NCBI GenBank assembly: GCA_021810505.1 | Contig: JAJZIR010000001.1 | Coordinates: 124,001-188,000 of the forward strand | Reading direction: 5' to 3' | Source of the DNA: a bacterium | GTDB taxonomy: Bacteria; Deinococcota; Deinococci; Deinococcales; Deinococcaceae | Length of the DNA stretch: 64,000 nucleotides | Shown: piece by piece, positions 1 through 64,000 of the stretch | Layout of the letters: each line of letters starts with the position of its first letter | How positions within the stretch are numbered: the stretch's first letter is position 1 | Program-made: the position numbers and the translations under genes | The notes under the pieces: generated by a model | Told to the model about the DNA's origin: nothing | Databases searched by the model: none | Seen by the model: the letters and a program-made list of their open reading frames with translations, nothing else

Positions 1-1
1 C

Positions 2-55
2 AGCGAGCGCTTCGGCCTGCCCTGCAGCTTCATCCCCGGGCCGACCGGCCTGTGA
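2..55 (+). CDS. C-terminal end of an unidentified protein (partial)
   Basis: An open frame enters from the left edge and ends at TGA 53-55, giving the last 17 residues (SERFGLPCSFIPGPTGL). Its stop overlaps the GTG start of tmk in the arrangement GTGA, so the two are probably translationally coupled. Too little is present to assign a family. It shows only that tmk is not the first gene of its operon. Confidence 0.5.
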   Translation, partial: SERFGLPCSFIPGPTGL

Positions 56-669
56 GCCCCCTGATCGCCTTCGAGGGGCCCGAGGGGGCCGGCAAGACGA
101 CCCAGCTGGCTCGGTTGGACCGCCGGCTCTCGGCCATGGGTCAGAGGGTGCTCAGCCTGGCTGAACCGGGCGGGACCGAGCTGGGTGAGGCGGTCCGGTC
201 GTTGCTGCTGGGCGGCGGAGGGCAGACCTCGCCGGTCGCCGAGCTCTTGCTGTTCGGGGCCAGCCGGGCTGAGCTGGTGGCCCAGCGGATCTTGCCGGCG
301 TTGGCGGCCGGCGAGCTGGTCTTGTTGGACCGCTTCACCCTCTCCAGCAGGGCCTACCAGGGGGGCGGGCGCGGGATCCCTCAGATCTGGCTGGAGCAGC
401 TCGAGTTCTGGGTGGCCGGCGGCCTGCGCCCGGACTTGACCCTGCTGCTGGACCTGCCACCCGAACAGGGCCTGGCCAGGGCTGCGCGGCGCCAGCCGCT
501 GGACCGCATGGAAGGTCAGGGCCTGCAGTTCCACGCTCGGGTGGCCAGGGTCTACCGAGAAGCGGCCGCGGGGGATGCCAGCGTGGTGCTTCTGGATGCC
601 GCCCAGCCCCAGGAGGTGGTGGCTGAGCGGATTTGGGAGCAGGTCACCTCCCGCTTCCAGCTGCCCTGA
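52..669 (+). CDS. tmk: Thymidylate kinase (dTMP kinase)
   Basis: Phosphorylates dTMP to dTDP with ATP in the cytoplasm, an essential step of dTTP synthesis. The 205-residue length is normal. The N-terminus holds the P-loop EGPEGAGKTTQ (residues 8-18). The DRF motif of the dTMP-binding region lies near residue 93, followed by SSRAYQGGGRG, and a basic lid segment ARAARRQPLDRME follows near residue 144. The GTG start at 52 overlaps the upstream stop. A DUF192 gene begins five bases after its stop, so tmk sits inside a tight operon. Confidence 0.95.
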   Translation: MSPLIAFEGPEGAGKTTQLARLDRRLSAMGQRVLSLAEPGGTELGEAVRSLLLGGGGQTSPVAELLLFGASRAELVAQRILPALAAGELVLLDRFTLSSRAYQGGGRGIPQIWLEQLEFWVAGGLRPDLTLLLDLPPEQGLARAARRQPLDRMEGQGLQFHARVARVYREAAAGDASVVLLDAAQPQEVVAERIWEQVTSRFQLP

Positions 670-674
670 GGCCC

Positions 675-1190
675 GTGGTATCGTCGGGCGTGCTGCCCCT
701 GCTGCGGATCTGCGCCCTGTTGGCGGCCCTCTGCGGGGCAGCCTCGGCGATCCGCTGGAGCTACCCGCCCGGCGTCCCCGAGATGGCTTTCTCCGAGGCG
801 GTTGTCTCTCTGCAGGTTGCCGGCCGGACGCTCTCCCTGGAACTGCTGCGGGCGACCAGCGGTCCGCAGCAACAGCGCGGCCTGATGTACGTCACCGCTC
901 TCGGTCCGGACCAGGGCATGGTTTTCCTGAACCCGGCTCCGACTCGGGGGGCTTTCTGGATGGCACATACCGAGATTGCTCTAGACATCGTTTTCTTCGG
1001 CCGCTCGGGTCGCATCGTGGACCTGCTCCACATGCAGCCCTGCCGCCACACCCACCTCAGCCTCTGCCAACTCTACCGCCCGGCGCACCGCTACCTGGGG
1101 GCGATCGAGATGCGCCTGGGCTGGTTTGCCGCCCACGGCTTCGGCATGGGGAGCCGGGTCCGGGTGGCAGCGGGCGCCCAGCCCAACTGA
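675..1190 (+). CDS. DUF192 family exported protein
   Basis: A 171-residue protein with a hydrophobic N-terminal signal segment (LLRICALLAALCGAASA) followed by a DUF192 domain. Typical DUF192 features are QQRGLMYVT, the GMVFL strand, FWMAHTEIALDIVFF and HMQPC. Members are small secreted or periplasmic proteins of unknown biochemical role. I chose GTG 675, the first start after the tmk stop, because it places the signal peptide at the N-terminus; a longer in-frame reading would run back into tmk. The glycerate kinase gene starts directly after its stop. Confidence 0.75.
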   Translation: MVSSGVLPLLRICALLAALCGAASAIRWSYPPGVPEMAFSEAVVSLQVAGRTLSLELLRATSGPQQQRGLMYVTALGPDQGMVFLNPAPTRGAFWMAHTEIALDIVFFGRSGRIVDLLHMQPCRHTHLSLCQLYRPAHRYLGAIEMRLGWFAAHGFGMGSRVRVAAGAQPN

Positions 1191-1191
1191 C

Positions 1192-2343
1192 GTGCCCCCG
1201 CTCTCGGTGCTGGTGGCTCCGGACGCTTTCAAGGGGAGCCTGAGCGCTCCCGCCGCGGCCGCGGCGATGGCGCGGGGGGTTCTGTCGGCCGATCCCGGCG
1301 CCGCCGTGCGGGAGCTCCCGATGGCCGACGGAGGGGAGGGGACGCTGGATTGCCTCTGCGCGGCGGCGGGCCGCCGCCACTGGATGACCGTCCAGGATCC
1401 CCTGGGCCGCCCGGTTCGGGCCAGCTGGGGGGAGTACCGGCGCGGTGGCCTGCGCAGCGCGGTGGTCGAGCTGGCCGCCGCCTCCGGCCTCCAGCTCCTG
1501 GACCGGGCCGAGCGCGATCCCCTGCGCGCGTCCAGCTTCGGGACCGGTCAACTGCTCGCTGCCGCCTTGGCCAGCGCCCCCGATCGCCTGATCGTCGCTT
1601 TGGGGGGCTCGGCGACGGTGGACGGCGGCGCCGGGATCCTCGGTGCCTTGGGCTTCCGGCTGCTCGACGCAGCTGGGGAGCCGCTGCCTCCGGGTGGGGA
1701 GGCCCTGCTGCGCCTGGAGCGGATCGATCCCCCGGAAGAGGGGCGCGCTGTCCCCGAGATCTGGCTGGCCTGCGACGTCGTCAGCCCGCTGCTCGGCCCG
1801 CAGGGAGCGCTGCTCTACGCAGCCCAGAAGGGCGCGGGTGGCCGGGAGCGCCGCCAGCTCGGCGGGGCCCTGCGCCGCTTCGCCGAGGTGGCACTCGCCA
1901 GCTTCGGTAGGGGGGACCCTCAGGCCCCTTACGGCGGTGCGGCTGGCGGCGCCGCCTTCGGCTTGGCGGCCGCCTTGGGCGCTCGGGCGGTCTCGGGCGC
2001 CGATCTGGTCGCCGAAGCGTTGGGGCTGGCCGAAGCGGTCTCTGCCAGCGACTTGGTGCTCACCGGCGAGGGTCAGTTGGATATCCAGACAGCCCAGGGC
2101 AAAGTAGTCAGCCGGGTCGCTGGCCTAGGGGCGCGTGCCGGCAAGCCAGTGGTCGCCATCGCTGGCAGCCTGTCGGGTGGAGGTGCGGTGTGGAGGGCGA
2201 GCGGGGTGACCGCAGCTATCAGCCTGGCCAGGGGCCCGCTCAGCTTAGCTGCGGCCAGGCGCTCCGCCGTGCCCTTGCTGGAGTTGGCCGCCGAGCAGGT
2301 CGTTCGGATCTTCTCGGCCGGGCGGTGCTCGACCTCGGCCTAA
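1192..2343 (+). CDS. Glycerate kinase (glycerate 2-kinase, GlxK/GarK family)
   Basis: Phosphorylates D-glycerate, feeding glycerate into glycolysis. The 383-residue protein matches the usual size. It begins with LVAPDAFKGSLSA, the family N-terminal signature, followed by MADGGEGTLDCL near residue 44, ALGGSATVDGGAGIL near residue 134 and LTGEGQLDIQTAQGK near residue 287. The GTG at 1192 starts one base after the upstream TGA and gives the conserved N-terminus exactly. It is the last gene of the tmk unit. The following 151 bases to the next gene hold only a GC-rich imperfect hairpin near 2355-2375 that could be a weak terminator. Confidence 0.92.
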   Translation: MPPLSVLVAPDAFKGSLSAPAAAAAMARGVLSADPGAAVRELPMADGGEGTLDCLCAAAGRRHWMTVQDPLGRPVRASWGEYRRGGLRSAVVELAAASGLQLLDRAERDPLRASSFGTGQLLAAALASAPDRLIVALGGSATVDGGAGILGALGFRLLDAAGEPLPPGGEALLRLERIDPPEEGRAVPEIWLACDVVSPLLGPQGALLYAAQKGAGGRERRQLGGALRRFAEVALASFGRGDPQAPYGGAAGGAAFGLAAALGARAVSGADLVAEALGLAEAVSASDLVLTGEGQLDIQTAQGKVVSRVAGLGARAGKPVVAIAGSLSGGGAVWRASGVTAAISLARGPLSLAAARRSAVPLLELAAEQVVRIFSAGRCSTSA

Positions 2344-2494
2344 TGGCTGCGGGGGGCCGGCCTGGCCGGTTTCTCGCTGGCGCCTTCGCAGCTCGGCTTG
2401 GGCCGCGCGATCAGGGGATTTCGGGGGTGGGCCGCGGTCTAGGCGGGCGCGGATAACCTGAACTGAGAGCAGAGCTGCTGCGCGCCGGTTACGG

Positions 2495-2989
2495 GTGTGG
2501 GAGAGTGCGGTTGTGCCGCACGAGGACCCTGGGCAGAGCTCCGGGGAGGCTCCTGCCCGGAGCTCTGCCTTTGAGGCTCAGACCCGCAGGCTGTTGTACC
2601 GGATGATCTACCTTTCTTTCGCGGTCAGCCTGGGTGGATTGGTGGCCCTGTTTTTCATCATCACTCAGACCGTCGGTAACACGCAGGACCGCTACGCCCA
2701 CTGGGTGATCGACCCCAGAGACTCCTTGGCTGTCCGCGAGCGGGTGGTCAGCGCCTGCCAGGCCGCGGTAGAGCAGCGGCTGCTCTACCGCGGCGTCGTC
2801 CGCTTCCAGAAGCACCACCTGGTGGCCTACTCGGTAGGACCCCCCTCTCGGGAGGTCTATACCCTGTTCTCCTACGTGGTGGTCCGCCAGCCCCTCGCCT
2901 CCCCGGCTCAGCGCTACTTCCAGTGCACGGTGGCGCTGGACCTCAAGTTCGGGACCAGCCGACTCAAGCAGCTCACCTTCCTGCACTGA
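2495..2989 (+). CDS. Small single-pass membrane protein, unknown function
   Basis: A 164-residue protein with a hydrophilic N-terminus, one clear membrane segment (near residues 36-57, LSFAVSLGGLVALFFIITQT) and an extracytoplasmic C-terminal part of about 105 residues. The layout resembles a membrane-anchored assembly or conjugation-type pseudopilin-like protein, but I recognise no family. The start is uncertain: GTG 2495 and GTG 2513 are both possible and neither has a strong ribosome binding site. It lies alone between the glycerate kinase gene and the promoter of the ABC operon. Confidence 0.55.
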   Translation: MWESAVVPHEDPGQSSGEAPARSSAFEAQTRRLLYRMIYLSFAVSLGGLVALFFIITQTVGNTQDRYAHWVIDPRDSLAVRERVVSACQAAVEQRLLYRGVVRFQKHHLVAYSVGPPSREVYTLFSYVVVRQPLASPAQRYFQCTVALDLKFGTSRLKQLTFLH

Positions 2990-3027
2990 CTGACCCGACT
3001 CGGCGATTCCTCGGCCGCCAGAGCCAG

Positions 3028-3057
3028 TTGACAGGGTGTGGGAGGGCACCCTAGACT
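3028..3057 (+). promoter_or_regulatory. Sigma-70-type promoter of the leader/ABC transporter unit
   Basis: A consensus -35 TTGACA (3028-3033) is followed after 18 bases by TAGACT (3052-3057). The same -35, 18-base spacing and -10 recur at 48559-48588 ahead of the SAM riboswitch, which supports this as a real promoter type here. Transcription would start near 3064, leaving about 210 bases of leader before the permease gene. Confidence 0.7.
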
Positions 3058-3085
3058 TGGGGAAGAGTTGTCCCGAGGAGGTGGT

Positions 3086-3157
3086 ATGGAACCCGGTCCT
3101 AGTTCAGAGACAGCCAGATCGCAGACAGCTTGGCTGCTCGGGGTCCCTGCCGCCTGA
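3086..3157 (+). CDS. Putative 23-residue leader peptide 1
   Basis: ATG 3086 is preceded by a strong Shine-Dalgarno sequence (GAGGAGG, 3075-3081) and opens a 23-codon frame starting MEPGPSSETARSQTAW and ending at TGA 3155-3157. It sits about 22 bases after the predicted transcription start, and its stop lies 11 bases before an 11-bp inverted repeat that can mask the next Shine-Dalgarno site. The placement is that of a regulatory leader peptide. No homologue is recognised, and protein-level function is unproven. Confidence 0.45.
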   Translation: MEPGPSSETARSQTAWLLGVPAA

Positions 3158-3168
3158 ACCCGCGGTCA

Positions 3169-3214
3169 GGACCTCCTGAGCAGCGCTAGCCCCGCCCCGC
3201 CTTTCAGGAGGTCC
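3169..3214 (+). promoter_or_regulatory. Hairpin sequestering the next Shine-Dalgarno site
   Basis: GGACCTCCTGA (3169-3179) is the exact reverse complement of TCAGGAGGTCC (3204-3214), giving an 11-bp stem with a 24-base loop. The right arm contains the AGGAGGT ribosome binding site of the ATG at 3218. The left arm can also fold locally, TCAGG with CCTGA, so two alternative structures exist. Translation of leader peptide 1 ends just before it and could change the folding. Confidence 0.6.
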
Positions 3215-3217
3215 GCC

Positions 3218-3277
3218 ATGCTCTCCAAGCCAGCTCAGCTTGGCACCCCCTTGGGGGTTCCTGTGGGCCGCCCGTGA
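3218..3277 (+). CDS. Putative 19-residue leader peptide 2, coupled to the permease
   Basis: ATG 3218 follows AGGAGGT at five bases spacing and encodes 19 residues starting MLSKPAQLGTPLGVPVG, ending at TGA 3275-3277. The stop overlaps the GTG start of the ABC permease (GTGA). The permease has no good ribosome binding site of its own, so its translation probably depends on reading this short frame. An internal palindrome, ACCCCCTTGGGGGT (near 3244-3257), adds possible structure. It could instead be part of a longer permease N-terminus only if frames differed, which they do. Confidence 0.5.
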   Translation: MLSKPAQLGTPLGVPVGRP

Positions 3278-5250
3278 ACCGGCTGTTCCCGGACCCCCAA
3301 GCTCTGCGCAACCGCCGGCTCTTCTCCAGATGGGACCTGGTCGTGTTGCCGCTGGTGCTGGGCGGCCTCTATCTGGCCACGGTCGCCTTTCGGGGAGTCG
3401 ATATCCCTTATGGGCCTGGCTCGCCCAACCTCACCGTTCACCTGGCTATCGCCAACCTGCCCTACTACGCCCTGCAGTCCTCTTTTCGGATGCTGGTGGC
3501 CATCGTGGCCAGCCTGCTGTTCACCCTGATCTACGCCCCGATCGCCGCCAAGTCCAAGCGAGCGGAGCGTATCTTGATCCCGGTCTTGGACTTCCTGCAG
3601 TCGCTGCCTATCTTCGGTTTCCTCACCGCGACCACGCTCATCTTCATCGGTATCTTTCACGGCCTAGCCCTGGGCCTGGAGGCGGCCAGCATCTTTGCCG
3701 TCTTCACCTCGCAGGTCTGGAACATGACCTTCAGCTTCTACAACTCGCTGCTCACCGTGCCCAGAGAGCTGGATGAGGCGGCCAGGATCCTGGGCCTCTC
3801 GGCCTGGCAGCGCTTCTGGCGGTTGGAGCTGCCCTACGCCATGCCGGCGCTGATCTGGAATACCATGATGTCGGTCTCAGGGGGTTGGTTTTTCATCGTC
3901 GCCTCCGAGGCGCTCAGCGTGGTCGGCCGCAACCGGCTGCAGTACCTGCCCGGGGTCGGCTCCTATGTCAGCTTGGCCATCCAGCGCGGAGATATCTCGG
4001 CCATGGTGGCAGCTGGCGCCGCTTTATTTTTGGTCGTCCTGCTCTACGACCAGCTGATTTTCCGCCCCATGGTGGCCTGGGCGGACAAGTTCAAGTTCGA
4101 GGAGTCGGCCGGAGAGAGGAGCGGCTCTTGGGTTTTGACCGCCCTGCAGCGCTCCCAACTGATCGCTCGAGCGGTGGCCCTCCTAGCCGTCCCCTGGTCT
4201 TGGCTGTTCGCAGCCAGCCGCAGGCGGCCGATCAAGCCGGTCGAGCGCCCTGCGGCCCAGGACTCCCGCTGGCGCGATCTACTCTGGGGAACCGCGCTGG
4301 CCCTTCTCGCCGCCGCGCTGGCCCTGGCGGTGCTGCGTTTCCTGTTCGGACCCAGCCTGGGCCTGGGCCCCCACGGCGCCCTCGCCCCCAACCCCAACCT
4401 CAACCCCTCTTTCCGCGCGCGCCTGGCTACCTCTTACCGAGTGGCCGGGGTGCAGGTCGGCCCTAGCCGGGCGGTCTGGGCCTCGCGGGTCTGCCACAGG
4501 TTGGCCCAGCCGGGAGCGGGCCAGCTGCGCCGGCTGCTGGGCGCTCGGATGAGCTCGCTGGCCTGCGGCGCCCAGATGGTCCCTGCCGGGCGGGTAGCCT
4601 GGGAATCGGTCCCCAAGGTCTTGGTGCTGGGCTTCTACACCATGCTGCGGGTGCTGGGCGCCTTGACCGTGGCCGGCCTGATCTGGACCCCGATCGGGGT
4701 CTGGGTGGGCTTCCGTCCCCGGCTGGCCCGAGCGGTGCAGCCGCTGGTACAGTTCGCCGCAGCTTTTCCAGCCAACCTGCTCTTCCCCCTGGTGGTGGTC
4801 TGGATCGCCAACTTCCACCTCAACCCCCAGGTTTTCGTAGCCCCTTTGATGATCTTGGGTAGCCAGTGGTACATCCTGTTTAACGTGATCGCAGCCGCGT
4901 CGGCGATTCCCAGCAACCTGCGCGAGGCGGCCAAGATCTACCACCTGCGCGGCGCACTGCTCTGGAGGCGGCTGATTCTCCCGGGGATCTTCTCCGGTTT
5001 CGTGACTGGCGGGATCACCGCCGGCGGAGCTGCTTGGAACGCTTCGGTGGTCGCCGAAGTGGTCTCTTGGGGCTCCATCACCCTGACGGCCAGCGGAGTG
5101 GGGGCCTACATCGCCCACTGGAGCATCGGGGAGCTGAACCCGCACGTGCTGTTGGGGATGGTGGTGATGGCGATTTTCGTCTTGTTGTTCAACCGCCTGC
5201 TCTGGAGGCGACTCTTCCGTTTCGCCGAGGAGCGTTTCCGCTTCGACTAG
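3274..5250 (+). CDS. NitT/TauT-type ABC transporter, double-length permease
   Basis: A 658-residue membrane protein made of two binding-protein-dependent permease domains in one chain. The N-terminal half (about residues 20-270) and C-terminal half (about 450-650) each have several membrane helices and an EAA loop: ELDEAARILGLSAWQRF near residue 164 and NLREAAKIYHLRGALLW near residue 547. A further helix near residues 333-356 and an extracytoplasmic linker of about 90 residues join them. The ATPase gene follows 37 bases downstream. No substrate-binding protein lies nearby, so the linker might take part in substrate capture. Nitrate, sulfonate, bicarbonate or a metal-related solute are all possible; the sequence does not decide. 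Confidence 0.85.
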   Translation: MNRLFPDPQALRNRRLFSRWDLVVLPLVLGGLYLATVAFRGVDIPYGPGSPNLTVHLAIANLPYYALQSSFRMLVAIVASLLFTLIYAPIAAKSKRAERILIPVLDFLQSLPIFGFLTATTLIFIGIFHGLALGLEAASIFAVFTSQVWNMTFSFYNSLLTVPRELDEAARILGLSAWQRFWRLELPYAMPALIWNTMMSVSGGWFFIVASEALSVVGRNRLQYLPGVGSYVSLAIQRGDISAMVAAGAALFLVVLLYDQLIFRPMVAWADKFKFEESAGERSGSWVLTALQRSQLIARAVALLAVPWSWLFAASRRRPIKPVERPAAQDSRWRDLLWGTALALLAAALALAVLRFLFGPSLGLGPHGALAPNPNLNPSFRARLATSYRVAGVQVGPSRAVWASRVCHRLAQPGAGQLRRLLGARMSSLACGAQMVPAGRVAWESVPKVLVLGFYTMLRVLGALTVAGLIWTPIGVWVGFRPRLARAVQPLVQFAAAFPANLLFPLVVVWIANFHLNPQVFVAPLMILGSQWYILFNVIAAASAIPSNLREAAKIYHLRGALLWRRLILPGIFSGFVTGGITAGGAAWNASVVAEVVSWGSITLTASGVGAYIAHWSIGELNPHVLLGMVVMAIFVLLFNRLLWRRLFRFAEERFRFD

Positions 5251-5287
5251 CCGGACCAGCCGCCCTGGGGGCAGCGAGGGGGTATCC

Positions 5288-6592
5288 ATGCATCGACCAG
5301 CAGTTCTGCTCAGCGCTCAGGGCGTCGTGACCAGCTTTACCACACCGGAGGGCCGGGAGCTGCGGGTTCTAGATGGGGTGGACTTAGACCTTCACGAGGG
5401 CGAGATCGTCGCGCTGCTGGGCCGTTCGGGCTCGGGGAAGTCCACCCTGCTGCGGACCCTGATCGGCCTGCTGCGCCCCAGCCAGGGCGAGGTGCGCTAC
5501 CATGGCCGGCCGGTGACCGGGCCGGAGCCGGGTATGGCCATGGTCTTCCAGAGCTTCGCGCTGTTTCCTTGGCTGACCGTGCAGCAGAACGTCGAGCTGG
5601 GCTTGGAGGCCCAGGGGGTCCCGGCTCAGGAGCGCCGCCGGCGCGCGCTCGCAGCCATCGACCTGATCGGCCTGGACGGTTTCGAGTCGGCTTTCCCCAA
5701 AGAGCTCTCCGGCGGCATGCGCCAGAGGGTGGGTTTTGCCAGGGCGCTGGTGACCGATCCGGATGTCCTGTGTATGGATGAGCCCTTCTCGGCCCTAGAC
5801 GTGCTCACCGCCGAGAACCTGCGCTCCGAGCTGCTGGAGCTCTGGGCCGAGCGGCGTATCCCCACCCGGGCGATCCTGATCGTGACCCACAATATCGAGG
5901 AGGCGGTGCTGATGGCGGACCGCATCCTGGTCCTGAGCGCCGATCCCGGCCGCTTCCGGGCCGAGCTGCGGGTGGGCCTACCGCAACCCCGAGACCGCCA
6001 GGAACCCGCCTTTCGCGAATTGGTCGAGCGGATCTACGCGGTGATGACCACCCCCCAACCGCCGGCTGCCCCAGACACCGCCAGCGACCGCACCAGCCTG
6101 GGCTTTCGCCTCCCCAAGGCGCCTATCGCCCAGCTCAGCGGCCTGATCGAGGAGGTGGCCTCCCGCCCCGGGGCCCGCGAGGACCTGCCGGTGCTGGCTG
6201 GCGGGATGCGCCTCGAGATCGACGACCTGTTCCCGCTCACCGACGCCGCCGAGTTGCTGGGCCTAGCCCGGGTGTCCCACGGCGACATCGTCTTGCTCCC
6301 CCCCGGCCTCGGCTTCGCCGAGGCCGAGACCCAGGTCCGCAAGCAGCTGTTCGCCCAGTACCTGCTGGCTCACGTCCCCCTGATCGCCCATATCCGCCAG
6401 GTTCTCGACACCAGGCCATCGCGCCGCGCCCCGGAGGAGCGCTTTCTGCGCGAGCTGGAGGACTTCATGCCTGAAGAGGACGCTGGGCAGGTGCTGGAGA
6501 CCGCCATCGACTGGGGGCGGTACGCGGAGCTGTTCGCTTACGACTACAACTCCGGGGTGCTCTCGCTGGACCCTCCCGAGGACCTGGACTGA
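5288..6592 (+). CDS. ABC transporter ATPase with C-terminal AAA-associated domain
   Basis: A 434-residue ATPase partner of the preceding double permease. The nucleotide-binding domain occupies about residues 1-250, with Walker A GRSGSGKST (near 45), Q-loop VFQSFALFPWLTV, signature LSGGMRQRVGFARAL (near 140), Walker B CMDEPFSALD (near 161) and the H-loop VTHNIEEA. The remaining 180 residues (from about 260) resemble the AAA-associated C-terminal domain found on a subset of NitT/TauT-like ATPases, probably regulatory. The start ATG 5288 follows GGGGGTATCC. Its 3' end overlaps the converging queG gene by 49 bases. Confidence 0.88.
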   Translation: MHRPAVLLSAQGVVTSFTTPEGRELRVLDGVDLDLHEGEIVALLGRSGSGKSTLLRTLIGLLRPSQGEVRYHGRPVTGPEPGMAMVFQSFALFPWLTVQQNVELGLEAQGVPAQERRRRALAAIDLIGLDGFESAFPKELSGGMRQRVGFARALVTDPDVLCMDEPFSALDVLTAENLRSELLELWAERRIPTRAILIVTHNIEEAVLMADRILVLSADPGRFRAELRVGLPQPRDRQEPAFRELVERIYAVMTTPQPPAAPDTASDRTSLGFRLPKAPIAQLSGLIEEVASRPGAREDLPVLAGGMRLEIDDLFPLTDAAELLGLARVSHGDIVLLPPGLGFAEAETQVRKQLFAQYLLAHVPLIAHIRQVLDTRPSRRAPEERFLRELEDFMPEEDAGQVLETAIDWGRYAELFAYDYNSGVLSLDPPEDLD

Positions 6593-7718
6593 AACTCCTC
6601 GGCCGAGCTGGCCACCCAGGGGTTTGGGTCCCGGGTGAGCCCGGCGAGCGCGCGCCGGGCCGCCCGGGTCTCCAGGCGGCTGAGCCCCCAGGCCGCCGCC
6701 TCCCGCACCGAGGGGCTGGGGTCGAGCGCGGCCTGCAGCAGGAGCTCCGGGGCTCCGGCCTCTCCCAGGTTGCCGAGCACCACGCAGGCGTTGTGGGCCA
6801 TCTTGGCCCGACCCGGCCGGGCAAAGGCGGTTCCCTGGTAGCGCCGCAGGAAGCTGCGGCCCGAAACCCCGAAGAAGCTGCGCAGGTCGGGATGGGCCAG
6901 CTCCGGTTCCGGGGTGAGCAGCCGGCTGAGCCGGCCGGCATGCGCGCTCCAGGGGCAGGCTTCTAAGCAGCCGTCGCAGCCCAGCAGCCAGCTGCCGATC
7001 GCGGGCCGCAGGGCCGGATGGGTGGGCCCGCGCAGCTCGCCGGTCAGGTAGGAGACGCAGCGCCTGGCATCGATCCGCCGGTCTGGCAGGATAGCCCCGG
7101 TGGGGCAGGCCGAGACGCAGCGCTGGCAGCGCCCGCAGCGGTCGGGATGGAGCTGCTCCTGGCCGGGCGGCCAGGGCAGGTCGGTCAGCAGCACCGCCAG
7201 GCTCAGATAGGCCCCCAGCTCCTGGGAGACCAGCATCCCGGAGCGTCCCCGCCAACCCAGGAAAGCCCGCCCGGCTAGCTCCCGCTCCAGCAGCGGCCCG
7301 TGATCGACGTAGGCTCTGGTACGGGCCCCGCCCGAGCGGGCCAGCTGGGCTAAGCTGGCGAGCGGCTGGGCGAGGACCTGGTGGTAATCCCTCGACCAGG
7401 CGTAGCGGGCTACCCTGCCCACCCGGATCCCGCCTGCGGGGACGCCCGGGTCCGGGTGGGCGTGGGAGGCGCCCAGGACCAGCACCGAGGCTACCCCGGG
7501 CAGGCTGCTGGATAGGTCGGCCCTCCTGGAAGCTCCTCGCTCCAGGTAGGCCATCTCCCCGTGCAGGCCCTGAGCTAGCCACTGCTGGTATTCCAGGAGG
7601 ACCCTCGGCGTACCTCGGCCGAGGCCCAGCCGCAGGCGTCGAAGCCCAGCTCCAGGGCCAGCTCGCTCAGCTGGCTGCGGAGCTGAGCAGCGCGGCGCTC
7701 TGGGTATCGAGTAGCCAC
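6544..7718 (-). pseudogene. queG: Epoxyqueuosine reductase, frameshifted
   Basis: QueG reduces epoxyqueuosine in tRNA to queuosine. The main open part (7554 down to 6544) carries HPDPGVPAG, the paired 4Fe-4S motifs CGRCQRCVSACPTGAI and CDGCLEACPW, and a C-terminal HEAT-like tail (LLQAALDPSPSVREAAAWGL). The family N-terminus is present in a different frame: reading from GTG 7718 gives QLSELALELGFDACGWASAE, which then meets a stop, while the continuation TPRVLLEYQQWLAQGLHGEM is found one frame over. The break lies at about 7610-7625 and corresponds to one lost or two gained bases. The 5' end overlaps pgl. It could be a real pseudogene or a sequencing error; a protein starting at ATG 7554 would lack the N-terminal segment. 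Confidence 0.8.
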
Positions 7719-8343
7719 AAGGGATCCTTCAGCTTGAGGACCGGCAGGTCCCCTTCGCCCTGGCTGGCCGCCAGGACGACCTGGGCCTTGGCGCCGCCGG
7801 TAGCTAACAGCACCACCTCTCTGGCCCGGTTGATCTCGCCGAAGGAGAGGCTCAGCCGCCAGCTCTCCAGCTTGGGGACCCAGTTGGCCAGCACCCGCTC
7901 CCGAGCGCTGAGCCCCTGGGTCCCGGGGAACAGGCTGGCGGTATGCCCATCCTCGCCGGTCCCCAGATAGATCAGGTCGAAGCGCTCGGGCAGAAGCGCT
8001 AGGTAGCGCCGGGCTGCTTCCTCGGGGGGGAGCTCTCCCTCTAGGCGGTGTACTCGGCTGCCGGGGATGGGGACGTGGTCCAGCAGCTCCTCCTTGGCCA
8101 GCCGGTAGTTGCTCTCCGGCGAGTCCGGCGGCACGCAGCGCTCATCGGAGAAGTAGACCTGGACTCGCTCCCAGGCCAGAGAGCGTTCCCGCAGCTCCCG
8201 GTACAGCGCGACCGGGGTGTGGCCGCCGGATAGGGCGACCTGGAAGTCGCGGCCCTCCGCCTGGCAGCCAGCCAGACCCTGCGCAAACAGGTCGGCAGCT
8301 CGCTGGCCCAGAGCGCGGTCATCTTGAAAGACCTCGTAGCGCA

Positions 8344-8344
<1 letters not shown>
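7667..8344 (-). CDS. pgl: 6-Phosphogluconolactonase
   Basis: Hydrolyses 6-phosphogluconolactone to 6-phosphogluconate, the second step of the oxidative pentose phosphate pathway. The 225 residues match the DevB/Pgl family: VALSGGHTPVALYRELRE near residue 36, YFSDERCVPPDSPESNYRLA near 63-82 and LGTGEDGHTASLFPG near 127. It starts on the base where zwf ends, so gnd, zwf and pgl form one overlapping operon. The broken queG overlaps its 3' end. Confidence 0.95.
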
Positions 8345-9845
<1,501 letters not shown>

Positions 9846-9849
<4 letters not shown>

Positions 9850-10754
9850 TTGGCTTCCTTGACCGCGTGGCCGCCGAAAGCGTGGCGCATCGCCGAGAGC
9901 AGCTTGCCGGCGAAAGAGCTCTCCTGCTGGCTGCGCAACCGCATTTGGACGCTCAGGGCGATCACCGGGGCAGGCAGGCCCTGCTCCAGGCTATCTTGGA
10001 CAGTCCAGCGCCCTTCGCCGGAATCCGAGACGTAGTCGTCCAGGTGGTGCAGCTCGGGATCTTCCTTGAGCGCCTGAGCGGTGAGGTCCAGCAGCCAGGA
10101 GCGCACCACGCTGCCGTAGCGCCACAGCTCGGCGATCTGGTCGATCTTCAGGTGATAGCCGGGCTTGGCCTTGAGCAGCTCGAAACCCTCGGCGTAGGCC
10201 TGCATCAGCCCGTACTCGATGCCGTTGTGCACCATTTTGACGTAGTGGCCCGAGCCCGAGGGGCCCATGTGTCCCCAGCCCTGGTCGGGAGCGGGAGCCA
10301 GCGTCTCGAAGACTGGGCGGACCGTCTCCACCGTGGCCGCCTCGCCGCCGACCATCATGGCGTAGCCCTCCTTGAGCCCCCAGACCCCCCCGGAGGTGCC
10401 GACGTCCAGGAAGTGGATCCCCGCCTCGGCGGCTTCCCCGGCGTGGCGCTCGCTGTCGCGGTAGTAGGAGTTGCCGCCGTCGATGAGCACGTCGTCCTTC
10501 GACAGCAGGCCGCGCAGCGCCCCCAGGGTCTCTTCGGTCGGCTTGCCGGCTGGCACCATCACCCAGACCACCCGCGGCGGTGCCAGCTTGGAGACCAGGT
10601 CGGAGAGGCTGCTCGCCCCCTTGGCCCCAGTTTTCTCGGCAGCCGCGACGTTGTCCGGGTTGAGGTCGAAGACCACTACCTGGTGCCCGCCGCGCAGCAG
10701 CCTGAGCACCATGTTGTTTCCCATCTTGCCGAGACCGACCATAGCTAGATTCAT
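9846..10754 (-). CDS. gnd: 6-Phosphogluconate dehydrogenase, decarboxylating (short form)
   Basis: Converts 6-phosphogluconate to ribulose 5-phosphate and CO2. The 302-residue length marks the short GndA/YqeC class, often NAD-preferring, as opposed to the 470-residue long form. Seen are the dinucleotide loop [33 protein letters not shown] near residue 119, and [18 protein letters not shown] near 174-191. The ATG lies six bases after a TAGGCT -10 box (10761-10766), so the mRNA is predicted to be leaderless. It leads the gnd-zwf-pgl operon. Confidence 0.94.
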
Positions 10755-10834
10755 GGGACCAGCCTAGCACAGAGGGGGGGAATTCCCAGATGCGCTCTCC
10801 TTGTGGGTGCGGCCTGGCCGTGCTAGCCTGGTCC
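10755..10834. promoter_or_regulatory. Divergent promoters in an inverted repeat (gnd / etfD-like)
   Basis: GGGACCAGCCTAGCAC (10755-10770) and GTGCTAGCCTGGTCC (10820-10834) are near-perfect reverse complements, with one internal mismatch. Each arm contains a -10 box: TAGGCT on the minus strand (10766-10761), six bases before the gnd ATG, and TAGCCT on the plus strand (10824-10829) with TTGTGG at 17 bases spacing. The plus transcript would have a short leader with a GGAGGG ribosome binding site before ATG 10851. Confidence 0.55.
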
Positions 10835-10850
10835 TAGGCCGGAGGGTCTC

Positions 10851-12917
10851 ATGCTCCCACTCCTTCAGCGCTGGCTGTTCGCCGCCTTCGCGCTCCTCTG
10901 CCTCCTCTGGGCCTTCTACGGTTTCCGTGCAGTGATCCGCAAGATCCGCCGGGGCAGGCCGGCGGTCGAGAGCCGCTTCGATCGCCCCTGGCAGCGCATC
11001 TGGTCGGCCTTAGCCGCTACCTTCGGGCAGAGCCGGGTATTCCGCCGCCGCAGGTGGGTCAGCTGGCTGCACGCCCTGATCTTCTACGGCTTCACCTTCT
11101 ACCTGCTGGTCAATCTGGTCGATCTCCTGCACGGCTACTTTCGCTTCCGTATCCCTTCGGAAAACCCGCTGGGTGCGGCTTACCACTTGCTGGCCGACCT
11201 GGCCAGCCTAGCGGTGTACCTAGGGGTGATCGCGTTGGTGATCCGCCGCTTCGGCCGTTGGGGCAAAGATTTCCGCTTCGGGGAGCGGACGCCGGTCCGC
11301 GTGGGGGCCCCCGCGCGGATCGCTGCGGATAGCCTGATCGTCTCAGTATTTATCCTGGTACACGTCGGCTTTCGGATGCTGGGGCAGGGGGCGCTGCTGC
11401 TCGGTGGAGGGGACCCAACCCAACCCTTAGCCTCGCTGTTGGCTGGGCTGGAGCGCCTCTTGGGGGCCAAGCTGGCCGATGAGCCGCTGCTGTGGCAGAT
11501 CGGCTTCTGGGGATCGCTGGGCAGCGTCCTGCTGTTTTTGGGCTATTTCCCGCGCTCCAAGCACCTGCACCTCTTCGCCGCGCCGGTCAACTACGCCACC
11601 GCCCGCAGAGAGGGTAGCGGAGTGCTGCCGCCCATGCAGCTGGAGGGCCTGGCTCCCGGCGAGGAGGAGCACCTGGGGGCTGCGACCTTGGAGGAACTCG
11701 GCTGGCCTAGGCTGCTGGACGCCTACGCCTGCATCCAGTGCAACCGTTGCCAGGAGGTCTGTCCAGCTTCGGAGACCGGAAAGGCCTTGAGCCCAGCAGC
11801 CCTGGAGATCAATAAGCGCTTGGAGCTGAACGCCCAGCCCGCTTTCGCGCAGGGAGCTCCAGGTAGGCCGCTACTGGAATTTGCCCTCAGCGAGGAGGCT
11901 CTGTGGGCCTGCACCACCTGCGGCGCCTGCGTGCAGGTCTGTCCGGTGGGCGATGAGCAGATGTTCGATCTGATCGACCTGCGCCGCCATCAGGTCTTGG
12001 TCGAGGGAGCTTTCCCCAAGCAGCTGCAGACTGCCTTCCGGGGCATGGAACGCCACGGCAATCCCTGGGGCATGTCCAGAGGTGCCCGGATGGCCTGGGC
12101 CGAGGGCTTGGATGTCCCCACCGTGGCGGAGCGCCCGCACCCAGAGGTGCTCTACTGGGTGGGCTGCGCGGGAGCTTATGACCCAGCGGCCCAGCAGGTG
12201 GCGCGCAGCCTAGTCCAGCTGTTTCAGGTGGCTGGGGTAGATTTTGCTGTTCTAGGCGAGCAGGAGCGCTGCACCGGGGACAGCGCCAGGCGGGCTGGCA
12301 ACGAGGAGCTCTACCTGCAGCTGGCCAGGGAGAATATCGAGACCTTGCGGGAGGTCGGTCCCACCAAGATCGTGACCGCTTGCCCGCACTGCCGCAACGC
12401 CCTGGGTTCGGAATACCGGCAGCTGGGGGGCAACTTCGAGGTGGTCCACCACAGCAGCTTCCTGGCCGAACTCCTGCGCGAGGGCCGGCTCCCGCTCGCA
12501 CAGGCGGCGGTTTCGGAGCCACCCCTCACCTACCACGATCCTTGCTACCTGGGCCGGCACGGCGGCGTGTTCGCCGCTCCCAGAGAGGTGCTGGCCGCTG
12601 CTGGGCGGCCGCTCCTGGAGGCCAGCCGTTCCGGGCCGGACAGCTTCTGCTGCGGCGCCGGCGGAGCCCAGTTTTTCAAAGAGGAAGCCCCCGGCGAGCT
12701 GCGGGTCAGCGAAGCCAGGTTAGCGCAGCTCCAGGCTGCCTTGGAGCAGGTGCCCGGGAAAAAGACCGTGGCGGTAGCCTGCCCCTTCTGCAAGAGCATG
12801 CTGGGCTCCTCGACTTCGGCCGGAGATGGGCAGGTAGAGTTGCGCGACATCGCGGAGCTCCTGGCTCAGCGAGTGCTGCCCGCGAGGCCATCGCCATCGG
12901 ATGGCTCTGGGCCGTGA
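10851..12917 (+). CDS. EtfD-like membrane Fe-S oxidoreductase (ETF:menaquinone oxidoreductase type)
   Basis: A 688-residue protein with an N-terminal NarI-like membrane domain (about residues 1-230), then two 4Fe-4S motifs, CIQCNRCQEVCP (near 294) and CTTCGACVQVCPVG (near 350), and two CCG domains ending in CPHCRNALG and CCGAGGAQFFKEE (near 600). This layout is that of the EMR/FadF/EtfD family, which passes electrons from reduced electron-transfer flavoprotein to menaquinone; HdrD- and GlpC-like subunits share the soluble part. The beta-oxidation genes at the right end of the window fit that role. The ATG follows GGAGGG. It is divergent from gnd. Confidence 0.82.
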   Translation: MLPLLQRWLFAAFALLCLLWAFYGFRAVIRKIRRGRPAVESRFDRPWQRIWSALAATFGQSRVFRRRRWVSWLHALIFYGFTFYLLVNLVDLLHGYFRFRIPSENPLGAAYHLLADLASLAVYLGVIALVIRRFGRWGKDFRFGERTPVRVGAPARIAADSLIVSVFILVHVGFRMLGQGALLLGGGDPTQPLASLLAGLERLLGAKLADEPLLWQIGFWGSLGSVLLFLGYFPRSKHLHLFAAPVNYATARREGSGVLPPMQLEGLAPGEEEHLGAATLEELGWPRLLDAYACIQCNRCQEVCPASETGKALSPAALEINKRLELNAQPAFAQGAPGRPLLEFALSEEALWACTTCGACVQVCPVGDEQMFDLIDLRRHQVLVEGAFPKQLQTAFRGMERHGNPWGMSRGARMAWAEGLDVPTVAERPHPEVLYWVGCAGAYDPAAQQVARSLVQLFQVAGVDFAVLGEQERCTGDSARRAGNEELYLQLARENIETLREVGPTKIVTACPHCRNALGSEYRQLGGNFEVVHHSSFLAELLREGRLPLAQAAVSEPPLTYHDPCYLGRHGGVFAAPREVLAAAGRPLLEASRSGPDSFCCGAGGAQFFKEEAPGELRVSEARLAQLQAALEQVPGKKTVAVACPFCKSMLGSSTSAGDGQVELRDIAELLAQRVLPARPSPSDGSGP

Positions 12918-12977
12918 GTGCGCTCTGACGAGCCCACTCCAGGCTAACCGGGTAGGTGGCCTACACGGCCTATGGCC

Positions 12978-13373
12978 TCAGCCCGCAGAGCCGATATCGA
13001 TGGTCTTCTCGCGTTTTTCCAGCCAGACGGTCAGCAGGCCACTCTGCAAGGTGGCTCGGGCGCTCCCGGGGACCGCTGGCCTGGGAGGCTCGAGCTCTCG
13101 CTCGAACCTCGCTTGGGGCCTCTCCAGCGAGATGGGGTGCGCGCTGTCCGGCGCCCCACCCCGGCGCCCGCTCAACAGCAGCTTTCCGCTATCGTCTTGA
13201 GAGAACTCCAAGGAGTCCGAAGTGACGCCGGGCAAATCTACGACCAGGAGGAGGTGCTCGTCGGTTTCGAACCAGTCGCAAGGTGGTTCCCACGGCAGCT
13301 GGTCAGTGAGCTGGTCCACGGTTTCCCGGATCTTCATCAGCGCGTCGATACGGCTGAGGGCCAGGTCGCTCAT
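12978..13373 (-). CDS. Small heat shock protein, Hsp20/alpha-crystallin family
   Basis: A 131-residue chaperone of the Hsp20 family. After a short N-terminal arm, the alpha-crystallin domain begins near residue 34 (CDWFETDEHLLLVVDLPGV) and closes with the ATLQSGLLTVWLEK strand near residue 107. A short C-terminal tail follows. The ATG lies exactly six bases after TATCGT (13385-13380) on the minus strand, so it is predicted to be leaderless. No CIRCE or other heat-shock operator is visible. It is divergent from miaA. Confidence 0.9.
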   Translation of the reverse strand: MSDLALSRIDALMKIRETVDQLTDQLPWEPPCDWFETDEHLLLVVDLPGVTSDSLEFSQDDSGKLLLSGRRGGAPDSAHPISLERPQARFERELEPPRPAVPGSARATLQSGLLTVWLEKREKTIDIGSAG

Positions 13374-13379
13374 AGCACC

Positions 13380-13555
13380 ACGATACCATGCGGGCCCGCG
13401 GCGCGAGCGCGGCGCGGATTGGTCCCTGCAGGGCTGGGCCGGCAGCTGCGCGGGGGAGAGGTCTTAGGGCAGCGCGGCCGGCGCCAGTTCCGCCTCCGGC
13501 CGCTCTTCACCTCTCGGTAGCCACCTACCGCCCTCCGCCCCCGATCGCCTAGGGT
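13380..13555. promoter_or_regulatory. Divergent leaderless promoters of hsp20 and miaA
   Basis: On the minus strand TATCGT (13385-13380) precedes the hsp20 ATG by six bases. On the plus strand TAGGGT (13550-13555) precedes the miaA GTG by six bases. No convincing -35 hexamer is visible at the usual spacing for either. The 150 bases between the two boxes hold no open frame that I can support. Confidence 0.5.
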
Positions 13556-13561
13556 AAGGGG

Positions 13562-14497
13562 GTGGGAGACTCCTCTCAGGCCGCACTCGCTCCGGCTATC
13601 CCGGTGCTGGTTGGCCCCACGGCCGCCGGGAAGACCGAGTTGGCCTCGGGGTTGTCTCATGCAGCCCCGAGGCCCCTGGAGGTCATCTCTGCCGATGCGG
13701 TGATGGTTTACCGCGGTCTCGACCTGGGAAGCGCCAAGCCAGCTTGGTCGGTGCGCAACCGAGTTCCCCATCACCTCGTCGACCTCTTGGATCCCTGGGA
13801 AGAATACGACGCAGCCTCCTTTGCCCGGGACGCCGAGCTGGCGATCGGCCGCTGCCTGGCCCGCGGTCACCTCCCGCTGGTTGTCGGCGGCACCGGTTTC
13901 TACGTGAAACTCCTCATCCACGGAATACCGAAGACTCCGAAGAGCCAGCCGGCCTTGCGCGCGCAGCTCCAGCGCGAACTGGAGGCCCTCGGTGCCGATA
14001 GCTACCTCGAGCGGCTCGGCCTGCAAGGCCGCATCTCCCGGGAGACCCTGCGCAACCCGCACCGCCTGCTCAGAGCCTTGGAAGTCTACCGCTTGAGCGG
14101 CAAGTTGCCGGGAGAGTTCGCCCTGTCTCCCCCCAGGTACCGCTACCGCCTGTGGTGGCTGGACGCCCCCGACCTTCCTCGGCGGATCGCTGCCCGCGCG
14201 GCCTCGATGCTGGAGAATGGCCTGGTTGCCGAGGTGCTCCAGCTCAGCGAGCCGGGCGGGCAGGCGCTGGAACGCTCCATCAACTACCGGCAGACCCTGG
14301 CAGCCCTGCGCGCCGGTAGGGAGGTGCGTGCGGCCGATCTGGAGCAAGTCAACCTGCAGTACGCGCGCCGCCAGCGCACCTTCTTTCGCAGCCAGTTCCG
14401 GCTGGAACCTCTCGGCCGCGCGGCGGTGTACTTCGCACTCCTCAACCAGCTGAACGATCTTTCGCCCGCAGCTGAGACGGCGCCGGCCGATGAGTAG
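13562..14497 (+). CDS. miaA: tRNA dimethylallyltransferase
   Basis: Transfers a dimethylallyl group to A37 of tRNAs reading UNN codons. The 311-residue protein has the P-loop LVGPTAAGKTELA (near residue 16), ISADAVMVYRGLDLGSAKP (near 43), HHLVDLLDPWEEYDAASFA (near 71) and VVGGTGFYVKLLIHG (near 108). The family usually reads D-S-x-Q-x-Y in the second motif; here it is D-A-V-M-V-Y, a substitution at the Ser/Gln positions worth noting. The GTG start lies six bases after TAGGGT (leaderless). Confidence 0.93.
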   Translation: MGDSSQAALAPAIPVLVGPTAAGKTELASGLSHAAPRPLEVISADAVMVYRGLDLGSAKPAWSVRNRVPHHLVDLLDPWEEYDAASFARDAELAIGRCLARGHLPLVVGGTGFYVKLLIHGIPKTPKSQPALRAQLQRELEALGADSYLERLGLQGRISRETLRNPHRLLRALEVYRLSGKLPGEFALSPPRYRYRLWWLDAPDLPRRIAARAASMLENGLVAEVLQLSEPGGQALERSINYRQTLAALRAGREVRAADLEQVNLQYARRQRTFFRSQFRLEPLGRAAVYFALLNQLNDLSPAAETAPADE

Positions 14498-14505
14498 CAG
14501 AAATA

Positions 14506-14533
14506 TTTCACGACCATAGGAAATATCGTGAAA
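14506..14533. repeat. AT-rich inverted repeat TTTCACGA / TCGTGAAA
   Basis: TTTCACGA (14506-14513) and TCGTGAAA (14526-14533) are perfect inverted arms 12 bases apart, set in an unusually A+T-rich 50-base stretch between miaA and lnt. The hexamer AAATAT occurs beside each arm. It could be an operator for lnt or a terminator-like structure for miaA; no U-run follows. Confidence 0.5.
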
Positions 14534-14600
14534 AATATCACTAATAGATATGCGGAGCCGCCCGAGCGGGGCGGGCCAGTGGATTCTCACCGCAAACGGG

Positions 14601-14606
14601 TATTGT
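14601..14606 (+). promoter_or_regulatory. -10 box of leaderless lnt
   Basis: TATTGT is followed by six bases and then GTG 14613, the spacing expected when transcription begins at the start codon. The same pattern precedes several other genes of the window. Confidence 0.5.
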
Positions 14607-14612
14607 TCCGCC

Positions 14613-16028
14613 GTGCTGCTGAGTCTGATCGCTGCCCTGCTGATGGCTGCGACCAGTTTACCTTTCGGCTGGAGTGGCCTGTTCGTGATCCCGCTGGCCC
14701 TGCTGTTCTACAGCTGGACCCAGGGGGGCACGCGGCGGGGGAGACTGTTGAGGGCCCTGCTCAGCGGGACGCTGTACTTCGCTCTGGATCTGATCTGGTT
14801 GCCGCTCAGCTTCGCCAAGCTCTTCGGGCCTTTTGGGGTAGTTCCCTTTGTCTTCCTTTGGGTTCTAGAGGGTGCCTTCTGGGCGGCTCTGCTCTGGGTC
14901 GTCGAGCTCCTGCAGCCGGCTGGGCCCAGGAAGGTCTGGCTCCTAGCCCTGGGCTGGGTACTTCTGGAATGGCTCAAGTTCTTGGGCCCGCTGGCCTTTC
15001 CCTGGGCAGTGGTCGGAGGGACCCTCCTGCCCACACCGCTGATCCAGGTGATCAGCTTGGGGGGGCCGCTGCTGGCCAGCTTGTTGGTGACTCTGATGGC
15101 GGCGGCGCTGGTCCGCGCTGCCCAAGGAGCGCCAGCCGCTTTAGGGGCCATGCTGCTGATCTGGGTGGCTGGGTTGCTCTACGGCGCCTTACGCCCGGCC
15201 CCTAGGGGTAAGCTGCACACCGCCACCTTGATCCAGGGGAACATCAACCCTCTGCGCAAGGTAGCTGGAGACGGCAGCGCCCTGGCCAGGTACCGCGCCC
15301 TCTCCCGGGGTGCTCCCCGGGGACTGCTGGTCTGGCCCGAGACCGCGATCAACCTGTTCCAGGTCCAGGACCTACCAGGCAGGCCCACCATCAGCGGCGT
15401 GGCCACCTTCCATCACAATCAGGCTCTGGCCTGGAACGGCAAGGCGGTCACCTCCAGGTACGACAAGATCAAGCCGGTTCCTTTCGGCGAGTCCTTCCCG
15501 TTGATCCACACCTTTCCGGGTATCTACAGGGCGGTCTTCGCCGCTTTGGGGCTGCCGATGCTGCACAGCATCGAAGCGGGGCGGCGGGCTGTGCCGCTGA
15601 CTTTGGGTGGCACCCTCTACGGGACCTATATCTGCTATGACAGCGACTTTCCCTGGATCTCCAGGATGATGGTGCGCAGGGGAGCCGAGGTGCTGATCAA
15701 CATCAGCAACGACGCCTGGTTCGGGGTTGGCTTGGGGATGCAGCAGGAGTTCGCTCAGGGCAGGCTCCGGGCCATCGAGGATGATCGTTACCTGCTCAGA
15801 GACGGTAACAACGGCATCACCGCGCTGGTGGGGCCCCGCGGCAGGGTGGATAGCGAGCTGCCGATCGGGGTGCCCGGCCGCTTGGTGGTGCGCTACCGCA
15901 AGCTGCGCGGGATCACCCCCTACGTCCGCTACGGCGACCTCCCGGTTCTGGCTGCCGTGCTGCTGGGCATTCTCCTGCTCCAGCTTTGGCCCAAAGGGAG
16001 ATTGCCGGCCGATTCCGCCGGCCGGTAG
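14613..16028 (+). CDS. lnt: Apolipoprotein N-acyltransferase
   Basis: Adds the third acyl chain to the N-terminus of lipoproteins in the inner membrane. The first 190 residues are several hydrophobic helices; the rest is a nitrilase-type domain with the Glu-Lys-Cys triad visible as LVWPETAINLF, YDKIKPVPFGES and YICYDSDFPWIS. I chose GTG 14613, which lies six bases after TATTGT (14601-14606) and gives a 471-residue protein beginning with the first helix; an upstream frame adds 21 residues of doubtful sequence. The propeller lipoprotein at 53143 would be a substrate. Confidence 0.88.
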   Translation: MLLSLIAALLMAATSLPFGWSGLFVIPLALLFYSWTQGGTRRGRLLRALLSGTLYFALDLIWLPLSFAKLFGPFGVVPFVFLWVLEGAFWAALLWVVELLQPAGPRKVWLLALGWVLLEWLKFLGPLAFPWAVVGGTLLPTPLIQVISLGGPLLASLLVTLMAAALVRAAQGAPAALGAMLLIWVAGLLYGALRPAPRGKLHTATLIQGNINPLRKVAGDGSALARYRALSRGAPRGLLVWPETAINLFQVQDLPGRPTISGVATFHHNQALAWNGKAVTSRYDKIKPVPFGESFPLIHTFPGIYRAVFAALGLPMLHSIEAGRRAVPLTLGGTLYGTYICYDSDFPWISRMMVRRGAEVLINISNDAWFGVGLGMQQEFAQGRLRAIEDDRYLLRDGNNGITALVGPRGRVDSELPIGVPGRLVVRYRKLRGITPYVRYGDLPVLAAVLLGILLLQLWPKGRLPADSAGR

Positions 16029-16043
16029 GGGAGGGGGATTTGC

Positions 16044-16049
16044 TAGACT
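16044..16049 (+). promoter_or_regulatory. -10 box of leaderless smpB
   Basis: TAGACT, extended upstream as TGCTAGACT, precedes GTG 16057 by seven bases. The sequence lies in the 28 bases between the lnt stop and the smpB start. There is no Shine-Dalgarno sequence, which fits a leaderless message. Confidence 0.55.
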
Positions 16050-16056
16050 TGAGCGC

Positions 16057-16479
16057 GTGTACGTCAACCGCCGAGCCTCGTTCGAGTACGAACTGCTCGA
16101 CCGCTACGAGGCCGGGATGGCCCTGACCGGTAGCGAGATCAAGAGCCTGCGCCAAGGAGGTGTGGACTTCCGCGACGCCTACGCCGCCTTCCAGGGGAAC
16201 AACCTGGAACTGATCGGGCTCTACATTCCGGCCTACCCGCAGGCTTCCTATAACAACCACGCTCCCAGGAGGCCGCGCCGGCTGTTGCTCCACCGGCACG
16301 AGCTGTATGCTCTGCAGCGCGGAGCTTCGGTGAAGGGTTTCAGCATGGTTCCGACCAAGATCTACTTCAAGGGGCCCTATGCCAAGGTGGAAATCGCCCT
16401 TGCCCGGGGCAAGAAGCTTTACGACAAGCGCCGGGCGGAAGCCGAAAAGACGCTCAGACGGGAGCTGCGCGATCTTTAG
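16057..16479 (+). CDS. smpB: SsrA-binding protein
   Basis: Binds tmRNA and delivers it to stalled ribosomes in trans-translation. The 140-residue protein shows the family features: NRRASFEYELLDRYEAGMAL at the start, TGSEIKSLRQGGVDF, NNHAPRRPRRLLLHRHEL (near residue 66) and GKKLYDKRRAEAEKTLRREL at the C-terminus. The GTG start is chosen for its leaderless promoter and for its match to the family N-terminus. The tmRNA gene itself was not found in the window. Confidence 0.95.
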   Translation: MYVNRRASFEYELLDRYEAGMALTGSEIKSLRQGGVDFRDAYAAFQGNNLELIGLYIPAYPQASYNNHAPRRPRRLLLHRHELYALQRGASVKGFSMVPTKIYFKGPYAKVEIALARGKKLYDKRRAEAEKTLRRELRDL

Positions 16480-16486
16480 CCGCTGG

Positions 16487-17734
16487 TTGACCGCCCTCCC
16501 CTGGTTGCTCGGGGCGGTGCTGGCCGCTGCTTTGACCGCTGGCCACTTCCAGGTGGGGAGCCGGACCGTGAAGACCTTGATCTTGGCTGGGCACAGCTAC
16601 GCTAGGGCCCGAGACCTGCGCCCGGAGTTCGTCAGCCGGGTTTCAGGCAGCTCGGTGGTAGTCCGCCAGGGAAACCAGAGCGCTACCCTGCCGATAGCCC
16701 CTCAGGGCGCCATCGAGAGCAAACCTACCGCGCTGATCCAGGGTCCTAAGGGCAGCTTTACCGGCTTTCCAGCTACCCGGATCTCTGGCCACCTCTACTT
16801 GCCGCTAGTCACCCTGGCGGACGCCTTCGGCGATTCCATCGCCCCGGGCAAGCTCAGCGTGCCGGCCGTTCGCTTGACCGCCATCACCCAACTTCCCTTC
16901 TCCCACAGCCTGCGGGTGCTCTTCGCGCTGAGCAAGTACGTCACGGTGGGCCTGACCCGCTCTGGGAACAGGCTGACCCTGCTCTTCCCGGGTGTCCGGG
17001 CAGTGCGGGGTCTGGGCGCGCCGGCGCCCCAGGGCAGCCAGCTACAGTCCATCCGCGTCGGTCGCCAGGGGGGCGATCTGGCGGTACGGCTGCAGTTGCC
17101 CAGCGGGATTCGGAGCCGGCTGCTCGGCTTCGCTGGCCCTTCCGGGAGCTACCAGTGGGCGGTAGACCTCTCCTCCGGCCCCCCTGCCCAGGCTGACCTG
17201 CGTATCGCCCTAGGCGCCCTGGACGGGCTCTTCGGCAGCAGCCAGGGCGGTTCGGCTGCCCTGGCTGCTCGGATCGGCAACCTGCTCGGCCAGGCCGGCT
17301 GGCCGGTAGAGCTGGTGGGAAGCGTCGATGCCTGGCCCAGCGCCTCCCAGCTAGCCCAGCTGATCGCAGCCGGGGCGACTCTGTGGGTCAGGGCGTCGAC
17401 CTCGGCGACCAGCTCGGTCACCCTGGACGTGCCGAGCGGATCGGCGCGGTCGCTGGCTTTGGGGAAGCGCCTCGAGCGCTCGCTGCGGGCGATCGGGAGC
17501 CGCGTCAGCCTCCAAGTCCTGCCCCGGCTCTACCCCCTCGCCCGGTTGCCCAAACCCGCTGTTTTGGCCCTAGTGGCCTCTTCTGGGAGAGGTAGCCAGG
17601 CTGCGACTGCGCTGGCGCAGGGGTTGGCCCTGTTCCTGGGGGGGGTCTCGCAGTCCCCCAGCGCAGCGACCTCTACCCCCAGTACGCTGACGACTTCTGG
17701 TACGGCCGGCACCGGCCTGAGGGCAGCGCCGTGA
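16487..17734 (+). CDS. Exported protein with degenerate amidase-like domain
   Basis: A roughly 415-residue exported protein. After a signal segment (LLGAVLAAALTAG) comes a region like the copper-amine-oxidase-N stalk domain (near residues 25-125, with LYLPLVTLADAFGDS). The C-terminal third resembles an Amidase_3 fold: LRIALGALDGLFG where DPGHGG is expected, AAGATLWVRASTS where the SIHAN histidine is expected, and KPAVLALVASSGRG in place of the PAVLVELGF segment. All the zinc-binding His and Glu positions are lost, so if the assignment is right this is a dead enzyme. The TTG 16487 start is a best guess; ATG 16379 inside smpB is possible. It overlaps the GerMN gene by 4 bases. Confidence 0.5.
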   Translation: MTALPWLLGAVLAAALTAGHFQVGSRTVKTLILAGHSYARARDLRPEFVSRVSGSSVVVRQGNQSATLPIAPQGAIESKPTALIQGPKGSFTGFPATRISGHLYLPLVTLADAFGDSIAPGKLSVPAVRLTAITQLPFSHSLRVLFALSKYVTVGLTRSGNRLTLLFPGVRAVRGLGAPAPQGSQLQSIRVGRQGGDLAVRLQLPSGIRSRLLGFAGPSGSYQWAVDLSSGPPAQADLRIALGALDGLFGSSQGGSAALAARIGNLLGQAGWPVELVGSVDAWPSASQLAQLIAAGATLWVRASTSATSSVTLDVPSGSARSLALGKRLERSLRAIGSRVSLQVLPRLYPLARLPKPAVLALVASSGRGSQAATALAQGLALFLGGVSQSPSAATSTPSTLTTSGTAGTGLRAAP

Positions 17735-18276
17735 TCCGCTCCGCCCTCTCCCTGTTCAACGCCTTGGCGCTGCTCGTCCTCTTGGTGGTGCTCGGCCTGT
17801 TCGTCTACGTCCACCATCCAGCTAGGACGCCCAAGATCGACTTGCCGGCGACCCACCCCAGCGCCGCTCCGCCCAAGAACGCGCTCAACTTGCAGATTCC
17901 CGACTTCCAGTCTGGCAGGCTCACCCGCCAGGCCACCACGGTGACTGCCCTTCACCGCAGCGCCGACCTAGCTCAGGCTGCGCTGGACAGCTGGGCTGGC
18001 CAAGGCAAGAAGGCGGGTTTCTGGTCCAGTGCCCCCCCGGAGGTCTTTGTAACGGGTAGCGTGGCCTACCTGAACCTGGGTAGCGGGAGCCAGGTCACCG
18101 CGCTACCCTCGCCCCAGGAGCAGCTCCTCCTGATCTGCTCGGCCGTGCGCACCCTCTTCGGATTGCCGACCTCCCTCTCCAAGGTCTGGATCCTAGTCGG
18201 CGGTCGCAGCGCCGGCTACCTGGGGGCTGTCGATCTGCGCCGCCCCTTCACCTCCAGCAGCTGCAGCGGCCTGTGA
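17731..18276 (+). CDS. GerMN domain membrane-anchored protein
   Basis: A 181-residue protein with one N-terminal membrane segment (residues 8-27, LFNALALLVLLVVLGLFVY) and a GerMN domain in the C-terminal half: VAYLNLGSG, EQLLLICSAVRTLFGL and VWILVGGRSAGYLGAVDL. GerMN domains bind cell-wall or spore-cortex components and often sit next to amidases. The GTG start overlaps the preceding stop (GTGA), so the two are coupled. There is no lipobox. Confidence 0.75.
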   Translation: MIRSALSLFNALALLVLLVVLGLFVYVHHPARTPKIDLPATHPSAAPPKNALNLQIPDFQSGRLTRQATTVTALHRSADLAQAALDSWAGQGKKAGFWSSAPPEVFVTGSVAYLNLGSGSQVTALPSPQEQLLLICSAVRTLFGLPTSLSKVWILVGGRSAGYLGAVDLRRPFTSSSCSGL

Positions 18277-18291
18277 GATCCCGCTAAACGG

Positions 18292-21200
18292 ATGATCGAG
18301 CAGATCTCCCTCCGCGGCTTCAAGAGCTTCGCGGGCCCTGTGCGCCTGGAGCTGTCTCCGGGTATCACTGCGGTCCTGGGGCCCAACGGTAGCGGAAAGA
18401 GCAACGTGGTCGACGCTGTCCGTTGGGGCTGCCACCTAGCCAGGGCGCGGCATCTGCGCGCCCTGCAGGGGACCGACCTGATCTTCCACGGTTCTAAGGA
18501 CCGCGCGCCCTTGGGGATGGCCGAGGTCGCGGTCGAGCTCTCTGGACCGCCCGGTCGCCTGCGGCTGGCCAGGCGGATCTATCGCGACGGCCAGGCCGAG
18601 CAGGAGCTGAACGGGCGCCTAGCCCGCGTCTCAGACGTGCAGTCGGCACTACACCCCTACGGTTTGGGCCCGGGTAGCCTGGCCGTCGTCGGCCAGAACG
18701 AGATCGCCGAGGTGATCAGTGCCGGACCGGCTCTGCTGCTGCGCTACGTCGAGGAAGCCTGCGCCTTAGCCGGGATGGGCGAGCAGCAAGCCCAGGCCGC
18801 CGAGCAGCTGGCCCAGGCCCGCGGCTACCTTCAAGACGCCCTCCGCACCTTGCAGGCCAAGCGCGCGTCCCTGAGCGAGCTGGGGCTGCAGGCGCAGCTC
18901 TACCAGCGCCAGCGGGTTCTGCAGCAGCGGGTGGCCGAACTGGACTCGGGAATCGCCTGGCAGCAGTGGTATGCCTGGCTGCGCGAGCTCGAGCGGCTGC
19001 GGGCGCAGGAGCAGGAGCTGAGCCAGCGGATCGAGCTGCTCGCCGCCGAGGATCACCGGCTGGAGGTAGAGCTGCTCGCAACCGACGAGCAGCTCCTCCC
19101 CCTGGCCGAGCGGGCCAGGTTGGCTGACCAGCTGGCCGCCCGGGAGGAGGGCGCTGCCCAGCTCGAGCGGCAAGCGGAGCGCCACCTAGCCACCCTGGAG
19201 CGCTCGCTCGCTGCGGCCGACGCCGAGCTGGCCGCTTTGCCCGAGCCAGCTGATTCCCCGCGGCCCCAGGGGCCGGATCTGGCTGCTCGCTCCGCTCTGG
19301 AGCGGCAGTTGGCCGAGGTGGAAGCCGGGCTGCGAGCCCTGCGAGCCGAGCAGGCCGGGGGGCGCTCCCAGCTCTTGGAGGCGGAGCGGGCCAGGGCCGC
19401 TTGGGAGAGCGCCCGGTCAGCTAGGGAGCAGCGAGAGGCCGACCTGACCGCTGCCTCGGCGGAACTGGAGCGGGCAGCGGCGCAGCTGGCCTCCCTAGAG
19501 GAGGCTTCCCGCCAGGCGGAGCGGCAGCTGGCCGCTCAAGAGGAGGAGCTGGCGGCTGGCACAGCCCAGCTGGCCGCTCTGGACGCCGAGCTGGAAAAGC
19601 TGAGCAGCCTGGAGCGGGCCGCCCTGGAGCGGGTCTCGCGGTTGCGGGCAGACGACCAGCGGGCTGGGCAGCTGGCTCAGGGATCTAAGCTGCTGCGGCG
19701 CAGCGCCCTGCCCTGGGTGGTCGGCCTGGTGGCTGACCTGTTGGTCGTGCCGCAAGAGCTGGAGATCGCTGTCCTGGCGGCTCTGGGGCGCCGGTTGGAG
19801 CAGGTGGTGCTCCGCCACAGTGACGGGGTAGAGGAAGCGCTGGCGCTGCTCCGCAGGGCGGGGGCGCGGGCCACCTTGCTGCCGCTGGACTTACTCGCGC
19901 TGCGCCCGGACCCGCCCAAACCTCTGGACTTGGGGGTGGTGGGCTGGGCGGCGGAGCGGATCCGCTCGGATCCCCCGGAAGTGGCCAGATATCTCCTGTC
20001 GCGGATTCTGATCGTGGAGGACCAGGCGGCTGCCCTAGCCATCCGCAGGCGGGGCGCCACCGCTTCCCGGCTGGTGACCCTGCAGGGCGATCTGTTCGAG
20101 GTGGGCGGCGCGGTGACCGGTGGCGCCCCGCCCGGCCGGGGTGGAGGTCTGCTGGAAGCCAGGCGGCTGCTGCGCGAGGCGGAGAGAGAGCACGGCGCTC
20201 TGCAGCGGCGCAGAGAGGTCCTGCAAAGCAGCCGGGAAACCCTGGCCGGCCCCCTGGCTCCCCGCCAGGCCGAGCTGGCGCGGCGCACCGCTCAGCTCAG
20301 CGCCCTGCGGAGCGAGCGGGAGCGAGCGGCCGGCCAGCGACAAGCTCTGGAACTGCAGGTGCGCCGCCTAGGGGAGCAGCTGGGCGCCCCCTTGCCCCCG
20401 GCTCCTCCGCTGCCCGAAATCCGCGAGGTCGAGGCGGAGCTGGCCGCGCTGGAGCGGCGCTGGCAGAGCCTGCGCCAGCAAGACGCCGAGGAGCGCGCGG
20501 CCAGCCAGCGCGCCGGCGAGCAGCTGCTGGCCTGGGAATTAGCCCAGCAGCGCAGGTTGCGCCGGGAGCGCACCCTGTCCGAGCGCTCGGCTCTGCGGGT
20601 GCAGGTGGAAGCGCAGCGCGCCGAGCTGTCTTCGCTCTCGGCTGAGCGGGCGTCCCTGCTGGCCCAGCTGGCTCAGCTAGGCGGGGCTCCGGCGGAGTTG
20701 GCCCGACAGGAAGAGCGCAGGCGCTCCTTGCAGCGCCGCCGCAGCCAGCTAGCCGGTGAGCTGGGCCAGCTGGCCGCGCAGCGCAGCGCCGCTGCGCTGG
20801 CGACCGCCCGCAAGGAAGGACAGGGGATCTCGCTTCCGGAGGGCCCACGCCCCCCGGAAGCTCCTGGGAGCGTGCGCTCCGCTCTGGCCGAGCGCGCTGC
20901 TCTGCAGCGCGAGCTGGAGGGAATCGGGCCGGTGAACGCCCTGGCCGAAGAGCAGCTAGACAGGCTGGCTGGCGACTTGGGGGCCACGCAGCGGCGCTGC
21001 GACGAGGCCGGCGCGGTTTGCCAGGACCTGGAGAGAGTTCTGGGCGAGCTGTCCGCCCAGCGCCAGCAGAGGCTCCAAGAGGGGATAGCCAGGTTGGCTC
21101 AGGCTTTCTCGAACTACTGCTCCGGCCTGTTGGGTGGGCAGGGGGAAGTTGTGGTAGCGGACGCGGGGGAAAGCGCTCCGGGCCTGAGCGTCCGGGTGTC

Positions 21201-21528
21201 GCCGGCCAAGGGGCGCTGGCGCAGCCTGGCGCTGCTCTCCACCGGCGAGCGCACTTTGGCCGGTCTGGCGCTGCTCCTGGCCCTGGGCGATCTGGGCGAA
21301 GCCGGTGGTCTGGGGCTTCCGGTAGCGATCTTGGACGAGGTCGATGCCGCCCTGGATGAGACCAACATCCGCAGGTTGACCGGCTTCCTGGCCGACCTAG
21401 CGGCCAGGGGGAGCCAGGTGATCCTGGTCACTCACCAGAAGGCGACCATGGAGGTGGCGCAGGCCCTGATCGGCGTGACCACCGGGCCGGACGGCGGATC
21501 GCTGATCTATACTCTCAAACAGCTATGA
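18292..21528 (+). CDS. smc: Chromosome segregation protein SMC
   Basis: ATPase core of the bacterial condensin. At 1078 residues it is a little shorter than the usual 1150-1200. The N-terminal Walker A is GPNGSGKSNVVDAVRW (near residue 32). Two long Arg/Glu/Ala/Leu-rich coiled coils (about 165-460 and 625-900) flank a hinge (about 470-620, VGLVADLLVVPQELEIAV). The C-terminal head has the signature LLSTGERTLAGLALLLAL and Walker B AILDEVDAALDETN. The signature reads LSTGER rather than LSGGE(K/R). No ScpA or ScpB gene is adjacent. zwf copy 2 overlaps its stop by 4 bases. Confidence 0.95.
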   Translation: MIEQISLRGFKSFAGPVRLELSPGITAVLGPNGSGKSNVVDAVRWGCHLARARHLRALQGTDLIFHGSKDRAPLGMAEVAVELSGPPGRLRLARRIYRDGQAEQELNGRLARVSDVQSALHPYGLGPGSLAVVGQNEIAEVISAGPALLLRYVEEACALAGMGEQQAQAAEQLAQARGYLQDALRTLQAKRASLSELGLQAQLYQRQRVLQQRVAELDSGIAWQQWYAWLRELERLRAQEQELSQRIELLAAEDHRLEVELLATDEQLLPLAERARLADQLAAREEGAAQLERQAERHLATLERSLAAADAELAALPEPADSPRPQGPDLAARSALERQLAEVEAGLRALRAEQAGGRSQLLEAERARAAWESARSAREQREADLTAASAELERAAAQLASLEEASRQAERQLAAQEEELAAGTAQLAALDAELEKLSSLERAALERVSRLRADDQRAGQLAQGSKLLRRSALPWVVGLVADLLVVPQELEIAVLAALGRRLEQVVLRHSDGVEEALALLRRAGARATLLPLDLLALRPDPPKPLDLGVVGWAAERIRSDPPEVARYLLSRILIVEDQAAALAIRRRGATASRLVTLQGDLFEVGGAVTGGAPPGRGGGLLEARRLLREAEREHGALQRRREVLQSSRETLAGPLAPRQAELARRTAQLSALRSERERAAGQRQALELQVRRLGEQLGAPLPPAPPLPEIREVEAELAALERRWQSLRQQDAEERAASQRAGEQLLAWELAQQRRLRRERTLSERSALRVQVEAQRAELSSLSAERASLLAQLAQLGGAPAELARQEERRRSLQRRRSQLAGELGQLAAQRSAAALATARKEGQGISLPEGPRPPEAPGSVRSALAERAALQRELEGIGPVNALAEEQLDRLAGDLGATQRRCDEAGAVCQDLERVLGELSAQRQQRLQEGIARLAQAFSNYCSGLLGGQGEVVVADAGESAPGLSVRVSPAKGRWRSLALLSTGERTLAGLALLLALGDLGEAGGLGLPVAILDEVDAALDETNIRRLTGFLADLAARGSQVILVTHQKATMEVAQALIGVTTGPDGGSLIYTLKQL

Positions 21529-22949
21529 CGACTCCGCATCTGATCATCATCGGCGCTTCGGGCGACCTCACCGGCCGCCTGCTCTTGCCGGCGCTGTACC
21601 AACTGGACGTGAAGCGGCGCTTACCGCCGCTGCGCATCCTCGGATACGCCCTAGAGGAGTGGACTCCCAAGGAATTCAAACAGCACGTCCAGGCCAGCTT
21701 GCGCCAGCACAGCCAGCTCTACAGCGACGCAGGTTGGGAAGGTTTTGTGTCCAGGCTGGACTACCTATCCGGCGACCTCAGCGCCGAGCACCTGTCCGCC
21801 CTCAAGGAACGCATCCACGGGGACGCTCTGTTCTATTTGGCCCTGCCACCCAGCAGCTTTGCCGAGGCAGCCCGGAGCCTGGCCGAGGCCGGCCTGGTCT
21901 CCGAAGAGAGCGGGAAGCGGAAGCTGGTGATCGAGAAGCCTTTCGGCCACGATCTGGCCAGCGCTCTGGAGCTGAACCGCGGGCTGAGGGAGTCCTGGGC
22001 CGAGGAGCAGATCCTGCGGATCGACCATTACCTGGGCAAGGAGACGGTGCAGAACCTGCTGGTCTTCCGGATGGCGAACGGGTTCTTGGAACCCCTATGG
22101 AACACCCAATGCATCGAGCAGGTCCAAATCACCGTGGCTGAGACTCTGGGTTTGGAGGGCCGCTACCGCTACTACGACGGTTCGGGGGCGCTGAGGGATA
22201 TGGTGCAGAATCACCTGATGCAGCTCTTCACCCTGATCGCCATGGAGCCACCGCCGCTGTGGGATTCCGAGGTGCTCAGGGAACACAAGGTCGAGGTGCT
22301 CAAGTCGGTGCGGCCGATCGCGGTGGAGGAGGTTCCCCAGATCGCCGTCCGGGGACAGTACCTGGCCGGTGTGGCCGGAGGCCAGGAGGTCTCCGGGTAC
22401 CTGGAGGAACCCAATATCCCGTCTACCTCGACCACCGAGACCTTCGCGGCAGTGCGGCTGTTCGTCGATAACTGGCGCTGGCGCGACGTTCCCTTCTACC
22501 TGCGCAGCGGTAAGCGGCTGGGCAAGACCTACAGCGAGATCGCGGTGAAGTTCCGCAGCCCGCCCAGGCGACCATTCAACGGGACGCCGTCCGTGGCTTT
22601 CGGGAATAACTGGCTGATCTTCCACCTGCAGCCCAACGAGTCGATCGACTGGATCGTCTCGGCCAAGGAGCCCGGCCTCTCGATGGCTTCGCGCAACGTC
22701 ACCCTGCACACCGACTACACCAATCCTGGGGCCCAGTTCTCCGCCTACGAGCAGCTGCTGCTCGACGCCCTGGGCGGGGACATCACCCACTTCCTGCGCT
22801 TCGACGAGGTGGAGTGGGCTTGGCGCATCCTGGATCCGGTCCTGGCCGCCTGGAAGAAGGGCAAACCCGATCCTTACGTAGCAGGGACCTTCGGCCCAAA
22901 GCGCCAGAACGAACTGATGCTCTCTGGGACGTGGAGAAATCCGCTCTAG
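21525..22949 (+). CDS. zwf: Glucose-6-phosphate dehydrogenase, copy 2
   Basis: A second G6PDH of 474 residues. It has the intact coenzyme motif IIGASGDLTGRLLLPALY, EKPFGHD and the catalytic segment [15 protein letters not shown]. The two copies differ clearly throughout, so this is not a recent duplication. Its ATG overlaps the smc stop (ATGA), an unusual operon partner. It may be the general enzyme, with copy 1 specialised, or the two may differ in cofactor preference. Confidence 0.94.
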   Translation: MTTPHLIIIGASGDLTGRLLLPALYQLDVKRRLPPLRILGYALEEWTPKEFKQHVQASLRQHSQLYSDAGWEGFVSRLDYLSGDLSAEHLSALKERIHGDALFYLALPPSSFAEAARSLAEAGLVSEESGKRKLVIEKPFGHDLASALELNRGLRESWAEEQILRIDHYLGKETVQNLLVFRMANGFLEPLWNTQCIEQVQITVAETLGLEGRYRYYDGSGALRDMVQNHLMQLFTLIAMEPPPLWDSEVLREHKVEVLKSVRPIAVEEVPQIAVRGQYLAGVAGGQEVSGYLEEPNIPSTSTTETFAAVRLFVDNWRWRDVPFYLRSGKRLGKTYSEIAVKFRSPPRRPFNGTPSVAFGNNWLIFHLQPNESIDWIVSAKEPGLSMASRNVTLHTDYTNPGAQFSAYEQLLLDALGGDITHFLRFDEVEWAWRILDPVLAAWKKGKPDPYVAGTFGPKRQNELMLSGTWRNPL

Positions 22950-22959
22950 GGGAGCGTCC

Positions 22960-23856
22960 TTGGCCTCGGGTCCTCTGCACGCCGGCGAGCTGGAGATCGG
23001 CAGCTCCTTGGTCTCGGCTCTGCTCGCTGAGCAGGTTGGCCGCTGGGCTGACCTGCCGCTGCAGAGGGTCTCCTCGCCGGGGACCAGCAATCTGCTCTAC
23101 CGGCTCGGGACCGACCTGGTCGTCCGCTTGCCCCGCACCAGGGGATCCGGCGCGGTCCTCCGCAAGGAGCGGCGCTGGCTCCCTCGCCTGAGCTCGCTGC
23201 TGCCGCTGGAGACCCCCACCGTGGTCTTTTCGGGCCGGCCCACCCCTTACTTTCCCCACCCCTGGGGGATCTATCGCTGGATCGAGGGTGACGCCCTGGG
23301 CAGCTCCGGCTCCGGCGATCTCTCGGCCGCCGAGGCGTTGGCGGGGTTCGTGCAGGCGTTGTGGCGCATGGACGCTTCAGGCGGGCCGCGGCCAGGAGCC
23401 CATAACTTCTACCGCGGCGTAGATCTAGCCCGGCGCGACCGGGAAGTTCGCAGGGCGCTGCCGCTGCTGCCACCGGGCACCGACCGCCCCCGGCTGGAGG
23501 GAGCCTGGGAGGCTGCTCTGCGGCGCCCTATCTGGGACGGCCCCCCTAGGTGGATCCACGGCGACCTGCTCCCTTTCAATGTACTGATTCGGGAAGGTCG
23601 CCTGGTCGCAGTGATCGATTTTGGCGGTCTGGGGGTGGGAGACCCGGCTACCGACCTGCTCCCGGCCTGGGCGGTTTTCGGAAGCGCCGCGCGGAGCCGG
23701 TTCCGGGAAGCGCTGGGCGTGGACGCTGCGACTTGGGAGCGCGGTCGGGGCTGGGCTCTCTCGGTGGCGGCGATCGCTCTGCCCTACTACTTGAACTCCA
23801 ACCCACCTCTGGCTGATCTGGCCACAGCTATGCTCTCGAGCGCCTTGGAAGCTTAG
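22960..23856 (+). CDS. Aminoglycoside phosphotransferase-family kinase
   Basis: A 298-residue protein of the APH/choline-kinase fold. It shows LLYRLGTDLVVRLPRT (N-lobe), WGIYRWIEGDALG (near residue 104) and the catalytic loop WIHGDLLPFNVLI (near 197) followed by VIDFGGLGVGDPATDLLPAW, which carries the metal-binding Asp. Members phosphorylate aminoglycosides, macrolides, homoserine or small metabolites; resistance cannot be inferred from this sequence. The start is TTG 22960, ten bases after zwf and preceded by AGGGGAGCG. It ends the smc-zwf unit. Confidence 0.8.
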   Translation: MASGPLHAGELEIGSSLVSALLAEQVGRWADLPLQRVSSPGTSNLLYRLGTDLVVRLPRTRGSGAVLRKERRWLPRLSSLLPLETPTVVFSGRPTPYFPHPWGIYRWIEGDALGSSGSGDLSAAEALAGFVQALWRMDASGGPRPGAHNFYRGVDLARRDREVRRALPLLPPGTDRPRLEGAWEAALRRPIWDGPPRWIHGDLLPFNVLIREGRLVAVIDFGGLGVGDPATDLLPAWAVFGSAARSRFREALGVDAATWERGRGWALSVAAIALPYYLNSNPPLADLATAMLSSALEA

Positions 23857-24066
23857 CGGTGGCGCAGGGCCGCCGGCGCCGAGAGCTGCCTCTGGGCGCG
23901 GGACCAGCGGAGTGGGGCCCTGGATACCGCCTGCTGCAGCGCAGCTGAGGGGTGGCGCTGGTCCTGACTCGATCCCGGCCCCGCGCCGCTGGCCGGCTGT
24001 AAACCCGTGGGTCCCAGCAGGGGGGCGGGGAGGACCCTCCGGTACGCCGGGCAGAGCTGCCGGCCC
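23857..24066. other. GC-rich intergenic region with a 9-bp inverted repeat
   Basis: No credible open frame is seen in this stretch between the kinase gene and the EXLDI promoter. GGACCAGCG (23901-23909) and CGCTGGTCC (23956-23964) are exact inverted arms enclosing further GC-rich complementary segments. It may encode a structured RNA or simply be the 3' untranslated region. I do not recognise a tRNA or a known RNA family. Confidence 0.35.
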
Positions 24067-24067
24067 C

Positions 24068-24099
24068 TTGACAGATAGTCTTGCAGATGTAATTATACT
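24068..24099 (+). promoter_or_regulatory. Promoter of the EXLDI gene
   Basis: A TTGACA -35 (24068-24073) lies ahead of an A/T-rich stretch with TATACT (24094-24099, spacing 20) or AATTAT (24091-24096, spacing 17). The A/T content stands out sharply from the surroundings. A strong CAGGAGG ribosome binding site follows upstream of ATG 24127. Confidence 0.6.
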
Positions 24100-24126
24100 T
24101 ATATGGATGTATCCCAGGAGGAAGCC

Positions 24127-24675
24127 ATGCCAAACAAGACGGTGTACGTATCCGAGGACGACTTGCCGCTGTTCGAGCGGGCCCAGAGCCTGGCCGGAGG
24201 GAATCTTTCCGCGGCCATCGCCAGCGCTCTCAGGGAATACGTGAGCTCGGAGGAGCTCCGCACTCAGGGCTACGAGGCGGTGAGCGTCCGGGTCGGATCG
24301 GGTCGGGCGGTGCACACCAAGCAGTTCCACGGCGCGCTTCAGGGGGAGTGGCGTCACCCTAGCGCCGACGGGAGGATTGAGGTGTTCCGGGTTTACAGGA
24401 CACCCAAGAATCACTGGGTACTGCACTGGCGCCGTGCACCCAACTGGGCGGCTTGGTCCGACCCCGACTCGGGCTTTCCGGGCAGAGGAAGGTGGAGAGG
24501 GCGGGAGGGCTGGCCCGGCCGTCACCCTGACCCGATGGGTTGGTGGGGTCCTATCGAATCCACCCTCACGGTGGTCGGCGAGCTGGCTGAGCTCAAGGAC
24601 AAGGTCCCCGAAGAGTTCATGGAGATGCTCAAGGCTGCCGCCGAACAGCCGATGGTGGAGGTTCTCGACCTGTAG
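24127..24675 (+). CDS. EXLDI family protein
   Basis: A 182-residue protein with the family N-terminus MPNKTVYVSEDDLPLFERAQ, a ribbon-helix-helix-like segment that could bind DNA, and the C-terminal signature near its end, here VEVLDL, for which the family is named. The middle has aromatic and basic residues (QGEWRH, NHWVLHWRRAP) and a Gly/Arg/Pro-rich loop. Function is unknown for the family. ATG 24127 is chosen over ATG 24103 because of the CAGGAGGAAGCC ribosome binding site and the family N-terminus. It is transcribed alone from its own promoter. Confidence 0.8.
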   Translation: MPNKTVYVSEDDLPLFERAQSLAGGNLSAAIASALREYVSSEELRTQGYEAVSVRVGSGRAVHTKQFHGALQGEWRHPSADGRIEVFRVYRTPKNHWVLHWRRAPNWAAWSDPDSGFPGRGRWRGREGWPGRHPDPMGWWGPIESTLTVVGELAELKDKVPEEFMEMLKAAAEQPMVEVLDL

Positions 24676-24782
24676 GCGGTGGCTTGCCGGGCGGCCTGGC
24701 TGGACCGCACTGGGGTGGTTAGGGGGACCGAGAGAGCGCGAAAATACGGATCGGCGCTTTGGGGGTATTGGATCCATTAAAC

Positions 24783-24832
24783 TTGCGTAACCGAAATTTT
24801 CTATTGACTTCTACGCAACTTCGTGCTAACCT
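24783..24832 (+). promoter_or_regulatory. Promoter and operator of the inositol operon
   Basis: TTGACT (24804-24809), 17 bases, TAACCT (24827-24832) form a sigma-70-type promoter. An inverted repeat TTGCGTA (24783-24789) / TACGCAA (24812-24818) brackets the -35 and overlaps the spacer, as expected for a repressor operator. The DeoR-type gene at the end of the operon is the natural candidate regulator. A leader of about 75 bases follows, ending in GGAGG before ATG 24916. Confidence 0.6.
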
Positions 24833-24915
24833 CTTCGCGCAACAGCTCGCCGCGCTCTCCCGAAATCATCCTGATTGGGGCGTAGATACCTAAGCTGCTG
24901 CGCAGGAGGTTAGGG

Positions 24916-25899
24916 ATGGTAGCGTCGCGTAAGACCATAGTAAAACTTTCGCTTTCGATACTTGTAGCCGCGGGTCTCGGCGGACTCGGTCAGGCTGCAG
25001 CCCGGGGGATGGTCTTCTACCTGGTTTCCCACGGCGGCCCTGGCGATCCCTTTTGGAACCCGGTGATCAAGGGAGCCCAGCTCGCGGCCGAGCAATTGGG
25101 CGTGACCCTGCACTACGAGAGCCCACAAGTCCAGGGCAACGTGGCCGGGGTGATCAGGCTACTCAACTCTGCCATCGCCGCGCGGCCGGCCGGTATCGGC
25201 GTGACCGTGGACAACACCCGCGGTTTTGAAGCCCCTCTGCAGGAAGCCCAGCGCCTGGGCATTCCCGTGGTCGCCTTCAATACCACCCCTAATACCGTCA
25301 ACCTCAAGCTCACTCCCTTTCTGAGCTACGTCGGTCAGAACAATTACACCGCCGGCGAGGGGGTGGCCCAAGCGGCCTTGGCAGCCTTTAAGCTGCACTC
25401 CGGCGACCTGGTCGGCATCGTCAACCATCAGGCCGGGAACACCTCGCTGACCTCGCGCATCGACGGCATGCGCAAAGTGCTAGGCGCCGCCGGGGTTCTG
25501 GTCAAAGTCCTGACCACTCCGGGCTCCAACCCCACCCAGTCCGAAGCGATCCTGCAAAGCTTCCTGGCCAAGTACCCCAATACCAAAGCCTTACTCACCG
25601 TGGGCCCGCTGGGCTACCAGCCGGCCGCCATCGTCTTGAAGCGCAACCACATGATCGGCAAGGTAGGCCTGTCCGGCATGGACCTCAACACCGCCGGGCT
25701 CAAGCTGATCCAGAGTGGGGCCATGGCCTTTACCTGGGACCAGCAGCCCTTCGTGCAGGGCTACATGACCGTGGTGGAGCTCTACCTCAAGGCTAAGTAC
25801 GGCTTCAATCCGCCCAGCTTCTACAACACCGGCGTGGGGCTGATCGACCACTCCAACGTCGGCAATTGGATCTCTCTGGTGAAGCGCGGGGATGATTGA
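24916..25899 (+). CDS. Sugar/polyol ABC transporter substrate-binding protein (ribose-type)
   Basis: A 327-residue periplasmic binding protein of the RbsB-like family (Peripla_BP_4). It has a signal peptide (about residues 1-29) and a fold beginning VFYLVSHGGPGDPFWNPVIK, with NSAIAARPAGIGVTVDN and the hinge-side VGLSGMDLN. As the first gene of a unit coding for inositol catabolism, it most likely binds myo-inositol or a related cyclitol. The start has a good GGAGG site. A small hairpin (25907-25921) follows the gene. Confidence 0.85.
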   Translation: MVASRKTIVKLSLSILVAAGLGGLGQAAARGMVFYLVSHGGPGDPFWNPVIKGAQLAAEQLGVTLHYESPQVQGNVAGVIRLLNSAIAARPAGIGVTVDNTRGFEAPLQEAQRLGIPVVAFNTTPNTVNLKLTPFLSYVGQNNYTAGEGVAQAALAAFKLHSGDLVGIVNHQAGNTSLTSRIDGMRKVLGAAGVLVKVLTTPGSNPTQSEAILQSFLAKYPNTKALLTVGPLGYQPAAIVLKRNHMIGKVGLSGMDLNTAGLKLIQSGAMAFTWDQQPFVQGYMTVVELYLKAKYGFNPPSFYNTGVGLIDHSNVGNWISLVKRGDD

Positions 25900-25906
25900 G
25901 GTCTTA

Positions 25907-25921
25907 GGGAGCGGAGCTCCC
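25907..25921 (+). terminator. Small intercistronic hairpin after the binding-protein gene
   Basis: GGGAGC (25907-25912), loop GGA, GCTCCC (25916-25921). It may protect the 3' end of the binding-protein message or cause partial termination, giving more binding protein than permease. There is no U-run. Confidence 0.4.
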
Positions 25922-25946
25922 CGGCCTTCAACTAGTTAGAGGTTGC

Positions 25947-26936
25947 ATGGACACACTGGAGAAGGGAGCTGTCCGGTCTCAGGGGTACCGCTGGTTGCGG
26001 GCCCCTGAGCTCACCGTGATCTTGGCCATCGTCTTGGTGATGCTCGGATTCACCGTCGCCGCCCCAGCTACTTTCCTCTCGCTGCGCAACGTGGGCAGCT
26101 TCCTGACCGTGGCGGCCCAGCTGGGGGCCGTGGCGGTGGGCGCGGCGGTCCTGATGATCGCCGGGGAGTTCGACCTCTCGGCCGGTTCGAACTTCGTCTT
26201 CAGCGGCGTGGTGATCGCCTCGCTGGCGCAAGCTCACTGGCCGCTGGCCCTGGCTCTGCTGGCTGGTCTGGTGGTCTCTACGCTGATCGGCTTGATCAAC
26301 GGGCTGATCACGGTGTGGGCCAAGATTCCCTCCTTCATCACCACGCTGGGGGCCTGGCTGGCTTGGTACGGCCTCTCCTTGGCGCTGAGCGGTGGGAATT
26401 TCGTCTACGTTCCCACCGACTCGGCGCTCCTCGGCGTCCTAGGGGGCCCGCTGGGTCACCAGTTCTACGCCTCCAGCGCCTGGTGGCTGGTCCTGGGGGT
26501 GGTGGCTATCGTCTTGCTGCGCCGCAGCCGCCTGGGTAACTGGATCTTCGCAGTGGGCGGGCGAGCCGAGGCCGCCAGGGCGGTCGGCGTACCGGTCATC
26601 AAGGTCAAGCTGTTCTGCTTCGCCTTCATGGGCCTGATGTGCGGGATCTCGGCTATCTTCCTGCTGGCCCAGCAGGGCTCCATGAGCTCTCTTTACGGCC
26701 AGAATACTGCACTGGACGCTATCGCTGCTTCGGTGATCGGGGGGTGCTCGCTCTTCGGTGGGGTGGGATCGGTCCTGGGAGCCATGCTGGGAGCCTTGAT
26801 GATGAGCATGCTGGACAGCGGTCTGGTCCTGGCCGGCGCCCCTACTTTCTGGTACCAAACCTTCGTCGGTGTGATCATCGTCTTGGCAGTCATCGTCAAC
26901 ACCGCCATCTCGCGCCGGATCCTGCAGGCCAAGTAG
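25947..26936 (+). CDS. Sugar/polyol ABC transporter permease (RbsC family)
   Basis: A 329-residue membrane protein with 8-10 hydrophobic helices and the family pattern GEFDLSAGSNFVFSGVV near residue 73, INGLITVWAKIPSFITTLG near 119 and DAIAASVIGGCSLFGGVGS near 257. It would form the homodimeric channel of the importer with the binding protein and ATPase on either side. The gene lies between them in the usual carbohydrate-uptake-type-2 order. Confidence 0.9.
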   Translation: MDTLEKGAVRSQGYRWLRAPELTVILAIVLVMLGFTVAAPATFLSLRNVGSFLTVAAQLGAVAVGAAVLMIAGEFDLSAGSNFVFSGVVIASLAQAHWPLALALLAGLVVSTLIGLINGLITVWAKIPSFITTLGAWLAWYGLSLALSGGNFVYVPTDSALLGVLGGPLGHQFYASSAWWLVLGVVAIVLLRRSRLGNWIFAVGGRAEAARAVGVPVIKVKLFCFAFMGLMCGISAIFLLAQQGSMSSLYGQNTALDAIAASVIGGCSLFGGVGSVLGAMLGALMMSMLDSGLVLAGAPTFWYQTFVGVIIVLAVIVNTAISRRILQAK

Positions 26937-26946
26937 GGGAGGAGAC

Positions 26947-27723
26947 ATGCAACAGAGCGCGCAGTATCGCCTCGAGCTGCGGGAAGTCGGCAAGCGCTTC
27001 GGATCGGTGGTGGCGTTGGAGAGCGTCAGCTTCGGGGTTAGGCCCGGTGAGGTGGTAGGGCTGCTCGGGGACAACGGCGCTGGCAAGTCGACTACCGTCA
27101 AGATCGTCACCGGTTACCACCGTCCCAGCTCTGGCGAGCTGTACTGGGAGGGGCGGCCGGTCGCCATCCACTCTCCGGAACAAGCCCGCGCTATCGGTAT
27201 CCAGACGGTCTACCAGGACCTGGCGCTGGTGGATAGCCTGAGCATCGCCCGCAACTTTTTCCTGGGAGCCGAGCCGGTCCGGCGCTGGGGCCCTTTTCAC
27301 CTACTGGCCATCCGCGAGATGCAGCAGCGCACCTCCCTCATGCTGCGGGAGATCGGGATCAAGGACCTCAACCCCGCCACCCCGGTCGGCGCCCTCTCCG
27401 GAGGTGAGCGCCAAGCTGTCGCCATCGGCCGTAGCTACTACTTCGGCGGGCAGCTGCTCATCCTGGACGAACCCACCGCCGCGCTCTCGGTCAAGCAGAC
27501 CCGCAAGGTGTTCGAGCTGGTGGCTGAGCTGAAGGCTAGGGGTACCTCGGTGCTGGTCATCGAGCACAATATGTTCCACGCCCACCAGATCTGCGACCGC
27601 CTGATCGTGATCCGCCAGGGTCGGGTCTTCGGCGACTACCGTAAGGAAGATCTCAGCGTCCTTCAGCTGGAAGAGATCCTCGCCGGAGCCGAGCTGGGCT
27701 CTCCGGCTCCGGCCTGGAGCTGA
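26947..27723 (+). CDS. Sugar/polyol ABC transporter ATPase (short, single-domain)
   Basis: A 258-residue ATPase with Walker A LLGDNGAGKSTTVKI (near residue 39), Q-loop IQTVYQDLALVDSL, signature LSGGERQAVAIGRSYYF (near 150), Walker B LLILDEPTAALS and H-loop VIEHN. Only one nucleotide-binding domain is present, unlike the 500-residue tandem RbsA/MglA type, so it must work as a dimer, as in the FrcA group. It follows the permease by 10 bases and precedes iolG by two. Confidence 0.9.
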   Translation: MQQSAQYRLELREVGKRFGSVVALESVSFGVRPGEVVGLLGDNGAGKSTTVKIVTGYHRPSSGELYWEGRPVAIHSPEQARAIGIQTVYQDLALVDSLSIARNFFLGAEPVRRWGPFHLLAIREMQQRTSLMLREIGIKDLNPATPVGALSGGERQAVAIGRSYYFGGQLLILDEPTAALSVKQTRKVFELVAELKARGTSVLVIEHNMFHAHQICDRLIVIRQGRVFGDYRKEDLSVLQLEEILAGAELGSPAPAWS

Positions 27724-27725
27724 GC

Positions 27726-28736
27726 GTGCAGCCTCTGGGCCTCGCGCTGGTCGGTGCCGGCCGCATGGGCCAGGTACACGCCAGGGCCCTGGCCGCACTT
27801 CTTGGCGTCGATCTGCTCTGGGTGATCGATCCCCGCCCGGAGGCTGCGCGGGCCCTGGCTGCTTCCCTGGGGGCTGAGGCTAGCGGCGATTTGCAGCGCG
27901 CTCTCAGCGATCCCCGAGTCGGCGGCGTGGTGGTTGCGACTCCTACCCCCGATCACGCCGCCACGGGGGCGGCGGTGGCCCGCGCTGGCAAGCCCTTGTT
28001 CTTGGAGAAACCCATCGCCCAGGACCTGGAGGCCGGGCGGCAGCTGGTGCGAGCTGTCCAAGAGGCCGGTGTCCCTGCCCAGGTGGGTTTCCAGCGCCGC
28101 TTCGACCCCGCCTACCTCAGGGCCAAGTCGCACCTCACCCAGGGCCGCCTGGGGCGGTTGTGGACTTTCCGGGCGGTGGGGCGTGATCCCGGCCCCATCC
28201 CCCTGGCCTTCCTGCGCAGCAGCGGCGGGGTGTTCCTGGACATGGCTATCCACGACCTGGACACCGCCCGCTGGCTGATGGGCGAGGTAGCGGAGGTGCG
28301 GGCGATCGGCGGGGCCGTCGCCGATCCGGCGCTGGCCGAGTACGGCCTAGCCGACACCGCCGTCGCCACCCTGCGCTTCCTGAGCGGGGCGCTGGGAACG
28401 GTTGAGGTCTCTTGGCGCAACGCCTACGGCTACGAGGTGCGCGCTGAGGTGGTGGGGGAGCGGGGTAAGCTCAGCTTGGAGGTGGACCGTAGCCCAGAGC
28501 TCAACCTCTACGACGCTACCGGTGGACACTTCGAGCGCCCCTCCGGCTTTGAGGCGCGCTTCGAGCGCGCCTACCAGGCCGAGCTGGCTGCTTTCGTGGA
28601 TGGAATCCGGCGCGGTGCGCCCCTGAGCCCGGATCCGGTGGACGCTCTAGCCAGCTTGGAGCTGGCTTTGGCCGCTCAACGGGCTCTGGAGACCGGAGAA
28701 GCGGTGGCGCTGACGCCGCCTGAGAGAGGAGCATGA
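27726..28736 (+). CDS. iolG: Inositol 2-dehydrogenase-like oxidoreductase (Gfo/Idh/MocA), copy 1
   Basis: A 336-residue NAD(P)-dependent dehydrogenase. The Rossmann motif is LVGAGRMGQVHARAL, the catalytic-lysine motif EKPIAQDLEAG lies near residue 93, and FLDMAIHDLDTARWLMGEV (near 173) carries the active-site Asp/His pair of inositol dehydrogenases. In this operon it probably oxidises myo-inositol to scyllo-inosose. A second relative lies at 34328. The GTG start follows the ATPase stop, and its end overlaps iolD by 4 bases. Confidence 0.85.
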   Translation: MQPLGLALVGAGRMGQVHARALAALLGVDLLWVIDPRPEAARALAASLGAEASGDLQRALSDPRVGGVVVATPTPDHAATGAAVARAGKPLFLEKPIAQDLEAGRQLVRAVQEAGVPAQVGFQRRFDPAYLRAKSHLTQGRLGRLWTFRAVGRDPGPIPLAFLRSSGGVFLDMAIHDLDTARWLMGEVAEVRAIGGAVADPALAEYGLADTAVATLRFLSGALGTVEVSWRNAYGYEVRAEVVGERGKLSLEVDRSPELNLYDATGGHFERPSGFEARFERAYQAELAAFVDGIRRGAPLSPDPVDALASLELALAAQRALETGEAVALTPPERGA

Positions 28737-30622
28737 ACGTGCGCATGACCACTGCCCAGGCCCTGGTACGCTACCTGGCTGCGCAGCACAGCGAGCAGGA
28801 CGGGGTCCAGCAGAGGCTGATCCCCGGGGTTTGGGCCATCTTCGGTCACGGCAACGTGGGTGGGCTGGGTCAAGCCTTGGAGGAGTGGGGAGCTCGGCTG
28901 GACCTGCCCACCTACCGCCCGCAGAACGAGCAGGCCATGGTGCACCTGGCCGCGGCCTACGCCAAGCACCGCCGGAGGCGGGCGACTTTCGCCTGCACCG
29001 CCTCGATCGGCCCGGGCTCGCTCAACATGCTCACTGCAGCGGCCGGGGCTACCATCAACCGGCTTCCGGTACTGCTGCTCCCTTCAGACTACTTCGCCAA
29101 CCGCGTCCCCGACCCAGTACTGCAGCAGCTCGAGGACGGCAGCCAGCACGACTCGAGCGTCAACGACGCCTTCCGGCCGGTCAGCCGTTTCTTCAGCCGG
29201 ATCTCCAGGCCCGAGCAGCTGCTCTCGGCTTTGCCCCAGGCCATGCGGGTGCTCACCGATCCGGCCGATACCGGCTGCGCGGTGCTCAGCCTACCTGAGG
29301 ACGTGCAGGTCGAGGCCTGGGACTGGCCCGAGGAGTTCTTCCTCCCCAACTGCTGGCATCTGCGCCGGCCGCCTCCGGAGGCCTCCCAGCTGGCCCAGGC
29401 GGCAGCCTGGATCGCCCACTCCGAGCGGCCGCTGCTGCTGGCCGGAGGAGGAGTGCGCTACTCCGAGGCCGAGGCGGCGCTGCTCCAGCTGGCCGAGCGT
29501 TTCGGCATCCCGGTCTGCGAGTCCCAGGCTGGTCGGGGAGCGCTGCCTTGGAACCATCCCCTGAACCTGGGTCCTCTGGGGGCCAACGGCGGCTCGGCCG
29601 CCAACCAGCTGGCCAGGGAGACCGACTTGCTGATCAGCGTAGGCTGCCGGCTGGGGGATTTCGTCACCGCCTCCAAGTCAGCTCTCCAGAACCCGCAGCT
29701 GCGGGTCATCAATATCAACGTCGCCGCTCAGGACGCGGTCAAGCTGCAGGGGCTGCCCCTGTTGGCTGACGCCCGCGAGGGCCTCCGCGCTCTGGCCGGC
29801 GCTCTGGGACCTGCTTGGGCGGGGACTTCTGCTACCTACCGCGCCGAGTGCGCAGCGCTGAAGGCCGAGTGGGACGGGCAGGTACAGGCCCTGCGCGCGC
29901 CCGCTGGCCAGACCCTGACCCAGAGCGAGGTGATCGGCTTGGTCAACGCCGCCTTCGGAGGCGGGGCCACGGTGGTCTGCGCCGCCGGCAGTATGCCCGG
30001 AGACCTCTTGAAGCTCTGGCGCCCGGAGGATCCCCTAGCCTACCACGTCGAGTACGGCTTCTCCTGCATGGGTTATGAGATTCCGGCTGGACTCGGTGTC
30101 GCGCTGGCCGATCCGGGGCGCGAGGTGGTGGTGATGGTCGGGGACGGCAGCTACCTGATGCTCAACTCCGAGTTGGTCACGGCGGTCGCCGAGCACCTCA
30201 AGCTCACGGTGGTGGTGGTGGACAACCACGGTTTCGGCTCCATCCTGGGCTTGCAGCGCTCGCTGGGCTCACCCTCTTTCAACAACGAGCTGCGTTACCG
30301 GACAGCCGAGGGCCGGCTCTCGGGAGACCCCGTGCCGGTGGACTTCGCCGCCCACGCCCGCTCGCTGGGGGCCTGGGCGGCGAGCGCAGGCACCCGCGAG
30401 CAGCTCGCCGCCGCCCTCGAGGAGGCCAGGCGCCAGGGTGGGGTCAGCGTGGTGGCGGTCCGGGTGGGTCAGGGGCGCCCACTGCCTTCCTGGGGTTGGT
30501 GGGACGTCCCGGTGGCCGAGCACTCCGGCCAGAGCGAGGTGCAGCGGGCTAGGGAGCGCTACCTGCAGGAGCGGGCGCGCCAGCGCCCCTACCTGCCCCC
30601 GGCTGGGGAGGTAGACCGATGA
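28733..30622 (+). CDS. iolD: 3D-(3,5/4)-trihydroxycyclohexane-1,2-dione acylhydrolase
   Basis: Thiamine-diphosphate enzyme that opens the cyclohexane-dione ring to 5-deoxy-D-glucuronate. The 629 residues match the family. Visible are YRPQNEQAMVHLAAAYAKH (cofactor-activating Glu, near residue 65), FACTASIGPGSLNMLTAAAG (near 88) and the ThDP/Mg motif VMVGDGSYLMLNSELVTAV ending in VDNHGFGSI. The start ATG 28733 overlaps the iolG stop. With IolG, IolE and IolB it makes the upper inositol pathway complete. Confidence 0.93.
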   Translation: MNVRMTTAQALVRYLAAQHSEQDGVQQRLIPGVWAIFGHGNVGGLGQALEEWGARLDLPTYRPQNEQAMVHLAAAYAKHRRRRATFACTASIGPGSLNMLTAAAGATINRLPVLLLPSDYFANRVPDPVLQQLEDGSQHDSSVNDAFRPVSRFFSRISRPEQLLSALPQAMRVLTDPADTGCAVLSLPEDVQVEAWDWPEEFFLPNCWHLRRPPPEASQLAQAAAWIAHSERPLLLAGGGVRYSEAEAALLQLAERFGIPVCESQAGRGALPWNHPLNLGPLGANGGSAANQLARETDLLISVGCRLGDFVTASKSALQNPQLRVININVAAQDAVKLQGLPLLADAREGLRALAGALGPAWAGTSATYRAECAALKAEWDGQVQALRAPAGQTLTQSEVIGLVNAAFGGGATVVCAAGSMPGDLLKLWRPEDPLAYHVEYGFSCMGYEIPAGLGVALADPGREVVVMVGDGSYLMLNSELVTAVAEHLKLTVVVVDNHGFGSILGLQRSLGSPSFNNELRYRTAEGRLSGDPVPVDFAAHARSLGAWAASAGTREQLAAALEEARRQGGVSVVAVRVGQGRPLPSWGWWDVPVAEHSGQSEVQRARERYLQERARQRPYLPPAGEVDR

Positions 30623-31485
30623 GGATCGCCACCGCCCCGGTCAACTGGAACAACGAGGACGTGCAGCTGCGCCCCTGGGTGCCCTACCCCGAGCTGCTCC
30701 ACCAGGTGCGCGGGGCCGGTTACCAGGCCACCGAGTGGGCTAAAAGCCTCCCCAGGGACGCTCCGCGCCTGCGGGAAGACGCGGGGCGCTTGGGCTTGCG
30801 CTTCCTGGGCTCCTTCGTCGGGCTCGACTTCCGCAAGCCAGAGCTGCGCGCAACCGAGATCCAGCGGGCCCTGGACCTGGCCAGCTTCCTGAAGGAGCTG
30901 GGCTGCTCCTACCTGATCGCTGCGGACAGCGGCGATCCGCGGCGCCGCAGCTTGGCCGGGCGGGCTGAGGGTGCCGGGCTCAGCGAGCCGGAGTGGGACA
31001 GCCTGATCCGCGGTTTCGGCGAGCTGGGCCGGGCCTTGGCTGGCCAGCTGCGGCTGGTGGTGCACAACCACGTGGGCACCTACCTGGAGACTCAGCAGGA
31101 GGTGGCCCGCCTGCTGGACGGCACCGACCCCGCCCTGGTGGGTTGGTGCTTGGACTGCGGCCACCTGGCCTACGGCGGCGGTGACACCTTGGGGATGCTG
31201 GCCGACTACGGCGCCAGGGTGGAGTACGTCCACATCAAGGACCTGGACGGCGCGCTGCTGGCTCAGGCCCGCGCCCAGGGGTGGAGTTTCGAGCAGGCCC
31301 TGACCCGCTACGTCTTCGCCGAGCTCGGCAAGGGTAGCGCCCAAGTCCCCGAGGTGGTGAAGGCGCTCGCCGGGCTCGGCTATGACGGCTGGCTGGTGAT
31401 CGAGCAGGACACCACCCCAGGGGATCCCGCGGAGGTGGCCCGCCGTAACCGGGAATACTTAGAGGGGCTGCTCGGTGGGCGCTAG
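30619..31485 (+). CDS. iolE: Inosose dehydratase-like (IolE family)
   Basis: A 288-residue TIM-barrel sugar isomerase/epimerase-like protein. The N-terminus IATAPVNWNNEDV is typical of IolE (API-W-N/T-D-D). Metal-site residues appear in VHNHVGTYLETQQE, WCLDCGHLAYGGGD (near 176) and EYVHIKDLD. It should dehydrate scyllo-inosose to the trihydroxycyclohexane-dione used by IolD, which it overlaps by 4 bases. Its 3' end overlaps the next gene by 11 bases. Confidence 0.85.
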   Translation: MRIATAPVNWNNEDVQLRPWVPYPELLHQVRGAGYQATEWAKSLPRDAPRLREDAGRLGLRFLGSFVGLDFRKPELRATEIQRALDLASFLKELGCSYLIAADSGDPRRRSLAGRAEGAGLSEPEWDSLIRGFGELGRALAGQLRLVVHNHVGTYLETQQEVARLLDGTDPALVGWCLDCGHLAYGGGDTLGMLADYGARVEYVHIKDLDGALLAQARAQGWSFEQALTRYVFAELGKGSAQVPEVVKALAGLGYDGWLVIEQDTTPGDPAEVARRNREYLEGLLGGR

Positions 31486-32545
31486 GAGCTACCAGGTCGC
31501 GGTGATCCCAGGGGACGGGATCGGCCAGGAGGTGATCCCACAGGCCCTGCGGGTGCTGGAGTGGCTGGCTGCTCGGGACGGCTTCCAGCTGGCCTGCACC
31601 GCGTTTCCCTACTCCTGCCGCTACTACCTGGAACACGGCCACATGCTCCCGGAGCAGGCTTTCTCCGAGCTGCGCGGCTACCGGGCCATCCTGCTGGGGG
31701 CGATCGGAGATCCCCGCCTGCTCCCCGACCACCTCTCGCTGCGCGGCCTGCTGGTCCCGCTGCGCCAGCGCTTCGACCTCTACGTCAACCTGCGCCCAGT
31801 CAAGGCGCTGCGCGGCCTGCCCGGCCCTCTGAAGGGAGATCCCCCCTTTGACATGGTGTTCGTCCGGGAAAACTCGGAAGGCGAGTACGCCGGCATGGGC
31901 GGCAGGATCCACCAGGGGGGTCCTCACGAGGTGGCGGTCCAGACCAGCCTGTTCAGCCGCCATGGGGTGGAGCGGGTGCTGCGCTACGCCTTCGAGCTGG
32001 CCAGCCGGCGCAGCGGGCGCTTGGCCAGCGCCACCAAGTCCAACGCCATGCAGCACGCCTTCGTGTTCTGGGACGAGGTGGCCGAGGAACTCTGCCCCGC
32101 CTACCCCGGCGTGGAGCTGCGCCGCTACCACGCCGACGCCCTAGCCGCCGCCCTGGTCCAAGACCCCCTGCGCTTCGACGTGGTGGTGGCCTCCAACCTG
32201 CTCGGCGACGTGCTGACCGACCTGGCCGGCGCCCTGATGGGCAGCCTGGGGATTCCGGCTAGCGCCAACTTGAACCCCCAGGGCGGCGCGCCGCCGCTGT
32301 TCGAGCCGGTGCACGGCTCCGCTCCGGACATCGCCGGCCTGGGGGTGGCCAACCCCCTGGCCGCCTTCTGGTCGGCTAGCCTGCTGCTGGATCACCTGGG
32401 GGAGTCCCGGGCAGCCGCCGACCTGCTGGCGGCGGTGGAGGCGCTGGTGGCCAGCGGCCGGGTGCTGACCCCCGATCTGGGGGGACAGGCCAGTACCTCT
32501 CAGGTGACCGACGCCTTGCTGGCCCAGCTGGAGGTGGGGGCGTGA
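31475..32545 (+). CDS. Tartrate/D-malate dehydrogenase (decarboxylating), TtuC-like
   Basis: A 356-residue beta-decarboxylating dehydrogenase of the isopropylmalate/isocitrate family. The motifs YYLEHGHMLPEQAF, PDHLSLRGLLVPLRQRFD, VRENSEGEYAGMGGRIHQGG and LFEPVHGSAPDIAGLGVANP are those of tartrate dehydrogenase/D-malate dehydrogenase, more than of leucine-pathway LeuB. Such enzymes convert D-malate to pyruvate and CO2 with NAD. An inositol operon normally has no such gene. Here it fits a route through D-malate (see findings). The GTG 31475 start lies inside the end of iolE. Confidence 0.8.
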   Translation: MGARSYQVAVIPGDGIGQEVIPQALRVLEWLAARDGFQLACTAFPYSCRYYLEHGHMLPEQAFSELRGYRAILLGAIGDPRLLPDHLSLRGLLVPLRQRFDLYVNLRPVKALRGLPGPLKGDPPFDMVFVRENSEGEYAGMGGRIHQGGPHEVAVQTSLFSRHGVERVLRYAFELASRRSGRLASATKSNAMQHAFVFWDEVAEELCPAYPGVELRRYHADALAAALVQDPLRFDVVVASNLLGDVLTDLAGALMGSLGIPASANLNPQGGAPPLFEPVHGSAPDIAGLGVANPLAAFWSASLLLDHLGESRAAADLLAAVEALVASGRVLTPDLGGQASTSQVTDALLAQLEVGA

Positions 32546-33411
32546 GCGCGCCGGACCTCGGCCAGCTGGAGCGGTTGGCCCGCCGAGCCCGCTACCTGAG
32601 CTGCGCGGCGGTCGCCCAGGCCGGCGCCGGCCATATCGGGGGCCCGCTGTCCTGCATCGACCTGCTGGTGGCCCTGTACTTCCGGGCTATGCGGGTGCGG
32701 CCGCAGGAGCCCGATTGGCCGGAGCGCGACCGGCTGGTCCTTTCTAAAGGGCACGCAGCCATCGGCCTCTACAGCGTGCTGGCCCTGCGGGGATACTTTC
32801 CTGTCGGTGAGCTGCGCAGCTTCGACCGGGCCGGTTCCCGGCTGCAGGGTCACCCGGACATGACCAGGTTGCCAGCGCTGGACGCTTCGGCCGGCTCGCT
32901 GGGGCAGGGCCTGTCTTTCGGCCTGGGCCTGGTCCTAGCCGCCCGGCTGCGCGGCTCGTCCGCCAGGACCTTCGTGCTGCTGGGGGACGGTGAGCTGCAG
33001 GAAGGGATGGTCTGGGAAGCCCTGCACCTAGCCCCCCGCTACCGGCTGGGCCGGTTGGTCGCCCTCCTCGACGCCAACCGGCTGCAGCAGTACGGCTGGC
33101 CGGGTAGCCGCACCGAGGAGCGGCGCGACCCCTGGGAGGGCGTGCCGCTGCCGGAGATCTTCACCGCCCTGGGCTGGCAGGTCAGGGAGACCGATGGACA
33201 CGACTTTTCCCAGATCCTCGCCGCCTTGGCCGGGGTTCAGGAGGTCCCTGGGGAGGGCCCTCCCCAGCTGATTTTGGCCCACACCGTCAAGGGCAAAGGC
33301 GCGCCCTTCGCGGAAGGCCGCTACACCTGGCATTCTCAGGTTCCCAGCCAGGAGCAGCTGGAGCAACTGCGCTCCGCGCTGGAGCTGACCGAAGCGGAGG
33401 TGGCCTGGTGA
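32542..33411 (+). CDS. Transketolase, N-terminal subunit
   Basis: A 289-residue chain corresponding to the thiamine-diphosphate-binding half of transketolase: AGHIGGPLSCIDLLVALYF (near residue 29), LSKGHAAIGLYSVLALRGYF (near 69), the ThDP motif LLGDGELQEGMVWEALHLAP (near 149) and NRLQQYG. The C-terminal half is the next gene, overlapping by 4 bases, so the active enzyme is a heteromer. Split transketolases occur in carbohydrate operons, such as the sulfo-transketolase and apulose pathways, where they act on special ketoses. Confidence 0.92.
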   Translation: MSAPDLGQLERLARRARYLSCAAVAQAGAGHIGGPLSCIDLLVALYFRAMRVRPQEPDWPERDRLVLSKGHAAIGLYSVLALRGYFPVGELRSFDRAGSRLQGHPDMTRLPALDASAGSLGQGLSFGLGLVLAARLRGSSARTFVLLGDGELQEGMVWEALHLAPRYRLGRLVALLDANRLQQYGWPGSRTEERRDPWEGVPLPEIFTALGWQVRETDGHDFSQILAALAGVQEVPGEGPPQLILAHTVKGKGAPFAEGRYTWHSQVPSQEQLEQLRSALELTEAEVAW

Positions 33412-34331
33412 GCGCGCTGCGCGACGTCTGGGCCGAGACGCTGATCGAGCTGGCCGAGGACTGCCCCCACCTGTTGGTCCTGGACGGCGACTTAGCCAAC
33501 TCCACCCGGGCCGACCGCTTCGCTCTCGCCTACCCAGGGCGCTTCTTCCAGATGGGGATCGCCGAGCAGAACCTGATGGGGGTGGCTGCCGGATTGGCAC
33601 ACGGCGGCTTCATCCCCTGGCTGAGCTCCTTTGCGGTCTTTTTCACCCACCGCGCCGCCGATCCCCTGCGGATGCTGGTGGCCCAGACCGGGGCCAACGT
33701 CAAGATCGGCGCCGCCTACTCCGGCCTGCTCACCGGGTACACCGGCAAGACCCACCAAGACGTCGAGGATCTGGCGATCCTGAGGGCCATGCCGCATATG
33801 ACGGTGCTCGCCCCTATGGACGGCCCCGAGTGCCGGGAGATGACCCGCTGGGCTACCGCCCACCCGGGGCCGGTCTACCTGCGGCTGGCCCGCGACCCGG
33901 TGGAGGGCCCCGCGTTCCCCCGAGAACCGCTCAGCGGCCAGCCCCGGCTGCTCAGAGAGGGGGACGACCTGGCCTTGGTATCCACTGGCCCGCAGAGCCT
34001 GCGCTGCTGGGAGGCAGCCGAGCTGCTGGCCCGGCGCGGGATCCAAGCCAGGGTGGTCCACCTGGGCTTCCTCAAGCCCACAGATCAGCCAGCCCTGTGC
34101 GCCGCGCTGCAGGGGGTGCCTGTGGTGGTCACGGCTGAGGAGCACAGCGTGCTGGGCGGCCTGGGCGGCCTGGTAGCCGAGCTGCTCAGCGCCCAGGCGC
34201 CCAGGAGGGTCCTGCGCCTGGGCCTAGAAGACACCTTCGGCGAATCCGCCTCCAACCAGGAGCTGCTAGAGCTCCACGGTCTCTCCCCGCAGCGCATGGC
34301 GCAGCGGATCGAAAGCGAGATGCTGCGATGA
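33408..34331 (+). CDS. Transketolase, C-terminal subunit
   Basis: A 307-residue chain with the pyrimidine-binding domain (FFQMGIAEQNLMGVAAGLAH near residue 46, with the cofactor-activating Glu) and the C-terminal domain (VHLGFLKPTD, VVTAEEHSVLGGLGGLVAEL). It completes the preceding subunit. The pair differs from a normal housekeeping enzyme by being split and by sitting between a D-malate-dehydrogenase-like gene and inositol genes. It overlaps the following dehydrogenase by 4 bases. Confidence 0.92.
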   Translation: MSALRDVWAETLIELAEDCPHLLVLDGDLANSTRADRFALAYPGRFFQMGIAEQNLMGVAAGLAHGGFIPWLSSFAVFFTHRAADPLRMLVAQTGANVKIGAAYSGLLTGYTGKTHQDVEDLAILRAMPHMTVLAPMDGPECREMTRWATAHPGPVYLRLARDPVEGPAFPREPLSGQPRLLREGDDLALVSTGPQSLRCWEAAELLARRGIQARVVHLGFLKPTDQPALCAALQGVPVVVTAEEHSVLGGLGGLVAELLSAQAPRRVLRLGLEDTFGESASNQELLELHGLSPQRMAQRIESEMLR

Positions 34332-35338
34332 CGATCAAGGTGGCGCTGCTCGGCGCTGGACGGATGGGGTGCGTGCACGCCGCTCACTTGGCTGCGATGC
34401 CCGGGGTCGAGGTAGCGCTGGTCGCCGACCCCGACCCGGAAGCGGCCCGCCGGGCCGGCCAGCTGGCCCGCAGCCAGCGGGTCAGCGCTGACCCGCTGGC
34501 TGCGCTGGATGAGCCAGGTCTCGACGCGGCGCTGATCGCCACCCCTACCCCCACGCACGCAGCTTATGTCCGCCGAGCCGCTGGTCGTGGCTTGGCAGTT
34601 TTTTGCGAGAAGCCGGTAGCGCTGGACTTAGGGGAGACCTTGCAAGTCCACGAGCTGTTGCGGCGCAGCGCCCTGCCCTTTCAGATCGGCTTCCAGCGCC
34701 GCTTCGACCCGGGTTACCGCGAGGCCAAGCGGCGCCTAGAGGCGGGCCAGCTCGGCCAACTGGAGCAGTTCCGCTCGGTAGGACGCGACCCTGAGCCGCC
34801 GCCGCTGGCCTATCTCCGCGGCTCCGGCGGGATCTTCCTCGATCAGGCGGTGCACGAGTTCGATTTGGCCCGCTATCTGGTCGGCGAGGTGGAGCAGCTC
34901 CAAGCCTTCGGTGCGGTGCGGGTGGACCCCAGGATCGCCGAGCTGGGTGACGTGGATACCGCTATCACCGTGCTGCGCTTCCGGGACGGGACCCTGGGGG
35001 TGATCGAGAATTCCCGCCGGGCAGTTTACGGGTACGACGTCCGCACCGAGCTGTTCGGCTCGTTGGGCAAGCTGGTGGTGGAGGCCTTGCCTAAAACCCC
35101 GCTGCTGGCCTTCGGCGAGGGCGGCGTCGTCCAAGACCACTACTGGTTTTTCGTGGACCGCTTCAAGGAGGCGGCCAGACTGGAGCTGGAAGCTTTTTTT
35201 CTCGCGCTGCAGCAGGGGAGACCGCCCAGCCCGGACGTGGAGGACGCCCTGCAGGCGCTGCGGCTGGCTCTGGCGGCGCGCCGCAGCCAGCAAGAAGTTA
35301 GGCCGGTCTCGCTGAGCGAGATCCCAGGGGCTCCGTGA
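34328..35338 (+). CDS. Inositol dehydrogenase-like oxidoreductase (Gfo/Idh/MocA), copy 2
   Basis: A 336-residue paralogue of the enzyme at 27726, with the same length and layout: LLGAGRMGCVHAAHLA, EKPVALDLGETLQVHE and FLDQAVHEFDLARYLVGEV. The segment after the catalytic Lys (QIGFQRRFDPGYREAK) closely matches the first copy. Two copies suggest activity on different isomers or ring positions, for example scyllo- or D-chiro-inositol, or a second oxidation. It overlaps its neighbours by 4 bases on both sides. Confidence 0.82.
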   Translation: MTIKVALLGAGRMGCVHAAHLAAMPGVEVALVADPDPEAARRAGQLARSQRVSADPLAALDEPGLDAALIATPTPTHAAYVRRAAGRGLAVFCEKPVALDLGETLQVHELLRRSALPFQIGFQRRFDPGYREAKRRLEAGQLGQLEQFRSVGRDPEPPPLAYLRGSGGIFLDQAVHEFDLARYLVGEVEQLQAFGAVRVDPRIAELGDVDTAITVLRFRDGTLGVIENSRRAVYGYDVRTELFGSLGKLVVEALPKTPLLAFGEGGVVQDHYWFFVDRFKEAARLELEAFFLALQQGRPPSPDVEDALQALRLALAARRSQQEVRPVSLSEIPGAP

Positions 35339-36177
35339 GCCCGCTGCAGCGCTCGGCTCCCGCTCCCGGCCTGCGGGTGGGCACTTCGCCGGCGCAGGCC
35401 GGTTGGGAGTACCTCTCCTTCTGGGTGCACGCCCTAGCCCCGGGAGAGAGTTGGCAGGGCAGGCCCCGGGCCCAAGAATGGCTCCTGATCCCGCTGAGAG
35501 GCGCGGCCGGTGCCAAGGCGGGCGGGATTCAGCGCCGGCTGCAGCGCGCCGGGGTCTTCGCCGAGCTGCCCACGGTCCTCTACCTGCCGCCCGGGGAGGA
35601 AGTGGAGCTCCAAGCGCTGGAGGCCTTTGAATTCGCTCTGGGGGCCGCTCCGGCTTCCGGGAGCTATCCTTTGCGCTGGATCGCGCCGGGAGAGATGCGC
35701 GTCGAGCTGCGTGGCGGGGCCAACGCGCTGCGCCAGGTCACCCACCTGCTGGCTCCGCCGTTACCCGCCGAGCGGTTGATCGCCTACGAGGTCTACACCC
35801 CCAGCGGCAACTGGTCCGGCTGGCCTCCCCACCGCCACGACCGCAAGCTGGCCTCCCCCTACCTGGAGGAGACCTACTACTACCAGATCGACCCCCCCAC
35901 CGGGGCAGCCATCCACCACAACTACGACGAGACGGCCAGCGAGCTGTTTCTGGTGAGGAGCGGCGATCTGGTCTTGGTCCCCGGCGGCTACCACCCGGTA
36001 GCGGCCCAGCCCGGCAGCAACGTCTATTATCTCAACCTGTTGGCTGGGGAGCTGCAGGGGGAGGAGCGAGCCCGGGCGCCGGTGGATGACCCTCACTGGG
36101 CCTGGATGCGCGGGGAGTGGGGCGGGCGTCCCCAGCGCCTGCCCATCGGCGGGGAGGGCGATGCCCCGGCAGACTGA
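35335..36177 (+). CDS. iolB: 5-Deoxy-glucuronate isomerase
   Basis: A 280-residue bicupin isomerase converting 5-deoxy-D-glucuronate to 5-dehydro-2-deoxy-D-gluconate. The second cupin has the conserved YTPSGNWSGWPPHRHD (near residue 152), EETYYYQIDPPTGAA (near 178) and LVPGGYHPVAAQPGSNVYYL (near 216). It is the last recognisable step of the standard pathway in this operon, since the kinase and aldolase that normally follow are absent. Its stop overlaps the regulator gene by 17 bases. Confidence 0.92.
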   Translation: MSPLQRSAPAPGLRVGTSPAQAGWEYLSFWVHALAPGESWQGRPRAQEWLLIPLRGAAGAKAGGIQRRLQRAGVFAELPTVLYLPPGEEVELQALEAFEFALGAAPASGSYPLRWIAPGEMRVELRGGANALRQVTHLLAPPLPAERLIAYEVYTPSGNWSGWPPHRHDRKLASPYLEETYYYQIDPPTGAAIHHNYDETASELFLVRSGDLVLVPGGYHPVAAQPGSNVYYLNLLAGELQGEERARAPVDDPHWAWMRGEWGGRPQRLPIGGEGDAPAD

Positions 36178-36961
36178 GCAGCGGCGCGCCCAGATCGTCG
36201 CCTGGTTGGAGGGCCACGACCTAGCCGAGGTCGAGGAGCTCTCCCGGCAGTTCGGGGTCAGCTTGGTCACCATCCGCAAGGATTTGACCGCTCTGGAGCA
36301 GCGCGGCCTGTTGCGGCGCACCCACGGCGGCGCCCTCTACTCCCAGAAGACGCTCTACAACCCCACCATCCGCGAAAAGCTGCGGCTCAACCGCTCGCTC
36401 AAGCAGGCCATCGCCCAGCGGGCGCTCTCGCTGATCACCGAAGGGGATTCGCTGTTCCTGGATTCCGGGAGCACCACCTTGGAGCTGGCCAAGGCCATGA
36501 AACACCAGTTCCGCTCGCTCTATATCCTCACCAACTCCATCCCGGTGGCCAGCGAGCTAGCCGACAGCCGCTGGGACGTCTTGGTGCTGGGCGGCAACCT
36601 CAGGCCGCGCAGCTTGGCTCTGATCGGGCCAGCTACCGAGCGGGCCCTGGAGGTCTACCGGGCCGACAAGGCCTTTTTGGCCGCCACCGGGGTGACTTTG
36701 GAGCACGGCTACTCCACCCCCAACCCCCTGGAAGCTCCTACCAAGCGGGCCATGCTTAAGGCCGCCAAGCAGGCCTACGCGGTGGTCGACTCCAGCAAGC
36801 TGGGCCACGCCGCCCTGGCCTCCTTCGCCGCCCTGGAGGAAGTCGAGGCGCTGATCACCGACGACCAGGCGCCGGCCCGCTTCTTGGAGAGCTTGGAGCA
36901 GCGCGGCCTCGGCTTCCTGTTGGCCGGCGCGCCTGAGGTCCAGCCGGTCGGGCCGATCTAG
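36161..36961 (+). CDS. DeoR-family transcriptional regulator
   Basis: A 266-residue regulator with an N-terminal winged-helix domain (LSRQFGVSLVTIRKDLTALE, near residue 25) and a DeoR C-terminal sensor domain with GDSLFLDSGSTTLELAKAM (near 94) and ITDDQAP. The DeoR family usually senses a phosphorylated intermediate and represses its own operon, as IolR does. ATG 36161 within the end of iolB is chosen because it gives the family N-terminus MPRQTEQRRAQIVAWL. Candidate operators are the inverted repeats at 24783-24818 and, less likely, 37842-37869. Confidence 0.88.
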   Translation: MPRQTEQRRAQIVAWLEGHDLAEVEELSRQFGVSLVTIRKDLTALEQRGLLRRTHGGALYSQKTLYNPTIREKLRLNRSLKQAIAQRALSLITEGDSLFLDSGSTTLELAKAMKHQFRSLYILTNSIPVASELADSRWDVLVLGGNLRPRSLALIGPATERALEVYRADKAFLAATGVTLEHGYSTPNPLEAPTKRAMLKAAKQAYAVVDSSKLGHAALASFAALEEVEALITDDQAPARFLESLEQRGLGFLLAGAPEVQPVGPI

Positions 36962-36966
36962 GCCGG

Positions 36967-37728
36967 CTAGGTATCGGGCTCGATCTGGGCGCTGATCCCG
37001 CCGTCGACCAAGATGGTGTTGCCATTCAGGAAGGCGCTGGCGTCTCCCAGCAGGGCTGCAGCCAAACTGGCCACCTCCTCTGGCTGACCGGCTCTGCCCC
37101 GGGGATAGTGGCTCTCCAGCCGGGCCCGCGCCGCAGCCGGGTCCGGAAATTCTTTTAGGAACTCTTCAGCCAGTGGGCTCAGGATCAGCGCGGGGGCTAG
37201 GGCCAGAGCGCGGATCCCCTCTGCGCCCCACTCCAGAGCCAGCGACTTGGTCAAGGCCACCACCGCAGCCTTGGAAGCGTTGTAAGGGAACGCTCCTTTG
37301 GCGGTGCGCTCGGCGTGGATAGAGGCTAAGTTGAGGATCACTCCCCGGCTCTCTCTGAGGGTGGCGTGGCACTCCTGGCACAGCGCCCAAGCCGGGTAGA
37401 AGTTGACCGCGAAGCAGCGCGCCAGGTCCTCGTAGCTGGCCCCGGCGACCCCCCGAAAGAAGTTGGCACCGGCGTTGTTGACCAGCCCGTCCAGGCCGCC
37501 TAACTGGGCTATCGCCCGCTGGGCGAAGGCGCGGGTAACCTCTAGGTCGCTGAGGTCGAAGGATTCGAAATACGCCCCCTCGGCGGCGGCGCGGGTTTCC
37601 TGGTCCAGAGGGCCTAGGCCGCACAGCGCCAAGCGGGCCCCCTCGGCGGCTGCCCGCCGGGCGATGGCCGCGCCGATTCCGCTGGTCGCTCCGGTCACCA
37701 AGATCCGCTTTCCCTGCAAACTGGACAT
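36967..37728 (-). CDS. SDR-family dehydrogenase
   Basis: A 253-residue classical short-chain dehydrogenase: TGATSGIGAAIARRAA cofactor loop, NNAGANF, active-site Ser in LNLASIHAER and the YNASK catalytic pair. It is transcribed away from the galactonate operon and shares its regulatory region, so it may oxidise the sugar to the lactone (an aldose dehydrogenase) or reduce a keto-aldonate. It converges with the DeoR gene only five bases away. The exact substrate is not readable from the sequence. Confidence 0.85.
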   Translation of the reverse strand: MSSLQGKRILVTGATSGIGAAIARRAAAEGARLALCGLGPLDQETRAAAEGAYFESFDLSDLEVTRAFAQRAIAQLGGLDGLVNNAGANFFRGVAGASYEDLARCFAVNFYPAWALCQECHATLRESRGVILNLASIHAERTAKGAFPYNASKAAVVALTKSLALEWGAEGIRALALAPALILSPLAEEFLKEFPDPAAARARLESHYPRGRAGQPEEVASLAAALLGDASAFLNGNTILVDGGISAQIEPDT

Positions 37729-37794
37729 CCTTATGCCTGCTTTCCTAAGGTTTTGTAGATAACTTCACCGATGCTCGCTTCTAGCGGAGATCCC

Positions 37795-37869
37795 TTGAAA
37801 ATTCCCATTCCATCCTCTACTATAAGGCAGTAAAAATTTGGGCAAAAAATGCAAAGTTGTGTTTTTTGC
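37795..37869 (+). promoter_or_regulatory. Promoter and operator-like repeats of the galactonate operon
   Basis: TTGAAA (37795-37800), 17 bases, TACTAT (37818-37823) make a good sigma-70-type promoter. About 20 bases downstream lies an inverted repeat GCAAAAAA (37842-37849) / TTTTTTGC (37862-37869), with further TGCAAA and TTTTGCA copies inside and just after it (to about 37883). The location just after the start site suits a repressor. The leader to ATG 37951 is about 120 bases and ends in GGAGGTCAGGT. Confidence 0.6.
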
Positions 37870-37950
37870 GCGCGAGTTTTGCAGGGGGGTTTCATCCCCG
37901 ATGCTCCCGTCCAACAGGTTACCTGGGAGCGGATTGGCAGGAGGTCAGGT

Positions 37951-39249
37951 ATGCGCAGGAGTGTGCGGAGTCAGGTCTTAGTTGGTCTGGTTGTCTCTCT
38001 GGGGGTCGCCCTGACCCCCGCTTTGGCGGCGAGCTGCAGCCGAACGGTCACCCTGCGCTTCGCCAATTGGGCTGCGGCCGAGGCCGCGACCGCCAAGGAA
38101 GTGAACGCGGCCATCCACACCTTCGAGCAGCAGAACCCCTGCATCAAGATCAAGAGCGTAGCTCTCCCCTATAACGAGATGGTCAACCAGCTCACCGTGA
38201 TGGCGGTCGGCGGCAACACCCCGGATGTCATGGAGATGTCCAGCGGCTGGCCGCAAGTTCTGGCCGCTCAGGGGGCGCTCGCCAACCTCAAAGCGTACGC
38301 GCCGGCCAGCTTGCTCAAGCAGAACTTCCCGGCCATGCTGCAAGACGGTACCTATAACGGCCAGTTGGTGGCGCTGCCGCTGTCTCTGACCCCGCACGGC
38401 TTCTGGTACAACAAGGCCTTGATGGCTAAGGCCGGGCTGAACCCCAACAAGCCCCCCACCACCATCGCCGCCCTTGATCACGACATGGCCGTCATCAAGA
38501 GCAAGCTGCCTGGGGTCTATCCCATGGGCCAGATGAGCGACAAGGCCCTCTACACCATGGTGGAGCTGTGGCCCTGGCTGCAGGCCTACTGCCCTACCCC
38601 GCCGATGGCTAACAACCACCTGGGCTGGACCAAGGCCTGCACGGTCAAAGCCTTCAACTGGTTCCAGTTCTTGGCCAAGAGCGGCTATATCCCCATCGGC
38701 AACGACATCAAGGCCAATCGGCAGCTGCTGGCTACCAACAAGATGGTGTTCGAGATCGACGGCCCCTACCTGCGCGGCATCATCTCCAGCATCAATCCTG
38801 CCTACACCAGCAACGCCGCCTTCGCCAAGACCTTCGGGGTCGAGAAGATCCCGGTCGGCCCCAGCGGCGTCTCCCGCACCGCCATCGACATCCACTTGAT
38901 CGGGATGAGCAAGACCACGCCCCACCCCCACGCCGCCTGGAAATTCATCCAGTTCATGGTCTCCAGCCCAGCGGACGTCCGCGACTTCCTGATCCCTGAA
39001 GGCGGGATACCGCCGCTGAAGAGCTCGCAGGCCGCTTTCAAGAGCCTGCTCAATCAGCCCTACCAGCAGGCCTGGGTGAAAGAGATCATCCCCGAGGCCC
39101 GGCCGGTCCCCTACAACGCCGCCTGGGACGACGCCGCCAACTACATGATCGACGCCCTGCAGTCGGTCCTGAACGGTTCCAACGTCAAGCAGACCCTCGG
39201 CCTGCTCGAGGATCAGCTCAAGCGGCTCTACCCCAGCTACCAGCCCTGA
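37951..39249 (+). CDS. ABC transporter solute-binding protein (family 1, sugar)
   Basis: A 432-residue extracellular solute-binding protein of the MalE/UgpB type. A signal peptide (residues 1-27, LVGLVVSLGVALTPALA) precedes VTLRFANWAAAEA. Other family features are GGNTPDVMEMSSGWPQVLA, PHGFWYNKALMAKAGLNP and LIGMSKTTPHPHAAWKFIQF. ATG 37951 is chosen for its GGAGGTCAGGT site; an upstream start at 37849 would put 34 residues before the signal peptide. The operon points to galactonate, galactose or a galactoside as ligand. Confidence 0.88.
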   Translation: MRRSVRSQVLVGLVVSLGVALTPALAASCSRTVTLRFANWAAAEAATAKEVNAAIHTFEQQNPCIKIKSVALPYNEMVNQLTVMAVGGNTPDVMEMSSGWPQVLAAQGALANLKAYAPASLLKQNFPAMLQDGTYNGQLVALPLSLTPHGFWYNKALMAKAGLNPNKPPTTIAALDHDMAVIKSKLPGVYPMGQMSDKALYTMVELWPWLQAYCPTPPMANNHLGWTKACTVKAFNWFQFLAKSGYIPIGNDIKANRQLLATNKMVFEIDGPYLRGIISSINPAYTSNAAFAKTFGVEKIPVGPSGVSRTAIDIHLIGMSKTTPHPHAAWKFIQFMVSSPADVRDFLIPEGGIPPLKSSQAAFKSLLNQPYQQAWVKEIIPEARPVPYNAAWDDAANYMIDALQSVLNGSNVKQTLGLLEDQLKRLYPSYQP

Positions 39250-39277
39250 ACTCGGCGGCGAACTCTAAGGTCCTAGG

Positions 39278-39309
39278 GGGGCAGCGAACCCGGCCGGGTT
39301 CGCTGCCCC
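39278..39309 (+). terminator. Perfect 16-bp intercistronic hairpin
   Basis: GGGGCAGCGAACCCGG (39278-39293) is followed directly by its exact reverse complement (39294-39309), with no mismatch. It sits between the binding-protein stop and the permease start. No U-run follows, so it is more likely a stability or processing element that keeps the binding-protein message abundant than a full terminator. Confidence 0.65.
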
Positions 39310-39325
39310 TGGATGGGAGCCAAGC

Positions 39326-40195
39326 ATGATGCGAGAGCGGGCCTTCCTGATCGGGACCATCTTCCCGGCGCTGGCGGTCATCGGTTTCGTGGTGCTCTAC
39401 CCGCTGGTGCGCAGCGTCAGCTTCAGCCTGACCAACTACAACCTGATCTTCGGTACCCACAGCTTCGACGGCCTCCAGCAGTTCTCCAGCCTGTTCAGCG
39501 ACCCCACCTTCTACACCGCGCTGCTCAACACCCTGCTGCTGAGCATCGGGCCCATGCTGGCAGCCTTCGTGCTGGGTTTCGCCCAGGCGCTGGTCCTCAA
39601 CCAAGCCATCCGAGCCCGCAGTTTCTTCCGCGGCTTGGCCCTGCTGCCCTGGGTGATCCCCCAAGTGGTGGTGGCTTATCTGTTCCGCTTCATGTTCAAC
39701 CAGTCGGTCGGGGTGGTCAACGTGGTGCTCAAAGGGCTGGGCTTGATCGCCCACTCCTTGCCCTGGCTGGCCCTGCCGCACAGCGCTCCCTGGGTGGTAG
39801 GCCTGATCTACGCCTGGAATGAAGTCCCCTTCTTCATGCTGATGCTGCTGGCCGGCCTGCAATCGCTCTCCGGCGACGTGTTGGAAGCCGCCTTGGTGGA
39901 TGGTGCCACCCCGGTCAAGCAGTTCTTCTACATCATCGTTCCCGGCTTGCGGCGGATCATCACCATCAGCACCGTCTTGATAGTGATCTGGAACTTCAAC
40001 AACTTCACGCTGATCTGGCCCACCACCCACGGCGGCCCGGTGAACGCCACCACCACCTTCGCGGTCTGGGTGTACGTGCAGGCCTTCGAGAACTTCAACA
40101 TCGGCTACGCCGCGGCCATCGGCGTGATCTGGCTGATCTTCCTCCTGGTCCTGACCTTCTTCTACCTGCGGGCGGTCAGCGGGAGCGAGCAGTGA
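39326..40195 (+). CDS. Sugar ABC transporter permease, MalF-type
   Basis: A 289-residue inner-membrane protein with about six helices. The EAA loop SGDVLEAALVDGATPVKQFF (near residue 187) is the ATPase docking site. LLPWVIPQVVVAYLFRFMFN and NFNNFTLIWPTTHGGP are typical of MalF/UgpA-like permeases. Its stop overlaps the MalG-type gene by 4 bases. No ATPase gene is present in this operon. Confidence 0.92.
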   Translation: MMRERAFLIGTIFPALAVIGFVVLYPLVRSVSFSLTNYNLIFGTHSFDGLQQFSSLFSDPTFYTALLNTLLLSIGPMLAAFVLGFAQALVLNQAIRARSFFRGLALLPWVIPQVVVAYLFRFMFNQSVGVVNVVLKGLGLIAHSLPWLALPHSAPWVVGLIYAWNEVPFFMLMLLAGLQSLSGDVLEAALVDGATPVKQFFYIIVPGLRRIITISTVLIVIWNFNNFTLIWPTTHGGPVNATTTFAVWVYVQAFENFNIGYAAAIGVIWLIFLLVLTFFYLRAVSGSEQ

Positions 40196-41067
40196 GCGCG
40201 CTGAGCCCGACCCTGACCCTCCGCCGCTCCAGGCGCCGCGCCCGGGTTTGGCACGGGGTCATGGTCTACGCCCTGCTAGCCATCTTGCTGGCCTTCTCGT
40301 TGCTGCCGATCTACTGGCTGCTGGCCACTTCCTTCAAGACCCGCTTCGACATCTTCGCCAACCCTGGGCAGTTCTTTCCCTTTCCCTTCACCCTGCACGC
40401 CTACCAGCAGGTCCTCAGCGATCCCCACTTCCTGACCTACTTCAAGAACAGCCTGATCGTGAACCTGGCGACCAGCCTGATCACCGTAGCCCTGGCTTTG
40501 CTGGCCGGCTACAGCTTTTCGCGCTTCCGCTTCCGGGGTAACCAGGCCCTGCTGCTGTTCATCCTGGCCACCCAGATGTTCCCTTCGGCGGTGCTGCTGC
40601 TCTCGCTGTACATCCTGTTCCGCCAGCTGCACCTGCTCAACACCTACCCAGCCCTGATCATCTCCTACGTGACCTTCGGCCTGCCTTTTAGCATCTGGAT
40701 GATGAAGGGCTTCGCCGACGGCGTCCCCGAGGAGATCGAGCAGGCGGCCATGATCGACGGCTGCAGCCGGATGCAAGCTCTGTTGCGGGTGGTGGTCCCG
40801 ATGCTGGTCCCCGGCATGATCGCGGTGGCCCTGTTCAGCTTCCTGGCTGGCTGGAACGACCTGATGTGGTCGCTGACCCTGACCAGCTCGACCAGCATGC
40901 GCCTGATCCCCCCCGGCTTCATCCTGACTTACGTGGGCCAGTTCCAGACCTACTGGAACCAGCTGATGGCCGGCTCGGTGCTGGTCAGCATCCCCACCGT
41001 GGCGGTCTTCACGCTGCTGCAGCGCTACCTGGTACAGGGCCTCACCTCGGGTGGGGTGAAGGGCTGA
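40192..41067 (+). CDS. Sugar ABC transporter permease, MalG-type
   Basis: A 291-residue permease pairing with the MalF-type subunit. After a basic N-terminus there are about six helices, and the EAA loop EEIEQAAMIDGCSRMQALLR lies near residue 181. FLLPIYWLLATSFKT-like and ATQMFPSAVLLLSLYILFRQ segments are characteristic. The missing ATPase is probably a shared MsmX/UgpC-like protein encoded elsewhere. The stop TGA shares one base with the next ATG. Confidence 0.92.
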   Translation: MSALSPTLTLRRSRRRARVWHGVMVYALLAILLAFSLLPIYWLLATSFKTRFDIFANPGQFFPFPFTLHAYQQVLSDPHFLTYFKNSLIVNLATSLITVALALLAGYSFSRFRFRGNQALLLFILATQMFPSAVLLLSLYILFRQLHLLNTYPALIISYVTFGLPFSIWMMKGFADGVPEEIEQAAMIDGCSRMQALLRVVVPMLVPGMIAVALFSFLAGWNDLMWSLTLTSSTSMRLIPPGFILTYVGQFQTYWNQLMAGSVLVSIPTVAVFTLLQRYLVQGLTSGGVKG

Positions 41068-41717
41068 TGGCTGCGGCTGAGCTGCTGACCGAGTTGCAGG
41101 CCAGACCGCTGCTCCCCATCCTGCGCGGCTTACCGCTGCGGGCCCTGCCGGCCGTAGTCCCAGCACTGCTCGCCTCCGGCCTCCGGCTGCTGGAAGTGGC
41201 GCTCAATTCCGACGAAGCCCTGCCCTCGTTGCGCTGGCTGCGCGAGCGGGTAGACCCGGCTTCCGGCCTGCTCCAGGTCGGCGCCGGCACGGTGACTGAA
41301 CCCGATCAGCTGGCACCGGCCCTGGAAGCGGGAGCTAGCTTTGCGGTGACCCCGGCGTTGCGGCCGGAGGTGTTGCGGGAGGCTGCCCGGTTGGCTATGC
41401 CGGTGATCTGCGGGGCGATGACCCCTTCGGAGATCCTCGCCGCCTACTCTGGCGGCGCTGTGATGGTCAAGGTATTTCCCAGCGGCGCGCTGGGGCCTGA
41501 ATACTTTAGGGAACTGCAGGGACCCTTGCCCCATGTCCCGCTGATGGCGGTAGGCGGGGTGACCCTGCAGAACGCCGCCGCGTTTCTCCGGGCAGGGGCT
41601 AGGGCTCTAGGGGTGGGCGGCGCCTTGCAGCTGGGCCGTTGGGAGGACGGCCCGAGCGAGATTACCTCCGCCGCCCAAGCTTTTCTGGAGCAGATTGCGC
41701 GCGCGGAGGGGCGGTGA
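41067..41717 (+). CDS. 2-Dehydro-3-deoxy-6-phosphogalactonate/gluconate aldolase
   Basis: A 216-residue class I KDPG/KDPGal aldolase. Family features are PLLPILRGLPLR at the start, GLRLLEVALNSDEA, VGAGTVTEPDQLAPALEAGA (near residue 72), FAVTPALRPEV and the Schiff-base lysine in MVKVFPSGALGPEY (near 133). With DgoD and the kinase it would cleave 2-dehydro-3-deoxy-6-phosphogalactonate to pyruvate and glyceraldehyde 3-phosphate. ATG 41067 overlaps the permease stop (TGATG). Confidence 0.9.
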   Translation: MAAAELLTELQARPLLPILRGLPLRALPAVVPALLASGLRLLEVALNSDEALPSLRWLRERVDPASGLLQVGAGTVTEPDQLAPALEAGASFAVTPALRPEVLREAARLAMPVICGAMTPSEILAAYSGGAVMVKVFPSGALGPEYFRELQGPLPHVPLMAVGGVTLQNAAAFLRAGARALGVGGALQLGRWEDGPSEITSAAQAFLEQIARAEGR

Positions 41718-42658
41718 ACCTTCTGGCGGTAGGGGAGACCCTGGCCGCGTTGATCGCTGCCGAGCGCGGCCCCCTGGAGGCCGCCGCGAGCTTTCGCAAA
41801 GCTATTGCCGGTTCCGAGTCCAACCTCGCCACCGGCCTGGCCCGGCTGGGGCATGCGGTAGCCTGGACCAGCCGCCTGGGCGACGATCCTTTCGGCCGCC
41901 TCATCTCCCGCACGCTGCGCGGAGAAGGGGTTGACCTGCGCTACCTGGAGTTCGACCCAGAGCGCCCTACCGGCCTGATGGTGCGCGAGATCCGCTCACC
42001 CCAGGACGTCCGGGTGCATTATTACCGCAAGGGTTCGGCGGCTTCCTGCCTCGGCGAGCTACCGCTCCGGGCGCTGAGAGAGACCCGGCCGCAGTGGCTG
42101 TTCCTCAGCGGGATCACGCCGGCGCTCAGCCCGGAGAACGCGTCCCTGTCGCGCCGGCTCTGCGCCGAGGCTAAAGAGCTGGGCGTCTCCTTGGCGTTCG
42201 ACCCCAATCTCCGCCGCAAGCTGTGGCCGTTGGACCTGGCTGCCCCGGTTCTCCGGGAGCTGGCCGGCTGGGCCGACTTGGTGCTGGTAGGCTTGGACGA
42301 AGGCCGGCAGCTGCTGGGCGAGGGCAGCGCTTTGGAGCTGGGAGAGCGTTTCTTGGAGCTGGGGGCTGGCGAGGTAGTGCTCAAGGACGGGGCCAGGGGC
42401 GCTACCGCCCTGACGGCCGCGGGGAGCTGGTCCCTTGCAGCCTTTCCCGTGGAGGCCCAGGATACGATCGGTGCTGGGGACGCCTTCGACGCCGGCTACC
42501 TGTCTGCGCGCCTGGACGGCCTCCCTATTCCAGCTGGCCTGGAGCGCGGGTGCGCCCTGGGGGCGCTGGCCGTCTCCGTGGTCGGTGACTGGGAGGGCTT
42601 ACCCAGCCGCCGTGAACTGCAAGCTTTCTTGGAGGGCCACTTGGAAGCTGGCCGCTAG
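41714..42658 (+). CDS. PfkB-family 2-dehydro-3-deoxy-galactono/gluconokinase
   Basis: A 314-residue PfkB carbohydrate kinase. It opens with LLAVGETLAAL, has GSESNLATGLARLG (near residue 36), ISRTLRGEGVD, VHYYRKGSAAS and the C-terminal ATP-site signature DTIGAGDAFDAGYL (near 253). In this operon it most likely phosphorylates 2-dehydro-3-deoxygalactonate. GTG 41714 overlaps the aldolase stop by 4 bases. It is a different family from the E. coli DgoK kinase, so this is a replacement by the KdgK type. Confidence 0.88.
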   Translation: MNLLAVGETLAALIAAERGPLEAAASFRKAIAGSESNLATGLARLGHAVAWTSRLGDDPFGRLISRTLRGEGVDLRYLEFDPERPTGLMVREIRSPQDVRVHYYRKGSAASCLGELPLRALRETRPQWLFLSGITPALSPENASLSRRLCAEAKELGVSLAFDPNLRRKLWPLDLAAPVLRELAGWADLVLVGLDEGRQLLGEGSALELGERFLELGAGEVVLKDGARGATALTAAGSWSLAAFPVEAQDTIGAGDAFDAGYLSARLDGLPIPAGLERGCALGALAVSVVGDWEGLPSRRELQAFLEGHLEAGR

Positions 42659-42667
42659 GGGGGTGCC

Positions 42668-43816
42668 TTGAAAATCACGTCTCTGACCACCTATAGGGTC
42701 CCACCGCGCTGGCTGTTCCTGAAATTGGAGACCGATCAGGGGGTGACCGGTTGGGGGGAGCCGGCTCTGGAGGGCCGGGCGAGGACGGTAGAGTCGGCCG
42801 TGTACGAGCTCTCCGCCTACCTGATCGGCCGCGATCCCGAGGACATCGAGGACATCTGGCAGACGCTGTACCGCGGCGGCTTCTACCGAGGTGGCCCGGT
42901 GCTGATGAGCGCCATCGCTGGGATCGATCAGGCGCTGTGGGACCTCAAGGGCAAGGCCCACGGCTTGCCGGTCTGGCAGATGCTGGGCGGCGCGGTGCGC
43001 CGAGATATCCAGGTCTACTCTTGGATCGGGGGGGACAGGCCCTCCGAGGTAGCGGAGGCAGCCAGGGAGCGGCAAGGCGCTGGCTACCGAGCGGTCAAGA
43101 TGAACGCCACCGAGGACTTGCACTACCTGGACAGCTACGCCAAGGTCGACGCGGTCCTCTCCCGAGTACAGGCGGTGCGCGAGGCGGTGGGGCAGGACTT
43201 CGGCGTGGCGCTGGACTTCCATGGCCGAGTGCACCGGGCTATGGCGAAGGTGCTGCTCAGCGAGCTGGCCCCTTACCGCCTGCTCTTCGTGGAAGAGCCG
43301 GTGCTCCCCGAGCACCACGAAGCTCTGGTCGAATTGGCTGCCCGCAGCAGCGTTCCTATCGCCTTGGGCGAGCGCAGCTACAGCCGCTGGGATTTCAAGG
43401 AGATCCTCAGGCGGGGCGGTGTGGACGTGTTGCAGCCTGACCTATCCCATGCCGGCGGTATCAGCGAGGTCAGAAAAATCGCGGCTATGGCTGAGGCCTA
43501 CGACGTGGCTTTGGCCCCGCACTGCCCGCTGGGGCCGGTCGCCCTGGCTGCCTGCCTACAGCTGGACGCCTGCACCCCTAACGCCTTCATTCAAGAGCAG
43601 AGCATGGAAATCCACTACAACGAGGGTCTAAAACCCACCGATTACTTGGCCGATCCCGCGCCGCTGCGCTTCGTGCAGGGGCGTGCAGCGCTGCCGACTG
43701 CCCCTGGGCTGGGCGTCACCGTGAATGAGGAGGTGGTCCGGGCGGCCTCCGAGGGCGCTCCGGACTGGAAGAACCCCCTGTGGCGCAACCGCGATGGGAC
43801 GGTGGCGGAGTGGTGA
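42668..43816 (+). CDS. dgoD: D-Galactonate dehydratase
   Basis: Dehydrates D-galactonate to 2-dehydro-3-deoxy-D-galactonate. The 382-residue enolase-superfamily enzyme closely follows E. coli DgoD: ITSLTTYRVPPRWLFLKLET, GFYRGGPVLMSAIAGIDQAL, VALDFHGRVHRAMAKVL with the general-base region, metal ligands within LLFVEEPVLPE and ALGERSYSRWDF, and LAPHCPLGPVALAACLQLD. The C-terminus NPLWRNRDGTVAEW also matches. The start is TTG 42668, with AGGGGGG upstream. Confidence 0.95.
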   Translation: MKITSLTTYRVPPRWLFLKLETDQGVTGWGEPALEGRARTVESAVYELSAYLIGRDPEDIEDIWQTLYRGGFYRGGPVLMSAIAGIDQALWDLKGKAHGLPVWQMLGGAVRRDIQVYSWIGGDRPSEVAEAARERQGAGYRAVKMNATEDLHYLDSYAKVDAVLSRVQAVREAVGQDFGVALDFHGRVHRAMAKVLLSELAPYRLLFVEEPVLPEHHEALVELAARSSVPIALGERSYSRWDFKEILRRGGVDVLQPDLSHAGGISEVRKIAAMAEAYDVALAPHCPLGPVALAACLQLDACTPNAFIQEQSMEIHYNEGLKPTDYLADPAPLRFVQGRAALPTAPGLGVTVNEEVVRAASEGAPDWKNPLWRNRDGTVAEW

Positions 43817-44691
43817 AGCTTTCGGCGGGCCAGCTGCGCGAGCGGATCCTGTCTGAAGTGGCGGGGACTGATCTCCCGGCGGGGATGGTGGCGCTCTGGA
43901 GCTTGGGGAACGTGGGGTTCTTGATCAAGGGCGCAGCGAGGGATGGCCTGTTGGCCATCGACCCTTACCTGAGCGACGCCATCCAGGCCGCTGACCCCAC
44001 CACCGAGTTCGTGCGCGCCTTCCCGCCACCGCTGGCACCGGGAGATCTGGGGCAGGCCAGGGCGGTCCTGATCAGCCATGAGCACGACGACCACTTGGAC
44101 CCAGCCACCCTCGCTGCGCTGGTACCGCTGGGGGTAGAGCTGGTGGTCCCGGGCGCCCTAGCTGCCTCTCTGGCCGACCGCTTTCCGCGAGCTAGGCTGC
44201 TCAAGGCCAAGACCGGAGTTCCCCTGGAGCTGGGCCGCCTGCGCATCTGGCCGTTGCGGGCGGAGCACCCCGAGTACCGCGAGGACCCCTCGGGCTATCC
44301 CTACCAGCTCGGCTACGGCATCGAGGTGAACGGGGTACGGATCTACCACAGCGGCGATACCAGGCTCTCTGACGCCCTGTTGGAGAGCGTGGCCGCTTTC
44401 GGGCCGGATGTGGTGATGCTGCCGATCAACGGCGGCGACTACTTCCGGGAGCGCCGTGGCATCGCCGGCAACCTGAGTTTCCGCGAGGCCGCCGACCTGG
44501 CCTGGGAGCTAGGGGCTGCGCTGGTGGTTCCCCTGCACTACGATCTGTTTCCGAACAACCGCGATCGCCCCGCCCACTTCGTCGATTACCTGCTCGAGCA
44601 GTACCCTGAGCAGGCATTCCATATGTTCGCGGCCGGGGAGCGCTACCTCTATGCCAAGGCAGGACAGCCCGCCTGGTTGCCTCCTGCCTAG
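43813..44691 (+). CDS. UlaG-like metallo-beta-lactamase-fold hydrolase (possible lactonase)
   Basis: A 292-residue metallo-beta-lactamase-fold protein like UlaG (L-ascorbate-6-phosphate lactonase). Metal motifs are intact: SHEHDDHLD (near residue 97), HPEYRED, IYHSGDTRLSD (near 177) and LVVPLHYDLFPNN. In a galactonate operon it may hydrolyse galactonolactone, feeding DgoD, although the specific substrate is inferred from context. GTG 43813 overlaps the dgoD stop by 4 bases. It is the last gene of the unit. Confidence 0.8.
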   Translation: MKLSAGQLRERILSEVAGTDLPAGMVALWSLGNVGFLIKGAARDGLLAIDPYLSDAIQAADPTTEFVRAFPPPLAPGDLGQARAVLISHEHDDHLDPATLAALVPLGVELVVPGALAASLADRFPRARLLKAKTGVPLELGRLRIWPLRAEHPEYREDPSGYPYQLGYGIEVNGVRIYHSGDTRLSDALLESVAAFGPDVVMLPINGGDYFRERRGIAGNLSFREAADLAWELGAALVVPLHYDLFPNNRDRPAHFVDYLLEQYPEQAFHMFAAGERYLYAKAGQPAWLPPA

Positions 44692-45012
44692 CCTTGCTCT
44701 TTGGGGCGCTTCGCGGGCCCTAAGGGAGCGGCGCAGCTCAAAGCCGGTGCGGTTCTTTAGGGTTCGCGGGACCTGTAATGCTCGTGGGGTAGCTCCCTGT
44801 GGGTAGTAGAGAAGAGAGGCCGGCGGCGGCCTGCCCAGCGCCGAGTGAGGCTCCGCTGCCTGCAGCACCGGGGGCCCTGACATTCGCGTGGGTCACGGAG
44901 CGGCGCGAGACCTCCTTGCGCCTGCGCTCTCGGCGAACCCGGGACTCGACGCGGCTTCTCCCCCGGCCGCAGGGAGTGGACCACCCCAGGTCTCTTGGGC
45001 GCCGCCAGCCTC
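44692..45012. other. Convergent intergenic region, no gene recognised
   Basis: 321 bases between the UlaG-like gene (plus) and an ABC permease (minus). The open frames here have arginine- and proline-rich, non-protein-like translations. AGGCCG/CGGCCT (near 44818-44833) can form a short stem that might serve as a terminator. I see no tRNA or repeat. Confidence 0.4.
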
Positions 45013-45873
45013 CTAGAGATCCCTGCGCTCCAACCTCCAAGCTGCCAGAGCTAGCAGCAGTAGCAGGTAGCAGCCGGCCCAGATCAGGAACCCCTGGGCC
45101 GGAGCGTGGGTTCCGACCAGCGGGTTGCCGCCCAGACCGCGGCTGAGCTTCAGGGTGGCGGCGCTCTGCAGAAAATACGAGGTGCCCCGCCAGAGAGCGT
45201 CGCTGGGCAGGAGAAATTTGGTGATGGTGGCCAGGTGGACCAAAAGCTCGGTCCTGGTCAGCTGCCCCACGGTGGCCAGGACCCCGCCGACCCAGGCCAG
45301 CCCATAGAGCAGCACCACCACGACCCCGTTGGCCACGGTGCTGAGGCTGGTGCTCCCCAGCAGCGTCAGCGTGACCAAGAAGGCGATGTCCAGTTCCTGG
45401 AGCAGGCCGCCCAGCCAGGGATGGGGCGGAAGGAAGCCGGTGAGCAGCCGGGTCCCCCCGATCAGCACGATGTCCAGTAGGGCCATGAACAGCGCGCTCA
45501 TGGCCAGGTGCCCGCCCCACTTAGCCAGCAGGATCGAGCGGCGGTGCAGCGGCTTGGTCAAGATGGTCAGCAGAGTCCCGCTCTCCAGCTCCCCGGAGAG
45601 CGTTCCCACGCTGCCCAAGATAGCCACTAGGCTGGCCAGGAAGGTGGCCATGTAAAGCCCCATCACCAGAAGAAAGCCGTAGACCAGCTGCGGCCCCCCG
45701 CCCTGCACCGGCCCTCGGAGGTGGATGGCTGCGCTGCGCTGGGCCAAGGTCTGCTGCTGCAAGTGGACGCCGTAGAGGAACAAGGCGGCGAAGAGCACGC
45801 TCAGAGAACCCACCGCGAGCACGAAGCGCTTGCGGATGGCTTCGCGAAAAGTGAGTCGAAAGACTGCCGTCAT
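45013..45873 (-). CDS. ABC-2-type exporter permease
   Basis: A 286-residue membrane protein. It starts MTAVFRLTFREAIRKRFVLA, the usual amphipathic N-terminus of ABC-2 permeases, with helices near residues 20-40, 80-105, 125-155, 170-205 and 265-282. A Ser/Gly loop (SGELESGTLLTILTKPLHR) contacts the ATPase. ATG 45873 overlaps the ATPase stop (ATGA). The transported compound is unknown. Confidence 0.85.
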   Translation of the reverse strand: MTAVFRLTFREAIRKRFVLAVGSLSVLFAALFLYGVHLQQQTLAQRSAAIHLRGPVQGGGPQLVYGFLLVMGLYMATFLASLVAILGSVGTLSGELESGTLLTILTKPLHRRSILLAKWGGHLAMSALFMALLDIVLIGGTRLLTGFLPPHPWLGGLLQELDIAFLVTLTLLGSTSLSTVANGVVVVLLYGLAWVGGVLATVGQLTRTELLVHLATITKFLLPSDALWRGTSYFLQSAATLKLSRGLGGNPLVGTHAPAQGFLIWAGCYLLLLLALAAWRLERRDL

Positions 45874-46772
45874 CCGCTCGCTGCCATCAGCTGGACGAAG
45901 CGCTCTTCCAGGGTGGCCCGTTCCGGGACCAGCGCTAACAGCGCCGCTCCGGACCTCAGGACCGCTGGGGCCAGCTCCCCGATCCGTGCAGCCGGTAGGG
46001 TGAGCCACCAAGCCTTCCCCTCCCGGCGGGTGATCCGGCCCAGCCCCTCTAGCGCTGCTGCGAGCTCAGGGCTTTCCCCGGCGACCTCGAGGCGCACCGT
46101 GGTGATCTCGGCCTCCGGCGCCCGCAGATCAATGCACTCCAAGAGCCGGCCGCCTTTCAGGATCGCCACCCGGTCGCAAACTACCTCCACCTCGGAGAGC
46201 AGGTGGGAGTTGAGCAGAACTGCTGCCCCCCTGGACTTGAGCCAACCGATCACTTCCCGGACTCGGACCCTCCCTAGGGGGTCGAGCGCGCTGGTCGGCT
46301 CGTCTAGGAAGACGACCTTGGGGTTCCCTAGGATGGCCTGCGCCAGGCCGACGCGCTGCTGCATCCCCTTGGAGTAGCGCCGGACCGCCTCGCGCTCTCT
46401 CCCCAGCAGGCCCACCTGTTCCAGGGCTGCTCCGACCTCGCGGTGCAGCGCGGCCCCCTTCAGGCCCCTCAGGGTCCCGTGCAGCTCCAACAACTCCTGG
46501 CCGGTTAACCAATCGTGGAAGCGGAAGAGCTCGGGCAGGTACCCGAGCTCGCGCCGGCTGGCCGGATCGGTCGGCCGGCGGCCGAGCAGCCAAGCTTTTC
46601 CTGAGCTCGGCCGGGTTAGGCCCAAGAGCATCTTCAGGGTGGTGGTCTTGCCGGCGCCGTTGGGGCCCAACAGGCCAAAGACCTCCTGCTCGCGCACCTG
46701 CAAATTCACCCCACAGACCACCGAGCGACCGCCATAGCGTTTATGCAAATCGGCCGCGACCACCGGCTCCAC
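45870..46772 (-). CDS. ABC exporter ATPase
   Basis: A 300-residue ATPase of the DRA/CcmA-like exporter group, with Walker A LLGPNGAGKTTTLKML (near residue 33), LGYLPELFRFHDWLTG, signature RYSKGMQQRVGLAQAI (near 134), Walker B VVFLDEPTSALDP and H-loop LLNSHLLSEVE. The C-terminal 80 residues form an extra domain common in this group. The signature is YSKGMQQR, as usual in exporters. GTG 46772 is six bases after the stop of the SDR gene; longer in-frame readings overlap that gene. Confidence 0.9.
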   Translation of the reverse strand: MEPVVAADLHKRYGGRSVVCGVNLQVREQEVFGLLGPNGAGKTTTLKMLLGLTRPSSGKAWLLGRRPTDPASRRELGYLPELFRFHDWLTGQELLELHGTLRGLKGAALHREVGAALEQVGLLGREREAVRRYSKGMQQRVGLAQAILGNPKVVFLDEPTSALDPLGRVRVREVIGWLKSRGAAVLLNSHLLSEVEVVCDRVAILKGGRLLECIDLRAPEAEITTVRLEVAGESPELAAALEGLGRITRREGKAWWLTLPAARIGELAPAVLRSGAALLALVPERATLEERFVQLMAASG

Positions 46773-46777
46773 GCTGC

Positions 46778-47560
46778 TCAGCCCCCGTGGGAAAAGTCGG
46801 GATAGTCGGTCATACCGCCGTCGACGTAGACCGTGGTGGCGGTGACGTAGCTGGCTTGATCGGAGGCGAGGAAGACCACCATCTGGGCGATATCCTCCAC
46901 CTCGCCGATGCGGCCCAGCGGGATCTTGGTCAGCAGATCCTTCAGCCCCGCCGGATCGGACCAGACGTTCTGGTTGATCGGGGTGCGTATCGCCCCTGGG
47001 GCGACCGCCACCACCCGCACTCCATAAGGGGCGGCTTCTTGGGCCAGAGTCTGGGTCAGCATGCTGACGCCGGCCTTGCTGGCGGTGTAGGCGCTGTAGC
47101 CGCTCCAGGCGATGCGCTCGTGGACTGAGGTGATGTTGACGATCACGCCGCTCTTGCGCCCGACCATCCGCTGCAGCGCCTCCCTGGCGCAGAGGTACGG
47201 GCCGACCAAGTTGATCGAGATCACTCGCTGCCAGCTGCCGATGTCGGACTCCCAAGCCAGCTGCCTCCCCCCATCGATGCCGGCGTTATTGACCAGGATG
47301 TCGACCGGTCCCAGCTGCTGGTCGACCTGCCCGAACATGGCCGCTACCGCTGCCGGGTCAGACACGTCGGCGAGCACGGCGACCGCCTGACCCCCTTTGG
47401 CCTTGAGCGAGCCCACCAGCGCTTCGGCGGTTTCTGGATGCGTGACGTAGTTCACGGCGACCTTCGCCCCGGAGGCCGCCAGCCCGCGGGCGATCCCCTC
47501 GCCTAGACCCGAGTTACCGCCGGTGACCAACGCGACTTTGCCTGAGAGATCGATCTGCAT
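46778..47560 (-). CDS. SDR-family dehydrogenase, glucose 1-dehydrogenase-like
   Basis: A 260-residue short-chain dehydrogenase: VTGGNSGLGEGIARGLA, NNAGIDGG, Ser in VNITSVHERI, YTASKAG and PGAIRTPIN. The C-terminus VYVDGGMTDYPDF is typical of the glucose 1-dehydrogenase group. It could make gluconolactone, complementing the sugar pathways nearby, but the substrate is uncertain. A TAAGAC sequence lies seven bases before the ATG, an imperfect version of the leaderless -10 pattern. The ABC exporter genes follow. Confidence 0.87.
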   Translation of the reverse strand: MQIDLSGKVALVTGGNSGLGEGIARGLAASGAKVAVNYVTHPETAEALVGSLKAKGGQAVAVLADVSDPAAVAAMFGQVDQQLGPVDILVNNAGIDGGRQLAWESDIGSWQRVISINLVGPYLCAREALQRMVGRKSGVIVNITSVHERIAWSGYSAYTASKAGVSMLTQTLAQEAAPYGVRVVAVAPGAIRTPINQNVWSDPAGLKDLLTKIPLGRIGEVEDIAQMVVFLASDQASYVTATTVYVDGGMTDYPDFSHGG

Positions 47561-47570
47561 GCGCTCAGTC

Positions 47571-48533
47571 TTACCACTCCGGCGCGGCGCTGCGAAGGGG
47601 GGAGCGCCGGTAGTAGTACCAGACCCCCTTCCAGAAGCGGCTTAGGAACCCGCGCAGGCGCAGGTATTCCAATCCGGTAACTCGGGCCATCGCGGCGTGC
47701 CAGGAGGTGGCGTCCGGCAGTTCTTCCGAGAGGCCGCTGGCCACGGCGAAGGCGGGCGCGGGCGCGTCCAGCGACGCCATGACCCGCTTGAGCTGCCGGC
47801 GGTGGTAGGCGGCGATCTCCCTGGCCCGCTCCCCGGGGTGGTCTAGCGGCGGTCCGTGCCCCACCAAGGCAGCTTCGAGGCCCAGGCCCTGCACGGTGGC
47901 GAGGCTGATCAGGCAGTCGCCGAGGGGGTCTGGCCGCCCGGCGCGGAGGCCGACCCCCTAACCCGGCCCGAGGACATCGCCCAGGACCGCGAAACGCCTC
48001 TCCGGGCACCACAGCCCCAGGTGGCCGTCCTCATGGCCCGGGAGCGCTAGGACCAGATAGGTCGAGCCGCCTAGGGCCAAGGTTTGCCCCGGCCGCAGCC
48101 AGGAGACTTGGCCCAGCGGAGCCACCTGCCCTCTGATCTCCTCCTGCTCTCCGGAGATGGCGGCGATCCAGCGCTCCGGCAAGCCGTGCTCCCGCAGGTA
48201 GGTAGCCTGCTGTTCGGTCCGCTCAGATTCTTCCCAAGGCCACCGCCAGTCCCGCTCCAGCAAGAAGACCGCTGCGCCGCTGCGGGTTTGGATCCAGCCA
48301 GCCAAGCCCAGATGCCGGGGATGGGGATGGGTGACGATCACCCTGGCCACCTCGGAGAGGCTGCGCCCGCGCTCCTTGAGGGCGCGCTCCACAAGAGCTC
48401 TGGCTGTTGCGGTGTTCACGGCCGCGTCGATGATGGTCAGGGGGTCGCCGAAGTCGGTGGCGAGATTCACCGCCCAGAGGGGATGGGTGGTGGGGACTGC
48501 CAAGGTCTCCAAGGGGCTGCGGCTGGCCGGCAC
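47571..48533 (-). pseudogene. Metallo-beta-lactamase-fold hydrolase with in-frame stop
   Basis: The frame starting at GTG 48533 encodes a metallo-beta-lactamase-fold protein up to RRFAVLGDVLGPG, then meets TAG at 47960-47958. The same frame continues without change through RPDPLGDCLISLATVQGLGL and ALVGHGPPLDHPGERAREI to a normal-looking C-terminus at 47571, so a single nonsense codon splits one gene. The metal motif also reads VTHPHPRHLGLAG, with Arg where the family has Asp. A TAGCCT box (48544-48539) lies five bases before the GTG. TAG is a normal stop elsewhere in the window. It is probably a decaying gene. Confidence 0.75.
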
Positions 48534-48558
48534 GCGTCAGGCTAGCACGCGCTCGGAC

Positions 48559-48588
48559 TTGACAGCGGCGCCTCCCCGGCTCTAGACT
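48559..48588 (+). promoter_or_regulatory. Promoter of the SAM riboswitch-metYX unit
   Basis: TTGACA (48559-48564), 18 bases, TAGACT (48583-48588), identical in both hexamers and spacing to the promoter at 3028-3057. It ends 30 bases before the riboswitch. The minus-strand -10 of the broken hydrolase gene (48544-48539) lies just upstream, so the two promoters are back to back. Confidence 0.75.
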
Positions 48589-48618
48589 CCCTGCACCTGG
48601 ATGCCGCTGGCGCCCAGG

Positions 48619-48739
48619 CTCTTATCCAGAGCGGCGTAGGGATCTGGCCCTGAGACCGCCGCAGCAACCGGCCAACATAGCGGTACGGTGCTTCCCAGCC
48701 GACTGGTTCGCGGTCGCCCACCGGTCGGAACGATAAGAG
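48619..48739 (+). ncRNA. SAM-I riboswitch aptamer (S box)
   Basis: Closing helix P1 is CTCTTATC (48619-48626) paired perfectly with GATAAGAG (48732-48739). Between them are the conserved core elements: CAGAGCGGCGTAGGGAT, CTGGCCCTGAGACC, GCAACCGG and CGGTGCTTCCCAGC, plus a P4 arm CCGACTGG / CCGGTCGG. The order and junction sequences match SAM-I rather than SAM-IV. It would turn down metY and metX when S-adenosylmethionine is plentiful. Confidence 0.92.
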
Positions 48740-48751
48740 AAGGGACGCCTA

Positions 48752-51093
<2,342 letters not shown>

Positions 51094-51096
<3 letters not shown>

Positions 51097-51145
51097 AGGC
51101 GCTGCTGCAGCCAGGCCTTTAGAGGCGCTGCTGCAGCCAGGCCTT
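51094..51145. repeat. 26-bp tandem duplication across two converging stop codons
   Basis: Two exact 26-base copies lie head to tail at 51094-51119 and 51120-51145, each starting TAGAGGCGCTGCTGC. The metX stop TAG is the start of copy 1; the minus-strand lipoprotein gene ends with its TAA at 51121-51119, inside the junction. Each copy encodes AWLQQRL on the minus strand, so the ancestral stops probably overlapped before duplication. Confidence 0.9.
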
Positions 51146-53143
51146 GGCTGCGGGCGTCAGCGGGGTCCTGGAAGCCAGCGCCGCGTCTGCCCGCAGGGAA
51201 GCCTGATTGCGCGGGGGCAGCGGCCCCACATCCAGGGCGCTCAGATCGAGTAGGGAGAGTTCCTGCAGCACTCTGAGCGGTCGCCCAGCTTGCGGGAAGC
51301 CGATCTCGGCCGCCGGTCCGCCTTGACTGCCCAGCCACAGTCCACCCAGGCTGGCGGCCACCTGATCGCTGCGCCGCAGCCCGCGGGGTAGCGGGAAAGA
51401 CCCCATCACCTTACCCCCTGAGTTTACCTGCAGCAGCGCGCGCCGCCGCCTTTGGGCCAGGATCCAAAATAAACCCCGCCCCCTGCTCAGGCTGAGAAAG
51501 GTAGTTCGCCCCCCGCTCCGCAGCAAAGTTTTGGCTTTAGACTCGCCGGAGAGCAGCTCCAGGCGGTCCGGGGTGAGCAGGGCCAAGTCCCGGCCCAGCC
51601 AGGTCCCTCCCATGACCGGGGAGCCCGGAGCGCGCAGCACCTGCTTCCCCTGGGCGCTGCTCCCTAGTCCTCTCGCCCTCAGCGAGAGGACTAGGCCGCT
51701 GTGGTTCCAGAGGGCTAGTCGCCCTGCCCCGAAGGTAAACCCTATAGGCCGCAGCGGCAGCCGGACCCGGCGGCTGGGTCTCGGGTCTGGACCCTGCAGG
51801 TCGGCGGCGGTGAAACCGAATAGGCTGCGCCCCCCTGCGGACGTCCACAGCCGGCCAGCTCGATCGCTACCTAGCAGCCGGGCCGGCGGCCAACCCAGGA
51901 GCTGCGCCCTCCAGGCCCCGCTGGGCTGGGGGTACAGAGCGACTACCTCATCCTGCTCCGAGCTCTCCTGGACTAGAGCGATGAGTTGGTGCCGCCGGCG
52001 AGCCAGCGAGACGATCCTCCAGCTGGGGTGGCCCGGGTCCCAGAGGCTCGCGGCGGTCTCGCCGCGGAGCGCTCGGCCCGCCGCGTACAGCTGCTGTCGG
52101 GTGCCCAGCAGGGCCTGGATGCGTCCAGGTATCGGGCTCTTTCGGCGAAGGGGTTTCTCCCGATCGGCGTTGGCCAGCGCTCCGCCCGGGAAACCGAGTA
52201 GGCCGGTCTGGCCGGACACCCAGAGGGTTTGGTGGCCTGCTGCACCGCTGAGAGCCAGGCTGAGAACCGGACCGCTGTGGGAGATCAGAGCTCGCTGCAA
52301 TCCCCCTAAGGCCAGCTGAGAGGCATCTAGGAGAAACGCCCCCTCAGCGGTCCCCACCCAGAGCCCCCCGGAAGTGGTGGCCGCCAGGGCGGTGACTGCG
52401 CCGCGCGCGCCGGCCACCCCTACCGCCGTCGCTGCTGGCTGCGGGCCTCCGCTGGCCAGCTGCTGCGAGGTGAAGCCCAGCAGCTGCCCCCCCAAGGTAG
52501 CTACCCAAAGCTCACCTGAGGGGCTGAAAGCCAGCGCGCTGATGCCCGGTGCCGCTCCGGAGACCGCGAGCGTGAGGCCGCGCGGCCCACTGCTCCCCCA
52601 GAGCCGGATATTTCCCCTGGAGCTGGCTACCCATAGTTGCCCGCTCGGGCTTACCGCCAGGGCGGCCAGGTCCCGTTCGGGGAGATCGGGAATCCACAGG
52701 CTGCTGCGCCGCCCCTGCCCGGCGAGAGGTAGGGGGAAGACCGAGATCCCCCCCAGGCCAGAACTCCGCAGGACCCAGAGGGCTTGCTGGCGGGCGACGA
52801 GGTGGTAGCGCAGGGTGACGCTGGCGGTATGCTCGGCGAGAACTTCGACTGCCTGAGCCCGCGCGGTGTAGGTGCGCGTCTCGCTGGATCCCTGGCTGTG
52901 CACGGTGTGGCCGCGGATCTGATACTGCCCGGGGAGCAGCTTCTGCAGCAGGGTGTTGCCCTGCAGGTTGGCTTGGTAGCCCTGCGGTCCGCTCACCGAG
53001 ACCTGGGCGGCGGCCGAGGAGAGCCCGCTCACCGAGACCGCCAGCTGCCCGTTGCTGGGCTGGCTAGCTGGAAGCTCGCCGCCGCAGCCGACCAGGGACA
53101 GGGCGAGCAGGAGAGAGATGTATCCCCGGGGGGCGTACCACAT
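51119..53143 (-). CDS. Beta-propeller-like lipoprotein
   Basis: A 674-residue exported lipoprotein. The signal peptide ends in a lipobox, LSLVGC (Cys about residue 20). Residues about 30-115 look like a PEGA- or carboxypeptidase-regulatory-like beta domain (VSVSGLSSAAAQVSVSGPQG). The rest is made of repeating strands such as GELWVATLGGQLLGF and GGLWVGTAEGAFLLDA, as in sensor-type propellers that read out a ligand. Function is unknown. It is divergent from the PQQ-repeat protein gene and converges on metX. Confidence 0.75.
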   Translation of the reverse strand: MWYAPRGYISLLLALSLVGCGGELPASQPSNGQLAVSVSGLSSAAAQVSVSGPQGYQANLQGNTLLQKLLPGQYQIRGHTVHSQGSSETRTYTARAQAVEVLAEHTASVTLRYHLVARQQALWVLRSSGLGGISVFPLPLAGQGRRSSLWIPDLPERDLAALAVSPSGQLWVASSRGNIRLWGSSGPRGLTLAVSGAAPGISALAFSPSGELWVATLGGQLLGFTSQQLASGGPQPAATAVGVAGARGAVTALAATTSGGLWVGTAEGAFLLDASQLALGGLQRALISHSGPVLSLALSGAAGHQTLWVSGQTGLLGFPGGALANADREKPLRRKSPIPGRIQALLGTRQQLYAAGRALRGETAASLWDPGHPSWRIVSLARRRHQLIALVQESSEQDEVVALYPQPSGAWRAQLLGWPPARLLGSDRAGRLWTSAGGRSLFGFTAADLQGPDPRPSRRVRLPLRPIGFTFGAGRLALWNHSGLVLSLRARGLGSSAQGKQVLRAPGSPVMGGTWLGRDLALLTPDRLELLSGESKAKTLLRSGGRTTFLSLSRGRGLFWILAQRRRRALLQVNSGGKVMGSFPLPRGLRRSDQVAASLGGLWLGSQGGPAAEIGFPQAGRPLRVLQELSLLDLSALDVGPLPPRNQASLRADAALASRTPLTPAAKAWLQQRL

Positions 53144-53258
53144 CGGTGACCTCAGGTATCTGGGCGCATGCGCCTACGCCGATTCTGCCATGGATTCCCC
53201 CGATCCGGAAGCCCCCTGGGCTGAGCGTCGCCGAAGGGTAAGGCCCCCGCCCAGGCGC

Positions 53259-53264
53259 TATGCT
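53259..53264 (+). promoter_or_regulatory. -10 box of the leaderless PQQ-repeat gene
   Basis: TATGCT is followed by six bases and ATG 53271. It sets the start of the gene: the open frame extends upstream to 53052 but would then overlap the 5' end of the minus-strand lipoprotein gene. Confidence 0.5.
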
Positions 53265-53270
53265 CTGGGT

Positions 53271-54602
53271 ATGCAGATGCATCTTCCGCGGGCTGTCCGC
53301 CTCCCCGCCGGGTTGATCGCAGCGCTGGTCGCCTTGCTGCTGTTGGCTGCCCTGGACGTCGCCTCGCACCTCCGGCCCAGCAGCCACCAGCTGGATGGCT
53401 GGACCGCCTTCGATGGGGGTCCTTCCCACAACGCCGTCGTCTCTCCGACCGCGGGCAGCGGGCAGCGATTTTTCACCAAGCTGCCCGGCGGAGTAGTCGG
53501 GGGTCTAAGCTGGGCTGGCGGCGTTCTCTACGGAGGCGGGCTGGACGGTAGCGTCTTCGCGATGAGCGCGCGCAGCGGCAAGCTGCTCTGGATTACCCAC
53601 CTGCCCAACTCGGTATTCTGTCCCCCCTCGGTGGTCGGCAGCCGCGTCTTCGTGGGGATCGGCAACGACATCTTCAGCAGCATGCGCGGGAGCGCTTGGA
53701 TCCGAGGGACACCCCCGAGCGGCGTCTACGCCTTGGACCGCAAGACCGGCCGGATCCTCTGGTCCGTGCCCACAGTCGGCAACGACAAGACTACCCCGCT
53801 CTATGACCCGGCCACCAAGCTGCTGTACGAGCCGGATGGGAGCCACTGGCTGCGCGCCATCCGCCCGGCGACCGGGAAGGTGGTTTGGCGGGTCTACGAC
53901 GGCGGTATCAACGACTTCTCCAACCCGGCCCTAGTGGGCGGCGTCCTCTACATCGACACCGGGATGCCCGGGCATCCCGGCCTGCGCGCCTTCTCCGCCA
54001 GGACCGGCCGGCACCTGTGGACGCTGGACAGCACCAACGCCGACAACGCCCCGACCCTGGGAGCCGGCGACCTTTTGGCGGTGAACACCCTGCCGGTGAC
54101 GATCCACGGCAAGCAGCTGCTGCGCGAGGTCTTCCGCGGCGTGAGCCTCACCGGCCAGCCGCTCTGGTCCTACACCACCGCTCCCGGCCCCTATCCGCCG
54201 GCCTATCAGGCTCCAGCTGCGACCTTCGCGGGCGGTAGCTTTTACGTCGCCTCCAGCATCCGCTCCCGGCTCTACGCCTTTTCTGCCAGGACCGGCCGCC
54301 TGCTCTGGAAAGCTAAGCTGTCGGGGCCAGCCTACGATAATCCGGCGGTCTTGGCGGGGGAGGTCGTGGTGGCCACGGTCAGCGGGCGGCTGTACGCGCT
54401 GCGGCGCAGCGATGGCCAGCCGCTGGGATCGGTCCAGCTCCCCGGTACTGTGGGGGCGGGCGGCATCTTGATCGCCCACAATACCGTCTACGTCGGCTTG
54501 ATCCGGGGGACTGCGGCCCAGATCGTGAGCGGCGGAGCTCCTAGCGGTGGGGTGGCCGCTGTCCCGCTCTCCCAGCTGACTGCCGCCTCCCCCGGGCGCT
54601 GA
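53271..54602 (+). CDS. PQQ-like repeat (BamB-type) exported protein
   Basis: A 443-residue protein with one N-terminal membrane segment (about residues 12-32) and a seven- or eight-bladed propeller. Blades repeat the pattern of WAGGVLYGGGLDGSVFAMSA, GVYALDRKTGRILWSV, LRAFSARTGRHLWTLD and RLYAFSARTGRLLWKAKL. No enzymatic site typical of PQQ dehydrogenases is seen, so it is probably a scaffold or binding protein on the outer face of the membrane. The start is chosen from the leaderless promoter. Confidence 0.8.
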   Translation: MQMHLPRAVRLPAGLIAALVALLLLAALDVASHLRPSSHQLDGWTAFDGGPSHNAVVSPTAGSGQRFFTKLPGGVVGGLSWAGGVLYGGGLDGSVFAMSARSGKLLWITHLPNSVFCPPSVVGSRVFVGIGNDIFSSMRGSAWIRGTPPSGVYALDRKTGRILWSVPTVGNDKTTPLYDPATKLLYEPDGSHWLRAIRPATGKVVWRVYDGGINDFSNPALVGGVLYIDTGMPGHPGLRAFSARTGRHLWTLDSTNADNAPTLGAGDLLAVNTLPVTIHGKQLLREVFRGVSLTGQPLWSYTTAPGPYPPAYQAPAATFAGGSFYVASSIRSRLYAFSARTGRLLWKAKLSGPAYDNPAVLAGEVVVATVSGRLYALRRSDGQPLGSVQLPGTVGAGGILIAHNTVYVGLIRGTAAQIVSGGAPSGGVAAVPLSQLTAASPGR

Positions 54603-54640
54603 GGGCTTTGCCATGAGCACCTGATGTGCTACCTTGGGCC

Positions 54641-55981
54641 ATGACCACACCGGCACCGTCATGGTCGCTAGAGCGCAAGGGCATCGAGGTCGTCTCGGAG
54701 GCGGAGCGCCAGGGCCGGGTCGGCTCGGTTTTCACGCTCTGGGTTGGCGCTAACGTCGAGTTCGCCACCCTCACCACCGGCGCCCTGGCTACCGGCCTGT
54801 TTGGGCTGAGCTTCTGGCAGGCCCTGCTGGCGCTGGGTATCGGCAACCTGCTGGGAGCCGTCCTGATGGGGGTGCTGAGCAGTTACGGCCCTAGGATCGG
54901 CCTCCCCCAGCTGATGCAGTCCCGCCGCGCCTTCGGGAGCTGGGGGAACCGGCTGCCGGCCCTGCTCAACTTCATCGGTGGATTTAGCTGGTTCGCGGTC
55001 AACACGGTCTTGGGGGCTTTCGCCCTGGACTGGCTCTTCGGCTTTCCGTTTGCCCTATCGGTGGCGATCCTGACCCTGGCCCAGGGCTTCATCGCCGTGA
55101 TCGGCCACAACCTTATCCACGCCATCGAGCGCTACCTGGCCTGGATCCTGGTCGCGATCTTCTTGGTCGTCTCGGTGTACGGCTTCTCGCACACCGACTT
55201 CGCTCTGCCCGCCCAGCTCAAAGCCCTGAGCTCCTTCGGTGGTCTGAGCGGCGCCTTCATCCTGACTATTGCCGTCACCTTCTCCTACCTGCTCGGCTGG
55301 ATGCCCTACGCTTCGGACTACACCCGCTACCTGCCCAGCTCGGCGCGCAGCGCCCAGGTTTTCTCGTTGACTTTCTGGTCGAACTTCTTGGCCTGCTTGT
55401 GGATCGAGGTCTTGGGCGCTGCGCTGGCGACCATCGCTCCGCTCAGCGTGCCGACCGATCTGGTGACCCACCTGTTGCCGCACCTGCTAGGGGTTCTGGC
55501 CATGCTGGCGGTGATCTTGGGTACGGTGACTGCCAATGTGCTCAACATCTACTCGGGTGCGCTGTCCTCCCTGGCGCTGGGTTTGCGGTTGCCCCGCTGG
55601 GGCGCGGCGGTGGTGGTCAGCTGCTTCGGCCTGCTGATCAGCTTGTTGGCTGGCCAGAACTACTACGGCAACTACGAGAGCTTTCTCTTCCTGTTGGGCT
55701 ACTGGACCGCTCCCTGGGTCGCAGTGGTGATCCTCCACCTGTATTTCAGCCGGTCCAGCTCGGCTGGAGAGCCCTCCCGCTTCCGCTGGGGTTTTTGGGC
55801 CTGGCTGATCGGTATCGCCTTGAGCGTCCCCTTCATGAACCAATCGCTCTATACCGGCCCCTTCGCTGCCTCGCACCCAGGTTTCGGCGACCTCACCTAT
55901 TTCGTCAGCTTCCTGGTGGCTGCCCTGGTCTATTGGTTCGGCCTACGCCGCTCCGCTGCGCTCTCGGCGAGCGCGAGTTAA
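54641..55981 (+). CDS. NCS1-family purine/cytosine-type permease
   Basis: A 446-residue transporter with about 12 membrane helices. Family features are LWVGANVEFATLTTGALATG (near residue 36), the helix-2 segment GIGNLLGAVLMG, and LLGWMPYASDYTRYLP in the middle. NCS1 proteins move cytosine, purines, allantoin, hydantoins or thiamine with H+ or Na+; the ligand is not decided here. ATG 54641 lies five bases after TACCTT (54630-54635), so a leaderless message is predicted. No riboswitch is seen upstream. Confidence 0.88.
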   Translation: MTTPAPSWSLERKGIEVVSEAERQGRVGSVFTLWVGANVEFATLTTGALATGLFGLSFWQALLALGIGNLLGAVLMGVLSSYGPRIGLPQLMQSRRAFGSWGNRLPALLNFIGGFSWFAVNTVLGAFALDWLFGFPFALSVAILTLAQGFIAVIGHNLIHAIERYLAWILVAIFLVVSVYGFSHTDFALPAQLKALSSFGGLSGAFILTIAVTFSYLLGWMPYASDYTRYLPSSARSAQVFSLTFWSNFLACLWIEVLGAALATIAPLSVPTDLVTHLLPHLLGVLAMLAVILGTVTANVLNIYSGALSSLALGLRLPRWGAAVVVSCFGLLISLLAGQNYYGNYESFLFLLGYWTAPWVAVVILHLYFSRSSSAGEPSRFRWGFWAWLIGIALSVPFMNQSLYTGPFAASHPGFGDLTYFVSFLVAALVYWFGLRRSAALSASAS

Positions 55982-55987
55982 GGCGGC

Positions 55988-56281
55988 ATGCCCTCCCTGC
56001 GCGATCTGGTCGAGCACCAGCCTGAGGCCCAGCGCTATCTCCTCGAGCTGGAAGGTCAATCGGCAGTTCTGGAATACCGGCAGATCGGGGCGGTGCGCGA
56101 TCTATTCCATACCGGCGTGCCGGCGGCTCTGGGCGGGCGGGGGGTGGGCAGCGCCCTGGTGGAGGCAGCCCTGAGGGACGCCCGCCTGGAGGGCTGGGAG
56201 GTGCGGCCCAGCTGTCCCTTCGTCGCCGCCTACTTGAAGCGGCACCCCGAGTTCGCCGACCTGGTCGAGAGTGCAAATTGA
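55988..56281 (+). CDS. Small GNAT-fold protein (YidJ/YjdJ-like, Acetyltransf_CG)
   Basis: A 97-residue protein with the compact acetyltransferase domain: EGQSAVLEYRQIG, TGVPAALGGRGVGSALVEAA (acetyl-CoA loop, near residue 40) and the C-terminal PSCPFVAAYLKRHPEFADLV. Members are small cytoplasmic proteins related to human NATD1; their substrates are poorly known. The gene starts six bases after the permease stop and is probably co-transcribed. Confidence 0.85.
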   Translation: MPSLRDLVEHQPEAQRYLLELEGQSAVLEYRQIGAVRDLFHTGVPAALGGRGVGSALVEAALRDARLEGWEVRPSCPFVAAYLKRHPEFADLVESAN

Positions 56282-56311
56282 CAGGTCGTAGGCCTAGGCG
56301 GCCAGATCGGG

Positions 56312-56317
56312 TATGGT
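56312..56317 (+). promoter_or_regulatory. -10 box of leaderless glnS
   Basis: TATGGT is followed by seven bases and GTG 56325. A perfect TTGACA exists at 56278-56283 but its distance (28 bases) is too long for this box, so either another -10 is used or the -10 works alone. Confidence 0.45.
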
Positions 56318-56324
56318 CTTGGCC

Positions 56325-58010
56325 GTGACCGCCCGACTGGTTCGACCAAACTTCATCACCGAGATCATCGACCGGGACCTGGGAGGGGAGCTCTCAGGGG
56401 TGGTCCGTACCCGCTTCCCCCCCGAACCCAACGGGTACCCCCATATCGGGCACGCCAAGAGCATCTGCTTGAATTTTGGCCTGGCCTTAGATTACCGGGG
56501 TGAATGCAACCTGCGTTTTGACGACACCAACCCGGAGACCGAATCCCAGGAATACGTGGAGGCCTTCCTGCGCGACCTGGATTGGTTGGGTTTTGCTCCT
56601 TCGCGGGTCCGCTTCGCCTCAGATTACTTCGACCAGATGTACCTCTGCGCCGCCGAGCTGATCCGCCAGGGCGCCGCGTACGTCGATTCGGTCGGTGAAG
56701 AGGAGATGCGCCGCCTGCGCGGTACCGTCACGGTCCTTGGAAGCCCCAGCCCCTTCCGGGACCGCTCGGTCGCTGAGAACCTGGCGCTGTTCGCCGACAT
56801 GGCCGCGGGCCGCTTCGGGGACGGAGAGCACGTGCTCAGAGCCAAGATCGACCTGGGCAGCCCCAACTTCAAGCTGCGAGACCCGGTCCTGTACCGGATC
56901 GTCCACGCCACCCACTACCGCACCGGGGACCGCTGGTGTATCTACCCCATGTATGACTTCGCGCACCCCCTGGAGGACCTGATCGAGGGGGTCACCCACA
57001 GCCTGTGCACCCTGGAATTCGAGAACAACCGCGCGGTCTACGACTGGCTGGTGGAGCGCCTGCGGGGGCGCTGCGGGCTCCCTGAGCGCCGGCCCAGGCA
57101 GTACGAGTTCGCCAGGCTCAGCATGGACTACACCGTGATGAGCAAGCGCAAGCTCCTCCGCCTGGTCCAGGAAGGGGAGGTGCAGGGCTGGGATGATCCG
57201 AGGATGCCCACCCTATCCGGATTGCGCAGGCGTGGGGTTCGCCCAGAAGCGGTGCGCAGCTTCGCCGACCGGGTGGGTGTCGACCGGGCTAACAGCCGGG
57301 TGGAGCTCAGCCTGCTGGACGCGGTCATCCGGGACGACCTCAACGCCGAGGCCCCCAGGGTGATGGCGGTCCTGCGCCCAGTGAAGTTGGTCCTGAGCAA
57401 CCTGCCAGCCTCCTCTGAGGTTCCGGTGCAGGCGCCCTATTGGCCCAGGGACGTCCCTAGGCAGGGGTCGCGGACCCTGCCGCTGGGTAGGGAGCTGTGG
57501 ATCGAGGCAGATGATTTTTCCGAAGACCCGCCCAAAGGTTTCCGGCGCCTGCGCTTGGGAGGGCGGGTCCGCCTGCGTTACGCCTACGTCATCGAGGCGG
57601 AGCGAGCCGTCAAGGACGCGTCTGGACGAGTCCTGGAGATTCACGCCCGCGTCCTCCCCGAGACCTTGGGGTCTGACCCCGCCGACGGTGTCCGCCCCCA
57701 GGGGGTGATCCACTGGGTGCCGGTCCGCGAGGCCTTGCCGGCCGAGTTTCGCCTCTACGACCGGCTGTTTGCGGTTCCGGATCCGGACGCCGCCGACGAC
57801 CCAGCAACGGCCCTGAACCCCTCCTCGCGGGCTGTCGCCCAGGGCTACATCGAGCCCAGCGTGCAGGGGGACGCCCCCGACCAGCGCTATCAGTTCGAGC
57901 GCCTCGGGTATTTTTGGCCCGATCCCGAGGACTCTCGCCCGGATCGCCGGATTTACAACCGCATCGTTCCCCTGAAAGACTCCTACCGCCCCGGACCAGG
58001 CAGGATCTAG
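56325..58010 (+). CDS. glnS: Glutaminyl-tRNA synthetase
   Basis: Charges tRNA-Gln directly with glutamine. The 561-residue class I enzyme has the HIGH motif PPEPNGYPHIGHAKSICLNF (near residue 29), FDDTNPETESQEYV, the middle DRWCIYPMYDFAHPLED, and the KMSKS-type loop VMSKRKLLRLV (near 268). The C-terminal anticodon-binding barrels end in VPLKDSYRPGPG. There is no YqeY-like extension. GTG 56325 gives LVRPNFITEIIDRDL close to the family N-terminus. Its stop TAG shares the palindrome CTAG with the converging rluD stop. Confidence 0.95.
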   Translation: MTARLVRPNFITEIIDRDLGGELSGVVRTRFPPEPNGYPHIGHAKSICLNFGLALDYRGECNLRFDDTNPETESQEYVEAFLRDLDWLGFAPSRVRFASDYFDQMYLCAAELIRQGAAYVDSVGEEEMRRLRGTVTVLGSPSPFRDRSVAENLALFADMAAGRFGDGEHVLRAKIDLGSPNFKLRDPVLYRIVHATHYRTGDRWCIYPMYDFAHPLEDLIEGVTHSLCTLEFENNRAVYDWLVERLRGRCGLPERRPRQYEFARLSMDYTVMSKRKLLRLVQEGEVQGWDDPRMPTLSGLRRRGVRPEAVRSFADRVGVDRANSRVELSLLDAVIRDDLNAEAPRVMAVLRPVKLVLSNLPASSEVPVQAPYWPRDVPRQGSRTLPLGRELWIEADDFSEDPPKGFRRLRLGGRVRLRYAYVIEAERAVKDASGRVLEIHARVLPETLGSDPADGVRPQGVIHWVPVREALPAEFRLYDRLFAVPDPDAADDPATALNPSSRAVAQGYIEPSVQGDAPDQRYQFERLGYFWPDPEDSRPDRRIYNRIVPLKDSYRPGPGRI

Positions 58011-58948
58011 GCCGGGAACAGCTCGGCTGCCCCGCCAGCTTCCAGCCAAGCCGCCTGCAGGTCGTTTGGGGGAGGAGCGCTCAGTTGCAGCTGCGGGTTT
58101 CCCGCCCAAGGAAAGGCGATTTTCCAGGCGTGCAGGGCTTGCCTGGAAATCCAGGGTGACGCCCGCCCGTAGACGGGGTCGCCCAGGACCGGTGCGCCTA
58201 GGTGGCGGAGGTGGACCCGGATCTGATGGGTGCGACCGGTCACCGGCCGGGCGATCACCAAGCTGATCCAATCCCCTCCGACCGATGCGCAGGTCGCTAG
58301 GACCTCGAAGCTGGTGCGGGCTTGCCGCCCGCCCAGCCCGAGCACGGCCATCTGCTGCCGCTTGACCGGATGCCTGCCGATCGGAAGGTCCACCTCGCCT
58401 CGCTCAAAGGGTAAGCGGCCAGCCGTGAGGGCCAAGTAGGTCTTCCGGACCTCCCGTCTCTGGAAGGCGCCGGTGAGGTGCCGGTGGGCTTGCACGCTCT
58501 TGGCGACCAGGATCACCCCGCTGGTGTCTCGGTCGAGGCGGTGAACGATGCCCGGACGGACTCCCCCGCCGGCCGGCCAGCCCGCGTCGAGGTACCCCAA
58601 AGTCGCGTGGACCAGGGTGCCTTGTGGGTGTCCAGGCGCTGGGTGGACCACCATCCCCGCCGGCTTGTTGACCGCCAAGATTTCCCGGTCTTCATACAGA
58701 ATGTCGAGCGGGATGGCCTCGGCGGTGAGCTCCTGCGGGAGGTCGCAGCGCATCTGCAGGCTGAGCTCTTCGCCGCCGCGCAGGGCGGTAGAAGCCTTCT
58801 GGGCGACGCGGCCCCCGACCTTGACCCTCCCCTCGGCGACCGCGCGCTGTACCTGGGCCCGGCTCCAGCCGCTCAGGCGGCTGAGTACCGAGTCCAAGCG
58901 CCCCTCTTCCCCCCCGAAGATCAGGACTTCGGCCCGTTCTCGGTCCAC
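58007..58948 (-). CDS. 23S rRNA pseudouridine synthase, RluA/RluD family
   Basis: A 313-residue pseudouridine synthase. An S4-like domain (GRLDSVLSRLSGWSRAQVQR) precedes the catalytic domain with VNKPAGMVVHPAPGH and the active-site Asp in GIVHRLDRDTSGVILVAKS (near residue 137), then VTGRTHQIRVHLRHLGAPVL. It fits the RluD branch. GTG 58948 overlaps the hslO stop by 28 bases and removes an unlikely Arg/Pro-rich extension. The two genes form one unit. Confidence 0.9.
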   Translation of the reverse strand: MDRERAEVLIFGGEEGRLDSVLSRLSGWSRAQVQRAVAEGRVKVGGRVAQKASTALRGGEELSLQMRCDLPQELTAEAIPLDILYEDREILAVNKPAGMVVHPAPGHPQGTLVHATLGYLDAGWPAGGGVRPGIVHRLDRDTSGVILVAKSVQAHRHLTGAFQRREVRKTYLALTAGRLPFERGEVDLPIGRHPVKRQQMAVLGLGGRQARTSFEVLATCASVGGDWISLVIARPVTGRTHQIRVHLRHLGAPVLGDPVYGRASPWISRQALHAWKIAFPWAGNPQLQLSAPPPNDLQAAWLEAGGAAELFPA

Positions 58949-59847
58949 CGGCCTTGCCCCCCATCCACCCGCTCCTGGGCCAAGCGCTGGATGCTCTCTG
59001 GGCTGACTTGGTAGTGGGTGTTGCACCAGTGGCAGACCACCTCCTGCCCGCCCTCGGCGATCATGGACGCCAGCTCGTCGGCGCCAAAATAGGTGAGAGC
59101 GCCGGTGGCCCTCTCTAGCGAGCAGCGGCACCGGAAGTGCAGCGGCAGGGCCTGGCCGCTGATCGCTAGGTTCAGGTCACCGCAGGCCAGCTCCATGATC
59201 TCTAGGATGGAGCGCTGGCGGAGTTGGCTGGTGATGCTGCCGAGCTGAGAGAGGTGGTGTTCAGCGGCCCGCAGCGTCTCCTGGCTGGCTCCCGGCAAGC
59301 TCTGCAGCAGCAGGCCTCCGGCTTGGAGGACCCGACCGCCCTCCAGGTACACCCCCAACATCAAGGCGCTGGGGATCTGCTCGCTCTTCGTCAGGAAAAA
59401 GGCCAGGTCTTCGGCGATCTCGCCGCTGACCAACAGGGTGCTGCTGGTGTAGGGTTCGCTCTCCGAGAGCAGCCGCGTGACCGTCAAGTCCCCCCGCCCG
59501 ACCAATCTGCCCACGTCCAACTTGCCGTCCGACGGGCGCAGGGGGAGCTCGGCTTCCGGATGGCGGGTGTAGCCGCGCACCGATCCGTCGTTGCTGCTCT
59601 CCGCGACCAGACCTCCCAGGGGCCCGTCGCCGCTGATCTTCAAGGTCAGGCGGCTCCTGGGGTGCTTGTCCACCACCTGTCCGAGCAGGATGGCTCCGGT
59701 CAGGGCCCGCCCCAGGGCGGCGGTCGCGGTGTGGCTGAGCCGGTGGCGATCCCTGGCCTCCTGCACCAGCGCGGTGGTGTCGGCTCCCAGCACCCGCAGC
59801 TCTCCACCGGCCGCCGTCCCTCTCAGCAACAGATCGGGTCGCTTCAT
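58921..59847 (-). CDS. hslO: 33-kDa chaperonin (Hsp33), redox-regulated
   Basis: Holding chaperone activated by oxidation through zinc-cysteine release. The 308-residue protein has RHPEAELPLRP-like N-domain features, GDGPLGGLVAESSNDGSVRG (near residue 72) and the C-terminal redox switch CRCSLERATGAL ... VVCHWCNTHYQV (near 244-283), with all four cysteines present. ATG 59847 lies six bases after TACCAT (59859-59854), so the message is leaderless. rluD follows with an overlap. Confidence 0.94.
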   Translation of the reverse strand: MKRPDLLLRGTAAGGELRVLGADTTALVQEARDRHRLSHTATAALGRALTGAILLGQVVDKHPRSRLTLKISGDGPLGGLVAESSNDGSVRGYTRHPEAELPLRPSDGKLDVGRLVGRGDLTVTRLLSESEPYTSSTLLVSGEIAEDLAFFLTKSEQIPSALMLGVYLEGGRVLQAGGLLLQSLPGASQETLRAAEHHLSQLGSITSQLRQRSILEIMELACGDLNLAISGQALPLHFRCRCSLERATGALTYFGADELASMIAEGGQEVVCHWCNTHYQVSPESIQRLAQERVDGGQGRWTENGPKS

Positions 59848-59995
59848 CCGGAGATGGTACCGCGCGCGTGCTGGTCGAACTGCGAGCTGCTCTGCATTGC
59901 CGTACCGCTCGCCGCGGCGAGCGCCTCCGCGCGGCGCGGCCTTCTGGGCGCTGCGTATCCGGGAGCAGACCGCGGATTTCCGGGCCGCCGCCTAC

Positions 59996-60028
59996 CCGCC
60001 AGTGCGGTGAGCGCGGGTGCGCTGGCGG
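59996..60028. repeat. 10-bp hairpin in the hslO-fadB-like intergenic region
   Basis: CCGCCAGTGC (59996-60005) can pair with GCGCTGGCGG (60019-60028) with nine Watson-Crick pairs and one G-U pair, loop 13 bases. The 272-base divergent region also has TAAGAT (60064-60069), a possible -10 for the downstream gene. There is no open frame I would support in it. Confidence 0.45.
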
Positions 60029-60119
60029 AGCGGTCGCGCCATCCAGGGACCGGCCAACGGAGATAAGATGGGCGAAAGCGCTTAGGGGTGGCCAGCCCTG
60101 GGCGGCTTCGGAGGCAGGA

Positions 60120-62435
60120 ATGCGGAGTTTTCATTCGGTTGCGGTGCTGGGAGCCGGTACCATGGGCGCGGCGATCGCTGCGCACCTAGCCAACGCTGGC
60201 GTTCGGGTGCGCCTGCTCGACCTTCCGTCCGAGGGTGCCGACCCCGACCGTATCGCCCGCGAGGGCTTCGGGCGGGCTCTGCGGGCGCGCCCGGCCGCCC
60301 TCATGCACCCCCGCCGGGCCACCCTGATCACTTTCGGCAATTTTCGCGACCACCTAGATCGCCTGGAGGTCGACTGGGTCATCGAGGCGGTGGCGGAGCG
60401 CTTGGAAGTCAAGCGGGCGCTGCTAGAGCGCCTCGACCGCGGGGAGGCTGGTCCAGTGGTCAGCTCCAACTCCTCGGGGATTCCAGTGGCCCTGCAGGTT
60501 CAAGGCCGCTCCCCGGGTTTTCGGCGCCGCTTCTTGGGGAGCCATTTCTTCAACCCGCCCCGCTACCTGCACCTCCTCGAGTTGATTCCTGGTGCCGACA
60601 CCGATCCGCAGATCGTCGCGGCGGTCCGGGAGTTCGCCGAGGCTAGCCTGGGAAAGGGAGTGGTGGTGGCCAGGGACGTGCCCGGCTTCATCGCCAACCG
60701 CATCGGGATCCACGCCATGCTGGGGGTCATCGCCAGGATGGAAGCCTTGGGCCTCTCGCCCACCGACGTCGACGCCTTGAGCGGTGAGCTGGTCGGCCGC
60801 CCGCGGAGCGCGACCCTGCGGACGGCCGATCTGGCCGGTCTGGACCTGGTGCTCCAGGTGGCCCAGGACCTGCAACGGTCTACCGGAGACGCTGCGGGAT
60901 TTCAGATCCCGCCCCTGCTGCAGCGGTTGGTCTCGGAAGGCAGGCTGGGCGAGAAGGCCGGAGCGGGATTCTACAAGCGGGTGCGCCAGCAGCAGGGGAG
61001 TTCGGTGCTGGCCTTTGACCCGGCCAGCGGCGATTACCGCAAGCAGGAGTTGAGCCCGGAGCTGTCCGCCCTGACCCAGCGCCTGGGTTCCTTGCCCCTG
61101 GAGCTGCGGGTCCCCGAGCTCTGGGAAGTCCCTTCGCCCGGTCACCTGCTCAGGGAAGTCCTGTCCGACCCTATCTGGTACGCCGGTCAAATGTTCGGTG
61201 AGGTCAGCGACCGCTTGGAGGATATCGATCTGGCGATGCGGTGGGGGTTTGGCTGGGATATCGGTCCATTCCAGCTCTACGACCTGTTGGGTGGGCAGCG
61301 GCTGGCCCGTCACTGGCAGGAGCGAGGCCTGACCGTGCCCGAGCTCTTCGCCCGGCTCGGCCAGGAGCCCTGCTACCAGGGGAATCCCGCCTGCGTGCCG
61401 GCCTTGCCGCAGGGGCGCAGGCCGGCTGCGTTGCCCTTCTCGCTGCGGGCCCTGCGCGCCGAGCCGGGCAGGGCCCTGGCCAGCCTCGCCGACGCTTCTC
61501 TACTGGACCTGGGCGAGGGGGTCTTGCTGCTGGAGTTCCACTCCAAGGGCAATGCCCTCGGAGAAGACGCCCTCCAGCTCTGGGAGCTGGCTGACCGCAC
61601 CATCCGCCAGGGCGACCAAGTCGGCCTGGTGATCGGAAACCAGGGCCGCCAGTTCTCGGCGGGCGCCAACTTGGCTCTGATCCTAATGTACGCTCAGGAC
61701 CGGGATTTTGACCTGCTGGATCAGGTGGTCCGGCGTTTTCAGGAGCTCACCTCCGCCCTGCGCTCCGCTCCCTACCCGGTAGTGGTGGCTGCGCACAGCC
61801 AGACTCTGGGTGGGGGCTGCGAGCTGGCTCTTCACGCCGACCAGGTCTGCGCGTCGGCCGAGTCCTACCTCGGTCTGGTCGAAGTGGGGGTCGGGTTGAT
61901 CCCTGCCGGTGGGGGTTGTAAGGAGATGAGCTTGCGGGCCTGGGAGGAGGCGCCCAGCGGCAGCTCGCTGCTCCCAGCGCTCAGCCGCCGCTTCGAGGCG
62001 CTGGCCCTGGCCAAGACCTCGGGGAGCGCCGAGGAGGCCATCGACCTGGGCTTGCTGCGGCCTGCCGATCTCATCTGCATGAACCAAGACCAGCTCCTGC
62101 TGCGAGCCAAGGCTGCCGTCGCCGAGCTCCTGCCCGGCTACGCTCCCAAAGTCCCCACCCAGATCGGCGTTCTGGGCTCCAGCGGACGTGCGGCCTTGCA
62201 GAGCGGTGCCTATCAGATGCGGGAGGCCGGCTACATCAGCGAGTACGACCTGTTGCTGGCTTCTTCCCTAGCCAAGGTCCTCTGCGGCGGCGACCTGAAT
62301 GGCCAGACCAACCTAGTCGGCGCGCAGTATCTGCTGGACCTGGAGCGCGAGACTTTCCTGGACTTGGCCGGCCGACCTCTTACCCAAGCCCGCATCGCCC
62401 ACCTGCTCAGGACTGGGCGCCCCCTGAGGAACTGA
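60120..62435 (+). CDS. 3-Hydroxyacyl-CoA dehydrogenase / enoyl-CoA hydratase (FadN-like)
   Basis: A 771-residue fusion acting in beta-oxidation. The N-terminal dehydrogenase has VLGAGTMGAAIAAHLANAG, the catalytic-His segment GSHFFNPPRYLHLLEL (near residue 141) and RDVPGFIANRIGIHA. A C-terminal hydratase-like domain from about residue 460 shows FHSKGNALGED, GRQFSAGANLALI and GGGCELALHADQVCAS with EVGVGLIPAGGG. The order (dehydrogenase first) is that of Bacillus FadN, opposite to E. coli FadB. ATG 60120 follows GGAGGCAGGA. A GNAT gene and a thiolase follow. Confidence 0.93.
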   Translation: MRSFHSVAVLGAGTMGAAIAAHLANAGVRVRLLDLPSEGADPDRIAREGFGRALRARPAALMHPRRATLITFGNFRDHLDRLEVDWVIEAVAERLEVKRALLERLDRGEAGPVVSSNSSGIPVALQVQGRSPGFRRRFLGSHFFNPPRYLHLLELIPGADTDPQIVAAVREFAEASLGKGVVVARDVPGFIANRIGIHAMLGVIARMEALGLSPTDVDALSGELVGRPRSATLRTADLAGLDLVLQVAQDLQRSTGDAAGFQIPPLLQRLVSEGRLGEKAGAGFYKRVRQQQGSSVLAFDPASGDYRKQELSPELSALTQRLGSLPLELRVPELWEVPSPGHLLREVLSDPIWYAGQMFGEVSDRLEDIDLAMRWGFGWDIGPFQLYDLLGGQRLARHWQERGLTVPELFARLGQEPCYQGNPACVPALPQGRRPAALPFSLRALRAEPGRALASLADASLLDLGEGVLLLEFHSKGNALGEDALQLWELADRTIRQGDQVGLVIGNQGRQFSAGANLALILMYAQDRDFDLLDQVVRRFQELTSALRSAPYPVVVAAHSQTLGGGCELALHADQVCASAESYLGLVEVGVGLIPAGGGCKEMSLRAWEEAPSGSSLLPALSRRFEALALAKTSGSAEEAIDLGLLRPADLICMNQDQLLLRAKAAVAELLPGYAPKVPTQIGVLGSSGRAALQSGAYQMREAGYISEYDLLLASSLAKVLCGGDLNGQTNLVGAQYLLDLERETFLDLAGRPLTQARIAHLLRTGRPLRN

Positions 62436-62436
62436 G

Positions 62437-62988
62437 GTGCAGACGGCCTGGAACAACCGTGGCGACCCGGTCCGCCTGCGCGAACCCCTGCTCGAGGACG
62501 CCGAAGCCCTATTCGCGCTGATCGACCGAGACCGCCAGGACCTGCGCCGCTACCTGCCCTGGGTCGATCAGACCCTGACTGTGCAGGATGAGCTTAGGTA
62601 CCTACAGCAGGAGGCCGAGCTCGCCGAGCTGGATGGCCGTAAGTCCTGGTTGATCGAGCTGGGCGGGCGGCTAGCCGGCCGTATCGGCTTTCATTACCTC
62701 AATAGCAGCGATCAGACCGAGATCGGCTACTTTTTGGCCAGCCCCTGGCGGGGCAGAGGTCTGATGACCGAGGCGGTCCGGGCGCTGGCTCAGTACGCTT
62801 TGGTCGAGCGCGGTATCGTCTGCTTGCAGATCTGTGTAGCCGAGACCAACCTGGCCAGCATCGCGGTGGCGCGCAGGGCTGGTGCCCACCTGAGCGGGCG
62901 GAGGCCTTTGGGGGCGCATCGGGACGGCCTGCCCGAAGACGGCTTGATCTTTTCGCTCAGCAGAGAGGAGTGGTTGACCCATGCATGA
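62437..62988 (+). CDS. GNAT acetyltransferase, RimJ/RimL type
   Basis: A 183-residue acetyltransferase: [20 protein letters not shown] at the start, [13 protein letters not shown], the acetyl-CoA loop [20 protein letters not shown] (near residue 103) and [16 protein letters not shown]. The pattern is that of ribosomal-protein N-terminal acetyltransferases, though many members act on small molecules. It lies one base after the beta-oxidation fusion gene and overlaps the thiolase gene by 8 bases, so it is part of that operon. Confidence 0.88.
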
Positions 62989-64000
62989 CGCGGTGATCGT
63001 AAGTGCGGTGCGGACCCCGGTCGGTCGAGCGGGGAAGGGGAGCCTGGCCGCGGTGCGCCCGGACGACCTAGCGGCTTTGGTCTTCACGGAGTGCCTCAAG
63101 GCCTCGGGACGAGCTGACCTGATCCCCGAGGACGTAGTCTTGGGCTGCGCGATGCCGGAAGCCGAGCAAGGCCTCAACATCGCCAGGATCGCCGCGTTGC
63201 GGGCCGGTTTCCCGGACTCGGTTCCGGGAGTGACGGTCAACCGCTTCTGCGCTTCGGGCTTGCAGTCGGTGGCGATGGCGGCAGCGGCGATCCAGACCGG
63301 CATGGTAGAGATCGCCCTAGCCGGTGGGGTGGAGAGCATGAGCTGCGTGCCGATGATGGGCCACCTCCCCCTCCCCAACCCCTACCTGGTGGATCACCGG
63401 CCAGGGGTCTACTTGAACATGGGTCTCACTGCCGAGAAGGTGGCCCGCCGCTACGGTGTCAGCCGCGAGGATCAGGACCGCTTCGCCCTGCGCAGCCACC
63501 GGCGGGCTAGCCAGGCCGAGCGGGATGGTCGCCTGCGGGCTGGCCGGGTTGCGGTGCCTGTCGCGGCTTCCAGGGCCGTGGATGGGCGGCTGCAGCCACC
63601 TCAGACGGCCGTGTTTGACCATGAGGAGTTGATCCGCCACGAGGCCAGCTTGGAGGTCATGGCCACGCTCCGGCCGGCTTTCGCCCAGGGCGGTTCGGTG
63701 ACTGCCGGCAACTCCAGCCCGCTCTCCGACGGCGCCGCGGCGCTGCTGCTGGTCGAGGCCAGCCGGGCGAAGGCCCTGGGCCTGCGCCCGCTGGCCCGCT
63801 TTCTCGGCTACCTGGCGGTGGGAGTGGATCCGGAGTACATGGGGATCGGCCCGGTGCTGGCCATCCCGAAGCTGCTCTCCCGCCTGGGCTTGCGCCAGGA
63901 AGACATCGCTTTGATCGAGCTCAACGAGGCCTTCGCTGCGCAGAGCTTGGCGGTGATCCGGGAGCTCGGCTTGGACGAGGACCGGGTCAACGTCAATGGC
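62981..64000 (+). CDS. Acetyl-CoA acyltransferase (thiolase), truncated by window end
   Basis: The last step of beta-oxidation, splitting 3-ketoacyl-CoA. ATG 62981 starts [19 protein letters not shown], and the nucleophilic Cys lies in [20 protein letters not shown] (near residue 93). [31 protein letters not shown] and LNEAFAAQS follow. The open frame runs off the right edge after 340 residues, so only the C-terminal cysteine/histidine part is missing. FadA/FadN-type pairs are common. The genes probably feed the ETF/EtfD-like respiratory link seen near 11 kb. Confidence 0.94.

Follow-up and report, generated by a model that had tools for sequence, protein, structure and literature searches.

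What could two very short reading frames and a hairpin be doing between a promoter and the start of an ABC permease gene? The window analysed here (G000:C8:124001-188000) is a 64 kb stretch of a 2.3-Mb genome, which named relatives place in the order of Meiothermus and Calidithermus, and the features of the leader and the operon all lie on its + strand. A sigma-70-type promoter was read directly at 3028..3057 (TTGACA at 3028-3033, 18 nt spacing, TAGACT at 3052-3057), where the promoter search found one promoter-like site compared to 0.0 expected in shuffled sequences. Similar promoters lie upstream of the leader in the relatives G025 and G071, and transcription probably starts near 3064. The first reading frame, uORF1 (3086..3157, 23 codons, MEPGPSSETARSQTAWLLGVPAA), runs from ATG 3086 to TGA 3157 and has its own Shine-Dalgarno (SD) sequence, SD1 (GAGGAGGT, 3075..3082), for which folding predicts partial masking by the 3′ end of uORF1, with an opening cost of 9.6 kcal/mol. 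Downstream lies a perfect 11-bp inverted repeat (3169-3179 and 3204-3214), the left half of which forms the core (GGACCTCCTGA) of an anti-SD arm, segment C (3162..3184), while the right half is segment D (TCAGGAGGTCC, 3204..3214), which holds SD2 (AGGAGG, 3206-3211). The second frame, uORF2 (3218..3277, 19 codons, MLSKPAQLGTPLGVPVGRP), extends from ATG 3218 to TGA 3277 and shares the letters GTGA with the permease start codon GTG 3274. A sequence-only reading had described the consensus promoter, the 23-codon frame, the repeat that hides SD2 and the 19-codon frame overlapping the permease, and direct reading confirmed each of them.

The leader precedes a fused two-domain NitT/TauT-like permease of 658 aa (3274..5250), in which PF00528 matches two stretches, and an ATPase with a C-terminal AAA_assoc_C domain (PF09821; 5288..6592). 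A gene for a binding protein was not found adjacent to the permease and ATPase genes, and the gene neighbourhood in other phyla offered no consistent neighbour to name a substrate. Some genomes of the Thermus group carry an Nramp-type metal transporter beside or near the ABC system (L166:8063-9286 and L171:1589-2839, the L166 copy with a Pfam match), which is possibly a hint at the substrate, though an inconsistent one across taxa. The closest described parallel in architecture is the PF09821-containing Nrt/Ssu/Tau-like ABC system of Ca. Liberibacter asiaticus, which likewise has two tandem membrane domains in one permease, an extra C-terminal domain of predicted winged-helix fold on the ATPase and no binding protein; unlike the present case, no leader is described for it, and the paper, the one found on PF09821, names no substrate (PMC3688454). 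Elsewhere in the window, a SAM riboswitch (RF00162, 62.6 bits, above the gathering score) was found at 48619-48739 (+), and a strong hairpin (GGCAGAGCTCCGGG...CCCGGAGCTCTGCC) followed by TTT occupies 2532-2573 in the 5′ part of a called ORF (2495-2989), the gene of which may start later, near 2604.

Perfect 11-bp inverted repeats with loops of at most 45 are not rare in the window (10 in 64 kb compared to 2.4 expected in block shuffles), and the case therefore rests on placement and conservation. The protein search covered 111 genomes of the order, and a search of the phylum gave the same number. A close permease (E <= 1e-228) is present in ten of the 111, namely the window and nine Meiothermus/Calidithermus-type genomes, whose copies are 57-60% identical and include those of M. 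granaticius, Calidithermus roseus, M. taiwanensis and one Thermaceae MAG. In 9/9 of these Thermaceae genomes, a short uORF followed by an SD-masking hairpin homologous to C:D is found at the orthologous operon. In the C:D stem, 89.8% of the cells are paired, and one pair occurs as CG and as UA in four leaders each. The window SD2 is predicted to be closed, with an opening cost of 10.2 kcal/mol at 37 °C and 6.9 kcal/mol at 60 °C, and across all ten leaders SD2 is sequestered in a hairpin at a cost of 5.3-16.5 kcal/mol. Directly after D, a run of five or six T follows in the G025, G073, G014, G061 and G062 leaders, which suggests that C:D may also end transcription in several Meiothermus/Calidithermus leaders. 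In the window, the D arm is followed by GCCATG; the T run is absent, and a search of the window leader found no terminator-like site and thus no intrinsic terminator of the kind that forms the last hairpin of trp/leu-type leaders.

A covariance model of the leader matches exactly the ten leaders among the 111 genomes of the phylum; weaker matches in G055, G035 and G063 (two with E of about 0.001, one with 0.014) lie inside coding sequence and were rejected. When the model was built without the window, it missed the window leader at any E-value up to 10, so that homology of this leader rests on layout and operon position. Its assignment was based on operon position, the order of the parts, AGT at codon 6 of uORF1, the overlap of uORF2 with the permease and a helix of its own between uORF1 and C. 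The compared leaders represent only about eight lineages related by descent, and such a leader was not seen in the inspected permease homologues outside Thermaceae. In M. granaticius, a second permease copy (L127, G059:C47) has a relay mini-ORF with a CTGA overlap, without the anti-SD arm or a recognisable uORF1. The check proposed earlier, for conservation of the mini-ORFs and the stem in relatives, did not refute the reading: the stem, uORF1 with its SD and the overlap recur in nine Thermaceae, and partners in the stem and in an alternative stem change together, but peptide conservation is only moderate and the window leader is missed by the model of the others.

The pattern of conservation within uORF1 is uneven. 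A start codon, an open frame and an SD of its own are present in 10/10 leaders, and equivalents of 19-21 codons (MEDxGSY..KPxPPGG.. and relatives) occur in eight Thermaceae leaders, while in the ninth, G061, the frame reaches the hairpin without meeting a stop. The most conserved part is the first twelve codons, which read MEDxGSYxxKPx in most Thermaceae. Codon 2 is GAA throughout the ten leaders except for one GAC, and codon 6 (3101..3103 in the window) is the rare serine codon AGT in all ten; AGT is used 2.3 times per 1000 codons in the window (3.7% of its serine codons) and 3.6 times per 1000 in Meiothermus/Calidithermus. The first 16 codons of the ten leaders together contain 20 in-frame AGT codons, and the other two frames have none (two or three in six leaders, one in the other four, the window among these four). 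Pairwise comparison of four Thermaceae lineages gives 24 codon differences, of which 13 (54%) are synonymous compared to 24% expected for random changes; in the M. ruber trio, the uORF1 changes are two synonymous and five non-synonymous pairs. These comparisons point to moderate conservation at the peptide level, as judged from the sequences. The early codons are kept, and the later part appears to be kept as RNA rather than as peptide, which is the pattern that an attenuator with an early pause predicts. Three further candidate features were rejected: a PPG stall motif is not conserved (PLG in G073, PHG in G014); AGT in upstream ORFs of Thermus, present in several, is not clearly above the non-coding expectation; and a P1 stem of the spacer with the 3′ part of uORF1 is weak as a universal feature in M. 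granaticius, the Thermaceae MAG and G071.

The part of uORF1 that appears to be kept as RNA is segment B (3133..3153, codons 16-23), which is predicted by folding and co-variation to pair with C and so to free SD2. When arm C was scanned against all upstream sequence, its best or a strong partner was found at the same place in uORF1 in most leaders. The mean B:C energy was -26.1 kcal/mol within the same lineage compared to -20.2 kcal/mol for mixed lineages; only 3 of 40,320 permutations matched the lineages as well, while for C:D the number was 431 of 40,320. The B:C signal appears only at uORF1 offsets +18 to +36, with nothing on either side, and holds when any one lineage or the alignment correction is dropped. 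Since the other segments scanned were drawn from equally related sequences, relatedness alone does not explain this signal. Compared to uORF1 sequences shuffled by dinucleotides or by whole codons, B:C is stronger in each lineage (z of -1.6 to -3.4), with a z of about -2.9 for the helix of the window. In G061, a 1-nt insertion after codon 14 shifts the uORF1 frame and keeps B:C. The window helix between B (3133-3153) and C (3162-3184) has 19 pairs and an energy of -26.6 kcal/mol, nearly equal to the -27.5 kcal/mol of C:D; C:D is somewhat more stable at equilibrium, and an open state would therefore need co-transcriptional kinetics.

Folding with a modelled ribosome on uORF1 suggests how its position could decide between the two helices. 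The footprint was assumed to be 30 nt, and a shift by one codon moves the borders given here by one codon. With the ribosome at codons 2-9 of the window uORF1, the predicted opening cost of SD2 falls from 10.2 to 4.5-5.7 kcal/mol, compared to 8.0-14.6 kcal/mol for later positions. In G025, a ribosome at codons 1-4 lowers the cost from 16.5 to 6.2-8.4 kcal/mol, and in G064 a ribosome on early codons lowers it from 9.5 to 4.7 kcal/mol. Such a drop with early-codon ribosomes is predicted in most leaders, and late-codon ribosomes keep the cost high; G071 and G064 match the model less cleanly. When the RNA was truncated at the end of C, B:C formed in the model with an early-codon ribosome and essentially never once the ribosome had reached B. 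Taken together, these models predict a helix that excludes C:D, frees SD2 and is controlled by the position of the ribosome. A different scenario, in which a ribosome would melt the SD2 hairpin on terminating translation of uORF1, was rejected because masking the stop region barely shifts the opening cost in most leaders.

We propose that this leader controls translation as a ribosome-mediated attenuator, of the kind known from erm, toiL and trp, and we put the probability of this reading at roughly 0.58. In the OFF state, C would pair with D and hide SD2; in the ON state, C would pair with B inside uORF1 and SD2 would be free. If uORF1 is translated without a pause, ribosomes would cover B and C:D would form, whereas a pause at an early codon, most likely around the invariant rare serine codon AGU at position 6, would leave B free, so that B:C could form as the RNA emerges and SD2 would open. 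Translation of uORF2 would follow, and that of the permease would be coupled to it through the stop/start overlap. Low charging of tRNA-Ser, a small molecule and general translation stress are candidate causes of the pause. Sequence comparison establishes the layout, the two alternative helices, the overlap of the relay and the invariant codon; uORF1 is presumably translated, with early pausing and a kinetic win of B:C. The sequence-only reading had suggested that translation of the first peptide could open or close the hairpin, for which the predicted B:C helix now supplies a concrete mechanism, and its likening of the region to leader-peptide control gains support from the layout in 9/9 Thermaceae and the alternative helices.

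The role of uORF2 as a translational relay is well supported by comparison of the leaders. In seven orthologous leaders and in the second M. granaticius copy, the uORF2s have 13-43 codons and unrelated sequences, and all eight (8/8) finish in an NTGA placed precisely at the permease start codon, in line with the earlier suggestion that the second peptide couples translation to the permease. The sequence of the relay thus appears to be free, while its coupling overlap is kept. Five species, and also G061, have another short ORF after the hairpin that overlaps with the start of the permease. In G025, G073 and G014, the leader instead precedes a P-loop kinase-like gene, the last codons of which overlap with that start. 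This gene (L134:5871-6542, L172) replaces uORF2 in the M. ruber clade, and its Pfam matches (AAA_18/AAA_33) are just below the cut-off. Several short uORF2s end like the kinase (GGRP; GVRP, GGPR), which suggests that the uORF2s may be remnants of the kinase gene, or that the kinase was inserted.

A metabolite-binding riboswitch, which we consider improbable, would read the same leader differently: the conserved 5′ domain would be an aptamer, uORF1 would be incidental, and B:C versus C:D would be the expression platform. The aptamer stem would join the spacer before the uORF1 ATG to codons 15-20 and close a loop with GGAAGAC..GGYAGUUAC..AAGCC. In the M. ruber clade, G061, G062 and G064, the minimum-energy folds contain this stem, with changes on both of its sides (GCACCCC/GGGGTGC, CTACTCC/GGGGTAG, GCAGCCCC/GGGGTTGC), but the RNAalifold consensus does not choose it, 27% of its cells are unpaired, and the window does not preserve the loop. 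The spacing of SD1, which in Thermaceae is 10-15 nt upstream of the ATG and far for efficient initiation, would suit an ORF that is poorly translated, as would the shifted frame of G061 with its intact B:C. Against this, the start codon and open frame hold in 10/10 leaders, AGT is confined to the coding frame, and synonymous differences are in excess in the four lineages. No Rfam family matched the leader, permissive settings included, which agrees with the earlier statement that no known class of riboswitch could be recognised.

Less probable still is a masking hairpin that is unregulated or temperature-dependent, setting a low basal translation or, since these bacteria are thermophiles, melting with heat, with no sensing role for uORF1. 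Both SDs can be masked, and the opening cost of SD2 drops from 37 to 60 °C in every leader, but at 60 °C the hairpin is still predicted to be closed (3-11 kcal/mol), and the species-specific match of B to C and its confinement to uORF1 would be left unexplained. Least probable is that the leader of the window resembles that of Thermaceae by coincidence, its strong hairpin and pair of small ORFs being chance features of GC-rich DNA. The failure of the leave-one-out model and the frequency of 11-bp repeats would allow this, but it is unlikely that operon position, part order and spacing, AGT at codon 6, the GTGA overlap and a B:C helix in the corresponding position should all occur at once.

If the attenuator reading is right, it adds a switch shared by two families to the few leader-peptide switches known from this phylum, the cause of the ribosome pause becomes a direct route to the substrate of the transporter family, and the relay ORF illustrates how an operon can stay under attenuator control even when its first gene is gained or lost. 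A more specific and doubtful version, which we offer tentatively, is that the switch senses the reading of AGU at codon 6, through low charged tRNA-Ser or a ribosome-halting small molecule; the pausing signal would then point to the substrate of the ABC system, and an expendable relay mini-ORF, whose place a kinase gene can take, would pass the switch on to the transporter.

In cat attenuators, a leader peptide and alternative helices release an SD when a ribosome pauses on the leader. The present leader would share this arrangement, also with the erm translational attenuators; erm and cat are antibiotic-induced with a resistance gene downstream, whereas here an importer-like ABC system and a relay ORF follow. 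In the E. coli topAI-yjhQ operon, the folded leader containing the uORF toiL hides the downstream SD, which stalled ribosomes unmask, and erm has been described as a parallel (PMC12121999). Like toiL, the present leader has an upstream short uORF, the first residues of which are the most conserved part, and hides an SD. Unlike toiL, which itself pairs with the SD of the gene and whose stalling is supported by experiment, uORF1 is predicted to pair with the anti-SD arm, ribosome stalling on it is a proposal, and a second mini-ORF would relay the opening of the SD to the gene. Ribosome-mediated attenuators of the trp/his/leu type follow a II:III versus III:IV scheme (PMC1183508). The present leader differs from these in having no biosynthetic gene downstream, a single invariant serine codon and no terminator in the window; it resembles them in the mutually exclusive B:C and C:D helices, in a possible rare regulatory codon and, in some relatives, in a terminator-like T run.
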